Virus record (IMG/VR): IMGVR_UViG_3300037247_000797
Span: 1 to 49,442 of that record
From: a virus
Direction: 5' to 3' (one strand)
Length of the DNA stretch: 49,442 bases
The translations under genes were made by a program, and so were the position numbers. The notes under the pieces are model-generated. The model did not search any database and was not told where the DNA came from. It saw only the letters and a list, made by a program, of their open reading frames with translations. Position 1 is the stretch's first letter. Every line of letters begins with the position of its first letter. Of this stretch, positions 1-49,442 are shown one piece after another.

Positions 1-2
1 AT

Positions 3-920
3 TTTGCCGACCAAGACGTGATAGGTCTCATCGGTGATGGGGAGTGGCAGCCACGAGTCATCACCGTTGCCACCTTCCAGACGTTGTACATGAGACTCAA
101 GCAGGGCCTCCATGAAGTAGAGCACTGGCTACGCGAGGAGATAGGTCAAGTACACGTAGACGAGGCCCAGCATCTCCCCGCCAGGAGCTACGAGAAGGTG
201 ATGGCTAACCTCTGGGCTGCCCGCTGGCGTCTAGGGTACAGCGCCACGCCCTATAAGGAGGGCGACCCCGAAACCTTCTTCAAAGTAGCGTCGTGGCTAG
301 GCCCAACCGTCCATCGCGCAACAGCCGGTGAGCTGGCCGAGAGGGGCTACCTTGTGCCAGCCGATGTCTTCCTCATACAGATGGAGCCCCGCCCACGCAA
401 CTACAGGACTTGGCCAGAGGCTGTGCAAGAGGGCATCGTTGAACACGCTACGCGCAACCAGATGATAACAGAGTTAGCTCAGCATCTGGCGCAGACGGGC
501 AGCGGGCCGGTAGTCATTCTCGTGGAGCGCCTAGCGCATGGTGAAAGGCTAGCCCGCACCCTGAATGCCCCATTCATCGCAGGGAATGCCTCAACAAGCG
601 CACGTAGAGCGGCGTGGGCCTCTCTCAAGGACGGGAGCTGCAACGTACTGGTGGCCTCAAAGATTGCTGATGAGGGCCTGGATATACCACCCCTTGCGTT
701 CCTGATCATGGCCGGGGGAGGCAAGGCCCCCCACCTCACCGTACAACGCGTGGGGCGGGGCTTACGGGCATCGGAAGGGAAGGACAGGCTGTTCGTTTTC
801 GATTTCCTCGATCAGGGTAAATGGCTGGGGAAGCACGCCAAGCGGCGCCAGCAAACTTACAGTGAGCAGCCTGCTTACTCCGTCAGTGTGGTAGACTATA
901 AGGAGGTCACAAACCCATGA
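3..920 (+). CDS. Superfamily 2 DNA/RNA helicase, 5'-truncated by the window edge
   Basis: The reading frame is open to the left edge, so the N-terminus with Walker A (motif I) is missing; a GTG at 18 is probably internal. Visible SF2 motifs in order are a DEAH-type motif II (DEAQH), motif III (SATP), a C-terminal RecA-like domain with the stretch SKIADEGLDIP (motif V region) and motif VI (QRVGRGLR). Such helicases use ATP to unwind or remodel DNA or RNA during phage replication or recombination. The stop overlaps the next start by 4 bases, so it heads a translationally coupled run of small genes. Family is clear, exact role is not. Confidence 0.88.
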   Translation, partial: FADQDVIGLIGDGEWQPRVITVATFQTLYMRLKQGLHEVEHWLREEIGQVHVDEAQHLPARSYEKVMANLWAARWRLGYSATPYKEGDPETFFKVASWLGPTVHRATAGELAERGYLVPADVFLIQMEPRPRNYRTWPEAVQEGIVEHATRNQMITELAQHLAQTGSGPVVILVERLAHGERLARTLNAPFIAGNASTSARRAAWASLKDGSCNVLVASKIADEGLDIPPLAFLIMAGGGKAPHLTVQRVGRGLRASEGKDRLFVFDFLDQGKWLGKHAKRRQQTYSEQPAYSVSVVDYKEVTNP

Positions 921-1165
921 CATGCGGTAACTGTGGTGACGACGGGTCAGAGGCGTTCTTCTCCCACATGGGAGACCAAAGGCAGCGCCTGCTTGGGCCA
1001 AAGAAATGTCTCGTGAAGTATTGCCCAAACACTTCAGACCAAGGGCACTTTATAGGGGAACTCTGCACTCCTTGTGCCAAGGCTCTCCTAGGCGAACGGT
1101 CTGATCCGTCCGCCACCCGCATCCTTGCATCCATCTGGCCCTATAAGGGACTGAGTGTAAAATGA
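917..1165 (+). CDS. Small Cys-rich hypothetical protein
   Basis: An 82-residue protein that starts at ATGA overlapping the helicase stop. It has Cys pairs CGNC near the N-terminus and CTPC near residue 51, plus two single Cys between, spacing compatible with one zinc-binding site. I do not recognise a family. It is the first of several tiny Cys-pair proteins here. Its stop overlaps the start of the next gene by 4 bases, which argues that it is really translated. Confidence 0.65.
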   Translation: MTCGNCGDDGSEAFFSHMGDQRQRLLGPKKCLVKYCPNTSDQGHFIGELCTPCAKALLGERSDPSATRILASIWPYKGLSVK

Positions 1166-1386
1166 CGGAGAACGACACTGCCCCGCTCATCCTCTGCGCT
1201 GGCTGTAGCGTCCCTCTCGTTGAGATGCCCGAGTCGGGCGAGGAGTGGGTGATACAGGCCAAGACCATCCCCTGCCCCGATGGCAACCCGGCCTGCGACG
1301 GCCACACCGTAGAAAGGCACGTCTTCTGCTGCCGATGTCAAGTGGAAGGGAAAGCGAAAGCCCCTACTGAAGGAGGGATAGCATGA
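1162..1386 (+). CDS. Small Cys-rich hypothetical protein
   Basis: A 74-residue protein beginning at ATGA shared with the upstream stop. It contains CAGC near residue 12, a CPDGNPAC stretch in the middle and CCRC near residue 57, giving two paired knuckles typical of a small zinc ribbon. The function is unknown; zinc ribbons of this size in phages often bind nucleic acid or host proteins, but nothing here shows which. Its stop overlaps the next start, continuing the coupled run. Confidence 0.62.
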   Translation: MTENDTAPLILCAGCSVPLVEMPESGEEWVIQAKTIPCPDGNPACDGHTVERHVFCCRCQVEGKAKAPTEGGIA

Positions 1387-1715
1387 ACAGGCACATCCAA
1401 ACGGTTGACCAGGTACTCAGGCTCGAGATCGCCTACAGCAGCGAGCTCGGTGCGGCCGGCCTCACAGAGGCCATCATCGAGGCGCTGGACAAGGGAGGCG
1501 TACTCGAGGAGGCGAACGTCATCTACTTCAAGGCCGAGGCACCCGGTCAGGAGCTGATCGCCATTGACATCTGGGCACCTGACCCGGAGCCGGCCGACGT
1601 TGAGCCCCCGACGATCCCCGCCTTCACGGACTGCCGCTGTGAGTGCCATGGGGAAGATAACCCAAACTATGAGGGCACAGGCTGTGAGCACTGTCAACCA
1701 GAGTTCAACGCCTAA
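1383..1715 (+). CDS. Hypothetical protein with C-terminal Cys/His cluster
   Basis: A 110-residue protein. The first about 60 residues look like a compact alpha/beta fold (alternating hydrophobic stretches, acidic helix). A Pro-rich linker follows, then a C-terminal CRCECH...CEHC cluster that could bind zinc. The start overlaps the upstream stop (ATGA) and the stop overlaps the next start as TAATG. No family recognised. Confidence 0.6.
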   Translation: MNRHIQTVDQVLRLEIAYSSELGAAGLTEAIIEALDKGGVLEEANVIYFKAEAPGQELIAIDIWAPDPEPADVEPPTIPAFTDCRCECHGEDNPNYEGTGCEHCQPEFNA

Positions 1716-2146
1716 TGCCTACTAGAGCCCAAGAAGCAATAAGTCGCCTACAGAGGAGGCGGGACAAAACACATTGCCCGCAAGGCCACCCCTATGTTGT
1801 GAGAGCTGGACGAAAAAAGTACTGTCCGGTGTGCAAAAGGCAACAGTCCAAAGAGCAGCAGAAACAAACGCAAAAGCGTAGACGCCGGAAGGGGCGGGCA
1901 ATCGCTTTTCTTGGAGGGAAATGTAAGGACTGCAACCAAGCCTTTCCCGGCCGCCCCGAGGTTTTTGATTTTGATCACGTGACCGGGATCAAGACTAGTG
2001 CTATTAGCCATCTGCTAAGTGCTGCAAGCTGGGCCACAGTGCTTATAGAGCTCCAGAAATGTGAGCTTGTCTGCGCTAATTGCCACCGCACTAGGACAAA
2101 GCAGCGGCTAGATCATAAAAGGGTTGTAGGCTACAATGGGTTGTAG
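1715..2146 (+). CDS. HNH endonuclease (zinc-bound type)
   Basis: A 143-residue protein with a basic N-terminus containing two Cys pairs, then a treble-clef HNH core: CKDC (about residue 71), FDFDHV carrying the first catalytic His after an Asp (about residue 90), and CELVCANCHRTRT near the C-terminus supplying the second Cys pair and final His. HNH enzymes of this type nick or cut double-stranded DNA and are often free-standing homing endonucleases in phages. It starts at TAATG with the preceding stop. Its last bases run into the first copy of a repeated regulatory element. It could be a mobile homing gene or a phage recombination nuclease. Confidence 0.85.
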   Translation: MPTRAQEAISRLQRRRDKTHCPQGHPYVVRAGRKKYCPVCKRQQSKEQQKQTQKRRRRKGRAIAFLGGKCKDCNQAFPGRPEVFDFDHVTGIKTSAISHLLSAASWATVLIELQKCELVCANCHRTRTKQRLDHKRVVGYNGL

Positions 2147-2151
2147 GGCAC
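2124..2151 (+). promoter_or_regulatory. Repeated regulatory element, copy 1
   Basis: The sequence begins with the near-perfect palindrome TTGTAGGCTACAA (2124-2136) and continues ATGGGTTGTAGGGCAC (2136-2151). The same arrangement, with two GTAGG half-sites 17 bases apart, recurs at 46243-46271. It lies across the end of the HNH gene and the following intergenic gap. Palindromic half-sites and recurrence in both orientations suggest a protein-binding operator. Confidence 0.5.
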
Positions 2152-2192
2152 CTAAGACGGTGAGAGAGATATAGAAGAGGAGCCAAGTAGAG

Positions 2193-2348
2193 ATGAAACT
2201 TGCTGTGCTGTATACTGCGCTACTATGGGTCTCCAACATGAAACCCCCTGTAGGGTACAAGGGTTATGGCCCCCTCACTGAGGAGTTTTTCCTCCAAACC
2301 CCCTGTAACATACAACCCATTTTCTCCGTTAGGATCATCAGGAGGTGA
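2193..2348 (+). CDS. Possible leader ORF, 51 codons
   Basis: An ATG at 2193 follows a GAAGAGGAG purine stretch 11-20 bases upstream, and the frame stays open for 51 codons to a TGA at 2346 that lies inside the ribosome binding site of the next gene. The product would start MKLAVLYTALLW, a weakly hydrophobic stretch, and become Pro-rich. The same bases hold two copies of a regulatory element, so the open frame may be accidental. It could be a leader peptide whose translation affects the downstream gene; I would not rely on it. Confidence 0.2.
   Translation: MKLAVLYTALLWVSNMKPPVGYKGYGPLTEEFFLQTPCNIQPIFSVRIIRR
2249..2330 (+). promoter_or_regulatory. Repeated regulatory elements, copies 2 and 3, upstream of 2353 gene
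   Basis: Two related blocks share the left part AAACCCCCTGTA. The first has the palindrome TGTAGGGTACA (2249-2259). The second reads GTAACATACAACCCATTTT from 2305, whose reverse complement matches the ATGGGTTGTA core of copy 1. The second block is nearly identical to 19963-19988 and sits 20-50 bases upstream of a strong ribosome binding site, as a promoter or operator would. Confidence 0.5.
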
Positions 2349-2352
2349 AAAC

Positions 2353-2523
2353 ATGAAACGACTAGAGGCAGAGCCGGGCGTCAAGCCCATTCAAAAGGCC
2401 CAGGACATCGTAGATATCGTGAGGCACGCCATGGAGGCCCTTCAGCCAGAACCTAGGTACCCAGCAGGAGACAAGCAGCTAGTGTTTGACGAGCTGGCCA
2501 CAATCTTGGACTTCTTAGGGTAG
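2353..2523 (+). CDS. Small hypothetical protein
   Basis: A 56-residue product starting at ATG 2353, chosen because AGGAGGTGA lies 7 bases upstream; the frame is open further upstream but that part crosses regulatory repeats. The protein is helical-looking and charged, with no Cys pairs, membrane segment or motif I recognise. It is the first gene after the repeated element and is followed after 10 bases by another small gene, so it probably opens a transcription unit leading into the RtcB region. Confidence 0.6.
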   Translation: MKRLEAEPGVKPIQKAQDIVDIVRHAMEALQPEPRYPAGDKQLVFDELATILDFLG

Positions 2524-2533
2524 GAGGTAGGCT

Positions 2534-2728
2534 ATGGTCAATGTACTAAGAAAAACACGCTACGTCTGCCCCGGGTGCAGGGGCCAGTTCGTCAGTGAGG
2601 AGGCTGCCCTCGCTTGCTGCACTACCGCAGAGTCAATCTTCATCTACCTCTGTAGAGGGTGCTACGAAAATTACGCTTACGAGGGGGATGCTAACGACTG
2701 CTGCAAAGAGAAGGAGAAGGCCACATGA
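2534..2728 (+). CDS. Small zinc-ribbon-like protein
   Basis: A 64-residue protein with CPGC near residue 12, CC near residue 28, CRGC near residue 40 and a CC close to the C-terminus. The paired CxxC knuckles about 28 residues apart fit a zinc ribbon. The start has GTAGGAGGTAGGCT just upstream. The stop overlaps the next start (ATGA). Function unknown. Confidence 0.62.
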   Translation: MVNVLRKTRYVCPGCRGQFVSEEAALACCTTAESIFIYLCRGCYENYAYEGDANDCCKEKEKAT

Positions 2729-3168
2729 AGCTCAACAGAAATACCTGGCACTATCGCTGGTACGCCTACTGGCTGGCGAACGGACGGGGCACCGCTCCAG
2801 CCTACCAAGAGAATTTGTGCCACTACATGCAGGTACTATTCTTCTGGGCGCCGGCGACATGGATCGATCAGCACACGTCTTGGGACTGGGGAGTGGTATT
2901 TCCCGTCGTCTTCTTGGGGGGAGCAGCACTCTATTTACTTGGCTTTGGTGTCTACCTCCTCGTGCTGGTAGCGATGGCACATCTAACGGCGTTCCTGGCG
3001 GGCATTGGGACATTCGCTGGCTCGATGGCCTCTATTGGGCTGCTTGTTCTCATCGTAAGGACGCTGCAAGGGAAGCACTTAGAGATTCCAGGCACTATCA
3101 AGCTGGTGGGTAGCTACGCGATTGCCAAGAAGCGCCGCATCTGTCCGTTCATCGAGTTCGAGGGTTAG
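2725..3168 (+). CDS. Hypothetical integral membrane protein
   Basis: A 147-residue protein with an aromatic, basic N-terminal third and two or three long hydrophobic segments between about residues 50 and 115 (Leu/Val/Ala/Gly rich), then a basic C-terminal tail with KKRR. It should lie in the host inner membrane. No conserved family motif is visible. It sits directly upstream of RtcB and far from the lysis genes, so a holin role is not favoured. Confidence 0.6.
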   Translation: MKLNRNTWHYRWYAYWLANGRGTAPAYQENLCHYMQVLFFWAPATWIDQHTSWDWGVVFPVVFLGGAALYLLGFGVYLLVLVAMAHLTAFLAGIGTFAGSMASIGLLVLIVRTLQGKHLEIPGTIKLVGSYAIAKKRRICPFIEFEG

Positions 3169-3172
3169 AGCT

Positions 3173-4345
3173 ATGTTTGTCCTAAATCCAGAGGAAGACA
3201 AGGGCGCAACAGCGCGCCTACCCATCAAGGTGTGGGGCAGTTCACTCGTAGAAGACAACGTGAGAGGGCAGCTTCTTGACCTAGCCAACCATCCTCTTGC
3301 CCGTAAGTGGGTCTGTGCTATGCCTGACTACCATCTGGGCTATGGGATGCCTATTGGGGGCGTGCTGGCCACCAGAGGAGGCGTGGTGCCAAACGCTGTG
3401 GGGGTGGACATTGGCTGTGGGATGATTGCCGAGCGTCTGACCATCCCGGCGGACGGCCTAGACCGGGCCGAACTGGAAGCCCTCCGCCTCGCCATACACG
3501 AACGGGTGCCTGTAGGGTTTAACCGTCATCTGAAACCTCAGGAGTTGCCGCGACCAACCGTGTTCCCAAATAAGATGACCATTGTTCGACAGCATTTTGA
3601 GCGAGCGTCCTACCAGTTGGGCACCCTTGGTGGGGGCAACCACTTCATTGAACTGCAAAAGTGTGAGGAGGATGGCCGCCTCTGGGTGATGCTTCATTCC
3701 GGCAGTCGGAACGTAGGCAAGCAAGTCTGCGACCACTACAGCAAGGTGGCGAAGAAGTACATGGAGGCGTTCCACGTCGACGTTGCTCCCGACCTGGCCT
3801 TTCTACCCACATCAGTGCCGGAGCACCACCAGTATCTGGAGGAGATGCGCTGGTGCATGGCGTTCGCAGAGGCCAGCCGCAGAGCCATGCTCGATGCCGT
3901 CCACGCGGCATTCAAGGCTGTGCTAGGCATTGACCCCATAATCGACCTGACGGTTGATACCCACCACAACTTCGCCGCAATGGAACATCACTATGGCGAG
4001 AACCTGATGATCCACCGGAAGGGGGCCGTCAGGGCTACTGGCCTCGTGACGATCCCCGGGTCGATGGGTACCGCCAGCTACATTGGTGAAGGGCAGACAC
4101 CCAGGGAGTCCTTCAATACTTGCGCTCATGGCGCCGGCCGCGTGATGGGTAGAAAGGTGGCGAATCGTACCATCACCCACGAGCAGGCGCTTGATTCAAT
4201 GTCTCATGTGGTCTATGGTGTACGGGAAGGACAGTACGATGAGATGCCCGCCGCGTACAAGGACATTGACGACGTGATGGCGGCTCAGGCCGACCTAGTA
4301 AAGCCGCTCTACAGGCTGGTTCCGCTAATGGTGGTGAAGGGGTAG
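3173..4345 (+). CDS. rtcB: RtcB-type RNA ligase
   Basis: A 390-residue protein, slightly shorter than bacterial RtcB. Family landmarks in order: MPDYHLGYGMPIGGVLAT, GVDIGCGM (metal-binding Asp and Cys), LGGGNHFIE, HSGSRNVGK, a His-rich HHNFA segment, PGSMGTASYIGEG and CAHGAGRVMGR, whose His is the GMP-accepting residue in the family. RtcB joins 2',3'-cyclic phosphate or 3'-phosphate ends to 5'-OH ends, using GTP and Mn. Start ATG 3173 is chosen because upstream in-frame codons overlap the membrane-protein gene and read as shadow. Followed after 3 bases by a Fic gene. A plausible role is repair of host or phage tRNAs cleaved by defence nucleases (inference). Confidence 0.95.
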   Translation: MFVLNPEEDKGATARLPIKVWGSSLVEDNVRGQLLDLANHPLARKWVCAMPDYHLGYGMPIGGVLATRGGVVPNAVGVDIGCGMIAERLTIPADGLDRAELEALRLAIHERVPVGFNRHLKPQELPRPTVFPNKMTIVRQHFERASYQLGTLGGGNHFIELQKCEEDGRLWVMLHSGSRNVGKQVCDHYSKVAKKYMEAFHVDVAPDLAFLPTSVPEHHQYLEEMRWCMAFAEASRRAMLDAVHAAFKAVLGIDPIIDLTVDTHHNFAAMEHHYGENLMIHRKGAVRATGLVTIPGSMGTASYIGEGQTPRESFNTCAHGAGRVMGRKVANRTITHEQALDSMSHVVYGVREGQYDEMPAAYKDIDDVMAAQADLVKPLYRLVPLMVVKG

Positions 4346-4348
4346 ATT

Positions 4349-4891
4349 ATGAGCACCAAACAAAAGGACGATCTAGAGCTGGCCGTGATGGAGAGCAACC
4401 TCATTGAACGTGTGCCTAACGAGGGGCTGTGGTTCGACAACCATCTGCGTGCAGCCCAACTCTGTCAGGAGAGGGCAACGGTCAAGAGGCTTGTGAATCT
4501 TCAGATACTGCACATCATACTCTTCCAAAATCTAGGCCACTGCTTGCCTGGTAAGCATGAGCCAGGGGACTATCGGAGTGTCGATGTCCAAGTTGGAACA
4601 TTCACACCAGCCCGGGCCGGCCAAGTGGTTGGCTTGATGGACGGGTGGATACACCACGCCAGTGAGTTCATACGTGGCAACAACCCCATGCTCACCCCGT
4701 GGGACTTCCATGCCTACTTCGAGACGATCCACCCCTTCCCCGATGGCAACGGCCGGGTCGGGCGCCTGTTGTACTGGAACCTACAGATGTTGATTGGCGA
4801 GCCCATTGAGATCATCTACTTTGCCGAGAAGGACGCCTACTACGACCGGCTAGAAGAGTGGCGGCTGGCACACAAGGGATGGGGAGGGTAG
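4349..4891 (+). CDS. Fic-domain protein (probable AMP-transferase)
   Basis: A 180-residue protein with the Fic signature HPFPDGNGRVGRLL near residue 128; His is catalytic and the GNGR loop binds ATP phosphates in the family. Fic enzymes usually add AMP (sometimes other nucleotides) to hydroxyl side chains of target proteins. An N-terminal SxxxIE-like stretch (MESNLIE) near residue 14 might be the inhibitory motif, but its match to the usual form is weak. The gene follows rtcB by 3 bases, so the two are co-translated. The target is unknown; host translation or defence factors are possibilities. Confidence 0.88.
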   Translation: MSTKQKDDLELAVMESNLIERVPNEGLWFDNHLRAAQLCQERATVKRLVNLQILHIILFQNLGHCLPGKHEPGDYRSVDVQVGTFTPARAGQVVGLMDGWIHHASEFIRGNNPMLTPWDFHAYFETIHPFPDGNGRVGRLLYWNLQMLIGEPIEIIYFAEKDAYYDRLEEWRLAHKGWGG

Positions 4892-4895
4892 AGTG

Positions 4896-5012
4896 ATGGG
4901 GATTTGGTGGCGCTGGAGCTGCTGGAGTGGCCGCGCTACTTGGGGGGTGCAGATGGATGCCGACGCAGGGACAGACCACTTGCGTAAGGTCTCGTTCTCT
5001 GGTACAGTGTAG
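4896..5012 (+). CDS. Possible small Trp-rich protein
   Basis: A 38-codon frame starting at ATG 4896 after GGGAGGGTAGAG, 4 bases beyond the fic stop, and ending at TAG 5010. The product starts MGIWWRWSCW and is very Trp-rich. It fills the gap between fic and the methyltransferase, but its 3' part coincides with a candidate promoter, so it may be spurious. Confidence 0.35.
   Translation: MGIWWRWSCWSGRATWGVQMDADAGTDHLRKVSFSGTV
4980..5008 (+). promoter_or_regulatory. Candidate sigma70-like promoter for the methyltransferase gene
   Basis: TTGCGT (4980-4985), a 17-base spacer, and TACAGT (5003-5008) preceded by TG (extended -10). Transcription would start near 5015, just ahead of the AGAGGTG ribosome binding site of the GTG start at 5031. 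Box matches are moderate. Confidence 0.4.
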
Positions 5013-5030
5013 AAGAGGTGCATCATAATC

Positions 5031-5561
5031 GTGACTGAATGCGTTGCTACCATCATAGCTGATCCTCCCTGGGGGTTCGACGACCCACTGCCTGGCCCCG
5101 CTCGAGGAGCTGGCCGTCATTATGATCTGATCTCTCAGACAAACAAGATTGCGGAGGTATACGACCTCCACACCCTTGCGCTGCCCGACAGCCGCCTCTT
5201 CCTCTGGCGTGTCGCGTCCATGCAGCAAGAGGCGCTTGACCTCATGGACGCTTGGGGGTACACTCTGAAGGCTGAGATTGTATGGCTCAAGAAAACGAAG
5301 ACGGGCAAACCTTGGTTCGGAATGGGGCGCCAAGTGCGTAACTCACATGAGACCTGCCTTATTGGTATCCGGGGCCGGCCGGAACGCCTCTCGGCCTCCA
5401 TTCGGTCAGTCTTCTCGGCTCCCTACACACGTCACTCGGGGAAGCCAGAAGCCTTCTACGAGATAGTTGAAGCACTGAGTCCGGGGCCATACTTGGAGCT
5501 CTTTGCACGTGAGACCCGCCCGGGGTGGGTCAGTTTGGGAAAGGAAGTAGACGATGAGTAA
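5031..5561 (+). CDS. MT-A70-family DNA N6-adenine methyltransferase
   Basis: A 176-residue protein with the catalytic DPPW at residues 11-14 (IIADPPWGF), then the family pattern: LFLWRV, a GYTLKAEIVWLKKT strand-helix, HETCLIGIRG and a C-terminal KPEAFYEIVEALSPGPYLELFAR segment that binds S-adenosylmethionine. It should methylate adenine N6, probably to shield phage DNA from restriction or to regulate it. GTG start 5031 is chosen because AGAGGTGC lies 9 bases upstream. It may have its own promoter. Its stop overlaps the next start. Confidence 0.92.
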   Translation: MTECVATIIADPPWGFDDPLPGPARGAGRHYDLISQTNKIAEVYDLHTLALPDSRLFLWRVASMQQEALDLMDAWGYTLKAEIVWLKKTKTGKPWFGMGRQVRNSHETCLIGIRGRPERLSASIRSVFSAPYTRHSGKPEAFYEIVEALSPGPYLELFARETRPGWVSLGKEVDDE

Positions 5562-6036
5562 TCTATTCACACGGCTCTTTGGTGCAGGAGATGAAGAGGT
5601 GGAAGTCAACTTCAACTACTGTTCACCGCCTGAAGAGGAGCCACAGCCAGCCCCCTGTACAGAGTGCGGCGGCCTCTTCCTCCCAGACTCTTTGCGGGAT
5701 GTGTTTCAGGTGGCGATCACCTGCGACATCGACTGCCAAGTGCTTGGGGCAGACACCAAGGCGGTCTCCTATTGCGAGCGCTGTAAGCCACAGGCAAGCA
5801 TCATACTCGTTCTGAAACCCCTCAAGAGCAGTAGCAGTGCTTACGACGACGAGCGCCGCTTCAGCCTAGACGGGGGGTTCTTCCAGGATGTAGACTCTGA
5901 GGGGGGAGAGCAGTACGTCGTCACTGCGGAGGATTACGCCTTCATCTACTGCTCTGAGTGTGGTGAAGTCAACGATGAGACGGAGTGCCGCAAGCACCGA
6001 GCGAAGGCGCCGGCGCCGAGAGGAAAGAAGTCCTAG
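5554..6036 (+). CDS. Hypothetical protein with multiple Cys pairs
   Basis: A 160-residue acidic protein. It has CTEC near residue 35, CDIDC near residue 58, CERC near residue 74 and CSEC near residue 134, so one or two zinc sites are likely. Between them is a beta-rich, Ser-rich region. ATG 5554 overlaps the methyltransferase stop by 8 bases and has GGAAAGGAAG upstream. No family recognised. Confidence 0.65.
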   Translation: MSNLFTRLFGAGDEEVEVNFNYCSPPEEEPQPAPCTECGGLFLPDSLRDVFQVAITCDIDCQVLGADTKAVSYCERCKPQASIILVLKPLKSSSSAYDDERRFSLDGGFFQDVDSEGGEQYVVTAEDYAFIYCSECGEVNDETECRKHRAKAPAPRGKKS

Positions 6037-6038
6037 CC

Positions 6039-6392
6039 TTGAAGAGCATCACAGTCAGTGACGGAGGCCACCGGTTCAGCGTCCAGGTAAGGGAGGACGT
6101 GGAGCTGCCCGCTCTGCCTAAGGTAGAGAAGCCGCCACATGCAAGGTTCCTTGACTGGTGGCGTAGTGAGTGTTCGAAGATGAACATTCCCTACACTTGG
6201 CGCATCGCTGAACCACAAGGCATTAGGATCATCCAGTCCCTCTTGAAGAAGCACTCACTGGATGAGCTGCAAGAGCTGGGCACCCACTTCCTCCTCGACC
6301 ACGGCGACCGGCTCCGCGAAGACCCGCGTCATTTCAGTATTTTCGCCAGTTTGGTGCCCACTATGCAGAAGGAGTTGAAGCGAGATGGGTAG
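6039..6392 (+). CDS. Hypothetical protein ahead of the DnaB-like helicase
   Basis: A 117-residue product if read from TTG 6039, which follows an AGAGGAAAGAAG purine stretch; the frame is open back to a GTG at 5985 inside the previous gene. An N-terminal beta segment is followed by a helical domain (FLDWWRSECSK ... SLLKKHSLDELQELGTHFLLDHGD). Position just upstream of the replicative helicase, size and helical character would suit a helicase-loader or organiser role, but I see no diagnostic motif. Confidence 0.6.
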   Translation: MKSITVSDGGHRFSVQVREDVELPALPKVEKPPHARFLDWWRSECSKMNIPYTWRIAEPQGIRIIQSLLKKHSLDELQELGTHFLLDHGDRLREDPRHFSIFASLVPTMQKELKRDG

Positions 6393-6612
6393 TGCTATTT
6401 GCTCTGGAGTAGGTAAGTGGTACCTAGCGAGGACGCGAGACTTTGGGTGCCGCAAGTGGGACGCTCTTGGTAAAAGTACCAAGTCATATCGGATTGCCCT
6501 CAGTCGCATGAATAGAGCGTTCGCTACAGGCAAGTTCAAGCGGGCCGACGTGATAATGGGGGCGGACTACTACGACCCTCTCCGGCTTGTCCAATTAGTA
6601 CGGTATGATTGA
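6385..6612 (+). CDS. Small basic hypothetical protein
   Basis: A 75-residue basic protein starting at ATG 6385, overlapping the upstream stop by 8 bases. It contains RKWDALGKSTKSYRIALSRM and ends YYDPLRLVQLVRYD. No motif recognised; the basic, aromatic composition would fit nucleic acid binding. It lies between the 117-residue gene and the DnaB-like helicase. Confidence 0.55.
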   Translation: MGSAICSGVGKWYLARTRDFGCRKWDALGKSTKSYRIALSRMNRAFATGKFKRADVIMGADYYDPLRLVQLVRYD

Positions 6613-6618
6613 TCTCGT

Positions 6619-7920
6619 ATGATGGGCTTATTTTGGGCGATGAGCTTGGTGCTGTCTGACGCCACTTTCCTAGAGAAGTGGTCGCAGGCCCTTACACCGG
6701 AGTCGCTCCCCAAGGGGCCGACACGGTTCCTCCTGCGAGCGGCGCTTGAGCACTGGAACTGGGCGCACCAGCTCATGGACTGGGCCTCCTATCTGTACTG
6801 GATAGACAAAGCCATCGACGACGAAGACCTACATGAGGACTACCGCCAAATCTTCCTGGACATTCAGGCTGCCTACCCCCTCACAGAGAGCAGCGCCCTC
6901 CCTGCCTGGGAGGCGGCAGAAGAATGGTTGCAGAACTACCACGTGGGCATGGCGCTTGACCGCGCCCGGGCGGCCCTCGTCTCCGGCGACAGGGGTACCG
7001 CCTTCGAGGAGCTGCTGGGCCTACGAGAGGTGACGGGCGAGGAGCGAGAGGTACCCCTTGAAATCACCCCTAGTGACTCCCTTGGCGACATCATTAGGAG
7101 CAGTCGGTCTACTAGCTGGAGGGATGCCCCCATCCCCCTGGGTCTCGACCTCTTTGATGAGCACCTTGAGGGGGGCGTGCAGCGGGGCGACCTTGCTATC
7201 ATCGCTGGTCTTACCAACCTGGGTAAGTCTCAATTCATGTGCCTCTTGGCTGCGTCGGCGTACAAGGCCAACCGCAGGGTTCTGTACCTCACATATGAAC
7301 TCAACCGCAAGCAGATCGGTGAACGTATTCTGATGGCTCTTTTTGAAAAGCCAAAGCAAGAGCTTAACCCCAACACTCTGGCTGACGATCTGATAGCCCT
7401 CAGGGAAAAGCACGGCGTGACCGACAGAGGGAGTGTCCTTATCGAGGACGGGATACGCACTGTGGCTGACCTGCGGCGGCACCTAGAGGAGGCGGATGTG
7501 GACCTCGTGCTGTTGGACAGTGCTGATGACATCTCCCCCCGCCAGACCTACAACAATCTGTATTTGGCACAAGGCGAGGTCTACTCGGACATTCTGCTGG
7601 ACATCTGCCACGGCATGAACTTGCCTGTTTGGACTACAGTACAGCTTAACAAGGATGCAGTAGAAAAGGCTCGAGTTAGCCTGAGGCACATTGGTGATTC
7701 GTTCAAGAAAATCCAACGGGCGACACTATGCATTGGTATGTCCCAGACCAGGGAGGAAGAAGATTTTTATTTAGGGCCTGTGGTCAAACTTGTTGTGTTG
7801 AAGGACACCCAGCATGGAGCGAAGGGCCGATGGTGGCGGTACATTACGACGTTCGGCCGGGGCTCTAAGGGATGGCCGGGGTTCAACTACTACCCTGAGC
7901 GGGGCGAGCATCTTACATGA
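6619..7920 (+). CDS. DnaB-like replicative DNA helicase
   Basis: A 433-residue protein with an N-terminal helical region and a C-terminal RecA-like ATPase. Walker A is GLTNLGKSQ (about residues 197-205), followed by RVLYLTYELNRKQIGERI as in DnaB motif 1a. Walker B is DLVLLDSADDI (about residue 297), and VWTTVQLNKDA matches the DnaB H3/sensor Gln region. It should be a hexameric 5'-3' helicase at the phage fork. The N-terminal part resembles a primase-interacting domain only loosely. Start is uncertain: ATG 6619, 6622 or 6640. It overlaps the primase start by 4 bases. Confidence 0.9.
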   Translation: MMGLFWAMSLVLSDATFLEKWSQALTPESLPKGPTRFLLRAALEHWNWAHQLMDWASYLYWIDKAIDDEDLHEDYRQIFLDIQAAYPLTESSALPAWEAAEEWLQNYHVGMALDRARAALVSGDRGTAFEELLGLREVTGEEREVPLEITPSDSLGDIIRSSRSTSWRDAPIPLGLDLFDEHLEGGVQRGDLAIIAGLTNLGKSQFMCLLAASAYKANRRVLYLTYELNRKQIGERILMALFEKPKQELNPNTLADDLIALREKHGVTDRGSVLIEDGIRTVADLRRHLEEADVDLVLLDSADDISPRQTYNNLYLAQGEVYSDILLDICHGMNLPVWTTVQLNKDAVEKARVSLRHIGDSFKKIQRATLCIGMSQTREEEDFYLGPVVKLVVLKDTQHGAKGRWWRYITTFGRGSKGWPGFNYYPERGEHLT

Positions 7921-8864
7921 ACACTCAGGGCCTCATCAACGTGCTCGAGGACGCTAACTTCAATGTCAGCTTAGTAGAGGGCGGCACTGAGATTGTCATC
8001 GCTTGCCCCCTTTGCTTCTCAGAGACGCAGAAACTCTACATTGAGGCGGCGACAGGGTTGTGGCTCTGCATGAAGTGCGACCGGCGAGGCCATCTGCGGG
8101 GCCTTCTCGTTGAAGTGTGCGAGCTCTCTGTCAACGAGGCATACACCTTGGAGCGCAGCCTCATGGGGGGGAAGCAGCGCCCCCTCATGCACGTCTCCCG
8201 GCCGGCGCCGGCCTCTACGGTAGACCTGCCGCCCGGGTTTCTGCGTGATCCAGGAGATGGGTTGGCGGTTGATTATTTCAAACGCCGTGGGCTACTTCCT
8301 GGCTGGGTATGGGAACTCGAAATTGGTTACTGCTTGACTGGCCCCTATGCACGGCGTGTCATCATCCCCATCATTACGCAAGGGGCCATGCGTACCTTTG
8401 TGGCGCGCACATGGATGCCGGAGGAGAAGAAGGTGCTGATGCCGCCAGGCAGCCAGGCCGAGCGGGCCTTGTTCGGTTACGACCAGCTCGTGGCCGACCG
8501 TGAGCAGTGGACGAACCTCATCCTGGTGGAGGGGGTGTTCGACGCTATCCGTATGTGGGAGAACGGCCACCGTGAGACGGTCGCTACGTTAGGCGCGCAC
8601 GTCACTGACCTACAGCGGAGCCTAGTGAAACGTCTGGCCCCAGAGTGCGTTATACTTCTTAGAGATGCTGATGATGCCGGCCGAGAGGCAGCTATCAAGG
8701 AGGCTAGGGGATTGGCTACCAATATGATTCCAGTTTCGATTGCTCCCCTTTCTCACGGCGACCCCGGCGCGGCATCCCTTGAGGACATACGGCAGGCGCT
8801 TGACAACGCACTGCCAGTTGAGTTAGACTTCGGAACGGAGAGCTTGAAGGAGGTACATCAATGA
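7917..8864 (+). CDS. DnaG-type primase (zinc finger plus TOPRIM)
   Basis: A 315-residue protein, about half the length of bacterial DnaG. A zinc-binding domain has Cys 30, 33, 51 and 54 (CPLC ... CMKC). The TOPRIM core has the catalytic Glu in LVEGVFDAI (about residue 205) and the acidic pair in LLRDADDAGRE (about residue 249). It makes RNA primers for lagging-strand synthesis. It overlaps the DnaB-like gene by ATGA, so helicase and primase are produced together. The C-terminal helicase-binding domain of bacterial DnaG is absent. Confidence 0.9.
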   Translation: MNTQGLINVLEDANFNVSLVEGGTEIVIACPLCFSETQKLYIEAATGLWLCMKCDRRGHLRGLLVEVCELSVNEAYTLERSLMGGKQRPLMHVSRPAPASTVDLPPGFLRDPGDGLAVDYFKRRGLLPGWVWELEIGYCLTGPYARRVIIPIITQGAMRTFVARTWMPEEKKVLMPPGSQAERALFGYDQLVADREQWTNLILVEGVFDAIRMWENGHRETVATLGAHVTDLQRSLVKRLAPECVILLRDADDAGREAAIKEARGLATNMIPVSIAPLSHGDPGAASLEDIRQALDNALPVELDFGTESLKEVHQ

Positions 8865-9031
8865 GCGTTACCGTCACCCTTACAGTCAGTTGCAAAGAAC
8901 ACCCGAAGTACAAAGGAGTGAAGCACCCACACGTGACAGATGGGTGCTGGACTTGTTGGGATGTGTACGATGTCCGCCAGCTTGGGGGGACGTTCAAGCC
9001 TGTCGTAGAGAAGTTCGAGGTGCATAAGTGA
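8861..9031 (+). CDS. Small Cys/His hypothetical protein
   Basis: A 56-residue product (8861-9031) beginning at ATG 8861, which overlaps the primase stop and has GAAGGAGGT 5 bases upstream. It contains one Cys near residue 11, several His, and CWTC near residue 29, compatible with a small zinc knuckle. Function unknown. Confidence 0.55.
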   Translation: MSVTVTLTVSCKEHPKYKGVKHPHVTDGCWTCWDVYDVRQLGGTFKPVVEKFEVHK

Positions 9032-9070
9032 GCGAATCAGCCAGACAGAGTACAGAGGAGGAAGCGCAAC

Positions 9071-10039
9071 ATGGCGAAAGCCAAAGTTAAAGCCAACGAC
9101 TTAAGCAAGTGGGCGTCAGACATCGACACAGAGGCAACCCGTACCCTCATTGACGAACTTCAGACCGAGGGTAAGAACTGGGACAAGCTGGAGAACAGCG
9201 ACACGAAGTACATTTCGAACTTCCGCCGCATCTGCCCTAAGCGTCCCGAGTGGCAGAACCCCTACCAGATCATACCTGTCCATTACCTAGGGCCGAACAA
9301 CCGCATGGTCGTCTGCCTCAAGGAGACAGGCATGGGGGAGTGCCCCGCCTGTCAACTGCGCTGGCAGCTTGAAGAAGGAGGCGACAAGCAGGCCGCCTCT
9401 GGTCTCCGGCCGTCCATCCGCACGTTCCTGAACGTCGTCAAGATCAATCAGGATGGTACCCTAGCTGAGGATAAGGTCTTCCTCCTAGGGCTGAACCAGC
9501 TCCAATTCCTGGGCAAGCGCGGTGTCACGTATGACGAGGATGAAGAGTCCACGCTCCCCCTGTTCTACTTCTTCGAGAAGTATGGCGACCTCTCTCATGT
9601 CGAGACTGGCCGCGACCTTCTCATCAAGGCGAAGAAGGACAAGCAAGGTGACTTCGAGATGCTCGATCTGAAGTTCGCAGTGGAGGAGCCAAGCCCCTTC
9701 CCCGGCACCGGGGAGCTCCTAGACGAGGGCCTTGTCGATCTGCCAGAGGTCGTAGCGGCCATCGCTCCAGACGAAATGGTATCCATCATTGAGGGGCGGG
9801 CTACTGGAGCTATGGCGATAGGTTCGGGGGCAGCCGTACCCCAAGTGGAAGGCCCCGCTGTAACTCAGGCCCCCGCTCCAGCAAGCCGCTTTGGTGGCGC
9901 TGAAGAGGAGGCGCCGGCCTCAGAGGCTGAGGCAGAGGAGACAGAAGAAGCGGAGCCAACCGACCCAAAGGCCGCTAAAGCTGCTCCTGAAACTGACCCA
10001 TCGGCGGCGCTGAAGCGGCTCCGCAAGAGCCAGGAGTAG
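9071..10039 (+). CDS. Single-stranded DNA-binding protein, T4 gp32-like
   Basis: A 322-residue protein. The core has the gp32-like stretch PVHYLGPNNRMVVCL followed by GECPACQLRW (zinc knuckle) and an OB-fold-like region to about residue 215. The C-terminal third is low-complexity, Ala/Glu/Pro-rich and strongly acidic, as in SSBs that use an acidic tail to recruit partners, and it ends in a short basic stretch. It should coat ssDNA at the fork and work with the recombinase directly downstream. The ribosome binding site is GAGGAGGAAG, 9 bases upstream. Confidence 0.85.
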   Translation: MAKAKVKANDLSKWASDIDTEATRTLIDELQTEGKNWDKLENSDTKYISNFRRICPKRPEWQNPYQIIPVHYLGPNNRMVVCLKETGMGECPACQLRWQLEEGGDKQAASGLRPSIRTFLNVVKINQDGTLAEDKVFLLGLNQLQFLGKRGVTYDEDEESTLPLFYFFEKYGDLSHVETGRDLLIKAKKDKQGDFEMLDLKFAVEEPSPFPGTGELLDEGLVDLPEVVAAIAPDEMVSIIEGRATGAMAIGSGAAVPQVEGPAVTQAPAPASRFGGAEEEAPASEAEAEETEEAEPTDPKAAKAAPETDPSAALKRLRKSQE

Positions 10040-10042
10040 CTA

Positions 10043-11101
10043 TTGTTCAATCCAGAGGCAGTCATCCAGCGTCTCCAGTCCGGTGACGGCAAGCTGACCG
10101 TGCAGATAGGGCGCGAAGGTGAGATCATCGGCGAGCCTACAGGGTACATCAGTACCAGAAACCCCACCCTGGACTTTCTCATCGGTCGGCCCGGCTTCCC
10201 TCTGGGGGGTATCAGCCTTATCATTGGTGCCTTCGGTGCAGGGAAGAGCACTGTCTGCCTGAGTGTCTTAGCTGAGACTCAGGCCACTGGTGGTCTGGGT
10301 ATCATCTTTGACACAGAGGGGCGTCTGGACTTCACCCGGGCAGAGAAGCTGGGTGTCGACATGGACAAACTCATCGTCGCCCAACCGGACACCCTTGAGG
10401 AGATGTTCGCTGGAGTGAAGAAGACGATCATTGCGGCGCGAGAGGTGCTTGAGGAACATGACAGCGTAGTCATCGTCGTTGACTCCGTTGCTGGCGCCCC
10501 CCTAGAGAAGGAGCTGAAGGCCGAGAAGACCCCCCTGGGGGCACAGTCGCTCATCATTCGCCGTGAGCTCCGAGTCCTGAGCAACCTAGTGAACCGTCAG
10601 CGCATTGCCCTAATCTTCACCTCTCAGCCCAGACAGAAGATTAACCTTGGTGCATGGGGTAAGCCTGAACCACACTGGTTGGGTAAAGACCCCCTAGGTC
10701 ATGCTGCTATGACGACTCTGATGCTAGAGCAGCAGAAGAAGTTTGGCGACGATCCCAACAGTCCTATTGGACACGTCATCATGGCGACACTGATCGACAC
10801 CCGTATCGCTGGCTGTACTCTGCCCGAGTGTAAGGAGTGCCGGCGCAAGGGTTACCGCCGAACGTTTGATTTCTACGATGCGACCGGCCCCGACTTCTTC
10901 AGTTCTGCATTGGACGTGCTTCAGGAGAAGAAGGCTGTGTCTTACAGCGGCGGATGGTACTCATTCAACGGCCAGAAGTTTCGCCGGGCGGACTTCGCAG
11001 CTCAGATCGAGAAAGACCCAACGATAATGGATGCCCTGCAAAGCATCCTAAAGGGAGGCCATCATGACGACACAGAAGTCAGTACATCTGAAGATAGGTA
11101 A
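10043..11101 (+). CDS. RecA/UvsX-like recombinase
   Basis: A 352-residue RecA-fold ATPase. Walker A is GAFGAGKST (about residues 62-70), followed by LGIIFDTEGRLDFTRAEKLGVD (Glu corresponding to the catalytic carboxylate region), Walker B VVIVVDSVAG and a region with IALIFTSQPRQKI where L2 would fall. It should form filaments on ssDNA and drive strand exchange together with the adjacent SSB. A CxxCxxC cluster (CTLPECKECRRKG, about residue 255-265) is an uncommon addition. TTG 10043 start with CAGGAGTAG upstream; the 4-base gap to the SSB stop supports it. Confidence 0.88.
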   Translation: MFNPEAVIQRLQSGDGKLTVQIGREGEIIGEPTGYISTRNPTLDFLIGRPGFPLGGISLIIGAFGAGKSTVCLSVLAETQATGGLGIIFDTEGRLDFTRAEKLGVDMDKLIVAQPDTLEEMFAGVKKTIIAAREVLEEHDSVVIVVDSVAGAPLEKELKAEKTPLGAQSLIIRRELRVLSNLVNRQRIALIFTSQPRQKINLGAWGKPEPHWLGKDPLGHAAMTTLMLEQQKKFGDDPNSPIGHVIMATLIDTRIAGCTLPECKECRRKGYRRTFDFYDATGPDFFSSALDVLQEKKAVSYSGGWYSFNGQKFRRADFAAQIEKDPTIMDALQSILKGGHHDDTEVSTSEDR

Positions 11102-11288
11102 TGGGTGTGAATACTGTCTTGGCTCTCTTCCTACAGTGGTCATAACAGAAAAGGCCAGTATCTCCCAACGTATCTGCCGTGCCTGCATCCTAGAAGCCCT
11201 CCAGGCAATCGAAGAACCGGGCGAGTATCCGGCCATCATTGAGAGACGCGATGACGCCCTAGAGATTGTTCGGAAAGTGTACGAATGA
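11064..11288 (+). CDS. Small zinc-knuckle protein
   Basis: A 74-residue protein whose start lies 38 bases inside the recombinase gene, preceded by AAAGGGAGG. It has CEYC near residue 15 and CRAC near residue 39, a typical two-knuckle zinc site, followed by an acidic helix. The stop overlaps the start of the Rad50-like gene. It may be a small accessory of the recombination proteins (context only). Confidence 0.6.
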   Translation: MTTQKSVHLKIGNGCEYCLGSLPTVVITEKASISQRICRACILEALQAIEEPGEYPAIIERRDDALEIVRKVYE

Positions 11289-12262
11289 GCTACTCTCCTA
11301 TCAAGACGCTCAGGATCAAGAACTTCCAGTCTCTTGAGGACATTACCATTGACCTCGGGCCGCTTACCGTTTTGGTGGGGCAGGGGGATGTAGGAAAGAG
11401 TGCCGTCCTACGTGCCCTACGGGCGGCCTGCTTGAACGATGGAAATGACGACGACATCCGACACGGATCGAAGCGGTGTACCGTTGACCTGATCTTCGCT
11501 GATGGGGTAAACATCACTTGGTGGAAAGACAAAGGCAAGGGCGGTTGCTATGGCTTTCACTCTGAAGACGAGTACACAGAGTACCTCAAGACGGGCGGAC
11601 AAGTACCAGACGCTATCGCTGAGTACTTGGGCATCGGGCTCATCAAGGTAGACGCCACTACCGAGTTGACTCCTCAATTGAGTGACCAGTTCGATGCTCC
11701 TTTCATTGTCTGTGAGACTGGTAGTAAACGCGCACGCATCCTGGGCAAGGCTACCCGCCTTGATGTAGTGGTCTCTGCCCAGATGCAGTGCAAGAAGGAG
11801 CTTGATGCTGCCAAGCGGGGAGCAGCGGAGGCCGCCACTGGCCTTGCTGGCGTTGAGGGGAGCCTCGCCGCTCTTCCAGACTACGAAGCCATTGAGGCTG
11901 AGGTAGGTCAGGCGGAGACGAACCTCGAGACTCTTGCTGACAGCATCCTTCTGGCCGGCCGGCTTCAGGAGCTGGCCGACCAGATGGCTGAGGTGAGCTC
12001 CAGAGCCACGGCTATAGATGTGGCCCCCCTCCAGGCTCAGTTGAGGGAGGCGGGGGAGAAGCTGGACACAGCCGAGCGCGTCCAGCTCCTGGCCCAGAAA
12101 ATCCCAGACATGACCAGGACAGCAGAAGGCTTCGTTAAACGCCGTGCTGACCACCAGGAGGCCATAGAGAGCTTCCAAGCGCAGCTTGTCTCCGCATGTG
12201 AGGAGGCTGGCGCCTGTGTTGAGTGTGGTGGCCTGCTGAGCCACAAGGAGTGTGCAGGATGA
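11285..12262 (+). CDS. Rad50/SbcC-like ATPase, N-terminal half ending at the zinc hook
   Basis: A 325-residue protein. It opens with the SMC/Rad50 N-terminus (LRIKNFQSLEDITIDLGPL), Walker A GQGDVGKS (about residues 32-39) and a Q-loop-like QLSDQFDAPF. From about residue 170 it becomes a coiled coil. It ends with CVECGG and a further Cys 15 residues before the stop, exactly where a Rad50 zinc hook would be. The returning coil, ABC signature and Walker B are missing here but appear in ORFs at 14278-14535 and 14510-15172. It should pair with those and with the Mre11-like nuclease at 13097 in DNA-end processing. Family full length is usually one polypeptide of 500-1300 residues. Confidence 0.88.
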   Translation: MSYSPIKTLRIKNFQSLEDITIDLGPLTVLVGQGDVGKSAVLRALRAACLNDGNDDDIRHGSKRCTVDLIFADGVNITWWKDKGKGGCYGFHSEDEYTEYLKTGGQVPDAIAEYLGIGLIKVDATTELTPQLSDQFDAPFIVCETGSKRARILGKATRLDVVVSAQMQCKKELDAAKRGAAEAATGLAGVEGSLAALPDYEAIEAEVGQAETNLETLADSILLAGRLQELADQMAEVSSRATAIDVAPLQAQLREAGEKLDTAERVQLLAQKIPDMTRTAEGFVKRRADHQEAIESFQAQLVSACEEAGACVECGGLLSHKECAG

Positions 12263-12459
12263 ATACGCCTAACGAAATCATTGAAGGAGTGGTCGAGGCT
12301 GCTCTTGCTACGTACCTCCGCTATCGTGCCCCCTTCTCTTCAGAAGGAGAACCCTGTGAGGTCACGTGTGGTGGCTTTCGAGCTAAGGTATACGGTGGTG
12401 GAGACGCAACCATTCGTATTGTTATCTATGAGGAACCTGATCTAGAGGTGTTGCCATGA
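12259..12459 (+). CDS. Small hypothetical protein
   Basis: A 66-residue protein starting at ATG 12259, which overlaps the Rad50-like stop as ATGA; upstream in-frame codons are inside that gene. It looks like a small alpha/beta domain (helix EIIEGVVEAALATYLRYR, then strands), with two Cys in a CEVTC spacing. Its stop overlaps the next start. Function unknown. Confidence 0.58.
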   Translation: MNTPNEIIEGVVEAALATYLRYRAPFSSEGEPCEVTCGGFRAKVYGGGDATIRIVIYEEPDLEVLP

Positions 12460-12623
12460 GCATAGAGAAGGGCCAGATTACGTCATTGCGCCGAGTACTC
12501 ATACGGATTCGAGATTCCTATTGTCCAAATCAGCATACTTGCGACAGTCCCGCCTGCCGTGATATCCCTCAGCTAGCCGCCGACGCCCTGAGAGAGGATG
12601 CAAGGTCGAGGTTGAAAGCATGA
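12456..12623 (+). CDS. Small hypothetical protein (55 residues)
   Basis: Read from ATG 12456, which overlaps the preceding stop by 4 bases, to TGA 12621. The product is basic at first (MSIEKGQITSLRRVLIRIRD) and has CPNQHTCDSPAC in the middle, a Cys/His cluster compatible with zinc, then an acidic helix. The overlap at both ends with neighbouring frames supports translation. Confidence 0.5.
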   Translation: MSIEKGQITSLRRVLIRIRDSYCPNQHTCDSPACRDIPQLAADALREDARSRLKA

Positions 12624-12757
12624 GCTACGATGAGATGTTGGACAAACTAAACCGTCTTGCTTTGGATGCACGTATATGGTTGTTTGCTCCCCCGCTTCAT
12701 GAAGCACAACGCAGAGCAAAATTGCTCAGGGAGCTAATAGAGGACAATCCAGAATGA
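12620..12757 (+). CDS. Small helical hypothetical protein (45 residues)
   Basis: Starts at ATG 12620 overlapping the previous stop (ATGA) and ends at TGA 12755, again overlapping the next ATG. The product is amphipathic and helical (MSYDEMLDKLNRLALDAR ... AKLLRELIEDNPE). No Cys, no recognised motif. Overlaps at both ends and a protein-like composition are the only evidence. Confidence 0.45.
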   Translation: MSYDEMLDKLNRLALDARIWLFAPPLHEAQRRAKLLRELIEDNPE

Positions 12758-12900
12758 AGTGTTTTCTACAGGGGTGCCCCACCAACACACAAGGAAAATG
12801 CCGAGCCTGTACGCGCCCAGTATGCTCGCGCCATCGACAGTACATGGGAACCTCCCTACTTTCAGGACGTAGCTATGTCTGTAAGAGGTGCCTTGGATGA
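12754..12900 (+). CDS. Small zinc-binding protein (48 residues), B-box/AN1-like Cys pattern
   Basis: Starts at ATG 12754 sharing ATGA with the previous stop and ends at TGA 12898. Six or seven Cys and a His are arranged as CFLQGC, CRACTRPVC...H and CKRC at the C-terminus, filling most of the protein. The CxxCxxxxC...H...CxxC order recalls cross-brace zinc domains such as AN1 or B-box, though the match is by eye only. No function assigned. Confidence 0.5.
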   Translation: MKCFLQGCPTNTQGKCRACTRPVCSRHRQYMGTSLLSGRSYVCKRCLG

Positions 12901-13100
12901 GTCAACAGTGGCCTCCAACAGTCGTGCTAGCACCGTGGCCAGACCCCAGTTCATATCAAGAGCATGGCTCCGAGTATCGAGTAGTAAGACTAATCAACAC
13001 AGCACGTCCCGTAGTAGGAACCTATCTCGAGGAGAGGGAAGTGCTCGAGATGTGCCACAGTGGCTCAATCAATGTCGAGATAATTAGAGATTCAGGATGA
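12897..13100 (+). CDS. Small hypothetical protein (67 residues)
   Basis: ATG 12897 overlaps the preceding stop as ATGA and is preferred to the slightly earlier in-frame start at 12888. The protein is mixed alpha/beta (EYRVVRLINTARPVVGTYLEE ... GSINVEIIRDSG) with no recognised motif. Its stop overlaps the start of the Mre11-like nuclease, so it is the last of five small genes placed between the Rad50-like N-half and the nuclease. Confidence 0.55.
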   Translation: MSQQWPPTVVLAPWPDPSSYQEHGSEYRVVRLINTARPVVGTYLEEREVLEMCHSGSINVEIIRDSG

Positions 13101-14083
13101 GCAAGCTACTCTTCTTTGGTGACCTGCACGCGGCGGACAAGGCCCCCTCAGGGCGAGTCGATGACTACGCCCGCACCGTCATCGACAAGCTGGACAGCAT
13201 CTCTCTCCTTTGTGAGAAGAACAATGTCGACCACTGCTTTTCTACGGGGGACATTTTCCACATCAAGCAGCCTAATAGGGTCAGCCACGCCTTGACACAG
13301 GAACTCATCTCTACCTTCAATCAGTTTCCCTGCCTAGTTCGCGTCGTTGCTGGCAACCACGATCTCGGGTCGGATGGGTTGGAGAGTCTATCTCGCCAAC
13401 CTCTAGGGACACTCGAACGGGCCGGAGCTGTGTCCGTCTTACGCTCTGTAATGGAAACCGATGACTTCTGGCTCATCCCTCGACCCTACAACGCTGTGGC
13501 AGAAGGTGTACACGACGGAGAGACTGCCCCAGCATATTACTCCCTCACCGAAGAGGAGAAGAACCTCATCGCTGGAGTGGCACCATTACCTGTCATCGGC
13601 CTGGCCCATGCATCTATCCTTGGCCCGGGGGACAAACGGCCGTACCCCTACGTCAATGTCGATCAGATACCCGGCATTGAGGAGTACGACCTGCTCGTGT
13701 CGGGCCACCTACATGAGTGCCTTGGCGTGATGCAGATAGGGAAGACCCTCTTTGCCAACCCGGGCTCCATCATGAGGACGCAACGGAACCTCTCCAACTA
13801 CGCCCGCACGGTGGAGGTGCTGATCGTCACTGTCGATAGTGGGGACGTGACGGTAGAGGAAGTGCCTCTCCCTGGTGTGGCGCCAGCACTCGAGGTGTTC
13901 GGTAAGCGAGAGCCTGTAGACAGCCCCGACCTACCTGACGATGAGATCAACCAGTTCATCACCATGCTGGGCGAGGGCCTCCGCGCTGACGAACTGACGA
14001 TCCCCGAGCTACTGGCCGACATGGGGGACATCCCGCCCGACGTGAAGGCGGAAGTGCAGAGACTATTGGAGGCAGCATCATGA
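13097..14083 (+). CDS. Mre11/SbcD-like DNA repair nuclease
   Basis: A 328-residue calcineurin-like metallophosphoesterase. Metal-binding motifs in order: GDLHA (residues 8-12), GDIFH (about 51), GNHD (about 96), LAHAS (about 174) and GHLHE (about 202), as in SbcD/Mre11. A C-terminal helical region (ELTIPELLADMGD ... VQRLLEAAS) would serve as the Rad50-binding part. With the split Rad50-like ATPase it should process DNA ends or hairpins in recombination-dependent replication, like T4 gp47/gp46. ATG overlaps the upstream stop by 4 bases and its stop overlaps the next start. Confidence 0.9.
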   Translation: MSKLLFFGDLHAADKAPSGRVDDYARTVIDKLDSISLLCEKNNVDHCFSTGDIFHIKQPNRVSHALTQELISTFNQFPCLVRVVAGNHDLGSDGLESLSRQPLGTLERAGAVSVLRSVMETDDFWLIPRPYNAVAEGVHDGETAPAYYSLTEEEKNLIAGVAPLPVIGLAHASILGPGDKRPYPYVNVDQIPGIEEYDLLVSGHLHECLGVMQIGKTLFANPGSIMRTQRNLSNYARTVEVLIVTVDSGDVTVEEVPLPGVAPALEVFGKREPVDSPDLPDDEINQFITMLGEGLRADELTIPELLADMGDIPPDVKAEVQRLLEAAS

Positions 14084-14265
14084 GCATTCCTACAAAAGAC
14101 GAGCTTGCTCTTCTTGCTAAAGAAGAAGACGATAGTGACGACGAAGGGTTTCATGCAGAGTACGACACTGCTTTAGAGGTCAAACTACACGAGCTTGACC
14201 CCGAGTGGATGGAAGCAATGGAGCAATACTACCAGTCTAGTGGATTGTCTCGCTGGTATGCATAA
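14080..14265 (+). CDS. Small acidic hypothetical protein
   Basis: A 61-residue, strongly acidic protein (EEDDSDDEG near residue 16) starting at ATGA shared with the nuclease stop. Its C-terminal half is helical and aromatic (EWMEAMEQYYQSSGLSRWYA). No motif recognised. It is sandwiched between the Mre11-like nuclease and the returning coil of the Rad50-like protein, so an accessory role in that complex is possible but unsupported. Confidence 0.55.
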   Translation: MSIPTKDELALLAKEEDDSDDEGFHAEYDTALEVKLHELDPEWMEAMEQYYQSSGLSRWYA

Positions 14266-14277
14266 GGAGGCAGTATT

Positions 14278-14535
14278 ATGAGCGTAACACCCACCATCCA
14301 GCAGTTGAGGAAGGACATTGAGTCCGCCCAAGCCGACCTCACCCGTGTAGAGGCACAGCAAGAGGGGCAGGAGACAGAGCTCACTGGCCGGAAGGATGAG
14401 GTTCGAGAGTTGGGGTTCGACCCAGACGAGAACCTCCACACAGTGGCCGGCCAAATCATGGAGGACGTACATGCGGCTGTTGCCGGCGTCCAGAAAGAGG
14501 TAGAGACAGTTGTCGGACGTACTGCAAGTAGTTAA
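14278..14535 (+). CDS. Rad50-like returning coiled coil, separate ORF
   Basis: An 85-residue protein with GAGGCAGT upstream of ATG 14278. It is almost entirely heptad-like (IQQLRKDIESAQADLTRVEAQQEGQETEL, written here only as far as the pattern matters: about residues 7-35 and 55-80), as expected of a Rad50/SbcC returning arm. It ends 26 bases inside the next gene, which is in the +1 frame relative to it and continues the coil. It is either a third piece of the split Rad50 or joined to the next ORF by frameshifting; no classical slippery site was seen. Confidence 0.55.
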   Translation: MSVTPTIQQLRKDIESAQADLTRVEAQQEGQETELTGRKDEVRELGFDPDENLHTVAGQIMEDVHAAVAGVQKEVETVVGRTASS

Positions 14536-15172
14536 CTCCCTCCAGCAGGAGCTGAACGGCTGCCGCCAGCGGTGCCATGAGTATCGCGGGCAGGCTGAGC
14601 TTCTTGGTACTCAGAAAGCTACCCTAGAGGAGCGCAAGGGTACTGAGGAGGCGCAGGAGGCGCTGTCTGGTAAGGCCCTAGAGGTGCTGCGGCGCCTAGA
14701 GGAGACCTGGAGAGGGAAGTACGAGGCAGGGCTAGCGGCCTTAGGCAGTCAGGGACTGAACACAGTCTTCACCTCCGACAACTATGAGGTGCTGCTGGAG
14801 TCGAGCGTCAAGCGCGGCGTGTCTAACCTCGACATTGCTCTTGTCAAGAATGGTCAGCGTGTGCGGCTCAAGGGGGGTTCTGGTGGCTCAGTGATGCAGG
14901 TCTTGGCCTACCTACTCAGGCACCTGACGACAACTTCACACCACCCTGAACTGCGCCGATTGGAGGCGCTCGACGAACCCTTCTCGGCGGTAGCACAGGA
15001 GCAGCGGCCGGCCCTCTGCGCGTTGATCAAGGAGATGACGCAACGGTTGGGATTCCAATTTTTGTTTTCATCGCACGAGGACGAGCTGGCGGACGTTGCT
15101 GATGTCGTCGTTCTCATCCACCCAGGCGGGCGGGTGGAGCAGTTGAAATCTAGCCAGGAGGAGCGAGCATGA
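14510..15172 (+). CDS. Rad50/SbcC-like ATPase, C-terminal half
   Basis: A 220-residue protein. A coiled coil covers about residues 5-70. Then come an ABC signature-like LKGGSGGSVMQVLAYLLR (about residues 118-135), Walker B and D-loop LEALDEPFSAV (about 148-158) and the H-loop FLFSSHEDE (about 185). Together with Walker A in the ORF at 11285 this makes one complete Rad50 head. TTG 14510 is the start because GAGGTA lies 8-14 bases upstream and the frame before it is not coil-like. The stop overlaps the RuvC-like start (ATGA). Confidence 0.88.
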   Translation: MSDVLQVVNSLQQELNGCRQRCHEYRGQAELLGTQKATLEERKGTEEAQEALSGKALEVLRRLEETWRGKYEAGLAALGSQGLNTVFTSDNYEVLLESSVKRGVSNLDIALVKNGQRVRLKGGSGGSVMQVLAYLLRHLTTTSHHPELRRLEALDEPFSAVAQEQRPALCALIKEMTQRLGFQFLFSSHEDELADVADVVVLIHPGGRVEQLKSSQEERA

Positions 15173-15648
15173 GGTTCATAGGCATTGACCCAGGGGTCAA
15201 CGGTGCTGTTGCTGCCCTAGATGAAGACAGGGCAGAAGTCCTGGACATCCCGACCTTCTGGGTGACGAAGGGGACGAAGCGGCGCCAAGTATACGATCTG
15301 CCCGTCTTCTTTGCCCTGCTTGAATATGTGGGCCATCGCGGCGCCAGTACCTATATTGTCGAGGACGTACACGCTATGCCAGGACAGGGCGTGACCTCTA
15401 TGTTCTCAATGGGGTATGGTGTCGGAGCTATCCACGGAATGCTAACAGCACTCGGCCGGCCCTTTGAACTCGTAACGCCTCAACGTTGGAAGAAAGAGCT
15501 GCTTGCTGGGGTCGCAACGAAGGACAAGAAGGCTGCCTACGTGAAGGCCAGTCGGCTGTACCCTGGTGTAGACTTGGGAAGTCGGAATGACCACGGCCGA
15601 GCTGAAGCCCTTCTTATTGCAGAGTATGGGAGGAGAACACGAACATGA
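15169..15648 (+). CDS. RuvC-like Holliday junction resolvase
   Basis: A 159-residue protein of the RNase H-like RuvC fold. Acidic residues are in GIDPGVNGAVA (Asp near residue 6), YIVEDVHAMPGQG (Glu near residue 64) and NDHGRAEALLIAEYG (Asp near residue 141), matching the catalytic tetrad layout. The stretch SMGYGVGAIHGMLTALGRP is the helix typical of phage RuvC relatives. It should cut branched DNA made by recombination or before packaging. It overlaps the Rad50-like C-half by 4 bases and the next gene by 4 bases. Confidence 0.88.
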   Translation: MRFIGIDPGVNGAVAALDEDRAEVLDIPTFWVTKGTKRRQVYDLPVFFALLEYVGHRGASTYIVEDVHAMPGQGVTSMFSMGYGVGAIHGMLTALGRPFELVTPQRWKKELLAGVATKDKKAAYVKASRLYPGVDLGSRNDHGRAEALLIAEYGRRTRT

Positions 15649-15968
15649 AAATGGGCTATATGGGGCAGGCCGTTGAGGAGATGGCGGCGGCCCTAAAAGA
15701 TATGGACACTAGCGTACTTTGGCACTTCCATGCCTTAGCCAGCGGATCGATTATTCTTGTTCATCCTGATAAAAAGACACGACTTTGTAAGAACGGCCGC
15801 TGCGCCCGTGTTCTAATCCACCAGATGGAAGTGTTAAGCCCCCTCTCAGACCGGCGCGAGATTCTCTCATCAGATGGGAGTGGTAGAAATATAGTGCCCG
15901 ATTTGGTAGCACTGAATAAACAAGCAGAAGGACATGGGCTTACCATTGACCCAGATTCGAGACTGTAG
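15645..15968 (+). CDS. Hypothetical protein
   Basis: A 107-residue protein. It starts at ATGA-type overlap with the RuvC-like stop. The N-terminus is helical (QAVEEMAAALKDMD), followed by strands (SVLWHFHALASGSIILVHPD) and a single CKNGRC pair near residue 48. No family recognised. It overlaps the UDG-polymerase start by 35 bases. Confidence 0.55.
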   Translation: MKMGYMGQAVEEMAAALKDMDTSVLWHFHALASGSIILVHPDKKTRLCKNGRCARVLIHQMEVLSPLSDRREILSSDGSGRNIVPDLVALNKQAEGHGLTIDPDSRL

Positions 15969-18594
15969 CCTCTGCCCTGCCCTAACTAAGGGGCGGAAAT
16001 GCATCGTCAATGGTGCCGGTGTCAACGACGCTAAGATCGCCTTCGTGGGCGAGGGGCCGGGGCAGGTAGAGGATGAGAAGCGCCGGCCGTTCATGGGGAA
16101 GGCCGGCCGCGTGCTGAAGGTCATTGAGTGGGCGGCCGGCATCAACCAGTACAAGGTTTACCACACCAACGCCACGCGCTGTTGGGGTGGAAGGAACCCC
16201 ACAGCCACCGAGATAGACGCTTGCCACGACTATCTTATCCAAGAGTTGCGTGAACTCAACCCGACCGTAATTGTGGCTCTAGGCGCTGCCGCGCTCCGCT
16301 CCCTTTATCGCCCCAACATTACCGTCGGCTCAGTGATGGGCTTCACCTTGTACAACGACGAACTCCCCGGTACTCCCATCATCCCGACCTACCACCCCTC
16401 CTACATCATGCGTAAGAACTGGGGTAAGGTGGCCCTCGTGCTCGCCCACTTCCGTAAGGCCAAGCGTATTGCTGACGCGGGCGGGCTTGTGGAGACGATG
16501 GGCTCATACATGGGTGTCACTACCCTAGAGGAACTACGGGGTCTTCGAGACTACCTACTCGGGCCGGCCGTAGACATTATCGCCGTCGACACAGAGACCT
16601 GCGGATTGAGTTGGATGGATTCAGAGCTCCTCTGCGTGAGCTTCTCCGGCGAGAGGGGTGTGGGCTACAGCGTCCCCATCCTGCACCGGGGAACCCGCAC
16701 GGTCATGAAGCTGAAGGGGAGGGGCAAGAATCGTGAGAAGTATCCTGTAGATGAGTGGTACCCTGTCCGCTACTGGAGTGAGGAGGATGAGCCAGAGGCA
16801 ATAGCCATCATCGAGGAAATCCTCAGCTCAGACAAGCCTAAGTCAGGCCAGAACATTGGGTTCGACATCCGTATGCTCGAGCGTAGCCCCGACGAGGAGG
16901 CAGTAGCGGTCAACACTGCTCTGGGCTTTCATGTCAACAACGTAAAGCACTGCACCAAGATGTTGGCTGGACTGCTGTCGGAGGTGAACCCCGCTAGCCT
17001 GAGCGTCCTGACTGCCTACCACACGGACATCCCTTACTATGAAGGGGAGTTGTCTCACATGAAGTCTCGAATGTGGGAGGTAGAGGACAAGAAGCTGTGG
17101 GTGTACGGCGGCGGCGACGTAGACTCGGTGTCGACCTTGGTGCCTGAACTTCTCCCCCGCGTCCAGGAGGAGGGAACGGAGTGGGTCTACGAGAACATCT
17201 CCATCCCCCTCATCCGCTGCGCTACAAGGTTGGAGGAGCGGGGGGTCTACATCGACCGAGAACACTTCGACAAGCTCTGTCGCTACTATACAGACCAGTT
17301 GAGGACTAGGACAAGGGAGCTGACCAAGGCTATAGGACATGAGGTAGAGTCCCCCTCCTACTATAAGAATGTGCAGGAGTTGGTCTTCAAGGAGCTAGAC
17401 CTACCTCTGACGGCCCAGGCCACAAAGGGGGCGCTCAAGGACTGCCGGAAGTGTAAGAAGGAGAGAGCCCCCTGCTCTGCGCCTCATGCCTCTACCGGCG
17501 CCGATGATCTTGAGGAGCTGAATGTGCGCTCGCCCCATCCCGTCCTCCCCATCCTTATTGACATCCGTCACCTCGAGAAGCTCAAGGGCACCTACCTCGA
17601 TGGAGGTAAGAAGGATGAAGGCGGGTTTAAGATACACATCAGAAAGGACAAGCGCATCCACGCCCGTTGGAATGCCTCCCGTGCCGCAACGGGCCGCTTC
17701 TCCTGCGAAGAACCGAACATGATGAACCCCCCCAAGAATGTGAAGGTTCAAAGCGATGCGTATGACCTTCACACTGACGACGCCATCCGCCAGATGTTCG
17801 TCGCTCCTCCAGGGTACGGCTTGCTCAGTGCTGACTGGAGCCAGCTCGAGGTGTGGATGTTAGCGTATGAAACTGGAGACCCCACCCTTTTAGGTATCCT
17901 CTTGGGCGGAAACGATGTCCATACCTTCGTGGCGAGAAAGTTGTGTGAGTTGGGCGTATCACACCTCTTTCCTAAAGCGTCATGGGAGCCTGACCTCGAC
18001 GATAGTAAGTGGAGAGCGAAGTATGAGGCTCTACGAGATAAGGCCAAGGTGTTCACCTTCGGCTTAATCTACCTCATTTCGGAGCAAGGTTGTGCCGACC
18101 GACTTGGATGTAGTCTGGAAGAGGTCAAACTTATATTTCAAGCATTCCTCACTAGCGTATTCCCTACTCTTCCCAATTACCAACTCAAGATTCGGGAGGA
18201 AGTGTTGACGACATATGGGGTGACCAACAAGTTCGGCCGGCGCCGGCACTTCCCTGAGGTGCCTATCCTAGCGGCTTTGAAGTATCGGACAGACCTAGAG
18301 GCTGTGATACGGGTGGCTAATAACTTCCCTCTCCAATCGGGCGGACATGACCTCCACTCACTTGCTCACATCGCAACTGAGGCAGAGCTCTCCTCCTGGA
18401 TACAGCCAGTACAAGAGATGCACGACTCTTTGTTGTGCTATACTCCACTAGAGCGCTTAGACGAGGCGGCGGTGGCTATCAAGACCCTATGGGAGGGCAT
18501 CGCTTTGAATACCATCCTTCCTTCAGGAGAGCGACTTGATTGGCACATTCCCGTGGATGTAAAATGTGGACAGAGCTTCGGAGATTTGAGGTAA
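15934..18594 (+). CDS. Uracil-DNA glycosylase / 3'-5' exonuclease / family A DNA polymerase fusion
   Basis: An 886-residue three-domain protein. Residues 1-185 resemble a family 4-type UDG: Cys 11, 14, 83 and 97 (Fe-S ligand pattern), GEGPGQVEDEKRRPFMGKAG and the HPS motif at 154. A DEDDy exonuclease follows: AVDTET (219), NIGFD (about 307) and YGGGD (about 391). The polymerase has motif A ADWSQLEVW (Asp about 634), motif B RDKAKVFTFGLIY (about 700; Phe at the nucleotide-selectivity site) and motif C MHDS (about 830). A Cys cluster inserted near residue 507-517 is not usual for the family. Motif C has Ser where most members have Glu. It should be the replicative polymerase; the UDG part may check uracil. 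Confidence 0.92.
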   Translation: MGLPLTQIRDCSLCPALTKGRKCIVNGAGVNDAKIAFVGEGPGQVEDEKRRPFMGKAGRVLKVIEWAAGINQYKVYHTNATRCWGGRNPTATEIDACHDYLIQELRELNPTVIVALGAAALRSLYRPNITVGSVMGFTLYNDELPGTPIIPTYHPSYIMRKNWGKVALVLAHFRKAKRIADAGGLVETMGSYMGVTTLEELRGLRDYLLGPAVDIIAVDTETCGLSWMDSELLCVSFSGERGVGYSVPILHRGTRTVMKLKGRGKNREKYPVDEWYPVRYWSEEDEPEAIAIIEEILSSDKPKSGQNIGFDIRMLERSPDEEAVAVNTALGFHVNNVKHCTKMLAGLLSEVNPASLSVLTAYHTDIPYYEGELSHMKSRMWEVEDKKLWVYGGGDVDSVSTLVPELLPRVQEEGTEWVYENISIPLIRCATRLEERGVYIDREHFDKLCRYYTDQLRTRTRELTKAIGHEVESPSYYKNVQELVFKELDLPLTAQATKGALKDCRKCKKERAPCSAPHASTGADDLEELNVRSPHPVLPILIDIRHLEKLKGTYLDGGKKDEGGFKIHIRKDKRIHARWNASRAATGRFSCEEPNMMNPPKNVKVQSDAYDLHTDDAIRQMFVAPPGYGLLSADWSQLEVWMLAYETGDPTLLGILLGGNDVHTFVARKLCELGVSHLFPKASWEPDLDDSKWRAKYEALRDKAKVFTFGLIYLISEQGCADRLGCSLEEVKLIFQAFLTSVFPTLPNYQLKIREEVLTTYGVTNKFGRRRHFPEVPILAALKYRTDLEAVIRVANNFPLQSGGHDLHSLAHIATEAELSSWIQPVQEMHDSLLCYTPLERLDEAAVAIKTLWEGIALNTILPSGERLDWHIPVDVKCGQSFGDLR

Positions 18595-18598
18595 CAAT

Positions 18599-18760
18599 AT
18601 GCCCCACACACCGCACCACATCATCTGTGGAAAGAAGCACGAGCCAGAGGCGGGCTGCTCTGAGCTGATGAATCTGAAGGAGCGCATCTGGGCTGACCTA
18701 TGCTTCCGCATCAAGAACCAGCTCGCTAGATTTGGAAGGAATGGCCATGCCAAAGAGTAG
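18599..18760 (+). CDS. Small hypothetical protein (53 residues)
   Basis: Starts at ATG 18599, 4 bases after the polymerase stop, with GAGGTAA upstream, and ends at TAG 18758. It has an N-terminal His-rich stretch (MPHTPHHIICGKKHEPEAGC) and one more Cys near residue 35 in a helical C-terminus. Three Cys and several His could bind zinc. No family recognised. Confidence 0.5.
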   Translation: MPHTPHHIICGKKHEPEAGCSELMNLKERIWADLCFRIKNQLARFGRNGHAKE

Positions 18761-18920
18761 TCTGCTAGCGAGGGGTACCTGGAAGACTCGTCCTTTACTG
18801 TGTCGATTGAGCATTCATCGACCTTATACGCACGCACATCTCAGTCTGCCTGTTGCCTTCCACAACACACTACGTTGTTCGTCTTGTTCATATTGGTGGG
18901 AAGCAAACGCATCGTCATGA
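18747..18920 (+). CDS. Possible small basic protein
   Basis: A frame from ATG 18747 (an earlier ATG at 18741 and TTG at 18732 are in frame), with GGAAGGA about 7 bases upstream, to TGA 18918, which overlaps the MazG-like start as ATGA. The 57-residue product is Arg/Ser-rich and contains CSSC near its end. Both ends overlap neighbours neatly, but composition is poor in acidic residues and helix formers, so it could be an untranslated leader. Confidence 0.33.
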   Translation: MPKSSLLARGTWKTRPLLCRLSIHRPYTHAHLSLPVAFHNTLRCSSCSYWWEANASS

Positions 18921-19366
18921 CTGAACGCAAGAGTGTCTACGACAACATCAGAGACGAACGCAAACGGCAGGATGCGAAGTGGGGGACAGACTTCGCCGGC
19001 CGTACCGATGAGCGGTGGCTAGCAATTCTGGCCGAGGAGTTCGGGGAGATAGCCGAGGCTATGCTTCGGAATAATGATGTAGATGTGATCATGGAGATCA
19101 TCCAGACTGCCGCCGTCTGTGTGTCGTGGTTGGAGCATCGTACCGAACGAGCGCAACAGATGCCCTTTGAGATACCGTCACGGGAAGGCCCAGGGTTCCA
19201 GCGGGCGGAGGAGCCAGAGCCACAGCCCTGCGAAGCGTGCGGGGGTTCAGGTAAGGTCTACAGGCCAGTCACGCGGGAAGAGGCGCTAGACGCTGGGGAA
19301 CCAAACATAGAGGGAACTGCCTACACCCTAGTCTGCGGGCGCTGTGATGGTGTGGGAGGAGTCTGA
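18917..19366 (+). CDS. MazG-like protein with C-terminal DnaJ-type zinc finger
   Basis: A 149-residue protein. Start ATG 18917 is chosen because the upstream extension is not protein-like and the conserved part begins here. Residues 10-75 match phage MazG-like proteins: RDERKRQDAKWG, LAEEFGEIAEAM with the acidic metal-binding EExxE, and a helix ending SWLEHR. The C-terminal 40 residues have CEACGGSGKV and CGRCDGVGG, the CxxCxGxG knuckles of DnaJ. MazG relatives hydrolyse nucleoside triphosphates or ppGpp. The zinc-finger fusion is unusual and may dock the enzyme on a partner. Confidence 0.78.
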   Translation: MTERKSVYDNIRDERKRQDAKWGTDFAGRTDERWLAILAEEFGEIAEAMLRNNDVDVIMEIIQTAAVCVSWLEHRTERAQQMPFEIPSREGPGFQRAEEPEPQPCEACGGSGKVYRPVTREEALDAGEPNIEGTAYTLVCGRCDGVGGV

Positions 19367-19959
19367 TGCCTAAAGACCTAGTGACACGTGGCGAGGACGG
19401 GCTGCTGCCAGCTCAGCGAGAGTACCTTCAGAAGTACGGGGAGCTAGGCTCTGAGTCGGCCGCACGCAAGGAGTTGCAGTTTTCTAACGCCCGGGTCACC
19501 CGCTGGCATAGGGAAGAAGAAGACTTCCGCAAAGCCTTCAACACGGTTGTGGATGGCATCCACGAGGGGACTGCCCAGCGTCTCAAGAGCCTTGAAGAGG
19601 AACTTCCCGAGAGCATCCGGCGCCTGATGAAGGCCCAGAAGCCTATGAAGATTACATGCCCCTTCAATAAGGATCACAAGTTCTCCATCACTGTCGACCA
19701 TCCTGTAGTGCAGGCCCGTATGGTGGAGATGTTGATGAAGTCACAGGGGCACCTCATCGACAGGAAGCGCATTGAGAGCGAAATCATCCACTCTGAGGGG
19801 CTGAGCATTAGCCAGAAGATAGCGCTATCGCTGCATCACAGAGGTAAGGAGATTTCTGAGCAGAGTAAGCGGGAGCTACTTGCCCTTGGGTTGATCGAAG
19901 AGGTGCCCGAACTGGGCGTCACCGTCGAAGGAGAGGCCCGCGAGGTTGAAGAAGAATAG
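19366..19959 (+). CDS. Putative DNA-binding protein, terminase-small-subunit-like N-terminus
   Basis: A 197-residue protein. The N-terminal part (LPAQREYLQKYGELGSESAA ... NARVTRWHREEEDF) looks like a helix-turn-helix domain of the kind found in phage small terminases and related regulators, followed by long charged helices, a short CPFNKDHKF turn and an acidic C-terminus. It might recognise packaging sites or act in transcription. No large terminase is nearby, so the packaging reading is weak. ATG overlaps the upstream stop by one base. It ends just before a copy of the repeated regulatory element. Confidence 0.5.
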   Translation: MPKDLVTRGEDGLLPAQREYLQKYGELGSESAARKELQFSNARVTRWHREEEDFRKAFNTVVDGIHEGTAQRLKSLEEELPESIRRLMKAQKPMKITCPFNKDHKFSITVDHPVVQARMVEMLMKSQGHLIDRKRIESEIIHSEGLSISQKIALSLHHRGKEISEQSKRELLALGLIEEVPELGVTVEGEAREVEEE

Positions 19960-19962
19960 GTA

Positions 19963-19998
19963 GTAACATACAACCCATTTCTCCGTTGTAGTATATAG
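19963..19998 (+). promoter_or_regulatory. Repeated regulatory element, copy 4, upstream of KTSC gene
   Basis: GTAACATACAACCCATTT from 19963 is shared with 2305-2322, and both continue with CTCCGTT. Downstream is an AT-rich TATATA (19992-19997) that could be a -10 box, then the ribosome binding site AAAGGAGGTA of the gene at 20017. The position fits a promoter or promoter-linked operator. Confidence 0.5.
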
Positions 19999-20016
19999 AA
20001 AGGAGGTACCCCAGTC

Positions 20017-20250
20017 ATGGCGAAGTTCGTACCAGTCGTATCGTCCGCCCTCGTCGCAGTGAAGTATGATCGAGAGCAGGCCCAATTGACCATCCAGTTT
20101 GGAGAGACGTTCTATGAGTACGATGGTGTCCCTGCTGACGTAGTAGTGGACTTCATGTTCGCTGACTCCATTGGTTCTGCCTTTTCAACACTGGTGATAA
20201 AGGGCGGATTCACGTACCGTAAGATAGCCGCAGGCCAGGCACACGCATAG
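20017..20250 (+). CDS. KTSC-domain protein
   Basis: A 77-residue protein matching the KTSC domain: SSALVAVKYDREQAQLTIQF, then YEYDGVPADVVVDFMFADS and IGSAFSTLVIKGGFTYRKI. The domain is found in bacteria and phages; its role is not firmly established, and links to RNA or to enzymes have been proposed. Here it stands alone as the first gene after a copy of the repeated regulatory element, with a strong AAAGGAGGTA ribosome binding site. Confidence 0.82.
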   Translation: MAKFVPVVSSALVAVKYDREQAQLTIQFGETFYEYDGVPADVVVDFMFADSIGSAFSTLVIKGGFTYRKIAAGQAHA

Positions 20251-20260
20251 GGGAGAGGGA

Positions 20261-20557
20261 ATGGTATGTCCTCCAAACGAAGCAGAAGACGACGTAAAAA
20301 GTTGGCCAACAGCCAGCACTCGTCTGAACTGGGCGAGAAACAACTACCGGGGGTACTCCACTCAACGGAAGCTCCAGAAGTTCCTGACGATGCTGATGAA
20401 CCTAACGGCTCTGAACGACCTCATCGAGGAGGAGAAGGGGGAGGCCCTTCTAACGGCCAAGCAGAAGAAGGAGTGGAAGGGGATGTACGAGACGTTCCGG
20501 CCGACGAGGCCAGTGGGCCGGCCGAAGAACGGCTCGGTGAATGGTCGTACAGAGTAG
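20261..20557 (+). CDS. Hypothetical helical protein overlapping the polymerase-like ORF
   Basis: A 98-residue protein from ATG 20261, with GGGGAGAGGGA just upstream. It reads as real protein: NWARNNYRGYSTQRKLQKFLTM, acidic helices and a basic RPTRPVGRPKNGS tail. The alternative frame over the same bases is Pro/Gly/Glu-rich and looks like shadow. Its tail meets the start of the next, -1-frame coding region, which becomes protein-like almost exactly at this stop. It could be a separate small protein or the N-terminal part of a frameshift product. Confidence 0.6.
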   Translation: MVCPPNEAEDDVKSWPTASTRLNWARNNYRGYSTQRKLQKFLTMLMNLTALNDLIEEEKGEALLTAKQKKEWKGMYETFRPTRPVGRPKNGSVNGRTE

Positions 20558-21735
20558 TCCGGTCATCTGAAGACCTCCTTGCCCTCGGAGAGTGGCTCCA
20601 GAAGCTAGGAGGCGAGGTAGAGAAGACTCCTGTGGGGTTTTCAGTCCATAACACGGAGATGGCTCTAGCGACCAAGGCCCAGGGCTGGCTTATACCTCAC
20701 TCGAGTCAGTCTCCGGCCCTTAATGGGGTATTGGTTAAGGCGCTTACAACGGAGAGGGCATCTCCTGCTCTAGTCCTACGAGACACTACATCTCTCATAC
20801 AGGATGTAGAAGAGGGCTGGTTTGGCCCAGGGTTTGATGGGACTCCGCTTCTTTCCAACGTCATACACGACATGACGGTACTTGAGTACGTGACGGGCCG
20901 CCCGGTCGCTCGAGACCTCTCCCCCCTCAAGGACGCTCTGGACTGTGCTGTTGTAGGGCCAGGAATGGCTCTAGAGGCTCCCCGCTTCTACCGTAAGGTA
21001 GGAATGCCTCTGGTGCGCTTTAACGCCCAGTCGTTCCATTTAGGTATAGATGATCAAGTTGAGACTACTACAAAAAAGGGCACCCTCTTAAAAGGCACCC
21101 GCTGGACGCTCAACTACGACTGGCTGTTGTTCCGCGTCCTGACCCACTACACTCGCGACCCCACCCTCACCCGCTGGTTCACAGACGGCAGCAATCCACT
21201 AGATATGTGGATGCGGGCAGTAGACTTAGGTTCAGAGGAAGCCATCGCCTTCCTCTTGTGGATGGTGTGCGGGGAGGAAGAGGAGCTCGTCAGCAAATAC
21301 TACCCGGATTGGGCCGCGTACATGCCTGAGGCACCACAGCTCATCAAGGCATCCCGTATTGACAAAAACCTGCCCACGTTCAGGCTGGGTCTCATGCGGC
21401 TGACCGATCAGTATGCCTTGCGGCGCAAGACGGAGACGCTGTACGGCCGGCAATCCCCCTGGGGGCTGCGGCCACCGGAGCTCCTGCACTTCGCCATCAT
21501 GGGATCAGTACACGACCTATTGGATGTAGCGGTGGCCTCCATCATCAAGATGGGGAGCAAGCAGCATTGGCTGGTGCCCTCCAAGACTACAGGGTACAAT
21601 CACTTCCTCAGAGCCGCCATAAGAGGCTATACTAAAGAAGATCCTATGGAGTGGCAGCAGAACCTCGAGCAACTAGCCTTCCTCAACCATCCGTTGGGGG
21701 CCGTCTCCTTAGCGCCGAGAGTAGGTGTGGAGTAA
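20473..21735 (+). CDS. Degenerate family A DNA polymerase-like protein (probable pseudo-enzyme)
   Basis: From GTG 20473 this gives 420 residues; the frame is open back to ATG 20266, and GTG 20632 is another choice. From about 20548 it resembles the exonuclease-polymerase core: YRVVRSSEDLLALGEWL like the exo-domain start, NVIHDMTVLEYVTG where exo II (NxxxD) would be, NYDWLLFRVLTHYTRDPTL against motif A (DYSQIELRVLAHxSxDxxL; catalytic Asp replaced by Asn, Glu by Leu), RKTETLYGRQ like TLFGRR, and a C-terminal LNHPLGAVSLAPRVGVE like the polymerase end. Motif B Lys/Arg and the motif C HD are not found. Probably a structural paralogue of the UDG-polymerase. Confidence 0.65.
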   Translation: MEGDVRDVPADEASGPAEERLGEWSYRVVRSSEDLLALGEWLQKLGGEVEKTPVGFSVHNTEMALATKAQGWLIPHSSQSPALNGVLVKALTTERASPALVLRDTTSLIQDVEEGWFGPGFDGTPLLSNVIHDMTVLEYVTGRPVARDLSPLKDALDCAVVGPGMALEAPRFYRKVGMPLVRFNAQSFHLGIDDQVETTTKKGTLLKGTRWTLNYDWLLFRVLTHYTRDPTLTRWFTDGSNPLDMWMRAVDLGSEEAIAFLLWMVCGEEEELVSKYYPDWAAYMPEAPQLIKASRIDKNLPTFRLGLMRLTDQYALRRKTETLYGRQSPWGLRPPELLHFAIMGSVHDLLDVAVASIIKMGSKQHWLVPSKTTGYNHFLRAAIRGYTKEDPMEWQQNLEQLAFLNHPLGAVSLAPRVGVE

Positions 21736-22436
21736 TGCTAAGTGACCAACGCCGCACACCAATCCTTCGAGTCCTCGTAGGAAGTCGAGCGCACAATCTG
21801 CATGAGGAGGACTCCGACTTCGACTACCGAGGAGTCTTCGTCATTCCTACGGTAGACCTCCTCGCGTTGGGGAAGAACGTCAAGAACACCAACTGGGTTG
21901 AGGGGAAGATTGATGATACCTCATGGGAAGTGGGACACTTCCTATTCATGGCGACGAAGTGCAACCCAAACATCCTAGACGTGTTCAGGGTCAAGTCTCT
22001 CCATGAATTGCCTATGGAAGATGCCCTGTTTGGTTCAAGTCTTCAAAAGCTCTGGCCCCACATCCTCTCCCGGCGTGCCGTCCGTGATGCCTTCCTTGGC
22101 TACTCCCATAACCAGTTCAAGAAGATGATGGATCAGGAGGCCGTTGATACGCCCCGTGTCTGGAAGTTTGGCGTGACCTACCTTCGTGCCCTCGCCGGCG
22201 GGATTGAACTGCTGCAAACGGGGGGCTATACCCTCTACACTTACGGCCCGTGGCGAGACTTCTTGAAACATGTAAGGGCAGGAGAAGTGTCGCGGGGAGT
22301 CATCATCGACAAAGCCGTTGAATTGCAAGCAGATATCCACCGCGCATACTCAGAGACGGTGCTGCCAGAAGCACCGAACCTCGAAGCGGTAAACGAGTAC
22401 CTACTGGATGTAAGACAATTCTACTGGAATTGGTGA
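21735..22436 (+). CDS. RlaP-like nucleotidyltransferase (DNA polymerase beta superfamily)
   Basis: A 233-residue protein from ATG 21735, which overlaps the previous stop as TAATG. The nucleotidyltransferase signature is VGSRAHNLHEEDSDFDYRGVFV (given in part: GSRAHN and DSDFDYRG near residues 17-31), with the two metal-binding Asp. A helical C-terminal domain follows. It fits the PF10127 group, predicted RNA-repair nucleotidyltransferases found with RNA ligases. RtcB is encoded 17 kb upstream in the same direction, so a shared RNA-repair role is reasonable (inference). The upstream in-frame extension overlaps the pseudo-polymerase and is not used. Confidence 0.82.
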   Translation: MLSDQRRTPILRVLVGSRAHNLHEEDSDFDYRGVFVIPTVDLLALGKNVKNTNWVEGKIDDTSWEVGHFLFMATKCNPNILDVFRVKSLHELPMEDALFGSSLQKLWPHILSRRAVRDAFLGYSHNQFKKMMDQEAVDTPRVWKFGVTYLRALAGGIELLQTGGYTLYTYGPWRDFLKHVRAGEVSRGVIIDKAVELQADIHRAYSETVLPEAPNLEAVNEYLLDVRQFYWNW

Positions 22437-22445
22437 GGTGAATCG

Positions 22446-22934
22446 TTGAGCTGTCATCCTTCCCACCCTGAGGCCGGCCCCGCTCCGAACGTGAGTGAGG
22501 AGGACATCGCTCGTAATTGGGAGGAGTTCAGGAAGGGTGACCGGGTAGACCCCCGCTCCATCCGGCGCCACCACAAGTGGAAGGTAGGAGAGGAGCCCGA
22601 GTACGCTGATCCGGCGTCGGGGTGGGTCTACCAGCAAATCGAGTTTGAGGGAGAGCAGCCTGACCCCGACCAACGCGACCTCCTGCATGGGGGGCCACCC
22701 TCGGGCTTGCCCTGTGAGCGCTGCGAGACTGAGACGAATGTCTGCGGCGAGTCCACCATGTGGGACATCTACAACCAATCGGGCGTGAGTGTCGTCAACC
22801 TTGATGACATCGACGAGAGCCGGCGCGAGGAGTTAGAAGAGATGAGAGTCGTCATTCTGGTCTGTCCCGAATGTAAGCTCAAGAGCCAGTGGCTTGAGGA
22901 ATTTCTTCCAAAGAGGTTGGGTCATGGCTCTTAG
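22446..22934 (+). CDS. Hypothetical protein with two Cys pairs
   Basis: A 162-residue acidic protein from TTG 22446, with GGTGAGGTG just upstream. It has CERCETETNVC near residue 97 and CPEC near residue 141, likely a zinc site separated by an acidic helix. The N-terminal part is charged and lacks a recognisable fold. Its stop overlaps the next gene by 11 bases. Confidence 0.55.
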   Translation: MSCHPSHPEAGPAPNVSEEDIARNWEEFRKGDRVDPRSIRRHHKWKVGEEPEYADPASGWVYQQIEFEGEQPDPDQRDLLHGGPPSGLPCERCETETNVCGESTMWDIYNQSGVSVVNLDDIDESRREELEEMRVVILVCPECKLKSQWLEEFLPKRLGHGS

Positions 22935-23097
22935 ATGGCCCGATCAGTGCCTAAACTGTGGTTTCTGGGGAGAATTGCGTCATGCTTTTCGACGTTACTA
23001 TTGGCGGGTGCAGTGGCGGGACATCCTCCAGCATTTAGGTGTGTGGCGGCCCAAGTGGCAGAAGAAGCAGATGAGGAAGCAACATGAACAAACCTAA
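22924..23097 (+). CDS. Small basic Trp-rich protein
   Basis: A 57-residue protein from ATG 22924, with AAAGAGGTT 7 bases upstream; a TTG at 22894 is in frame but lies in the preceding gene. It has CLNCGFWGE near the N-terminus and then a basic, aromatic stretch (RRYYWRVQWRD ... KWQKKQMRKQ). It could bind nucleic acid. Only one Cys pair. Its stop overlaps the next start by 14 bases. Confidence 0.5.
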   Translation: MALRWPDQCLNCGFWGELRHAFRRYYWRVQWRDILQHLGVWRPKWQKKQMRKQHEQT

Positions 23098-23386
23098 CGC
23101 TGAGCCACTGAAGAGCTGGTTTCGTGGCCTGTACCCGTTGCACGAGTGCTCTGATTGTGGCCTTGAGCATGTCCGCATTCCTAATCTTGAAGAGATCAGA
23201 GAAGTGGAGGGACACTCAGTGAAGATGACCTACGTTCCTTACGAGCTTGTGGGTACAGTGGATGGGCCAGTCCGGTCGGGAGCCAACATGCCCCCGCTGG
23301 ATACCCCCGCTCGTGTTTACGTGCTATTCTGGGGAGCGCCCGGGGCGCAGAAGCCGGCCGCCACTAGTTTCGTCTACATGAACTGA
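23084..23386 (+). CDS. Hypothetical protein
   Basis: A 100-residue protein from ATG 23084, inside the 3' end of the previous gene, with ATGAGGAAG upstream. It has one CSDC pair near residue 22 and then beta-like stretches (VKMTYVPYELVGTV ... RVYVLFWGAPG). No family recognised. The next gene starts 3 bases after the stop. Confidence 0.55.
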   Translation: MNKPNAEPLKSWFRGLYPLHECSDCGLEHVRIPNLEEIREVEGHSVKMTYVPYELVGTVDGPVRSGANMPPLDTPARVYVLFWGAPGAQKPAATSFVYMN

Positions 23387-23388
23387 CC

Positions 23389-23574
23389 ATGAGAGTGAAA
23401 GTATGTGTTCGAGCCTCCCCCTACACTGCTATATCGCGTGGCGCCGTAGGAGAGGTAGTAAGCCGGAAGCGTATTGGTACAACAACCGAACAGATCAAAG
23501 TCCTGTTCCCGGGAGGTATAATGTGGTCGTTCTACCCGGACGAATTGACCGTCTTAGATGAGGAAGATACCTAA
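23389..23574 (+). CDS. Small SH3-like hypothetical protein
   Basis: A 61-residue beta-rich protein: MRVKVCVRASPYTAISRGAVG, GEVVSRKR, IKVLFPGGIMWSFYPDELTVLDE. The order of strands with a conserved-looking Gly-Glu-Val after the first turn and a final WxFYPDEL resembles small SH3-barrel or KOW-type proteins seen in phages. This is a fold guess. It starts after CCATGAGAGTG 3 bases beyond the previous stop and its own stop overlaps the next start by one base. Confidence 0.55.
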   Translation: MRVKVCVRASPYTAISRGAVGEVVSRKRIGTTTEQIKVLFPGGIMWSFYPDELTVLDEEDT

Positions 23575-24017
23575 TGCCAAAACAATGTGAACGGAAGCAA
23601 CCGACATTTCGGGTCAACATGCACATCCCCGCCACGCCCTGGCACCCCCACAACGACAGGGTGTTCGAAGTGAAGAAGCCCACCGAGTTCGAAGCGTGGG
23701 CCTACACTGTACGGGACATGCTGACAGAACTCACGCAGGGGAACCTACGGTTGATGATCGGGTACTGGGCGGATGCGTTGAATGTCCTCCCCCCTGACGT
23801 GCGGAAGGTGATTATCACCGCGATGGCCCAGGGGCTGGGCCTGCAAATCAACACAGTGGAAGATACCCCCGATACTATTGAGGTGAAACTTGTCCAACGG
23901 TATGACCCACTCGTAGGGGATAAGAAGACCGAATCTGGGCTGGTCGTGCCTCAAAAGCCCGACTCCGCCTTGATTTTGCCCGGCGATTCACGCTACAATG
24001 TAAAGGAGACCCCATGA
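23574..24017 (+). CDS. Hypothetical protein
   Basis: A 147-residue protein from ATG 23574 (TAATG with the previous stop). The middle is helical (FEAWAYTVRDMLTELTQGNL ... LPPDVRKVIITAMAQGLGL), and the ends are polar and beta-like. No motif recognised. It overlaps the start of the metallophosphoesterase gene by 4 bases. Confidence 0.58.
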   Translation: MPKQCERKQPTFRVNMHIPATPWHPHNDRVFEVKKPTEFEAWAYTVRDMLTELTQGNLRLMIGYWADALNVLPPDVRKVIITAMAQGLGLQINTVEDTPDTIEVKLVQRYDPLVGDKKTESGLVVPQKPDSALILPGDSRYNVKETP

Positions 24018-25165
24018 CTCAACGAAAGTGTGAATTCGCCTCTTGCCCCCTTCCCTCTCGTCCTAGGTCAAAATACTGTAGTGATGCTTGCCGCAAGAAG
24101 CAGGCCAGGCAGAACTACGAGGGGCGCAACACTACTCGTAGCAAGGCCACCACAGCGGCCGTAGTCGACAGCATGTCCCCTGAGGAGTTTGAGAAGCGGG
24201 CTGCTAAGGTTCTAGAGACCCGTGTCCCCCTACCAGACATCCCTCAAAAGATTCTAGCCACCCAGGTAGCAGACATGGGGTTCGACACCCCCCAGCACGC
24301 AGTTGCCTGCTTCTCCGACTACCACTTCGGTGGGAAGGTAGACTCTCGAGTGACGGGAGGCATTGGTGGCTATGATGTCGCAACTGCTCGCTACCGTCTA
24401 GCAGACTGGCGTGACGGGGTGCTGCGCTTCACCCAAATGATGCAGACTACTCTCACTGTACCTGTACTACATGTTCTAGCCCTAGGTGACGACATGGAGG
24501 GTAACGGACATATGTACGGCACTCAGGCTTTGGAGATGGAGTTGTCGCCGTACTTCCAGTACATGGGCTTTGTTGCGGACATGACCGACACTCTAGTGTC
24601 GCTTCTAACTCGGTTCGAGAAGATTCATGTCTACAAGGTCTTTGGCAACCACGGGCGCCTCTCTGGTAGCAAGAAGGACGCCTACGATCCAGACAACTAT
24701 GAGCTCATGGCGTGGGACACCATTGCTGCGCGATGCGAGTTGGCGGCGCCCGGGAAGTTCACGTTTGACATCAGCCCCGCGTTCTTCCAGATCGTCGACA
24801 TCCTAGGCTACTCCTTCTACCTACGCCACGGAGATGGAGTGAACCTTCATAGTACATACGTGGGCGTGGTCGATAACAAGTTGGCCATGAACTCCATTGT
24901 TGGTGAGGTGCTGGACTACATGATGCTAGGCCACCACCACACCGCCTCAGAGCGCGAAGAGGAGATTTCTGGTGCCGTTCTAAGTAATGGCTGCTTCGTT
25001 GGCCCCTCCCTTCTGGCCCTGAAGATGCGCCGGCCTCGAGCGAACCGGCCGAGCCAGGAGATGTTTTTCGTGCATCCTAAAAAAGGAATCACTCACCGAC
25101 ACCGCATCCACCTCGCTACCGCTGAGGAAGTGCGAGACATCAATAAGGTTCAACGTTGGGAATAG
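24014..25165 (+). CDS. Metallophosphoesterase with N-terminal zinc finger
   Basis: A 383-residue protein. The first 30 residues form a Cys cluster (CEFASC ... YCSDACRKK), a zinc motif common in small DNA-binding proteins. From about residue 95 comes a calcineurin-like core: FSDYHFGG, LGDDMEGNG (about 156), FGNHGR (about 213), RHGDGV (about 273) and GHHHT (about 310). The second motif has GDxxE where GDxxD is usual. It differs clearly from the Mre11-like protein at 13097, so this phage carries two such nucleases or phosphatases. A role in DNA repair is likely; substrate unknown. Confidence 0.82.
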   Translation: MTQRKCEFASCPLPSRPRSKYCSDACRKKQARQNYEGRNTTRSKATTAAVVDSMSPEEFEKRAAKVLETRVPLPDIPQKILATQVADMGFDTPQHAVACFSDYHFGGKVDSRVTGGIGGYDVATARYRLADWRDGVLRFTQMMQTTLTVPVLHVLALGDDMEGNGHMYGTQALEMELSPYFQYMGFVADMTDTLVSLLTRFEKIHVYKVFGNHGRLSGSKKDAYDPDNYELMAWDTIAARCELAAPGKFTFDISPAFFQIVDILGYSFYLRHGDGVNLHSTYVGVVDNKLAMNSIVGEVLDYMMLGHHHTASEREEEISGAVLSNGCFVGPSLLALKMRRPRANRPSQEMFFVHPKKGITHRHRIHLATAEEVRDINKVQRWE

Positions 25166-25167
25166 CT

Positions 25168-25203
25168 GTAACATTTTACACTCAATAGCGTTGTAGGTAA
25201 TAA
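25168..25203 (+). promoter_or_regulatory. Sigma70-like promoter with diverged repeat element
   Basis: TTTACA (25175-25180), a 17-base spacer and TAATAA (25198-25203). The block starts with GTAACAT, as do the elements at 2305 and 19963, and contains GTTGTAG like 19985. It lies between the metallophosphoesterase gene and the small membrane gene at 25214, and probably drives the deoxyribosyltransferase-lysis segment. Confidence 0.55.
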
Positions 25204-25213
25204 GAGGTGCATC

Positions 25214-25315
25214 ATGTTTGACCTACTCAGAGAATCCGTCGGCTTAGGGATTGTAGGCTCCTTCGGGGCCACCGTCGCCATCTTTCTCTACCGGCTTGCA
25301 ACGGGAGGTGCTTGA
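25214..25315 (+). CDS. Tiny single-pass membrane protein (33 residues)
   Basis: Read from ATG 25214, with TAAGAGGTGC upstream, to TGA 25313. The product is mostly one hydrophobic segment (SVGLGIVGSFGATVAIFLYRL), a Gly-rich transmembrane helix with a basic end. Its stop overlaps the next start as TGATG and its 3' end includes the next ribosome binding site (GGGAGGTG). It could be a small holin-like or regulatory membrane protein. Confidence 0.5.
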   Translation: MFDLLRESVGLGIVGSFGATVAIFLYRLATGGA

Positions 25316-25845
25316 TGAGTAAGAACCAACCCGTGATCTATTTGGCCGGCCCCATCGCTGGCTGCACCTGGAATGAGACGGCTGACTGGAGGGAGTGGGC
25401 CGTTACCCAGCTCCCCGAGGCCAAGTGTCTGTCCCCCCTAAGGGGCAAGGACTTCCTCCAAGCCCTACGGAAAGTCCCTCTAGGCAGCGCATCGAAGCAG
25501 TCCAGTGAGTTCGCCCACGATGCTTTAGATGCCGCCATCAGTTCTCAGCACGCCATCGTTGTACGCGACCACTGGGATGTGGAGAGCGCCGACCTTCTGT
25601 TCGTCAACCTCCTACCCTCAAAGGACATCGGTGTTCCCAGCATAGGCACGATGTTCGAACTGGCGTGGGCCTGGTACTTCAAGAAGCCGGCCGTCGTCGC
25701 TATGCAGAAGGGCAGCCCCAACGACCACCCCTTTGTACGGGAAGCCGCCTATGTGGTGGTGCCCAGCTTGAAGCAAGCTGTGTCGGCTGCGAGGCTGGCT
25801 CTTGACTTGCCTGTAGATGCCGAGGAAGAGGCGAAAGGCTACTAA
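25315..25845 (+). CDS. Nucleoside 2-deoxyribosyltransferase-like protein
   Basis: A 176-residue protein from ATG 25315, with GGGAGGTG upstream. It has YLAGPIAGCTWNETADWREW at the start (the LAGP nucleotide-binding loop), SADLLFVNLLPSKDIGVPSIGTMFELAWAW with the family's Ser-Ile-Gly and catalytic-type Glu, and a final helix. Relatives swap or cleave the base of deoxynucleosides, or handle modified nucleotides. Here it may supply or remove nucleotides along with the MazG- and MazZ-like proteins. The exact substrate cannot be told. Confidence 0.78.
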   Translation: MSKNQPVIYLAGPIAGCTWNETADWREWAVTQLPEAKCLSPLRGKDFLQALRKVPLGSASKQSSEFAHDALDAAISSQHAIVVRDHWDVESADLLFVNLLPSKDIGVPSIGTMFELAWAWYFKKPAVVAMQKGSPNDHPFVREAAYVVVPSLKQAVSAARLALDLPVDAEEEAKGY

Positions 25846-25846
25846 T

Positions 25847-26287
25847 ATGCCGTACATTCCAGAAGGGCAGCGTGAGGTCCTTAGGCGCTGGGCGCTTGGG
25901 CAGAGCAGTCAAGGAATACCCGCCGCGACTGCTGGTGAGTTGAATTTTCTTCTCACCGAGCTGATTCTCGATTACCTTGACACCAATGAGCTTTCCTACC
26001 AGACCCTAAACGACATCATGGGGGCACTAGGTGAAGCGGCCGCAGAATTCCGGCGCAGGGTAATCGTTCCCTACGAGGACTCTAAGATCGCAGCCAATGG
26101 AGACGTATATCCTCGAGAGGTGCTAGCCTGCCCCTCTTGCCCCGGGCAGCACCAGCAAGAGGGGGAGGAGAAAATAGTGCCTCAGAAGCCAAGCTATCGG
26201 CACTGTTACGGCTGCAACAAGCCACTATCCGAGAACTACCTTCTAACAAGTTGCGCCCCTTGTAGACTTGCAGAGGAGCAAGACTAA
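25847..26287 (+). CDS. Hypothetical protein with C-terminal zinc ribbon
   Basis: A 146-residue protein. ATG 25847 is preferred to the in-frame ATG 25817 because the latter lies inside the previous gene without a ribosome binding site. The N-terminal 85 residues are helical (FLLTELILDYLDTNELSYQTLNDIMGAL, quoted here in part). The C-terminus has CPSCPGQ, CYGCNKPL and CAPC, so one or two zinc sites. No family recognised. Its stop overlaps the lysozyme start as TAATG. Confidence 0.58.
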   Translation: MPYIPEGQREVLRRWALGQSSQGIPAATAGELNFLLTELILDYLDTNELSYQTLNDIMGALGEAAAEFRRRVIVPYEDSKIAANGDVYPREVLACPSCPGQHQQEGEEKIVPQKPSYRHCYGCNKPLSENYLLTSCAPCRLAEEQD

Positions 26288-27276
26288 TGTTCCCAACCCG
26301 AATGGTAGACAGTTCGTTCGATGAATTGACCCATGCTGAGGCCCAGTGTCTCAAAGCCTCTAGCTGGCCGGTTTTTTGGCAATGCTTGTGGTCAGGTAGC
26401 CAGCAGCCTCGGCCGCGCGTCACCAGCCTGCGGGTCGCTGCTGAGGAAGACCTACTCACCGGTGCCTACATCAGCCTGAACAAAGACAATCCGGGTAGGT
26501 ACCACATTGACCAGGGGCGGGCGGGCGTCCCAGACGAAATCTGGGACAGGCTGGACTTCGTTGCCGTTGATGTGGAGTTGCCGGGCATTCGCGTTGAGCA
26601 AGTCCTCGGTGCAATTATGCGGTTGGAAACACTGGGGAAGGAGGGCAAGGTTACCCTTTACACAAGCTACAACGCCTGGACGAACTACGTCATCCCCGGA
26701 AACTCAACGCTGGTGTCCGCCCGGGGTATCCCCCTGAACAACGCCCTCTGGGATAAGAACCCAGACTTTGACTTCCCCACCCTACCCTTCGGCGGGTGGA
26801 CACCCGAGCAGGTCTTCTCAGAGCAGTGGTCAGGGGGTACCCACATCTGTGGGCAGTTCGTCGACCGCAATACCATCGTGAACCCGCGTCTCATCTATAG
26901 TGCAGAGGAGGAAGACGACATGACACCACAGGAGATGCTGCAACAGCTTCTCACACTGCCCGTCCCTATCTACCCGAAGGATGGGGAGCCGGCAACGCCA
27001 CAGACGCTAAGCCAGCTCCTGCATTATGCCTTCCACGGCTCTCCTACAGAGCACAAGGGCTTGGTGGCTGTGGAGCTGGCAGGACAGCTAGCCAAGATAG
27101 TAAGCACCAACCGAGAGGGTCTTGCTGAAGCGGCGGCCGCCCTCGAGAACCATGTCCATGAGCACAACCAATCAGGTGGCGCTATCGACAGGACTTCTGG
27201 GGTCTTCCTAGAGGTGCTGGCCGGTCTGCTCCATCAGATGGAGGAAGAGGTGAAGAACTATGCAGACGCTATCTAG
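26287..27276 (+). CDS. GH25-like lysozyme (endolysin)
   Basis: A 329-residue protein. Residues about 50-205 resemble glycoside hydrolase family 25: VAVDVELPG (about 93-101) with the catalytic Asp-x-Glu, KVTLYTSYNAWTNYV, then ALWDKNPDFDFPTLPFGGW and a closing CGQFVDRNTI like the wQy...D.n end. It should cut the muramic acid-glucosamine bond of the cell wall. The C-terminal 110 residues are helical and may bind the wall or multimerise. The next gene is a small membrane protein, as in a lysis cassette. No signal peptide is visible, so release likely needs a holin. Confidence 0.78.
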   Translation: MFPTRMVDSSFDELTHAEAQCLKASSWPVFWQCLWSGSQQPRPRVTSLRVAAEEDLLTGAYISLNKDNPGRYHIDQGRAGVPDEIWDRLDFVAVDVELPGIRVEQVLGAIMRLETLGKEGKVTLYTSYNAWTNYVIPGNSTLVSARGIPLNNALWDKNPDFDFPTLPFGGWTPEQVFSEQWSGGTHICGQFVDRNTIVNPRLIYSAEEEDDMTPQEMLQQLLTLPVPIYPKDGEPATPQTLSQLLHYAFHGSPTEHKGLVAVELAGQLAKIVSTNREGLAEAAAALENHVHEHNQSGGAIDRTSGVFLEVLAGLLHQMEEEVKNYADAI

Positions 27277-27502
27277 CAGGAAATTGGTGGGCATCATCGC
27301 CGTCATCATAGGAGTCGTGGGGCTTGTCCTTGGGCTGGCTGTCATCCACCCCGCTGCCCTCACGGAGGCTAAGGATGTAGTGCTCCTAGCCATTGCGGGC
27401 GTCGTCGGGTTGGGGGGCTACCAGGTCTGGCGCCAGTCCATAAACGACAAATTTCCTACGTACAAAATAGGGCCTGACGATAGCATAGAGAGGTTGCGCT
27501 AA
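27260..27502 (+). CDS. Putative holin
   Basis: An 80-residue protein with two hydrophobic segments (residues about 9-29, IIAVIIGVVGLVLGLAVI; and about 39-54, VVLLAIAGVVGLGG) and a polar, charged C-terminus. This shape and the position overlapping the lysozyme stop by 17 bases fit a class II holin. Two more small membrane proteins across the convergent junction are also candidates, so this is not certain. Confidence 0.6.
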   Translation: MQTLSSRKLVGIIAVIIGVVGLVLGLAVIHPAALTEAKDVVLLAIAGVVGLGGYQVWRQSINDKFPTYKIGPDDSIERLR

Positions 27503-27503
27503 C

Positions 27504-27941
27504 GTGGCTGGTTGCAGCATCTGCTTCAGTAGCCCCTGCGATTGTGGGGAACCAACAGTCGGCCTCACCTCCAGGCACTACGTAGGCGATAGCTGCCTAG
27601 GCGGACACGCTGAAGAGGCCCAACAAGGCTTTAAGTTCGATGCAGGAAAGTTGAGGTACGAGCTTATCCCACCCTCCTCTCTGGCAGAGCTCGCCAAGAT
27701 TTACACTGATGGGGCTCAGAAGTACGGCGACGAGAACTACTTGAAGGGGATGTCCTGGCGCCGGGTCATGGCCTCCATTATCCGCCACATAGAAGCCGCC
27801 CGTGCCGGTGTGCTGGTAGACCCCGAGAGCGGCTCTCCCCCCCTAGCCCATGCGGCGTGGGGATGCTTCACCCTCATGCTGTATCAGAAGTACAACCTAG
27901 GAGAAAACGACTTAGTATCTGAGGAGTTGAGGTATGACTAA
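27504..27941 (+). CDS. MazZ-like dATP/dGTP diphosphohydrolase-family protein (DUF5664)
   Basis: A 145-residue protein from GTG 27504. After a short N-terminal Cys cluster (CSICFSSPCDC) comes the DUF5664 pattern: FDAGKLRYELIPPSSLAELA, YTDGAQKYGDENYLKG, IRHIEAARAGVLVDPESG and HAAWGCFTLML. The His, Asp and Glu are the presumed metal ligands. Members related to MazZ remove diphosphate from dATP/dGTP. The family also occurs in ordinary phages, so this does not by itself mean modified DNA. The N-terminal Cys cluster is an extra. Its stop overlaps the next start by 8 bases. Confidence 0.78.
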   Translation: MAGCSICFSSPCDCGEPTVGLTSRHYVGDSCLGGHAEEAQQGFKFDAGKLRYELIPPSSLAELAKIYTDGAQKYGDENYLKGMSWRRVMASIIRHIEAARAGVLVDPESGSPPLAHAAWGCFTLMLYQKYNLGENDLVSEELRYD

Positions 27942-28251
27942 ACCGAATAGCGACCAAAGCAGCCGGGCTACCCGCCGGCGCCAGACGAAGGCACTTGAGA
28001 AGGCACAAAGGGTGCTAGAGGTGGCGCAGGATACGCCTCAGCCTATTGCTCCTCCGAGGGGGGTATCCGTCTCTATCAACGACCTGCTCCGCAAGGTTGG
28101 CCTCCTCACTATGGAGAATGGTGCTCTGAAGGATCAGCTTGGTCAGCGGAACGAGCAGATAACATCCCTGGCTAAGCAGCTTGCTACTCAAGCGGGATCA
28201 GGAGGGGCGGCTGAAGTGCCTGCGGGATCAGAGGAAGAGCCTTCGCAATAG
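27934..28251 (+). CDS. Hypothetical coiled-coil protein
   Basis: A 105-residue protein with a basic N-terminus (RATRRRQTKALEKAQRVLEV), a Pro-rich linker and a leucine-zipper-like coil (SINDLLRKVGLLTMENGALKDQLGQ, given here in part, about residues 45-80), then an acidic tail. The basic region plus zipper would suit a DNA-binding dimer, but this is a guess. It is the last rightward gene and overlaps the first leftward gene by 24 bases. Confidence 0.58.
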   Translation: MTKPNSDQSSRATRRRQTKALEKAQRVLEVAQDTPQPIAPPRGVSVSINDLLRKVGLLTMENGALKDQLGQRNEQITSLAKQLATQAGSGGAAEVPAGSEEEPSQ

Positions 28252-28470
28252 TTCGGCTACGCCACCAACAGCAGCTAAGGCGGCGCCGATTGCGCCGCTT
28301 TGCTTTACCATTGAGAGCCGGCCGTGATGATTGTTCTGGTGACTGTCGATCTTGTCGATGATACTTGAGAGTAGGTTCGTATCCGCAGTGTGTTCCTTGC
28401 GGTGGTCTCTCGTCCACTCCTTCAGCTCACTAACATCTTCTTCAATCTGGTCGAGCTGTTCGTTATCCAT
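28228..28470 (-). CDS. XhlA-like coil and membrane-anchor protein
   Basis: An 80-residue protein. The first 50 residues form an acidic coil (LDQIEEDVSELKEWTRDHRKEH), and the last 25 a hydrophobic Ala/Gly/Leu segment (GAIGAALAAVGGVAELL). This is the arrangement of XhlA/hemolysin-type phage proteins that assist lysis. It follows the next small membrane gene in transcription order by an 8-base overlap. It is the last gene of the leftward block and overlaps the rightward coil gene. Confidence 0.58.
   Translation of the reverse strand: MDNEQLDQIEEDVSELKEWTRDHRKEHTADTNLLSSIIDKIDSHQNNHHGRLSMVKQSGAIGAALAAVGGVAELLRRLFL
28277..28306 (+). terminator. Candidate intrinsic terminator at the convergent junction
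   Basis: GCGGCGC (28280-28286), loop CGATT, and GCGCCGC (28292-28298) form a 7-pair GC stem, extended by AAG against TTT, followed by TTTGCTTT. It lies 26 bases beyond the last rightward stop, inside the coding part of the leftward gene. The U run is interrupted, so strength is unclear. Confidence 0.45.
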
Positions 28471-28669
28471 CTAGGTTTCCGATCAGTGAGTCAACCCTCG
28501 CCCACACCTTCATCGACTCAAACAAAGCCATCCCCATTAGGAACCCGACGATGGGCAGGCGCCAGGAGCCTCCTAGCTGCTTGAACCAGAGCATGTGCTC
28601 AGCGGCAGCAGCAATGAAGACTGCACAGGCTAGGGCAGAGAACAGTCCCCGGGCGAGCTGCTCGTTCAT
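28463..28669 (-). CDS. Small two-helix membrane protein, possible holin
   Basis: A 68-residue protein with two hydrophobic segments (ARGLFSALACAVFIAAAAEHM; and LPIVGFLMGMALFESM) and short polar ends. Size and layout fit a holin. It sits just ahead of the XhlA-like gene in transcription order. If the lysozyme and the protein at 27260 act first, this could be a second holin or antiholin expressed late; nothing in the sequence decides. Confidence 0.55.
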   Translation of the reverse strand: MNEQLARGLFSALACAVFIAAAAEHMLWFKQLGGSWRLPIVGFLMGMALFESMKVWARVDSLIGNLDG

Positions 28670-28672
28670 GTC

Positions 28673-29389
28673 CTATCGTCCCACTCCAATCTTCAAGCGT
28701 TGGGATGCGAGCGCGGCAGCGGCAGCAGCAGGCACCCCCCCGAGTGTGGCGGTGGCTGGGTAGAGGACACGGGGGTGGTTACTAACAACGGTTCCATCAT
28801 TGACCAGGGTTACGCCGCCAATGAGCTCAACGAGTTCTCGAACAAGTGGGGCATAGAAGACAAGATTCTGCGGGCGCACAAGGAGAGGAGAATAGCCTTC
28901 CGCCAGCGCAGCCACCTCAGCGTCAGCAAGGGCTGCATTCCAAATGGCCATCTCGGCGATATGCCCACTCGTTTCCCATATGATACCCACACGCTTCTGT
29001 ACTCCAATAGCCGTATTGTCCAATCCGACAGGGTTGACATCAGTAGCCTCAGTCCCCTTGCTTCCCCCATCAATGAAGGCAGCTCGCGCGTTCGTAGCCG
29101 AAAAGACCCCACAAGCATGATGCCACGTATTTATTGTAATGCCTGTAGTTGAAGCAGCCTCGCCAGATACCCCAACGTCATTGCTAGACGCAAAAATTGT
29201 GTTGCCAGCATCTATCCTCAGATGGTGGTGATTCGAGTTCCCCGCAGTGTCCGCAATAGAGAGTAGTGTCTGGCTTATATCAACTTCGTTAACATTGAAC
29301 CAACATGCTATCGAGAAGGGCACGGCAGTAAGGATTGCCGAACCGATGTTGAGGTTGTCTTCTGTAGCGTTGTCAAAGAGCCTGGCCAC
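28673..29389 (-). CDS. LamG/concanavalin-like virion or fibre protein
   Basis: A 238-residue protein. Residues about 20-160 match a LamG-type beta-sandwich: FSIACWFNVNEVDISQTLLS, HHLRIDAGNTIFASS, NTWHHACGVFSATNARAAFIDG and GHIAEMAIWNAALADAEVAAL. The C-terminal 60 residues carry a Pro/Ala-rich tail ending in basic residues. Such domains bind sugars and occur in phage fibres and decoration proteins. Last of the structural cluster and upstream of two small membrane genes. An enzyme role is unlikely. Confidence 0.75.
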   Translation of the reverse strand: MARLFDNATEDNLNIGSAILTAVPFSIACWFNVNEVDISQTLLSIADTAGNSNHHHLRIDAGNTIFASSNDVGVSGEAASTTGITINTWHHACGVFSATNARAAFIDGGSKGTEATDVNPVGLDNTAIGVQKRVGIIWETSGHIAEMAIWNAALADAEVAALAEGYSPLLVRPQNLVFYAPLVRELVELIGGVTLVNDGTVVSNHPRVLYPATATLGGVPAAAAAALASQRLKIGVGR

Positions 29390-29391
29390 GG

Positions 29392-29886
29392 CTACGTTTC
29401 CCGAACCTCTACCCGAAGGAGTTGAGCATCAGCATCAAGGCTGTCGGAACCATTGTTAGCATCGCGCCGAATCTTTAGACGGAAGGATTCACCTACGGCT
29501 ACACTGTCCATCTCGGCACCATCGGTGAACGTGATGTCATCGTAGCTCACTTCGCCATCAGCGGAGGGAGCCGCCGCTGTTACAGACTGGACGGCAGCGA
29601 AGCCATCAGCATCTAAATCGAAAGCGTCATCAGCGTGGCGTTCCCACTGAGCGTCCCAAACTACATTGTTTACCGTAACACCATCTGCCATCCAAACAAG
29701 CATGACCTCCACACCACCACCGTCGTAGTGCCGTGGCATCACACCAGGAAAGACGGCTTCCTCGTCCGTATCCTTATCGAAGTCTAGAATAGGGTGGGAG
29801 TTACGTGTGTCGAGCGTTGCGTAGACTGACGCCGTAGGATCGTTATTCTTGGGCTCGAAGACGCAGAGGGTGTCGCCTGACGCCAT
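29392..29886 (-). CDS. Putative virion beta-sandwich protein
   Basis: A 164-residue acidic, beta-rich protein with patterns like VEVMLVWMADGVTVNNVVWDAQWE, then SYDDITFTDGAEMDSVAVGESFRLKIRRD and a final LLRVEVRET, quoted here in parts. This layout is common to phage fibre-tip or decoration domains. Its stop lies 2 bases before the LamG-like gene's start in transcription order, so both are made together. No known name can be given. Confidence 0.58.
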   Translation of the reverse strand: MASGDTLCVFEPKNNDPTASVYATLDTRNSHPILDFDKDTDEEAVFPGVMPRHYDGGGVEVMLVWMADGVTVNNVVWDAQWERHADDAFDLDADGFAAVQSVTAAAPSADGEVSYDDITFTDGAEMDSVAVGESFRLKIRRDANNGSDSLDADAQLLRVEVRET

Positions 29887-30099
29887 TTAAATCCACCCCT
29901 TCCAGCCACACTTACCACAGAGGGCTCGGGCAAGCTCCTTGAGCTGCGGGTGCTTCTGACGAGGCTCCGTCCACATCATCTCGCCCTCGCAGGTCGTCTC
30001 GGTACAGGCCACACCAGTTGGTTCAGCAGGTTTGTGGGCCTCGCGCTCCTTCTTGGTCTTCCTGTACTGCTCTTTCTCGTAGCTCTTCAGTGCCATCAT
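29887..30099 (-). CDS. Small zinc-ribbon protein within the structural block
   Basis: A 70-residue basic protein. After a Lys/Glu-rich N-terminus it has CTETTC near residue 33 and CGKCGWKG at the end, a two-knuckle zinc ribbon. ATG 30099 and ATG 30096 are both possible, with GGAGATA upstream. It is unusual to see a zinc ribbon among fibre genes. Function unknown. Confidence 0.55.
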   Translation of the reverse strand: MMALKSYEKEQYRKTKKEREAHKPAEPTGVACTETTCEGEMMWTEPRQKHPQLKELARALCGKCGWKGWI

Positions 30100-30105
30100 T
30101 ATCTC

Positions 30106-30999
30106 CTAATCGTCAATCACCGTAAACGACACGCTGCCGTGTACTTGAACGGCTGCACTGAGCTCCATGTTCAATGTCTGAGCGGCAGTGCCCACCCAAA
30201 GAGGCACGATACCACCAGCACTCCAGGTATACCCTTCACGGGCCTCGCAGGGTACTTGGCCGGTGTATGCTGTACCGCCAGCCCCATCCTCGAAGCGGAC
30301 ATCCGTTACACCATCTGAGACGATGAAGACAGCCCAGACCGCAATTCGCTTACCAGCAGCTTGAGCCCCAATGATACCATTGTCGCCCGCGCCACCAGCA
30401 TTGATGGCTATGGACTGAGGCTCGAAGTCACCGCGCACCCGTAAGTAACCACTACGGTCGAAGAGGGCGTCTACGCGGTCGTTGTCTGCAACCTCATCTG
30501 GTTGGGCCTCGGATGACTGAGAGCGGCCACCAATCTTTACAGGCCCAACCGCCTCTCCACTATCGAGGCCATCATGTGCAACATCCCCTGAGACAGCACC
30601 GATAACGTTTGCGCCCGTAGGGAGGGCTGCTACAACATCGACCTGAAGCTCGGAGCCGTCCAGAGCAGCAGAGAGGGCATTGTCGTGAGTCCAGAGGGCG
30701 CCGTTTGCGTCTACGAGAAGGTGGACAGCATCGCCCTCAACAGGCGTCAGGCCACCAAGAGCATCATCACGAGCTGCCGCCACTAGCACTACAGGTACGC
30801 TGGTCGTTGCTAGGCCACCAGGAGCGCCAACCGCGTCGTCGTGGACATGGGTTGCTATAGCACCAAACCCCACCGTATTCGTGCCTGTGCCTGTAACGCC
30901 AGTATCGACAGCGAATTGCATAGCAGCAACATTGCCGTCAGTGGTTAGGAAGTGGAGCTTTGCTGCACCAGATTCAGTTGGGGCTGCTGGAAATGCCAT
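30106..30999 (-). CDS. Putative virion protein
   Basis: A 297-residue, Ala/Gly/Val-rich, beta-rich protein. It has repeated short blocks such as AVGAPGGLATTSVPVVLVAAARDDALGGL, DAVHLLVDANGALWTHDNAL and LFDRSGYLRVRGDFEPQ (in part), and a C-terminal beta-sandwich-like end (HGSVSFTVIDD). This is typical of phage head-decoration or fibre-associated proteins, though not of a specific family I know. It is expressed between the small gene at 31001 and the zinc-ribbon gene. Confidence 0.55.
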   Translation of the reverse strand: MAFPAAPTESGAAKLHFLTTDGNVAAMQFAVDTGVTGTGTNTVGFGAIATHVHDDAVGAPGGLATTSVPVVLVAAARDDALGGLTPVEGDAVHLLVDANGALWTHDNALSAALDGSELQVDVVAALPTGANVIGAVSGDVAHDGLDSGEAVGPVKIGGRSQSSEAQPDEVADNDRVDALFDRSGYLRVRGDFEPQSIAINAGGAGDNGIIGAQAAGKRIAVWAVFIVSDGVTDVRFEDGAGGTAYTGQVPCEAREGYTWSAGGIVPLWVGTAAQTLNMELSAAVQVHGSVSFTVIDD

Positions 31000-31000
31000 G

Positions 31001-31189
31001 TTAGTCCTTCTCGTCCATCTTGGACGCTATGCCCTCCAAGACCGTGTGAATCTCTTTGAGGCCCTCATGTATCGTCTCGAACCACTCGAGGAGTAGCTGC
31101 TGGTATAAATAGGGTTGCACAGCCCACTGAGGAACAATAGGTAGCGGCGCCTTAGTAGTCTCTTTGGCCGGCTGTATTTTCTTCGTCAC
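31001..31189 (-). CDS. Small hypothetical protein
   Basis: A 62-residue protein from GTG 31189, with GAGGAGGAGCG 5 bases upstream. N-terminus is Lys/Thr-rich, and the C-terminus is a helical, acidic coil (LLEWFETIHEGLKEIHTVLEGI). A trimerising or docking role near the fibre is possible. It is preceded by a candidate promoter and followed after 1 base by the gene at 30106. Confidence 0.5.
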   Translation of the reverse strand: MTKKIQPAKETTKAPLPIVPQWAVQPYLYQQLLLEWFETIHEGLKEIHTVLEGIASKMDEKD

Positions 31190-31225
31190 AGTCGCTCCTC
31201 CTCTTTCAGTGCTGACAGTGGCCCT

Positions 31226-31256
31226 ATTATATCTGAGCCTCTATTCATCATACCAA
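31226..31256 (-). promoter_or_regulatory. Candidate internal promoter for the fibre-end genes
   Basis: On the minus strand, TATAAT (31231 to 31226) follows TTGGTA (31256 to 31251) at a 19-base spacing, just ahead of the small gene at 31189. The -10 is perfect but the -35 is weak and the spacer long. It could give extra expression of the genes at 28.2-31.2 kb. Confidence 0.38.
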
Positions 31257-31279
31257 ATCTACCCCCCGAAAACAAGCCC

Positions 31280-34200
31280 CTACTCTATCAAGTTGAGTGT
31301 CAGTATGTTGGCCGCCGCCGCCACATTGGCTACGTCGCAGATGATACACTCTTCGCCTGTACGCCCGACACCAATGAGTTGCATACGGCTCCCCGAGACA
31401 CGACCAAAGACACGGATATTGTCGGCGGCAGGCGCGGCGGGTGTCGCCATGGTTGTGTGTTGTGTGTAGCCGGGCATGAGAACGTTGCTGTCTAATAGCT
31501 GAACGCCCTCAATAGTGACGCCTGCGTCGGCTGTATGCTCGTTGATGTCGTCGGTCGTGACCGTACCTACAAGGTCGATTGTGGGAGCGGTGAGCTCGAG
31601 CTGACCATCAGCGTCGATGTCAAGCTGCCCATCGGCAGAGGAATAGATCTTCAGCTCTGCGTCACGGAAGTTCAGCTCGTTAGCGCCAGTGATGAGAAGG
31701 GTACCCGTGAGGTTCCGAGTACCGTCTGCTAGCAGGTAGATGGTATGGTCGTCATCACCAAGGCCAGCAATGGTTCCATGGTCAATATCCGCCTCTGCGA
31801 CATGCTCAGTTGCTGCAAAGTCTGAGAACCCATCGTGGAAGGCACCACCAGCCCAGATGATAGTGCGGTCGTTTCCGGCATCGTCGGTGAACATGAACTC
31901 CGTTGGGTCGCCGGTCTTCATCCATAGCTGCCCCTGATCGCCCACGTCGCCATCAGCATTGGCCTGCTCACGAAGGAAGACGACGCCTCCGTCATCTAGG
32001 TTGTTGCCATCCAGATCGATGTCGCCTGACATCGCCCGGGTGCCATCGGCTAAGAAGTAGTTGGTGTGGTCATCATCAGCTAGACCCGCCAGGTTGCCGT
32101 GGTCGGTGACACCTTCCGTGGTGAACGTGGTATCGAAGGCACTAAGAATCTCGGCAGCCGTACCCGCAGACTTCTGGAAGATGAAGCGAGCGGCCAGCAC
32201 GCCATGTACCTGCAAGCGATTTGGCAAGGTGCTAGGTGCTGCTTCCTGCTCCGCTTGGGCTTGAGTAGCATAGTGATTCGAGCCATAGACCATGACCAGC
32301 TCGCCATCTAGCTCGATATACCACCAGAGGTTCGCCCACTTATTGTTCCCCACAGTCTGCAATGTGCCAGTGCCGCCTGCACCGTTATCATAAAGGGTAT
32401 TCGGCCACGCAGCAGTGCCGCTATTTTCCTTGCCTTGTGAGGAGTATTCATCAAAGGTATCGGCGGCTCCGCCTGGGTTAGTATCAAGCGCACCAATGAC
32501 GAAGGGAGTCAACCCTCTCCAGAGTTGACCTGCCGTTACAGCCACATTCCGCGTGCCCGTCTCTGAGAAGATGATGCCGCCAACTTCCCTGTCGCGTGCG
32601 ATGGGAGCCAACCCCCGCAACCGCTGGATCATAGCATTCGCGTGGTCACCAATCTCCCACGGAGCGTTCTGAACATGCAGCGTAGTATCTGCCTCGTTGA
32701 CTACCGTTCCTAGGGGGAAGTCGGTAGTATGGTCGAAGTTGTCGCTTGTGCGGACGACAACCTGAGGATCGTTGGGGTCGTTGAGTTCGACCCCGATGTA
32801 ACGGATGCTGTCAATCGGGATGGTCAGCCCGTTAGACGCTGGCCAATCAAAGAAGCGGAGTTGTGCCACTGCGCTGTCCGAAGAACGCATAGCACCCGTA
32901 CCTGCCGCCACGTCGATGTTGACGCCTCCTGGCTTCGAGATCGTTCCTCCAGTAAACCACCCCGCAGAGTGGAAGAGGATATTCATCTGCTCTACGTTGG
33001 TATAGGTGGGGCTGCCGATGAGTGGGAGCTGAACATCGTTCGCATCGAGATAGGTACCGTTCAGAAGGTCGAGCTTCGTCCCATCAAGGGTCATTCGCTC
33101 AGTGCCAGCAATGTCGAAGCGAATGATGTCCTCATCTGCCGATTCCTCGACATCAACCTTGGTGTCGCCATCAATGTCGCTGATGAGTGTTGAGATAAGG
33201 CCGCCTGTGGCCGGCGGGGAGCCTGCATAGAGCGTACCGAAGTCTGGCGCAAAGATGTCGCCTACGTAATAGTTTGTGAAGCCGGAGGCAATCGTAAGGA
33301 ACGTGCCCGAGGGGGTTATACCCAAGCCAGCATAACCAACTACATCATCAATGAAGAGGTTGTCCATCTGATTAAGAGCGTTGGTCTGGAAGTCTCCAAA
33401 CGTGCCGTCAGTATGGTCAAACCGGATGGTGAGAGCGCTGAAGACAAGGTTGATTGCGGGCGCCGAAATGCCAGTTCCCGTACTAAAGAGGGCATCAGAC
33501 CCGTTGAACTCAATTTCAAGGTCACGCCAGATGTGTGGGCCGCTTCCTGCTGTAGCACTCCCGTGGAGTTCTAGCCCATTGTCGATAGCGAAGCGCCCGC
33601 CCGAGATGAGGAGATCGCCAGGGAGTCCTTCATTTGTGCTACTATCGTTCCACCACGAGGTAAGACGGAGCTGGGAGTCGAGTACCCGACACTCGTTTGG
33701 CTCATCACCGCTGTTTGAGTTCACCCACAGGCCCGTCAGGAAGCCGCTACAGTCTTTGAAGATGAGCTTGAGGGGGAATGTAGCCGACGCGCCATTCGGC
33801 CAGAACCCATAGCCACCGGCTGTAGCGTTGTTAGCCCTATTCTCGAATGAGCAGTTGTCGTACATCACCAGGCTGGGTGCCGTGCCTGGCGTGTCTAGTG
33901 TTACCATCACGCTTCCAGCCGTGTTGTTCCTGAAGGCGATGTCGCGGAAGACGAGACCTGAACCGATGCCTCCGCTGTCTACCTTAAAAGAGGCCCGCTC
34001 CAACTGGATTCGACCCTGCACGACGAGGATGGAGTTGTGCCCTCGATCATGGGTGGGGGGCATCCCAACAATCGTGATGACAACAGCCGACGGGATCGTA
34101 GCAGTCTCAGTGGCGTTCACATCCTCGCTGTTGCACATCCAGATGGTTGCCGTTACACCAGCGGCGATGGCTGCTTGGAAGGCGCCGTCAGCGCCGGCTA

Positions 34201-34504
34201 AGGTTTCATGGGTACCCATCCCATCGGCCTCAACCACGTAATCAAAGCAGGCGGATTCCCCTAAGGCCACGACCTGGATTTCAATTTCGCCCGTGTAGCT
34301 ACGGCCGCCAACCGCACCCGATGTACGACGCGCCCGGGGGCGGAAAAAGTGTGGCCCGGTGAGTCCTGTAAAGGCAGCATCTCCTGCACGGCCGGTGGTT
34401 TGAGTATCCGACACTGTACGGTCGGTGAGGTCAATCGCCTCAATGACAACGCCAGCTAGTGGGCGTTTGTCTTCGTTAACAGCCACAATCTTATAGGCGG
34501 CCAT
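31280..34504 (-). CDS. Long tail fibre / tailspike-like protein
   Basis: A 1074-residue protein, starting at TAATG with the nuclease stop. The N-terminal 100 residues look like a virion-anchoring beta domain (VVIEAIDLTDRTV). Residues about 115-430 have many short strands and Gly/Asn turns like a right-handed beta-helix. The rest carries fibre repeats, including two units of the type HGNLAGLADDDHTNYFLADGT (about residue 820 and 920, see the repeat entry) and a final RVSGSRMQLIGVGRTGEE end. It should be the host-binding fibre. No catalytic motif could be assigned. Confidence 0.78.
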   Translation of the reverse strand: MAAYKIVAVNEDKRPLAGVVIEAIDLTDRTVSDTQTTGRAGDAAFTGLTGPHFFRPRARRTSGAVGGRSYTGEIEIQVVALGESACFDYVVEADGMGTHETLAGADGAFQAAIAAGVTATIWMCNSEDVNATETATIPSAVVITIVGMPPTHDRGHNSILVVQGRIQLERASFKVDSGGIGSGLVFRDIAFRNNTAGSVMVTLDTPGTAPSLVMYDNCSFENRANNATAGGYGFWPNGASATFPLKLIFKDCSGFLTGLWVNSNSGDEPNECRVLDSQLRLTSWWNDSSTNEGLPGDLLISGGRFAIDNGLELHGSATAGSGPHIWRDLEIEFNGSDALFSTGTGISAPAINLVFSALTIRFDHTDGTFGDFQTNALNQMDNLFIDDVVGYAGLGITPSGTFLTIASGFTNYYVGDIFAPDFGTLYAGSPPATGGLISTLISDIDGDTKVDVEESADEDIIRFDIAGTERMTLDGTKLDLLNGTYLDANDVQLPLIGSPTYTNVEQMNILFHSAGWFTGGTISKPGGVNIDVAAGTGAMRSSDSAVAQLRFFDWPASNGLTIPIDSIRYIGVELNDPNDPQVVVRTSDNFDHTTDFPLGTVVNEADTTLHVQNAPWEIGDHANAMIQRLRGLAPIARDREVGGIIFSETGTRNVAVTAGQLWRGLTPFVIGALDTNPGGAADTFDEYSSQGKENSGTAAWPNTLYDNGAGGTGTLQTVGNNKWANLWWYIELDGELVMVYGSNHYATQAQAEQEAAPSTLPNRLQVHGVLAARFIFQKSAGTAAEILSAFDTTFTTEGVTDHGNLAGLADDDHTNYFLADGTRAMSGDIDLDGNNLDDGGVVFLREQANADGDVGDQGQLWMKTGDPTEFMFTDDAGNDRTIIWAGGAFHDGFSDFAATEHVAEADIDHGTIAGLGDDDHTIYLLADGTRNLTGTLLITGANELNFRDAELKIYSSADGQLDIDADGQLELTAPTIDLVGTVTTDDINEHTADAGVTIEGVQLLDSNVLMPGYTQHTTMATPAAPAADNIRVFGRVSGSRMQLIGVGRTGEECIICDVANVAAAANILTLNLIE
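31690..32115 (-). repeat. Two fibre repeat units in the tail fibre gene
   Basis: Two related coding segments, about 32015-32110 and 31700-31795, both encode the DHG(N/T)(L/I)AGL(A/G)DDDHT.Y.LADGTR signature, typical of phage fibre shafts. The DNA is diverged at many third positions, so the duplication is old. Units are about 315 bases apart. Confidence 0.65.
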
Positions 34505-35052
34505 TACACTTTCCTCTCAGGCACGTCTTCGCCCCGTTCCCAGGCCAAGTCCAGTATAAACTGAGGGCGCTGAAGGATGTCATCCTCCCAAAGCTCCAGT
34601 ACCTTCCAGCCCATTGAGGAGAGTTGAGCCTCGGCCCCAAACGTTGTGGCTCTGTCTTCTGGTTTTTGGAGGTGCCAGCGTATACCCTGCACCATCCAAA
34701 CCTCGAGGCGCCTAGAGAACGCAAAGTCAGCAATGAACCCCCCGAACAGAGTACGGCCGCCTAGGAATGGGGCCTGAAATGTGAAGTCCACTTGGGGTAT
34801 CTGCTTCCTCTGGATCGTAAGGTATTCAAAGACGATGAACTCAATCAACGAACCGCCCCATTGAGTCTTCCAGCCCTCATAGCGTTGAAGAAGAGCTTCC
34901 TCCTGCTCGGGTCGAATGGGTGTCTCGGGGCCGGCCAGAGGACGCAGCTCGCGGCCTTCGCGCTCCACCGCCTCTTCGGCTCCAGGCACCCTAGGGCGCT
35001 TAAACGGCACGAGCGGCCGTCGGATCGCTAGCTCACCGGGTCGGCGGGGCAT
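34504..35052 (-). CDS. Vsr/DUF559-like endonuclease within the structural block
   Basis: A 182-residue protein. The N-terminal 50 residues are Arg/Pro-rich. The core has IPQVDFTFQAPFLGG, GGFIADFAFSRRLEVWMVQG with Asp then Glu-x-x-x-Gln, and AQLSSMGWKVLELWEDDILQ, the closing pattern of the restriction-endonuclease-like Vsr/DUF559 family. It probably cuts or nicks DNA. Its place between nozzle and fibre genes is odd. It could be a homing-type nuclease, or a protein carried in the particle. Start ATG 35052 lacks a strong ribosome binding site. Confidence 0.65.
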   Translation of the reverse strand: MPRRPGELAIRRPLVPFKRPRVPGAEEAVEREGRELRPLAGPETPIRPEQEEALLQRYEGWKTQWGGSLIEFIVFEYLTIQRKQIPQVDFTFQAPFLGGRTLFGGFIADFAFSRRLEVWMVQGIRWHLQKPEDRATTFGAEAQLSSMGWKVLELWEDDILQRPQFILDLAWERGEDVPERKV

Positions 35053-35133
35053 GATTAAACGCCCGCTAAGGCCCCTGAGGTCAACAGGAGCGCGTTTTTA
35101 CACGTAAAGAGGGTCTCTGTAGGGGGACTCATG

Positions 35134-37275
35134 CTAAGGCCCCACCGTCTCGATCACTTGCAATTCGATAAAGCCTCTTCCACCCATCGCTGCGCGGAAA
35201 TCGAAGATGGTGGCGGGCATGTCGGTGATTCGAACATTGATACCCCCGCTCTCCATCGAGGGGATTTCTAGGTTGATAAGTTCGGGAGTGTTGACAAGGG
35301 ACTTCAGGAACTGCCAGATGCGTTCTGCCGTCACTGTATCCTCACCGATCAAGAGCTTGCGTTCTACCATCCGACTCACGTTGATGCGAAGCGTCCAGGC
35401 TGTGCGGATGTGGGGCTTCTTGTCAAAGAGCAGGGTAAGGGCACGCAAGGTAGGAGAGACCCCCACTTCCAAGAAGATGTCCGCGTCGTTTGCATGGGCA
35501 GCAGCCGTGGTGCTGTTGTACGCTCGAGTGATGGTCAGCGTCTCAGTCGATTGAACCATCGCGGTGATCTGCATTTGCTCCTTGTCGATAAGAATGACAT
35601 CGCCAATGCGGAAGGCACTAACATCGGTGACCACGACCGCTGTAACAGCATCGTTGATCGCTCCTGCGGCACCTATATCCTCACCAGAGTCTCCGAACGA
35701 GACTCCAATACCCCTGTCGAGGGTGATGCGAAACTGGACAGTCTTGAAGGCAGTACCCCGATGGTTTGGTTCGTCGAACCAGATCTCCTGCTGGTCGTTA
35801 GTATACGTCCCCAGGTCGCGGTAGTCCGCATTCTCGTTGTTGTTCAGCCGGTACTCGACGCGGACAGTCTCCGAGGCGCTCATGTTGTACCCATCTAAGT
35901 TCAGCCTCAGGAGAATGCCCTCGAGTTCTGTGAAGCCGCCGTCAAACCAGCCAGTTTCAAAGGAGAGAGGCCCGTCCTCAAACCGCTGCCCGGCACCAAC
36001 GAAAGGCGTGTCCCCCGTTGTCGGGAGGTAGTAGGTGTGAAGGGTGAAGTCCGTTCCGCCCTGGTCGTCTAGGGCCGCAACGTCGATAGCTCGAGTGGTG
36101 TTCAACAGCGACACGCTCGTGGGGAAGGAGTCGACGAGGGCGCCGTAGGGCTGCGAGGACGCCACTTCAGAGCCAAACCAGCTCCAGCCAACACCATTGT
36201 AGACCGCAAGACGCCAGCTTCGGGGGCTGGTGAGGCTTCTACACACGGCCCACAAGTCAGCCGTCCCTGCAATGAAGTGGGAGATTTGGTAGTTGTTGGG
36301 CAACCCTGCGTGCCCCGTCTCTGCCATCCAGCTCGTTGGGGGGCCGTCCTTACCGAACATGCCGATCCGCCGCACCGTCTGAGCGTTGCCCGGGTTGTAC
36401 TCCCAAACGTTCCAGCCATCAGAGACGATGACCGACCCATTCCAGACAGTTCCCAGAGCAAGGCGGTTGCTGTCCCCTACATCCTTTACTTCAACTGCAT
36501 TGTAAACGTACCAGTCTAGTATCCACAGCTTACCCATGCTGAGGAAGTAAACAGCGCTGGCACCCCAAGGGGCCATCGCCACGCCCAGGAATGATGCTGA
36601 AATGTCCCCAGTCTGCCAACGGGGGTCAAGGGCGCCGGCCGAATCGACATCCCAGGCAATACCGTCTGAGGAACCAATGATCCCACCGCCCTCTCCGTGA
36701 GCTATGATGAGACCATCCCAGAAGATAGCATCTGAGAGCTGCATAGAGGCATTCGCGGCGGGTGTCGCTGGGAGGGCGGAAGATTTCGTCCATGAAGTAC
36801 CGTTAGTTGAACGAACATACTCCAGCCCGCTCCCCTGGGTACCAGACGTACCTGTCGCTATCAGGAACCGCGTGCCTGTTGAAGTAACGCCCTCGACTAT
36901 CCGGCCAAAGCGGTTTGAGTTAGCATCACCCGATCCCAGATAGCGCCGCGTGAGAGTAGAGCGGTCGCTGTCCAACGTGTAGATGGCGTCTTGGGCAGCT
37001 ACATACAGATTTCCGTTACTATCGGGGCCGAGGTCAGTATGATAGACAGAACGTACACCCTGACCAAAGTTGAAGCCTGTGCCGGGGTCGGAGTTGGGGT
37101 TGACGGTGTTCCGCCGAGAGGGTAGGGTGATGTGGCGCGGGCGCCGCAAGTCAACACCGCCAGCGTTGTCCCAGTGGGTTCCCCCCGCTTCGCGTATCTC
37201 GAGCTGGCGAAAGCCAAAGCCCCCGGTAAAGTCATCTAAAACTACCCAGAAGGCATGGTCATTCGCGCTCGTCAT
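35134..37275 (-). CDS. Nozzle-like tail protein (beta-propeller)
   Basis: A 713-residue protein. The first about 430 residues read as a beta-propeller: repeated blade-like stretches such as GNLYVAAQDAIYTLDSDRST, GTRFLIATGTSG, DGLIIAHGEGGGIIGSSDG and NGSVIVSDGWNVWEYN. Later comes a beta module (about residues 529-606) also found in the adaptor and capsid proteins. Size, propeller and position after two adaptor-like genes fit the tail nozzle (T7 gp12/P22 gp10 type) of short-tailed phages; this is inference. It overlaps the 57-residue gene by 17 bases. Confidence 0.68.
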   Translation of the reverse strand: MTSANDHAFWVVLDDFTGGFGFRQLEIREAGGTHWDNAGGVDLRRPRHITLPSRRNTVNPNSDPGTGFNFGQGVRSVYHTDLGPDSNGNLYVAAQDAIYTLDSDRSTLTRRYLGSGDANSNRFGRIVEGVTSTGTRFLIATGTSGTQGSGLEYVRSTNGTSWTKSSALPATPAANASMQLSDAIFWDGLIIAHGEGGGIIGSSDGIAWDVDSAGALDPRWQTGDISASFLGVAMAPWGASAVYFLSMGKLWILDWYVYNAVEVKDVGDSNRLALGTVWNGSVIVSDGWNVWEYNPGNAQTVRRIGMFGKDGPPTSWMAETGHAGLPNNYQISHFIAGTADLWAVCRSLTSPRSWRLAVYNGVGWSWFGSEVASSQPYGALVDSFPTSVSLLNTTRAIDVAALDDQGGTDFTLHTYYLPTTGDTPFVGAGQRFEDGPLSFETGWFDGGFTELEGILLRLNLDGYNMSASETVRVEYRLNNNENADYRDLGTYTNDQQEIWFDEPNHRGTAFKTVQFRITLDRGIGVSFGDSGEDIGAAGAINDAVTAVVVTDVSAFRIGDVILIDKEQMQITAMVQSTETLTITRAYNSTTAAAHANDADIFLEVGVSPTLRALTLLFDKKPHIRTAWTLRINVSRMVERKLLIGEDTVTAERIWQFLKSLVNTPELINLEIPSMESGGINVRITDMPATIFDFRAAMGGRGFIELQVIETVGP

Positions 37276-37432
37276 AAGTGGCCTTACCGACCTTTAGACC
37301 AGTCGAGAATTCAGAGACCATACCGCCCCTAATGGGACTGTCAATCAGGAGTTCTACTCCATTCATTCTGATACTATCGTCTTGATAGGCTGCATCATCA
37401 ACGACAGAATCATCAGACACGTGTGGTGACAA
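37259..37432 (-). CDS. Small hypothetical protein (57 residues), TTG start
   Basis: Minus-strand frame from TTG 37432 to TGA 37259. The upstream GAGGGGGTGAT is an excellent ribosome binding site 6-7 bases from the TTG. The product is acidic at the start (VSDDSVVDDAAYQDD) and then beta-like (IRMNGVELLIDSP, MVSEFSTGLKVGKATYDERE), all protein-like. It fills the only gap between the adaptor and nozzle genes and overlaps the nozzle start by 17 bases. The GMVSEFSTGLKVG stretch recalls phage tail proteins, but no family is certain. Confidence 0.6.
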   Translation of the reverse strand: MSPHVSDDSVVDDAAYQDDSIRMNGVELLIDSPIRGGMVSEFSTGLKVGKATYDERE

Positions 37433-37450
37433 GCGCAGATCACCCCCTCT

Positions 37451-38335
37451 CTACCTACCAGGTACCCTGGTGCTACTGGGCTTGACTCTAAACTCGGCTG
37501 GGTGGCGGACTAAGAAAGCAGCGCTGTTATTCATCGAGTCGTGATACACCTGGTTGAGGTGCGGATGGTCGCCCTGTGCGAAGAGGAAGCGGGCCGCATA
37601 GGCTGTGGCGCGCTCCACGATGAAGGACTCCATCTGGGCGTCCAGCGTATCGCTCCCCTGCGTGTAGACTGAGGGGCGCTTCTGGCCTACTATCTGAAGA
37701 GGAGTACCCCCCGTGAAGCTGAACAGCACAGAATCAAAGACTATCTGCGGCCGCGATCCCAAGGCTGCCGTGGTGGTGTTGGCCCCGCCAGTCTGTAGCT
37801 TCAGGCGCCAGTAGGCACGGGGGATGATGTAGTCGAAGGCTGTGTTCGAGTGGGGGCGCTCCACATCCGTTGCAGTGTCGTGGGTAGCGGCCGTTGTGCT
37901 GAAGTACCCCCGTGTCACCGTCAGGATGTCAGTGCTAGTGTCGACAGCCGTCACCAGCATGATTTCGCTGTCTACCTGGATGAGGTCGTTGACGGCAAAG
38001 ATGCTGGCGTCCACCACCTCCACATCGGTCTCTGTGGCGTCTAGGGCTTCAGCAGTGTTCGTCCCTGAGTCAACTGTGGCGGCATTGTCCGCAGTTGCAT
38101 CACCAATGCGGATCATCTGGATGAACGCAAACCGGGCCGGCACGTCGTACTCGAATTGGTTTTGGATCAGCTCAACGTTCTCGGCGTACTCCTGCGGGAG
38201 CAGCCAGCCAGAGTTGATCACGTCGCGTGCAGCACGATTGATGAAGACAAGGAGGGTCTCTTCCTTGATCTTATCGAGCATGGGGTCGCCGACGTTGTAT
38301 GCAATTTCCTCCCTGTGGACGTTTACAGTACTCAT
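37451..38335 (-). CDS. Adaptor-like tail/head completion protein, larger paralogue
   Basis: A 294-residue protein. Its start (KEETLLVFINRAARDVINSGWLLP) and its end (MESFIVERATAYAARFLFAQGDH ... RVPGR) are shared with the 208-residue neighbour at 38338, so the two are paralogues. Residues about 90-162 are an insertion: a beta module (VVDASIFAVNDLIQVDSEIM ... TVTRGYFSTTAATHD) also found in the nozzle-like and capsid proteins. Such proteins join portal and tail in short-tailed phages. It follows the smaller copy by 2 bases. Confidence 0.65.
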   Translation of the reverse strand: MSTVNVHREEIAYNVGDPMLDKIKEETLLVFINRAARDVINSGWLLPQEYAENVELIQNQFEYDVPARFAFIQMIRIGDATADNAATVDSGTNTAEALDATETDVEVVDASIFAVNDLIQVDSEIMLVTAVDTSTDILTVTRGYFSTTAATHDTATDVERPHSNTAFDYIIPRAYWRLKLQTGGANTTTAALGSRPQIVFDSVLFSFTGGTPLQIVGQKRPSVYTQGSDTLDAQMESFIVERATAYAARFLFAQGDHPHLNQVYHDSMNNSAAFLVRHPAEFRVKPSSTRVPGR

Positions 38336-38337
38336 AT

Positions 38338-38958
38338 CTACCGCCCCGGGACAACCCGAGAGTACCTCTTGGGCCTGAAGAGCTCTGCTTGCTGCGCGAG
38401 CATCAGCTCGCTGGTCTGGAAGGCGCTCTCCTCGAGAGCCGCCATAGATTGTGCATGAGGCCCGCTTTGCCGTGCCATATTGCGGGCGGCGTAGGCCGTA
38501 GACCTCTCCCGAATGAAGGACTCCATACCGGTGTCGATGTTATCTGTGCCGGCGCTATACTCCGAGGTAGGCCGTGTCTGCCCCTTGATCCTCAAATCAA
38601 TAGTGGCGACTATGGTGAAGGACTCCCTACTGAAGTGGATAGCGGGGCTGCCGGCGGCGTCCAGGACGATCTCCCACTGATGCCAGGGGATGAAGTCGTC
38701 ATAGACAGCCGTACCCGTCGTAGACTCCTGCCAGATTTCGTGAATGTAGGCGAGACCAGAAGGTACGTTATACTCGTAGTCACTAGCCGAAAGCGTAAGG
38801 CTCTCGTCCTGGATGTTGAGAAGCCACCCCTCATTGGCGGCGTCCCATGCGGCACTGTTGATAAAGGCTAGAAGTTGTGCTCGGCTGACTAGCTGGGATG
38901 CGGGGTCTTGGATGTGGTGAGCTAGCTCGCTACGGAGCTCATCAATTGTCAAGGGCAT
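38338..38958 (-). CDS. Adaptor-like tail/head completion protein, smaller paralogue
   Basis: A 206-residue protein from ATG 38958, with AAGGGTG 7 bases upstream; a TTG at 38964 is also in frame. It opens PLTIDELRSELAHHIQDPAS, followed by RAQLLAFINSAAWDAANEGWLL, and ends MESFIRERSTAYAARNMARQSG ... RVVPGR. The overall pattern, a helical N-terminus then a beta core and helices, fits phage adaptor (T7 gp11 or P22 gp4 type) proteins. It lies immediately before its larger copy in transcription order. Confidence 0.65.
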   Translation of the reverse strand: MPLTIDELRSELAHHIQDPASQLVSRAQLLAFINSAAWDAANEGWLLNIQDESLTLSASDYEYNVPSGLAYIHEIWQESTTGTAVYDDFIPWHQWEIVLDAAGSPAIHFSRESFTIVATIDLRIKGQTRPTSEYSAGTDNIDTGMESFIRERSTAYAARNMARQSGPHAQSMAALEESAFQTSELMLAQQAELFRPKRYSRVVPGR

Positions 38959-38970
38959 GAGCAAACACCC

Positions 38971-39384
38971 TTAATATGTCCAAACGAGCCAGATGTTGAC
39001 ATCGGCCCTGTTACTAGAGTCCAGAGGGGTACCCCCGCTCCCGTTTGCCGCTACGGTGACGGTGATGTGGTCGACAACATCCTCCTTAGCGAGGGAAATG
39101 ATGTCATCAGCCGCAGCATTCAGAGCGTAGGTAACAGAAGCTACGGGGCCGTCTGTCCCAGCATCCGTAATGAGCTTGTCGTAAGTAACGAGGGTAGAAC
39201 CCCGGTCGGGGGAGACTTCAACAGTCAGCACCCCCGACTCGGTTGTGTTGCCCTGAACATCATCGACTACGACATAGAGAGTGATGCGTGTTGGCGTGAC
39301 TCCGTTGAAGTCGTGGGAACCAGACGCAGACTCAGAGGTAGTATCAAACTGATTGCTTAGGAGGTGCTCGGTTCTGACTGGCAC
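38971..39384 (-). CDS. Putative virion protein
   Basis: A 137-residue beta-rich protein (ITLYVVVDDVQGNTTESGVL, LTVEVSPDRGSTLVTYDKLI, HITVTVAANGSGG, VNIWLVWTY). It has the look of a small capsid or connector accessory protein. It lies between the accessory gene at 39396 and the adaptor genes. No family recognised. Confidence 0.55.
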   Translation of the reverse strand: MPVRTEHLLSNQFDTTSESASGSHDFNGVTPTRITLYVVVDDVQGNTTESGVLTVEVSPDRGSTLVTYDKLITDAGTDGPVASVTYALNAAADDIISLAKEDVVDHITVTVAANGSGGTPLDSSNRADVNIWLVWTY

Positions 39385-39395
39385 GAGGTTACCTC

Positions 39396-39998
39396 CTACT
39401 GACTACCTGTAGCTTGTTCCCGCTCCGCACTTTCTCTGGTGAGACGCGCTGCCTCTACCGCCTGGCCACCCGCACTGTCAGGACTAGCAGCCTGCTCGCG
39501 CAGATCGCCTGCCCCATCTACAGGGAAGCTCTCGTCAGCGTCCATCTCAGTCGGGTCAAGGAGGCGCTCACGATTAGCCTTACGGGTCTGAAGGTTCTTG
39601 AGAGTAGCCCAGCCCTTGGTCATAGGACCGGTCTCGCGCCGGCAAATCTTCGAGTGGGCATCGCACCATTCAATGACCTTCTCATCGTCTGTGACGAGAA
39701 CGCCATTGACGAACTTCGCCCAGACATCGCCCTTACGGGTACGCATCCCGGGGGAGGTTGCCCCCTCTTGCCGCAGGTACTGAGGTTCGCCGGCTTCTAC
39801 GAGCTTTTCGTAGTTGGCGTACTCGTCGGCTGCAACGAATGCAATCAGCTTACTATCAGCCGCAGCCTCAATGGTCTCAGCGGCTAACGTCTCTGCCGCT
39901 GCCTGAGAACCAGGCTGGTGGTCGAGAGCAGCCTGCCGTTGGTCGGGTGTAACTTCGCCCGCTAGTGGGGCGCCACTGGCACCAATTGCTTGTCCCAT
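39396..39998 (-). CDS. Hypothetical structural or assembly protein
   Basis: A 200-residue protein from ATG 39998, chosen because AGGAGGAGAAGG lies just upstream; the frame is open to 40055. Ala/Glu-rich helical ends flank a central domain (IAFVAADEYANYEKLVEAGEP, MRTRKGDVWAKFVNGVLVTD, EWCDAHSKICRRE). The central stretch with the CDAHSKIC pair is compact, and the C-terminal quarter is disordered-looking. Possibly an assembly or virion protein with unknown role. Confidence 0.55.
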   Translation of the reverse strand: MGQAIGASGAPLAGEVTPDQRQAALDHQPGSQAAAETLAAETIEAAADSKLIAFVAADEYANYEKLVEAGEPQYLRQEGATSPGMRTRKGDVWAKFVNGVLVTDDEKVIEWCDAHSKICRRETGPMTKGWATLKNLQTRKANRERLLDPTEMDADESFPVDGAGDLREQAASPDSAGGQAVEAARLTRESAEREQATGSQ

Positions 39999-40030
39999 GT
40001 TGTCCTTCTCCTCCTCTACTACTTCACTCC

Positions 40031-40077
40031 AAAGAGGACGGCCGTGGAGGTGCATCGAGGAGACGACCGGCCTCTTT
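40031..40077 (-). other. Hairpin in the gap between two late genes
   Basis: AAAGAGG (40031-40037) pairs with CCTCTTT (40071-40077), with further partial pairing inside the loop. No U run follows in the leftward direction, so it is not a standard terminator. It may stabilise or attenuate the late mRNA. Confidence 0.3.
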
Positions 40078-40088
40078 GTGAGCGCACC

Positions 40089-40517
40089 TTAACTATGGCG
40101 TAGCACCCTGTACTCTACGATAAGGGCCGCGCCTTCCGACGCCGTTGTCGGAGTTGTAACAGTGAACTCGGCGTTCACCACGTCACCTGAGTCGAGAATT
40201 TGACTGCCCCGCCACACCTCATTGTAAATGAGGACGGTCGAAGTAGCGGCCAGCATGTCATAGGCCGCAGCGAGGTTCGCTACTGTATCGCTGTTGGAGT
40301 CGTCGATGAACTCAATGTCTACCGTAACGGCATTGTCGCCGTCAATCGGCAGCGTGTTTGCACGGAAGCCCACCGACAGAATCTCCATCTGCATGTTCGC
40401 CCCAGTAGGGCAGGCCAGCAGGCACGCCTCGGTAACGGTCGGGGATGTCTCAAGAGCCGCGTCGATAGGTACGACGAGGATGTGTACGTCACTTTGTGGT
40501 TCAAAGCCTCCTGGCAT
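40089..40517 (-). CDS. Virion protein, short member of a three-gene tandem family
   Basis: A 142-residue protein with VHILVVPIDAALETSPTV, TGANMQMEILSVGFRANTL, and the C-terminal WRGSQILDSGDVVNAEFTV ... GAALIVEYRVLRHS. These parts align with the starts and ends of the 257- and 262-residue neighbours, which have an extra repeat block between. It is likely a virion surface or decoration protein. A single copy of the helical block (NSDTVANLAAAYDML) remains. Confidence 0.6.
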   Translation of the reverse strand: MPGGFEPQSDVHILVVPIDAALETSPTVTEACLLACPTGANMQMEILSVGFRANTLPIDGDNAVTVDIEFIDDSNSDTVANLAAAYDMLAATSTVLIYNEVWRGSQILDSGDVVNAEFTVTTPTTASEGAALIVEYRVLRHS

Positions 40518-40525
40518 AGTTCCTC

Positions 40526-41299
40526 CTAGCTCCGCCTGAGCACTCGGTACTCAACGAGAGCGGCGTAACCTTCTTTGTCTGTACCCGCAGTGTTGGTGAT
40601 CTCCAGGTTGAGAGCATCGCCTTGGTCAAGGATAAGAGCCCCGTTCCAAAGGGAGAAATACCCCTCAATGCCCTGGTTGACCAAGTTTGCGGCTGCGTGT
40701 AAGTACACCGTGGGGGTCAGGTCATCATGCAGGTTCTGCAAGACATCTGCTACTTCCTCAAGCGATGTGCTGTCAGCATCATACTCGCGGTCGGTTGCGG
40801 TGTTCGAGAACACTACGTCAACAATCCGCTGGTCTTTAACGTCGTTGACGAGCTGGCCAACCTGGTCAGCTACCACGGCAATAGTGCCCGCGTTCGAGTC
40901 CTGCGACAGGTCGCGGGTCAAGTTGGTGATGGTATAGTCCGGTAGGGGTAAGCCGCGTGCCAAGTCTGCAATCAACGTACCCAGCACATCTGCTACTTCA
41001 GCAAGAGAAGTATCATCGCAGTCAAGCACCCGGGTGGGGACGACGTTGGTTACTATGAACGCGCCCGCCACGCCCCCTAGGCTGGTGCCAGTTACGAGGG
41101 CATCGCGCCACTCGGCCCGCGCCGTGAGAGCCCCAGTCCCCACTATGCGGCCGGTGATACCGATTGAAAGGACTTCGACCTGCGTGTTGTGTCCATGAGG
41201 GATACACATGAGGGCAAGCTCATCCTGCGAGTCAACCGAGAGCTGCCAATCAATTGGTACTGTTAGAAACTGGACTTGTTCCTGTGCGTCTCCAGGCAT
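40526..41299 (-). CDS. Virion protein with internal repeats, tandem paralogue 2
   Basis: A 257-residue protein: QEQVQFLTVPIDWQLSVDSQ at the start and ALILDQGDALNLEITNTAG ... YAALVEYRVLRRS at the end, as in its neighbours. Between lie three repeat units with the pattern D-x-D-(D/S)-T-S-L-x-E-V-A-D-V-L-x-x-L-x-x-D-L, e.g. DDTSLAEVADVLGTLIADL and DSTSLEEVADVLQNLHDDL. It is close to the gene at 41309. Probably a capsid-associated or fibre protein; no name assigned. Confidence 0.6.
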   Translation of the reverse strand: MPGDAQEQVQFLTVPIDWQLSVDSQDELALMCIPHGHNTQVEVLSIGITGRIVGTGALTARAEWRDALVTGTSLGGVAGAFIVTNVVPTRVLDCDDTSLAEVADVLGTLIADLARGLPLPDYTITNLTRDLSQDSNAGTIAVVADQVGQLVNDVKDQRIVDVVFSNTATDREYDADSTSLEEVADVLQNLHDDLTPTVYLHAAANLVNQGIEGYFSLWNGALILDQGDALNLEITNTAGTDKEGYAALVEYRVLRRS

Positions 41300-41308
41300 A
41301 GTCTTCTC

Positions 41309-42097
41309 CTAGCCTCCGCTGTGCCGCAGCACCTTGTACTCAACGATGGCAGCGTAACCTTCACCGTCCGTACTCGAGTCGGAGTTGGCGATCTCCAGGT
41401 TGAGGGTATCGCCCTGGTTCAGGATTTGGCTCCCCTCCCAGATGCTCACGTAACCCTCGATACCGGCGTTGACGAGGTTCACGGTGTCCGCTAGGTCAGC
41501 AGTCGGCGTCAGGTCTCGGTGCAACACTGAAATACAGTCTGCCAGCTCTGCATCAGTCGTACTGTCGGCGTCGATAACACGGTCAGTAGACGATTCTGTC
41601 TGCACCACGTTGACAATGCGCCCGTCAACGATGTCGTTGATGATTTGACCCACCTGATCGGCCAGCGTCGCCAGCGAGGCGTCGCCTTCGTTGTAGAGCA
41701 AGGCTCGAGTTAGGTTGGTGATGGTGTACGCCGGTAGCGGCAGACCTAGTTTCAAGTCTGCAACCAGCGTTCCCAGCACATCAGCAACTTCGGCTGTAGA
41801 GGTGCTGTCGCAGTCAAGCACTCGGTCAGGAGTGACGTTGGTGAACGTATAGGCCGCCATCGTAGTGGCCAGGCCATTCTGGGCGTCCCTCAAGGCGTCT
41901 CGCCACTCCAGGTCAACCGTGTGCGTGCCGGAGTCTACGAGTATTCGGTTGGTGTACCCTACCGAGAGGACTTCTAGCTGTACGTTCTTCCCATGAGGGA
42001 CAGCAAGTAGAGCCAGCTCATTTTGGGTGGTGACTGAAAGATGCCAGTCGAACGGGATGGTAAGAAGCTGTACTTGCTCCTGGGCGTTTGCAACCAT
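41309..42097 (-). CDS. Virion protein with internal repeats, tandem paralogue 3
   Basis: A 262-residue protein highly similar in plan to the 257-residue neighbour: QEQVQLLTIPFDWHLSVTTQ start, DSTSTAEVADVLGTLVADL and DSTTDAELADCISVLHRDL repeats, and GSQILNQGDTLNLEIANSD ... YAAIVEYKVLRHSGG end. It is the first of the three in transcription order. The gene is preceded by GGAAGGAAAAAGTAAC. The family's beta ends and helical repeat middle suggest a two-part surface protein. Confidence 0.6.
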   Translation of the reverse strand: MVANAQEQVQLLTIPFDWHLSVTTQNELALLAVPHGKNVQLEVLSVGYTNRILVDSGTHTVDLEWRDALRDAQNGLATTMAAYTFTNVTPDRVLDCDSTSTAEVADVLGTLVADLKLGLPLPAYTITNLTRALLYNEGDASLATLADQVGQIINDIVDGRIVNVVQTESSTDRVIDADSTTDAELADCISVLHRDLTPTADLADTVNLVNAGIEGYVSIWEGSQILNQGDTLNLEIANSDSSTDGEGYAAIVEYKVLRHSGG

Positions 42098-42127
42098 GTT
42101 ACTTTTTCCTTCCGAATGTCTTTATCA

Positions 42128-43417
42128 TTAGATGGCGCCGGCCGAACCGTCTGCGGCCGTAATGACCGCACCGTACGATAGAGGCTTCCATTCAAGCATG
42201 AATGTAAGCCCGCCGACATCAATGACATTGGTGGTGATTTCGTAACCAATGTCCTGTCCGTTCAGGACTCGTTCGAGGACGGCATTTCCGGGCGTCTCCA
42301 CCAAGGTGTCGGGTGTGGCGTCGTACCAGAACTCACCTATAGAGAGGAGTTCCTCCTGGGTCACGGCGATTATCTGATCCGTAGTGCCGGCGATACCGAA
42401 CTGAATAGCCGCATCCGTCTGCGTTAGGGTGGCGTCCACTATGATGACTATCTTGACATGCACGCGCCCCGTCACGGTGAAGACTTCATGCTCCGCAATG
42501 GTACTCTGACCATTGGAGCCGTCAAACGAAACCGATACGGACAGGCGCTCCCACTCACGGTCGACAATTCGATCAGAGGAGGCGGCCCCCCCTGAGTGGC
42601 GGTTGGGGCCGATAGCGGGGGTAACAAGACCGGAACCCACAACGGCGGTAACGACACCCCCCTCGCCTAGGAAATCGTTGTCATATACCGTGAGGTTAGT
42701 TACGGCAACTGCATCTGCATTGACAATGGCAACGTCAAAGACGTTGGTAGCGCCACCACAGAGGATGGTGTTTCTCCGAATGATGGGGCGGTCAACCACA
42801 CCCTCTAGGAGAACAAACTCGTCGGTACCATTAGCCGTCACCTCGGCAGTGCAGTCTTCAACAGTTGCAAGTTCACCGTTTGCTGTGATGGTAATGACGC
42901 CCAACTCATCGTTGACGCCAATATCGAGGTGGCATTTCGCCACAACAGCGTTCGCTGCGTCGATATTAATTGCCGCCGTCTGTGCGGCGGTCGCTTCGTT
43001 GAAACCGATGTTCTCGACCCGGCAGTTAGCTGCCCCAATATCAATACCGTCAATCGCAGCGTTGATAGTGAGGTAGGGGCGAAGAGTACCCTCGCCAATA
43101 CCGATGATGCTCACTCCAATCACATCAAGCGAGATTTGGGCGGTGAGCGTTTCGGAGTGGCCGGGCTGCACCAGAATGACATCACCCTGGCTTACCGTAC
43201 ACTTGTTGATGGCGGCGTCGATAGTCGCCAGAGGGAATCCCGGGTCTCGACCGTCGTTGACATCGCTGCCAGCCCCTGAGTCTACATAGAAGATGTCAGG
43301 GAGGTTGGCGCTATCACCCAACGGGGGGGAGATAGTCGACTGTGAATTCTGAACGAGGTTCAGGATTCGAAAGGCATGGTCGAGCGTTCGGTAGAGGATA
43401 CGGTCGTTTTTGCTCAT
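42128..43417 (-). CDS. Right-handed beta-helix virion protein
   Basis: A 429-residue protein. Residues about 40-270 follow a parallel beta-helix pattern: FYVDSGAGSDVNDGRDPGFPLATIDAAI, GDVILVQPGHSETLT, then ISLDVIGVSIIGIG and repeated N/D-rich strands (quoted in part). The C-terminal third is a beta domain (VHVKIVIIVDATLTQTDAAI) ending in FMLEWKPLSYG. It is probably a spike or surface protein, with the helix used for host contact. Its start shares the leader CTAGGAGTGAAGTAACATG with the capsid gene. Confidence 0.65.
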   Translation of the reverse strand: MSKNDRILYRTLDHAFRILNLVQNSQSTISPPLGDSANLPDIFYVDSGAGSDVNDGRDPGFPLATIDAAINKCTVSQGDVILVQPGHSETLTAQISLDVIGVSIIGIGEGTLRPYLTINAAIDGIDIGAANCRVENIGFNEATAAQTAAINIDAANAVVAKCHLDIGVNDELGVITITANGELATVEDCTAEVTANGTDEFVLLEGVVDRPIIRRNTILCGGATNVFDVAIVNADAVAVTNLTVYDNDFLGEGGVVTAVVGSGLVTPAIGPNRHSGGAASSDRIVDREWERLSVSVSFDGSNGQSTIAEHEVFTVTGRVHVKIVIIVDATLTQTDAAIQFGIAGTTDQIIAVTQEELLSIGEFWYDATPDTLVETPGNAVLERVLNGQDIGYEITTNVIDVGGLTFMLEWKPLSYGAVITAADGSAGAI

Positions 43418-43429
43418 GTTACTTCACTC

Positions 43430-43885
43430 CTAGTCCGTCACCGTGTACTCAACCGTGACGAAGAATCGTCCTGCGGTCAGAACAGCCGTAGCGACAGTCA
43501 TTCGTAGGCCCCGCTCGGTCGTTGTCTTGATATAACCGCTCTCAGTACCAGGCTCAGGGCCGGCCAGGTCAACCAAGCCTTGGGCGTTATACGGCGCCCC
43601 ATCGAAGTTGGCTGATGTCTGAATATCCGTCGTTGACTCAAAACCGAGGGCGATGGCTGCGGTACCAGCACCTGAACCGAGAGGTACCGTAATGACATCG
43701 ATCCAACAGTCTGAGATAACAGCGTTGTTTGGCAGGGTGGGGCCGTTCAAAAAGAACGTCGCTACCGGCCCCCCCTGCTTTTGAAAGTCGTACTCGAAGA
43801 CGGCCGTTTGTTTGGCTACACTCTTCCTCGCAATAAGCGGGGCAGAGGTGCTTTCCTCCTGTGCCGTTATCGGATTCTGACTCAC
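43430..43885 (-). CDS. Putative capsid decoration protein
   Basis: A 151-residue protein with a polar N-terminal arm and a beta-rich body: TAVFEYDFQKQGGPVATFFL, PNNAVISDCWIDVITVPLGS, ALGFESTTDIQTSANFDG, RFFVTVEYTVTD. Position directly after the major capsid gene and size fit a head decoration protein. No family name is certain. Confidence 0.6.
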   Translation of the reverse strand: MSQNPITAQEESTSAPLIARKSVAKQTAVFEYDFQKQGGPVATFFLNGPTLPNNAVISDCWIDVITVPLGSGAGTAAIALGFESTTDIQTSANFDGAPYNAQGLVDLAGPEPGTESGYIKTTTERGLRMTVATAVLTAGRFFVTVEYTVTD

Positions 43886-43912
43886 AGCCCTATACTCCCT
43901 CCTCGAGCCTCA

Positions 43913-45130
43913 CTATGTAGTGGTGCTCATTCCGAGGATGCGGGCCTCCGAACGCGGGCCAGAGTGGATCGCACTCATGTCCGCGTAGAATGCCTGCTGG
44001 ATGCGAGGGCCGGTCGAAGACGGCGGAAGCTGCCGGAGCTGAGGCCGGCCAAGTGTGCCATGATGGCCCATCCTGTGGTTCTCCCGACGAAGGATGTACA
44101 GCTCGTCCTGACGGACTGCTGTGTGCATCAAGATGTCTACGACACCGAAGTCAGTATTCAGACGGTCGACCACAACACCAGCGTCCGTGGTACCCGGGCC
44201 AAGTCGCTCGGCACCGGAGAAGAAGCTGGAGAGCTTCCTCTTCGCCCAGGCAGAGCAGATGATGGTCTTCGCCATCTTGTCGCCGCCTACAGCGTAGAAG
44301 AGAGCCTGAAGCAGGTCGTCGATGTCCGAACGGACAAGAGCCGCGTTGCTCAGGTCGGTGACCTGGGCGCCGTTGGCAGCCGTTACGTAGTCGAAGATTC
44401 CGCCCATCAGAGCCGGGATGGCCGAGGTGCCGACGAAGCGGTCACCGTGAACAAACTCCTGCTCCATCGCAACGAATTGCTCCGCTACGGTGTCCGCAGC
44501 CTGCTTGTCCAGGTCATTGCCCTGAAGACCGTACTGCTGTGTCTCGACCATGCGGAACGTGGCCTGCACGCCGACCGAGTGTACCTGCGAATAGTTGAAC
44601 GGCATGGTAGTCAGGCTGGTGGGCCGGAATACCCAGTTGTCGTTCTCATGCATGGAGAACCCGGCGACGAACACCTCATCAGTCGCTGCCCACGTAACCG
44701 AAGTTTCGTCGACGCGGCCAGTGATGTCGCGCATGATGGTCAACGTGTTGGCGTTGACGTGGCCCGTAACTCGCACGAACTCGTCGTTGTTACGGTTGAA
44801 GAGGACGGTACCCACGGGGAACCGATGGGCCGCACCGGTGACGGTCAGACTCTGACTGGCGTTAGCCGAACCAGCGGCTGACAGCGCCCCGATAGTCGGG
44901 CGACGGTTCCAAGGGTCGTCCTCAACCCACTCAATCTTGGAGTGGGTGTACTGAAACTGCTCTACTCCACCGGAGTACTTGAGCAGGTCAGTCGAACGCT
45001 CGCTCATGTTCACCAGAAGCGGTGCCACCCAGCGGACTCGCAATGACGTAGTACCGTCAAGCAAGAACTCTGCGGGGTAGCCGCCATCGGGCATACCTGC
45101 GACACGTGTGGTTTCAACTGTTCCTGGCAT
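43913..45130 (-). CDS. Major capsid protein (DUF5309/SU10-like, HK97 fold)
   Basis: A 405-residue protein. It has the features of the SU10-type capsid family: LRVRWVAPLLVNMSERSTDL, YTHSKIEWVEDD, an inserted beta module (LTVTGAAHRFPVGTVLFNRN ... TLTIMRDITG, about residues 92-140), then a helical HK97-type spine with EQFVAMEQEFVHG, and LFYAVGGDKMAKTIICSAWAKRK (in part) near residue 275. The product is probably cleaved or not; no protease gene was seen. The leader CTAGGAGTGAAGTAACATG gives a strong ribosome binding site. Confidence 0.85.
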   Translation of the reverse strand: MPGTVETTRVAGMPDGGYPAEFLLDGTTSLRVRWVAPLLVNMSERSTDLLKYSGGVEQFQYTHSKIEWVEDDPWNRRPTIGALSAAGSANASQSLTVTGAAHRFPVGTVLFNRNNDEFVRVTGHVNANTLTIMRDITGRVDETSVTWAATDEVFVAGFSMHENDNWVFRPTSLTTMPFNYSQVHSVGVQATFRMVETQQYGLQGNDLDKQAADTVAEQFVAMEQEFVHGDRFVGTSAIPALMGGIFDYVTAANGAQVTDLSNAALVRSDIDDLLQALFYAVGGDKMAKTIICSAWAKRKLSSFFSGAERLGPGTTDAGVVVDRLNTDFGVVDILMHTAVRQDELYILRRENHRMGHHGTLGRPQLRQLPPSSTGPRIQQAFYADMSAIHSGPRSEARILGMSTTT

Positions 45131-45154
45131 GTTACTTCACTCCTAGCTGGGACA

Positions 45155-46177
45155 CTAAGCCTGCCGTAGGCGGACTGTATCCCACCCTGTGTTACGTAGG
45201 TTCTGTTGTAGTGCTTCAGCCGAGGACTCCTCAGAGAACTTCTTCTCTTCAGGAGAGGCCCCGCCTGAGCCTACATCGCTTGGAGCCTGAGCTCCAGCCG
45301 GCACTCCTGGCGCATTCGGTACGGCTTCTACTGGAGCCGCAGCCTGGGCCGGTTGTACCGGGGCTGGCGGTGAGGCCGGCTGAGTCGTTGCTTCTGGGGC
45401 AGCCGCTGGAGCGGCCTCAGCCTCAGTTAGCTTCTTCTGCAAAAAATCCGACTTTGCGTTTGCACAGAAGAGCTCCATCTCTTCTGGCGTCTTGATTGCC
45501 TCAAGACTTTCACGGGAGATGTCTACATCCTTATACTCAAACAACAGGCTGTCGACATTAAACGCACGGTTGGCCTCGTCTAGTTCGCCTCGGAACTTCT
45601 CGAGACCGGTACGTTCATCGGCATTGTCCCATCCTAGCTTGACCTTAGCCTTGTCTTCGTCCGACAGTCCTTGGGTCTGGAGTTCCCGTATTTCAGCCTT
45701 GAGTGTCTCGTGACGCCCAGTAGCTTCCTCCAGTTGTCGGTTGACCAGTGCCGTCTGCCGATCATGTTGGCTCTGCACTGACCGTCGCGCCTCTTCGAGG
45801 GTCTTAGTCTGCTGATCCTTGAGGAACGTCCCTAGAACCTCGAGGCCCTCGGCTGGTTTCGCCTCCGGTGCGGCTGCGGTGGGCGCGGGTTCCGCAGCGG
45901 GTGCCGGCTGTGCGGCCACAGGCGGAGTGCCTGAGATGACCTCTACAACGGGCTTTTGCGCCTGCTCTACGGGCTGTGTGGACTGCGCCGGCTGGGGCTG
46001 CGTCTCTGCTGGGGAACTGGCTGGCTCCGCTGGAGCTCCCTCAGGGGAAGCCTCCGGTGAAGCGGGGGCCTGGTTCTGTGGCAAAGGCTGCGTTTCTCCT
46101 GTCGTCGTATTCAACTCTGCCTCTTCGAGCTTTCCTACTTGTTCCACCATCTTTGTCGTGGCTGCTACTTCAGACAC
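45155..46177 (-). CDS. Scaffolding-like protein
   Basis: A 340-residue protein, Ala/Pro/Glu/Gln-rich, with disordered-looking ends and a central acidic coiled coil (about residues 110-225: RSVQSQHDRQTALVNRQLEE, HETLKAEIRELQTQG). A basic/polar C-terminus ends RNTGWDTVRLRQA. It lies immediately before the capsid gene in transcription order, as scaffolds do. It starts at ATG/GTG-type codon with GAGGAGGA upstream; ATG 46177 is used. A strong promoter lies 37-66 bases upstream. Confidence 0.7.
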   Translation of the reverse strand: MSEVAATTKMVEQVGKLEEAELNTTTGETQPLPQNQAPASPEASPEGAPAEPASSPAETQPQPAQSTQPVEQAQKPVVEVISGTPPVAAQPAPAAEPAPTAAAPEAKPAEGLEVLGTFLKDQQTKTLEEARRSVQSQHDRQTALVNRQLEEATGRHETLKAEIRELQTQGLSDEDKAKVKLGWDNADERTGLEKFRGELDEANRAFNVDSLLFEYKDVDISRESLEAIKTPEEMELFCANAKSDFLQKKLTEAEAAPAAAPEATTQPASPPAPVQPAQAAAPVEAVPNAPGVPAGAQAPSDVGSGGASPEEKKFSEESSAEALQQNLRNTGWDTVRLRQA

Positions 46178-46213
46178 ATAATCCTCCTCGGACTGTATTC
46201 ACCTCGTATCTTC

Positions 46214-46243
46214 ATTATAGGGGGTACGGCACCAAAAAGTCAA
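46214..46243 (-). promoter_or_regulatory. Strong sigma70-like promoter for scaffold and capsid genes
   Basis: On the minus strand: TTGACT (46243 to 46238), an 18-base spacer and TATAAT (46219 to 46214). Both boxes are near-consensus. It is the best promoter in the window, and the repeated regulatory element begins directly upstream of its -35 box. It should drive the leftward late genes from 46177 onward. Confidence 0.68.
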
Positions 46244-46271
46244 GTAGGGTACAATGGTTTGTAGGGTACTA
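46243..46271 (+). promoter_or_regulatory. Repeated regulatory element, copy 5, abutting the late promoter
   Basis: AGTAGGGTACAATGG (46243-46257) then TTTGTAGGGTACTA (46258-46271): two GTAGGGTAC half-sites exactly 17 bases apart, aligning base for base with 2124-2151 over most of its length. It sits between the leftward promoter and the rightward gene at 46331, so a bound protein could affect either direction. Confidence 0.52.
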
Positions 46272-46330
46272 GGGGTTTTAAGTGAAACATTTAGGAGCAG
46301 AATGCGTTATACTTGAGATGGAGGTGAATT

Positions 46331-46546
46331 ATGGCCCATGAGTTCATAGATGTAAGCCCCCAGCTACTCTCACCAAATCTCCTGCCCGTTCAGATGATAA
46401 GCTCCGAGGACAAACTGGTAGACTGCCGCGTACTGCTATGCAAGGACTGCTGGGAAGTTCAACTTCATACGCTAGATGAGGCTAACAAGAAGATACGAAT
46501 TACCATCGTAAATAAAGGCCCCAATGACGAGATGTGTAGAGATTAG
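46331..46546 (+). CDS. Lone plus-strand small protein in the late block
   Basis: A 71-residue protein with GATGGAGGTG 5 bases upstream of ATG 46331. It has CRVLLCKDCW near residue 36, a CxxC-type knuckle, and otherwise mixed alpha/beta character (EVQLHTLDEANKKIRITIV). It is the only rightward gene in 21 kb of leftward genes and its stop overlaps the next leftward gene by 4 bases. A TATACT at 46308 could be a weak -10. Its position next to the repeat element suggests it may have regulatory or timing significance. Confidence 0.6.
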   Translation: MAHEFIDVSPQLLSPNLLPVQMISSEDKLVDCRVLLCKDCWEVQLHTLDEANKKIRITIVNKGPNDEMCRD

Positions 46547-49442
46547 CGCTGGATGCCAAGGGAGCGGCGCATACGTTCTTCCACGTCTGCCGCAAGAGGG
46601 GGAGGGAAGTAACCCATCCGAGCACTACCCGGGGAGACCATCAGTTCAGCAGCCAAATCGACTGCGGACTGAGAACGAACAGATGAGACGTAGCCATGAC
46701 GGTACAGCTCCACATCTAGTCGCGGGCTCAACTCTCGCGTTAGCTGCCTCATACGGGAGAGGGACAAGGCGTTATCCCCCAAGACTGTACCCATCAAAGT
46801 GTTCAGTACCTTGTCCACCGCACGACCGACATCAGCGGGGGCGGCCCTGCGCCCTAAGTCAGTAAGCTGTTTGATGACTGTATCTTCCAGAGCATTCAAC
46901 GAAATGTCGAATCCCTTCGCAACTTCCTCCCGCATTTGAAAGTATCCAGAAGGTTCAATGACCCCTTCGAACGCTTCTCGGAAGGAGCGGCGGACTTCTG
47001 TCTCGTTCTTGTGGAGGAACTCGTCAGCAACGGGCTTCCATTCCTCAGGAAGCTGCTCTAGGACAGCATCTCTATCAGCAAACCAGGTCTCCCAGTCTAC
47101 CTCCAGGGACGCAGGATCTGTGTAGTCCTCCAACTCGAGGTCGAAGAACTGGTTCATGATGGCGTTGACTGAATCTTCAGGCGCCTCCTCGTCTTCGAAA
47201 TCGAAACCGAACCCAGCCTTGAGCCCCTCTAACTCGTGAAACTGATTACTAGTCGTGTCGCCATACCGCTCCAGATACTCTCTGCCATCCATACGGCTAC
47301 TCTGGGGAACGTTGTTAGCAATACTAAGCCAACTCTCCGGCGAGGGGTGGCGGGGTATCTTACTCCCCGTCACCGTTGCGTCGAGGTCGAGCTTCTCGTC
47401 TCCATACCTGTCCCGAATCTCCGAACGTGCTTCATCCCATAGCCGGAACTCTACATCCCGTTCCCGCTCGCGAATGACCCCAAGCAACCCCTCTGCGGCC
47501 CTCTGAACGTCAGGATGGCTGCGTACAATGTCCTGCGCCAGCATGTTGTGCTCCAACGAGTCGTAGGGTACACCGTAAAGGTCGTTGGATATGCGGTTCA
47601 TCACTGCCGTCTCCGCTTCGAAGCGTGTCTCAGGGGAGGTACGGAGACCAAAGAACTCAGCAGCGAAGCGGCCAGTTTGGACTCTCCAACTCATATCCTG
47701 GACAAGAGCATCGGCCGTGATGGGGGCAAATTTGTCTATCGCGTAGTCCAGGAACGCCTTAGGGTCGTCCGCAAAGTCGCTAAGATTGACAGGATACCCC
47801 AGGAAGTCCTCTCCCTCGAGCTGATCCATCATGGTACCAGTAAAGGGGGAAGTACGAGAGCGAAGCCCCTTTACAAAGGGGTTGTCCCACAGTTTCGATT
47901 CCCACTCCTCAAACTCCCAATTCTTCTTGTCGCCCAATCCAGCGAAGAAGGCCATCATGGAACGGTAAGCACCACCACCACCAAACCAAGCATCCCCCAT
48001 CTTTAGGGACATGAACTCTTTACCACTCAATGGGTTCAGCCCACGGATGATCTGTGCTTGAATCTCCTCATCACTCTTCCCCTGAGCCTTACCTACTGCA
48101 CCAGCCAGGCCGGCGTAGGCAGCAGCACCGCCCAACATCATCTTAGCCAAGACGGCCCTAGCCTGCGCGGGGGTGTAGCCCTTCCCAAAAGCATAAGCAA
48201 TCGTCCCGAATACCGACCGTGTGTAGCGAGTAGCGAACCAGACGAAGGCCGATTCAATCTGTGCCTGCGAGCCAGTAATGATGCCACTTAGTTTAGGCTG
48301 CCCCGCAAGAGTGTCCACGAACCGCGCTAGACGAAACATCTCGTTATGGAACTCCCTGCCAGCCAGCTCCTTGGGGGCGCCGGCCGCACGGCCCAGAACA
48401 CGGTTCACCGTACCTTTGCCAGCAGTCGTAGCCACCTCGTACATAGAATCAAAGGCAAGGACACGACTATAGAGCAGGGTAGATTCAAAGCCTGTCTGAA
48501 GTCTGTTGATGAAGGTACGGAGAGGGAACGTCGCTAGGTCGACAGCCGGCTGTGCCGCCCCGGGCAATCGAGGCAGGCCCATACGTGTTGCCTCAAAGAA
48601 CTCAGTTTCCAGCCCAACGTTTCCGCCATAGGTAGCGTAACGGGAAGCCCCCCTATTATTGGCCAAGAAGCGATATACCTGCTTGGGCTCCACTATCATA
48701 TTGTAGAAGCCTCGCCCCATCGCCTCACCCCAAAGAGCGGGGTTCACAGCCGCAAGAGTCTGAAGCTGAATGGCTCCCCAACCAGTGTCGATAGTACCTG
48801 TGAGTACAAGGCGGGCCAAGTTGTTAAATGCCCTAAACGGAGCCGTAGCTGCTGAGATGCCTGGATGGACTACGCTAGGAGAGCGAATGAGCTGATTGAG
48901 CTGGGTGAGGTCGCTCTGGTGAATGACCCCCCGAGCGAAGGGGCTTACCCCCTTTGCGGGCACCCGCATGAGAGAAGTCTCTCCGTACTTGATGATGCCC
49001 TGCTTTTTGAGCCAGTCCGACAGCACTTTGTCTCGGCCCACCCGCTGGAAGCCGGCGATAGCGTTGTCCATCTGAGCCAGCACATCAGGACGGTACCTGA
49101 TGCCCAGGTTTGTGATGGCCTCCTGCTGGCTCTCAACAACACGACTGAAGAACGACGGGACTTTGCTCGGGCCTCTGCCGACAGTAAACGCCTTCTTGCT
49201 GGGGTCGATGACGAAACGAGGCCACCAGGCAGGACGCTTGGAAATCGTCTCTCCAATTGCCCGCTCTGCCTGACGGACGTAGGAGCCCAGCACAGAGTCT
49301 GCCCGTATCATCCAACTCACCTGGTCATCGGTCAGCCGACTCAGATACTTAGACTCCTGCCGTAGCACACTTTCGAACACGTCTCCGAAGGCAACCCACT
49401 CGCCTCCCTTACCCACCGCTCGAGGAAGGATTTGAATGCCTC
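46543..49442 (-). CDS. Very large virion-associated protein, 5' end cut by the window
   Basis: At least 965 residues; the frame is open to the right edge, so the N-terminus is missing and GTG 49416 is probably internal. The first 420 visible residues are helical with hydrophobic stretches (VLAKMMLGGAAAYAGLAGAVG). Later come LNPLSGKEFMSLKMGDAWFGGG, FTGTMMDQLEGEDFLGYPVN, KFAPITADALVQD and FFGLRTSPETRFEAE, which resemble the large phage virion proteins with LPD38-like regions, often beside the portal. The rest is acidic and helical. Its role may be in DNA ejection or as an internal head protein (inference). Confidence 0.6.
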   Translation of the reverse strand, partial: GIQILPRAVGKGGEWVAFGDVFESVLRQESKYLSRLTDDQVSWMIRADSVLGSYVRQAERAIGETISKRPAWWPRFVIDPSKKAFTVGRGPSKVPSFFSRVVESQQEAITNLGIRYRPDVLAQMDNAIAGFQRVGRDKVLSDWLKKQGIIKYGETSLMRVPAKGVSPFARGVIHQSDLTQLNQLIRSPSVVHPGISAATAPFRAFNNLARLVLTGTIDTGWGAIQLQTLAAVNPALWGEAMGRGFYNMIVEPKQVYRFLANNRGASRYATYGGNVGLETEFFEATRMGLPRLPGAAQPAVDLATFPLRTFINRLQTGFESTLLYSRVLAFDSMYEVATTAGKGTVNRVLGRAAGAPKELAGREFHNEMFRLARFVDTLAGQPKLSGIITGSQAQIESAFVWFATRYTRSVFGTIAYAFGKGYTPAQARAVLAKMMLGGAAAYAGLAGAVGKAQGKSDEEIQAQIIRGLNPLSGKEFMSLKMGDAWFGGGGAYRSMMAFFAGLGDKKNWEFEEWESKLWDNPFVKGLRSRTSPFTGTMMDQLEGEDFLGYPVNLSDFADDPKAFLDYAIDKFAPITADALVQDMSWRVQTGRFAAEFFGLRTSPETRFEAETAVMNRISNDLYGVPYDSLEHNMLAQDIVRSHPDVQRAAEGLLGVIRERERDVEFRLWDEARSEIRDRYGDEKLDLDATVTGSKIPRHPSPESWLSIANNVPQSSRMDGREYLERYGDTTSNQFHELEGLKAGFGFDFEDEEAPEDSVNAIMNQFFDLELEDYTDPASLEVDWETWFADRDAVLEQLPEEWKPVADEFLHKNETEVRRSFREAFEGVIEPSGYFQMREEVAKGFDISLNALEDTVIKQLTDLGRRAAPADVGRAVDKVLNTLMGTVLGDNALSLSRMRQLTRELSPRLDVELYRHGYVSSVRSQSAVDLAAELMVSPGSARMGYFPPPLAADVEERMRRSLGIQR

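Follow-up and report, generated by a model that had tools for sequence, protein, structure and literature searches.

A probable natural split of Rad50 in a phage Mre11-Rad50 nuclease

Genes of the module in the window

The window analysed here, a phage fragment, is an IMG/VR virus record of 49,442 bases. In it Rad50, the motor with long arms in the Mre11-Rad50 machine that repairs DNA breaks, is encoded by three genes, N, M and C, with a Mre11-like gene in between (Table 1). Near this module lie genes for a DnaB-like helicase, a primase, a UvsX-like recombinase, a RuvC-like resolvase and a family A DNA polymerase, and the functions of these neighbours make N, Mre11, M and C part of a replication-recombination cluster. 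An earlier sequence-only reading of this DNA had proposed a returning coil and a C-half with signature, Walker B and H-loop where Table 1 places M and C; the ORFs and the C-half motifs are present there, and when the ORF coordinates of all four genes were re-read in the window each was as given.

Table 1. Features of the split Rad50 module, in window coordinates
Feature	Position	Strand	Description
Rad50 N-half (N chain), 325 aa	11285..12262	+	ATPase lobe I, outgoing helical arm, putative C-terminal zinc hook
Walker A, residues G32-S39 (GQGDVGKS)	11378..11401	+	G32, G37, K38 and S39 invariant in 57 diverse N-halves
Q-loop glutamine Q135	11687..11689	+	Invariant in 57 diverse N-halves
Putative zinc hook C311-x2-C314, then H320 and C323, CVECGGLLSHKEC	12215..12253	+	C311 and C314 invariant in 57 N-halves
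Mre11/SbcD-like calcineurin-family nuclease, 328 aa	13097..14083	+	Pfam Metallophos 2.8e-8
M chain, 85 aa	14278..14535	+	Helix, LGFDPD turn, helix; proposed distal returning arm
Rad50 C-half (C chain), 220 aa	14510..15172	+	Proximal returning arm, ABC signature, Walker B, H-loop
ABC signature equivalent KGGSGGS	14870..14890	+	GG core 97-98% conserved in 96 C-halves
Walker B region RLEALDEPF	14957..14983	+	D and E 100% conserved in 96 C-halves
H-loop His189 (SSHE)	15074..15076	+	86% conserved in 96 C-halves

The N chain has the lobe I features of Rad50/SbcC, a Walker A motif (within LVGQGDVGKS in the window) and a Q-loop, and it matches Pfam AAA_23 (4.5e-9) and AAA_15 (5.6e-10) as well as PHROG 16465 (5.8e-26). 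In an alignment of 57 diverse N-halves, about 20-66% identical to that of the window, the invariant columns are those of Walker A, a few fold residues, the Q-loop glutamine and both hook cysteines. An AlphaFold2 model built with these 57 relatives reached a pLDDT of 89 (an earlier model with only 10 close relatives was poor, at pLDDT 60) and is laid out as lobe I, helices 159-196, 200-241 and 247-308, and the hook last; its top PDB structural matches are P. furiosus Rad50 N-halves, and A7KV18 of Bacillus phage 0305phi8-36 is the second-best viral match. The sequence-only reading was right about the N-half motifs and about a hook at the end of the chain, which closes with CVECGGLLSHKECAG, but it let the chain stop 15 residues after CVECGG. 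This motif occupies residues 311-316 and the stop follows 9 residues later, 15 being the count from the first cysteine. The CxxC of the Rad50/SbcC apex hook is present in N chains, and is predicted to bind zinc.

The C chain, which starts at TTG in the window, carries the lobe II features of Rad50/SbcC (ABC signature, Walker B and H-loop), the signature being a GG-rich variant (KGGSGGS/SGGG) and not LSGGE, and it matches PHROG 15167 (6.5e-9). A profile of C-halves matched the C-half of P. furiosus Rad50 with E = 4e-16 over 177 profile positions, aligning the signature, Walker B and H-loop regions, and a profile of N-halves matched M. jannaschii Rad50 with E = 3e-9. These matches to archaeal Rad50 place the assignment of the split halves far beyond chance, and the concern that the halves might belong to unrelated families did not hold, as they match the N- and C-halves of one protein, Rad50.

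The M ORF is preceded by AAGGAGG in the window, and the chain belongs to PHROG 18563. Its helical periodicity is 3.5-3.6, and a coil-like periodicity of 3.4-3.6 is seen in the N-arm, M and the C-arm. The Mre11/SbcD partner gene of Rad50/SbcC is also present: the window protein matches the SbcD-like PHROG 100 in addition to Metallophos, and across 96 loci there is little or no variation in its phosphoesterase motif columns (Asp, His and GNHD).

Conservation of the split in viruses and plasmids

Seven contigs encode relatives of the window N-half, and the full-length ones among these are 52-66% identical to it and share its C-terminal end point. N, Mre11, M and C are separate genes in all six of the close-relative contigs that were read through the module, and the C-halves of close relatives are 54-70% identical to that of the window. 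The window C-half or Mre11 used as single-sequence queries retrieved no relatives, and alignments were needed.

The wider scans covered 79 loci recruited by the N-half and 80 recruited by the C-half, the latter from 325 IMG/VR stretches encoding C-half relatives. Among 91 N-side loci, the N chain has a CxxC within 40 residues of its end in 87 and a separate C ORF is found in 70; the small gene M stands directly 5' of the C-half in 59 of 70 loci. On the C-side, M is present in 75/80 loci and the Mre11 gene in 71/80, the C ORF never exceeds 291 aa, and the CxxC lies within 20 residues of the end in 66 of 67 N chains. No joined N-then-C chain occurs in the 91 N-side or the 80 C-side loci; this is true of the split family only, the loci having been recruited by similarity to it and not from all Rad50 proteins.

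All four genes occur together in 96 non-redundant loci, in the order N-Mre11-M-C in 92, Mre11-N-M-C in three and N-M-C-Mre11 in one. Since N precedes M and M precedes C in every order, the three are colinear with intact Rad50 in 96/96 loci. Wherever an estimate of dS was possible, close pairs gave dN/dS values of about 0.1-0.3 in each of N, Mre11, M and C, indicating purifying selection on all four. The original proposal of a Rad50 split around a Mre11-like partner is thus borne out by the ORFs, the motifs, the profile matches and the recurrence of the module, and its count of three separate polypeptides was correct, N, M and C being separate across loci. The three-chain split is a widespread, conserved architecture and is not peculiar to the window phage. 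The single polypeptide of Rad50/SbcC, with its hook within a hairpin, is absent here, a feature that is customary and not diagnostic, and the family is therefore a split variant and no ordinary member.

The same parts are found in isolate phages and in plasmids. Bacillus phage vB_BboS-125 encodes an N chain of 471 aa, an M chain of 78 and a C chain of 211 together with an unannotated Mre11, and in Microcystis phage Mvi-JY20 all four genes are contiguous. The B. velezensis p3 and Alkaliphilus pB6464 plasmids keep N, M, C and Mre11 all separate. Geobacillus and Paenibacillus plasmids instead encode a Mre11-N fusion, and the small genes that occupy the M and C positions behind it score as C in all three plasmids and as M in Geobacillus and, weakly, in P. 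thiaminolyticus; a Brevibacillus plasmid has the same annotated layout. In Tunturi_5 and Magritte the module genes are far apart, and the Magritte N chain has no CxxC; these scattered genes and the missing CxxC count against the split-Rad50 explanation.

A permuted form, in which the C-half stands ahead of the N-half in one chain, occurs in 22 plasmid records holding relatives of an Alteromonas ORF. The chain terminates at a CxxC in all five that were read (Alteromonas, two Pseudomonas, Bosea and Variovorax). A small gene 5' of the permuted chain scores as M in Bosea (7e-6) and Pseudomonas Leaf58 (0.002), while the likeness of its Alteromonas counterpart to M is by eye only; a Mre11-like gene 3' of the chain is readily recognised in Bosea and Variovorax and has only weak support in the plasmids of Pseudomonas and Alteromonas. 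The carriers are proteobacterial megaplasmids, and a scan of viral sequences found no permuted C-N chain. Such a chain is exactly a Rad50 circle cut at the hook and joined at the head. As the three-chain and the permuted forms both end there, the Rad50 chain of the split family is always open at the hook. The two kinds of fusion, Mre11-N and C-N, tie the parts together and count as support for one split Rad50. Paenibacillus larvae phages (Fern etc.) encode an AAA ATPase of 509 aa as a single chain, next to a RecT-like gene. It is about 22% identical to the N-half; no Mre11 is annotated in the stretch read near it, and we judged it to be another family.

Proposed assembly and competing explanations

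We consider these genes to encode, with good probability, a naturally split Rad50 of a phage Mre11-Rad50 nuclease. From the N chain would come lobe I (Walker A, Q-loop) and the outgoing arm, whose zinc hook would sit at the extreme C-terminus; from the C chain would come lobe II (signature, Walker B, H-loop) together with the returning arm's base. Each ABC ATPase head would be made of an N and a C chain, ATP would be sandwiched between two heads, and Mre11 would dock at the base of the arm, as it does in canonical Mre11-Rad50. M is most likely the distal return arm of Rad50, beside the hook, a placement we infer from its gene position and helical character, so that the tip would be held together non-covalently, and two N-chain hooks may share one zinc. 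The complex probably processes DNA ends for recombination-dependent phage replication, a role comparable to that of T4 gp46/47, which fits the neighbouring UvsX-like recombinase, Holliday junction resolvase and DNA polymerase.

The suggestion that each half would meet at its tip needs revision, because a third chain, M, stands between the halves and because arm lengths are unmatched in families with a long N chain. In the window the N-arm has 158 residues and M plus the C-arm about 168, whereas across families the N-arm ranges from 118 to 354 residues and M plus C-arm from 140 to 177, with no correlation between the two (Spearman -0.13). Since the length of M plus C does not track that of the N-arm, a simple antiparallel pairing over the full length of the arm is impossible for some families, and where the N-arm is long a portion of it must fold back on itself or pair in some other way. 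Arm-length accounting fits the window but fails across families, and was not used as support for pairing of the N-arm with M and C.

The same lack of correlation would also allow M to be an accessory or regulatory coiled-coil subunit in its own right, such as a hook cap or an adaptor; Rad50 would then be split into two chains, and its return arm would be shorter and free-ended. M stays a gene of its own even where C and N are fused, and the conserved turn between its two helices could be that of a stand-alone hairpin. Its place 5' of C, colinear with intact Rad50 at every one of the 96 loci, and the rough equality of the two arms in the window speak for the distal arm, and we regard the accessory subunit as possible, though the less likely of the two. 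Somewhat more doubtful is a self-contained, one-chain C2HC zinc site in the window clade, with no hook dimer and free-ended arms. The C-x2-C-x5-H-x2-C tail that would form it is kept throughout the close clade of the window, and 11/96 tails are C2HC-like, but chains of most families have the CxxC only and end about 6 residues on (median 6.5), so that two more ligands are needed from another chain. The same short ends leave no room for an intein, and a split intein is ruled out.

That the split is an artefact, either one gene broken by sequencing or assembly error or M and C rejoined by programmed frameshifting, is highly improbable. The M and C open frames do overlap in 67/96 loci, as such a reading would have it; in the window they share 26 nt and lie in different frames. 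Yet in 20/96 loci the distance from M to C exceeds 100 nt, finished plasmids and isolate phage genomes carry the identical split, and the permuted versions keep M apart from C-N. The frameshift or deletion that the sequence-only reading had named as its own refutation was tested and failed at the family level: relatives of 52-66% identity keep the split, and in several of the six close-relative contigs other ORFs or long gaps separate M from C. Fragmentation of phage genes is common, and the pieces could be imagined as decaying remnants of a lost Rad50, but purifying selection on all four genes, invariant catalytic and hook residues and an occurrence in hundreds of contigs refute this reading and make it the most improbable of all.

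If the split Rad50 is as proposed, one tentative extension, which we put forward with low confidence, is a whole branch of phage and plasmid Rad50 proteins with an open arm tip: the chain would always end at the hook, an exchangeable M would complete the arm, and the hook would be a releasable and possibly regulated gate or latch made by the N chains alone, with no fixed hairpin.

Relation to known Rad50 proteins and what the split may mean

The module has a CxxC tip, a Mre11-type partner and a recombination neighbourhood in common with Rad50/SbcC/T4 gp46 (and Mre11/SbcD/gp47), and would share with them a two-lobe ABC head on a coiled-coil arm. Canonical Rad50 is one chain with its hook in a short hairpin, whereas the split family consists of three chains broken at the hook, or of a permuted C-N chain ending there. 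A head made of two chains has precedent in the structures of the P. furiosus Rad50 head (1f2t A/B, 1ii8 A/B and 3qkr A/B), each of which has its head put together from an N and a C chain; those chains are laboratory constructs, while the split described here is a natural gene organisation. A paper of 2011 on Mre11-Rad50 fusions reported that the fusion A7KV18 of Bacillus phage 0305phi8-36 is without one SbcC P-loop segment (PMC3175470). The missing half was not found in that work, whereas the plasmid Mre11-N fusions have separate M and C genes next door, and this Mre11-N + M + C layout offers an explanation for the segment missing from A7KV18.

In the available part of PMC7824862, jumbo-phage DNA polymerase III alpha and RNAP beta/beta' are described as normally single chains encoded as separate, sometimes distant genes, which resembles the split Rad50 in its separate genes but concerns different enzymes; that part also gives SbcC/SbcD as near-universal in jumbo phages and makes no mention of a split. 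PHROG lists the N chain (16465, 'exonuclease'), the C chain (15167, 'ATPase') and M (18563, unknown function) as unrelated families, with no hint of one protein. In the full-text literature searched, which leaves out most subscription papers and bioRxiv preprints, we found no account of a Rad50 that is split, made of three chains or permuted. Split Rad50 is widespread and seems to have gone unrecognised, and three annotated gene families are here reunited into one likely machine.

The split also bears on the role of the hook. It is a matter of debate whether the hook or the heads are the place where the Mre11-Rad50 ring opens, and one paper argues for constitutive dimerisation through the hook, for which an SMC hinge can substitute (PMC6969161). 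The cut at the hook in many phages, together with a permuted form that has the same cut, suggests that covalent continuity of the tip is dispensable, unlike the hook cysteines. Because the parts are short and can be expressed one by one, what the hook does becomes directly testable, and the many phages and large plasmids that encode a three-part Rad50 provide a natural test of what the zinc hook is for.

Genes flanking the split Rad50 in the window

The small Cys/His-rich protein encoded between the N-half and Mre11 genes of the window is probably a zinc-finger protein, and a clear homologue occupies the identical position in L007, one of the loci compared. Downstream of the split Rad50 genes, the uracil-DNA glycosylase domain at the N-terminus of the family A DNA polymerase comprises residues 31-162 of the chain (E = 1e-25). 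Most close relatives have a downstream ORF with about the same length and start.

Features in the window and in the compared loci
Feature	Locus	Coordinates	Details
RtcB-like tRNA splicing ligase	window	3122-4345	PHROG 1075, 2e-114
Cys/His-rich protein	window	12754-12900	48 aa
Family A DNA polymerase	window	15934-18594	single 886-aa chain
Microbacterium phage Magritte	L002 and L025	4998-6050 and 284-934	N-half with no CxxC hook
N-half, Cetobacterium somerae plasmid p3	L229	4498-5593	two overlapping ORFs
Mre11-like gene, Alteromonas macleodii plasmid pKD01	L230	5556-6332	next after permuted C-N ORF

Rad50 and Mre11 genes on two plasmids

On the Cetobacterium plasmid, the N-half is spread over a 252-aa ORF and then a 123-aa ORF whose C-terminus reads CPTCNKEF; Rad50 may therefore be in four pieces there, or else the N-half may carry a frameshift. 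An IscB gene separates the C-half from Mre11 on this plasmid. The Mre11 resemblance of the Alteromonas gene is weak (E = 0.012) and its phosphoesterase motifs appear degenerate; the product is possibly an inactive Mre11.

A possible hookless version and long N-halves

Magritte is a possible hookless version of the split Rad50, in which tens of kb separate the N-half, Mre11 and C-half genes on the record and the M gene was not clearly identified. The N-halves of L001, L003 and L102 are long (471-528 aa), and inspection by eye revealed apparent helical repeats of roughly 40-60 residues each with breaks between them, suggesting that the arm possibly doubles back.
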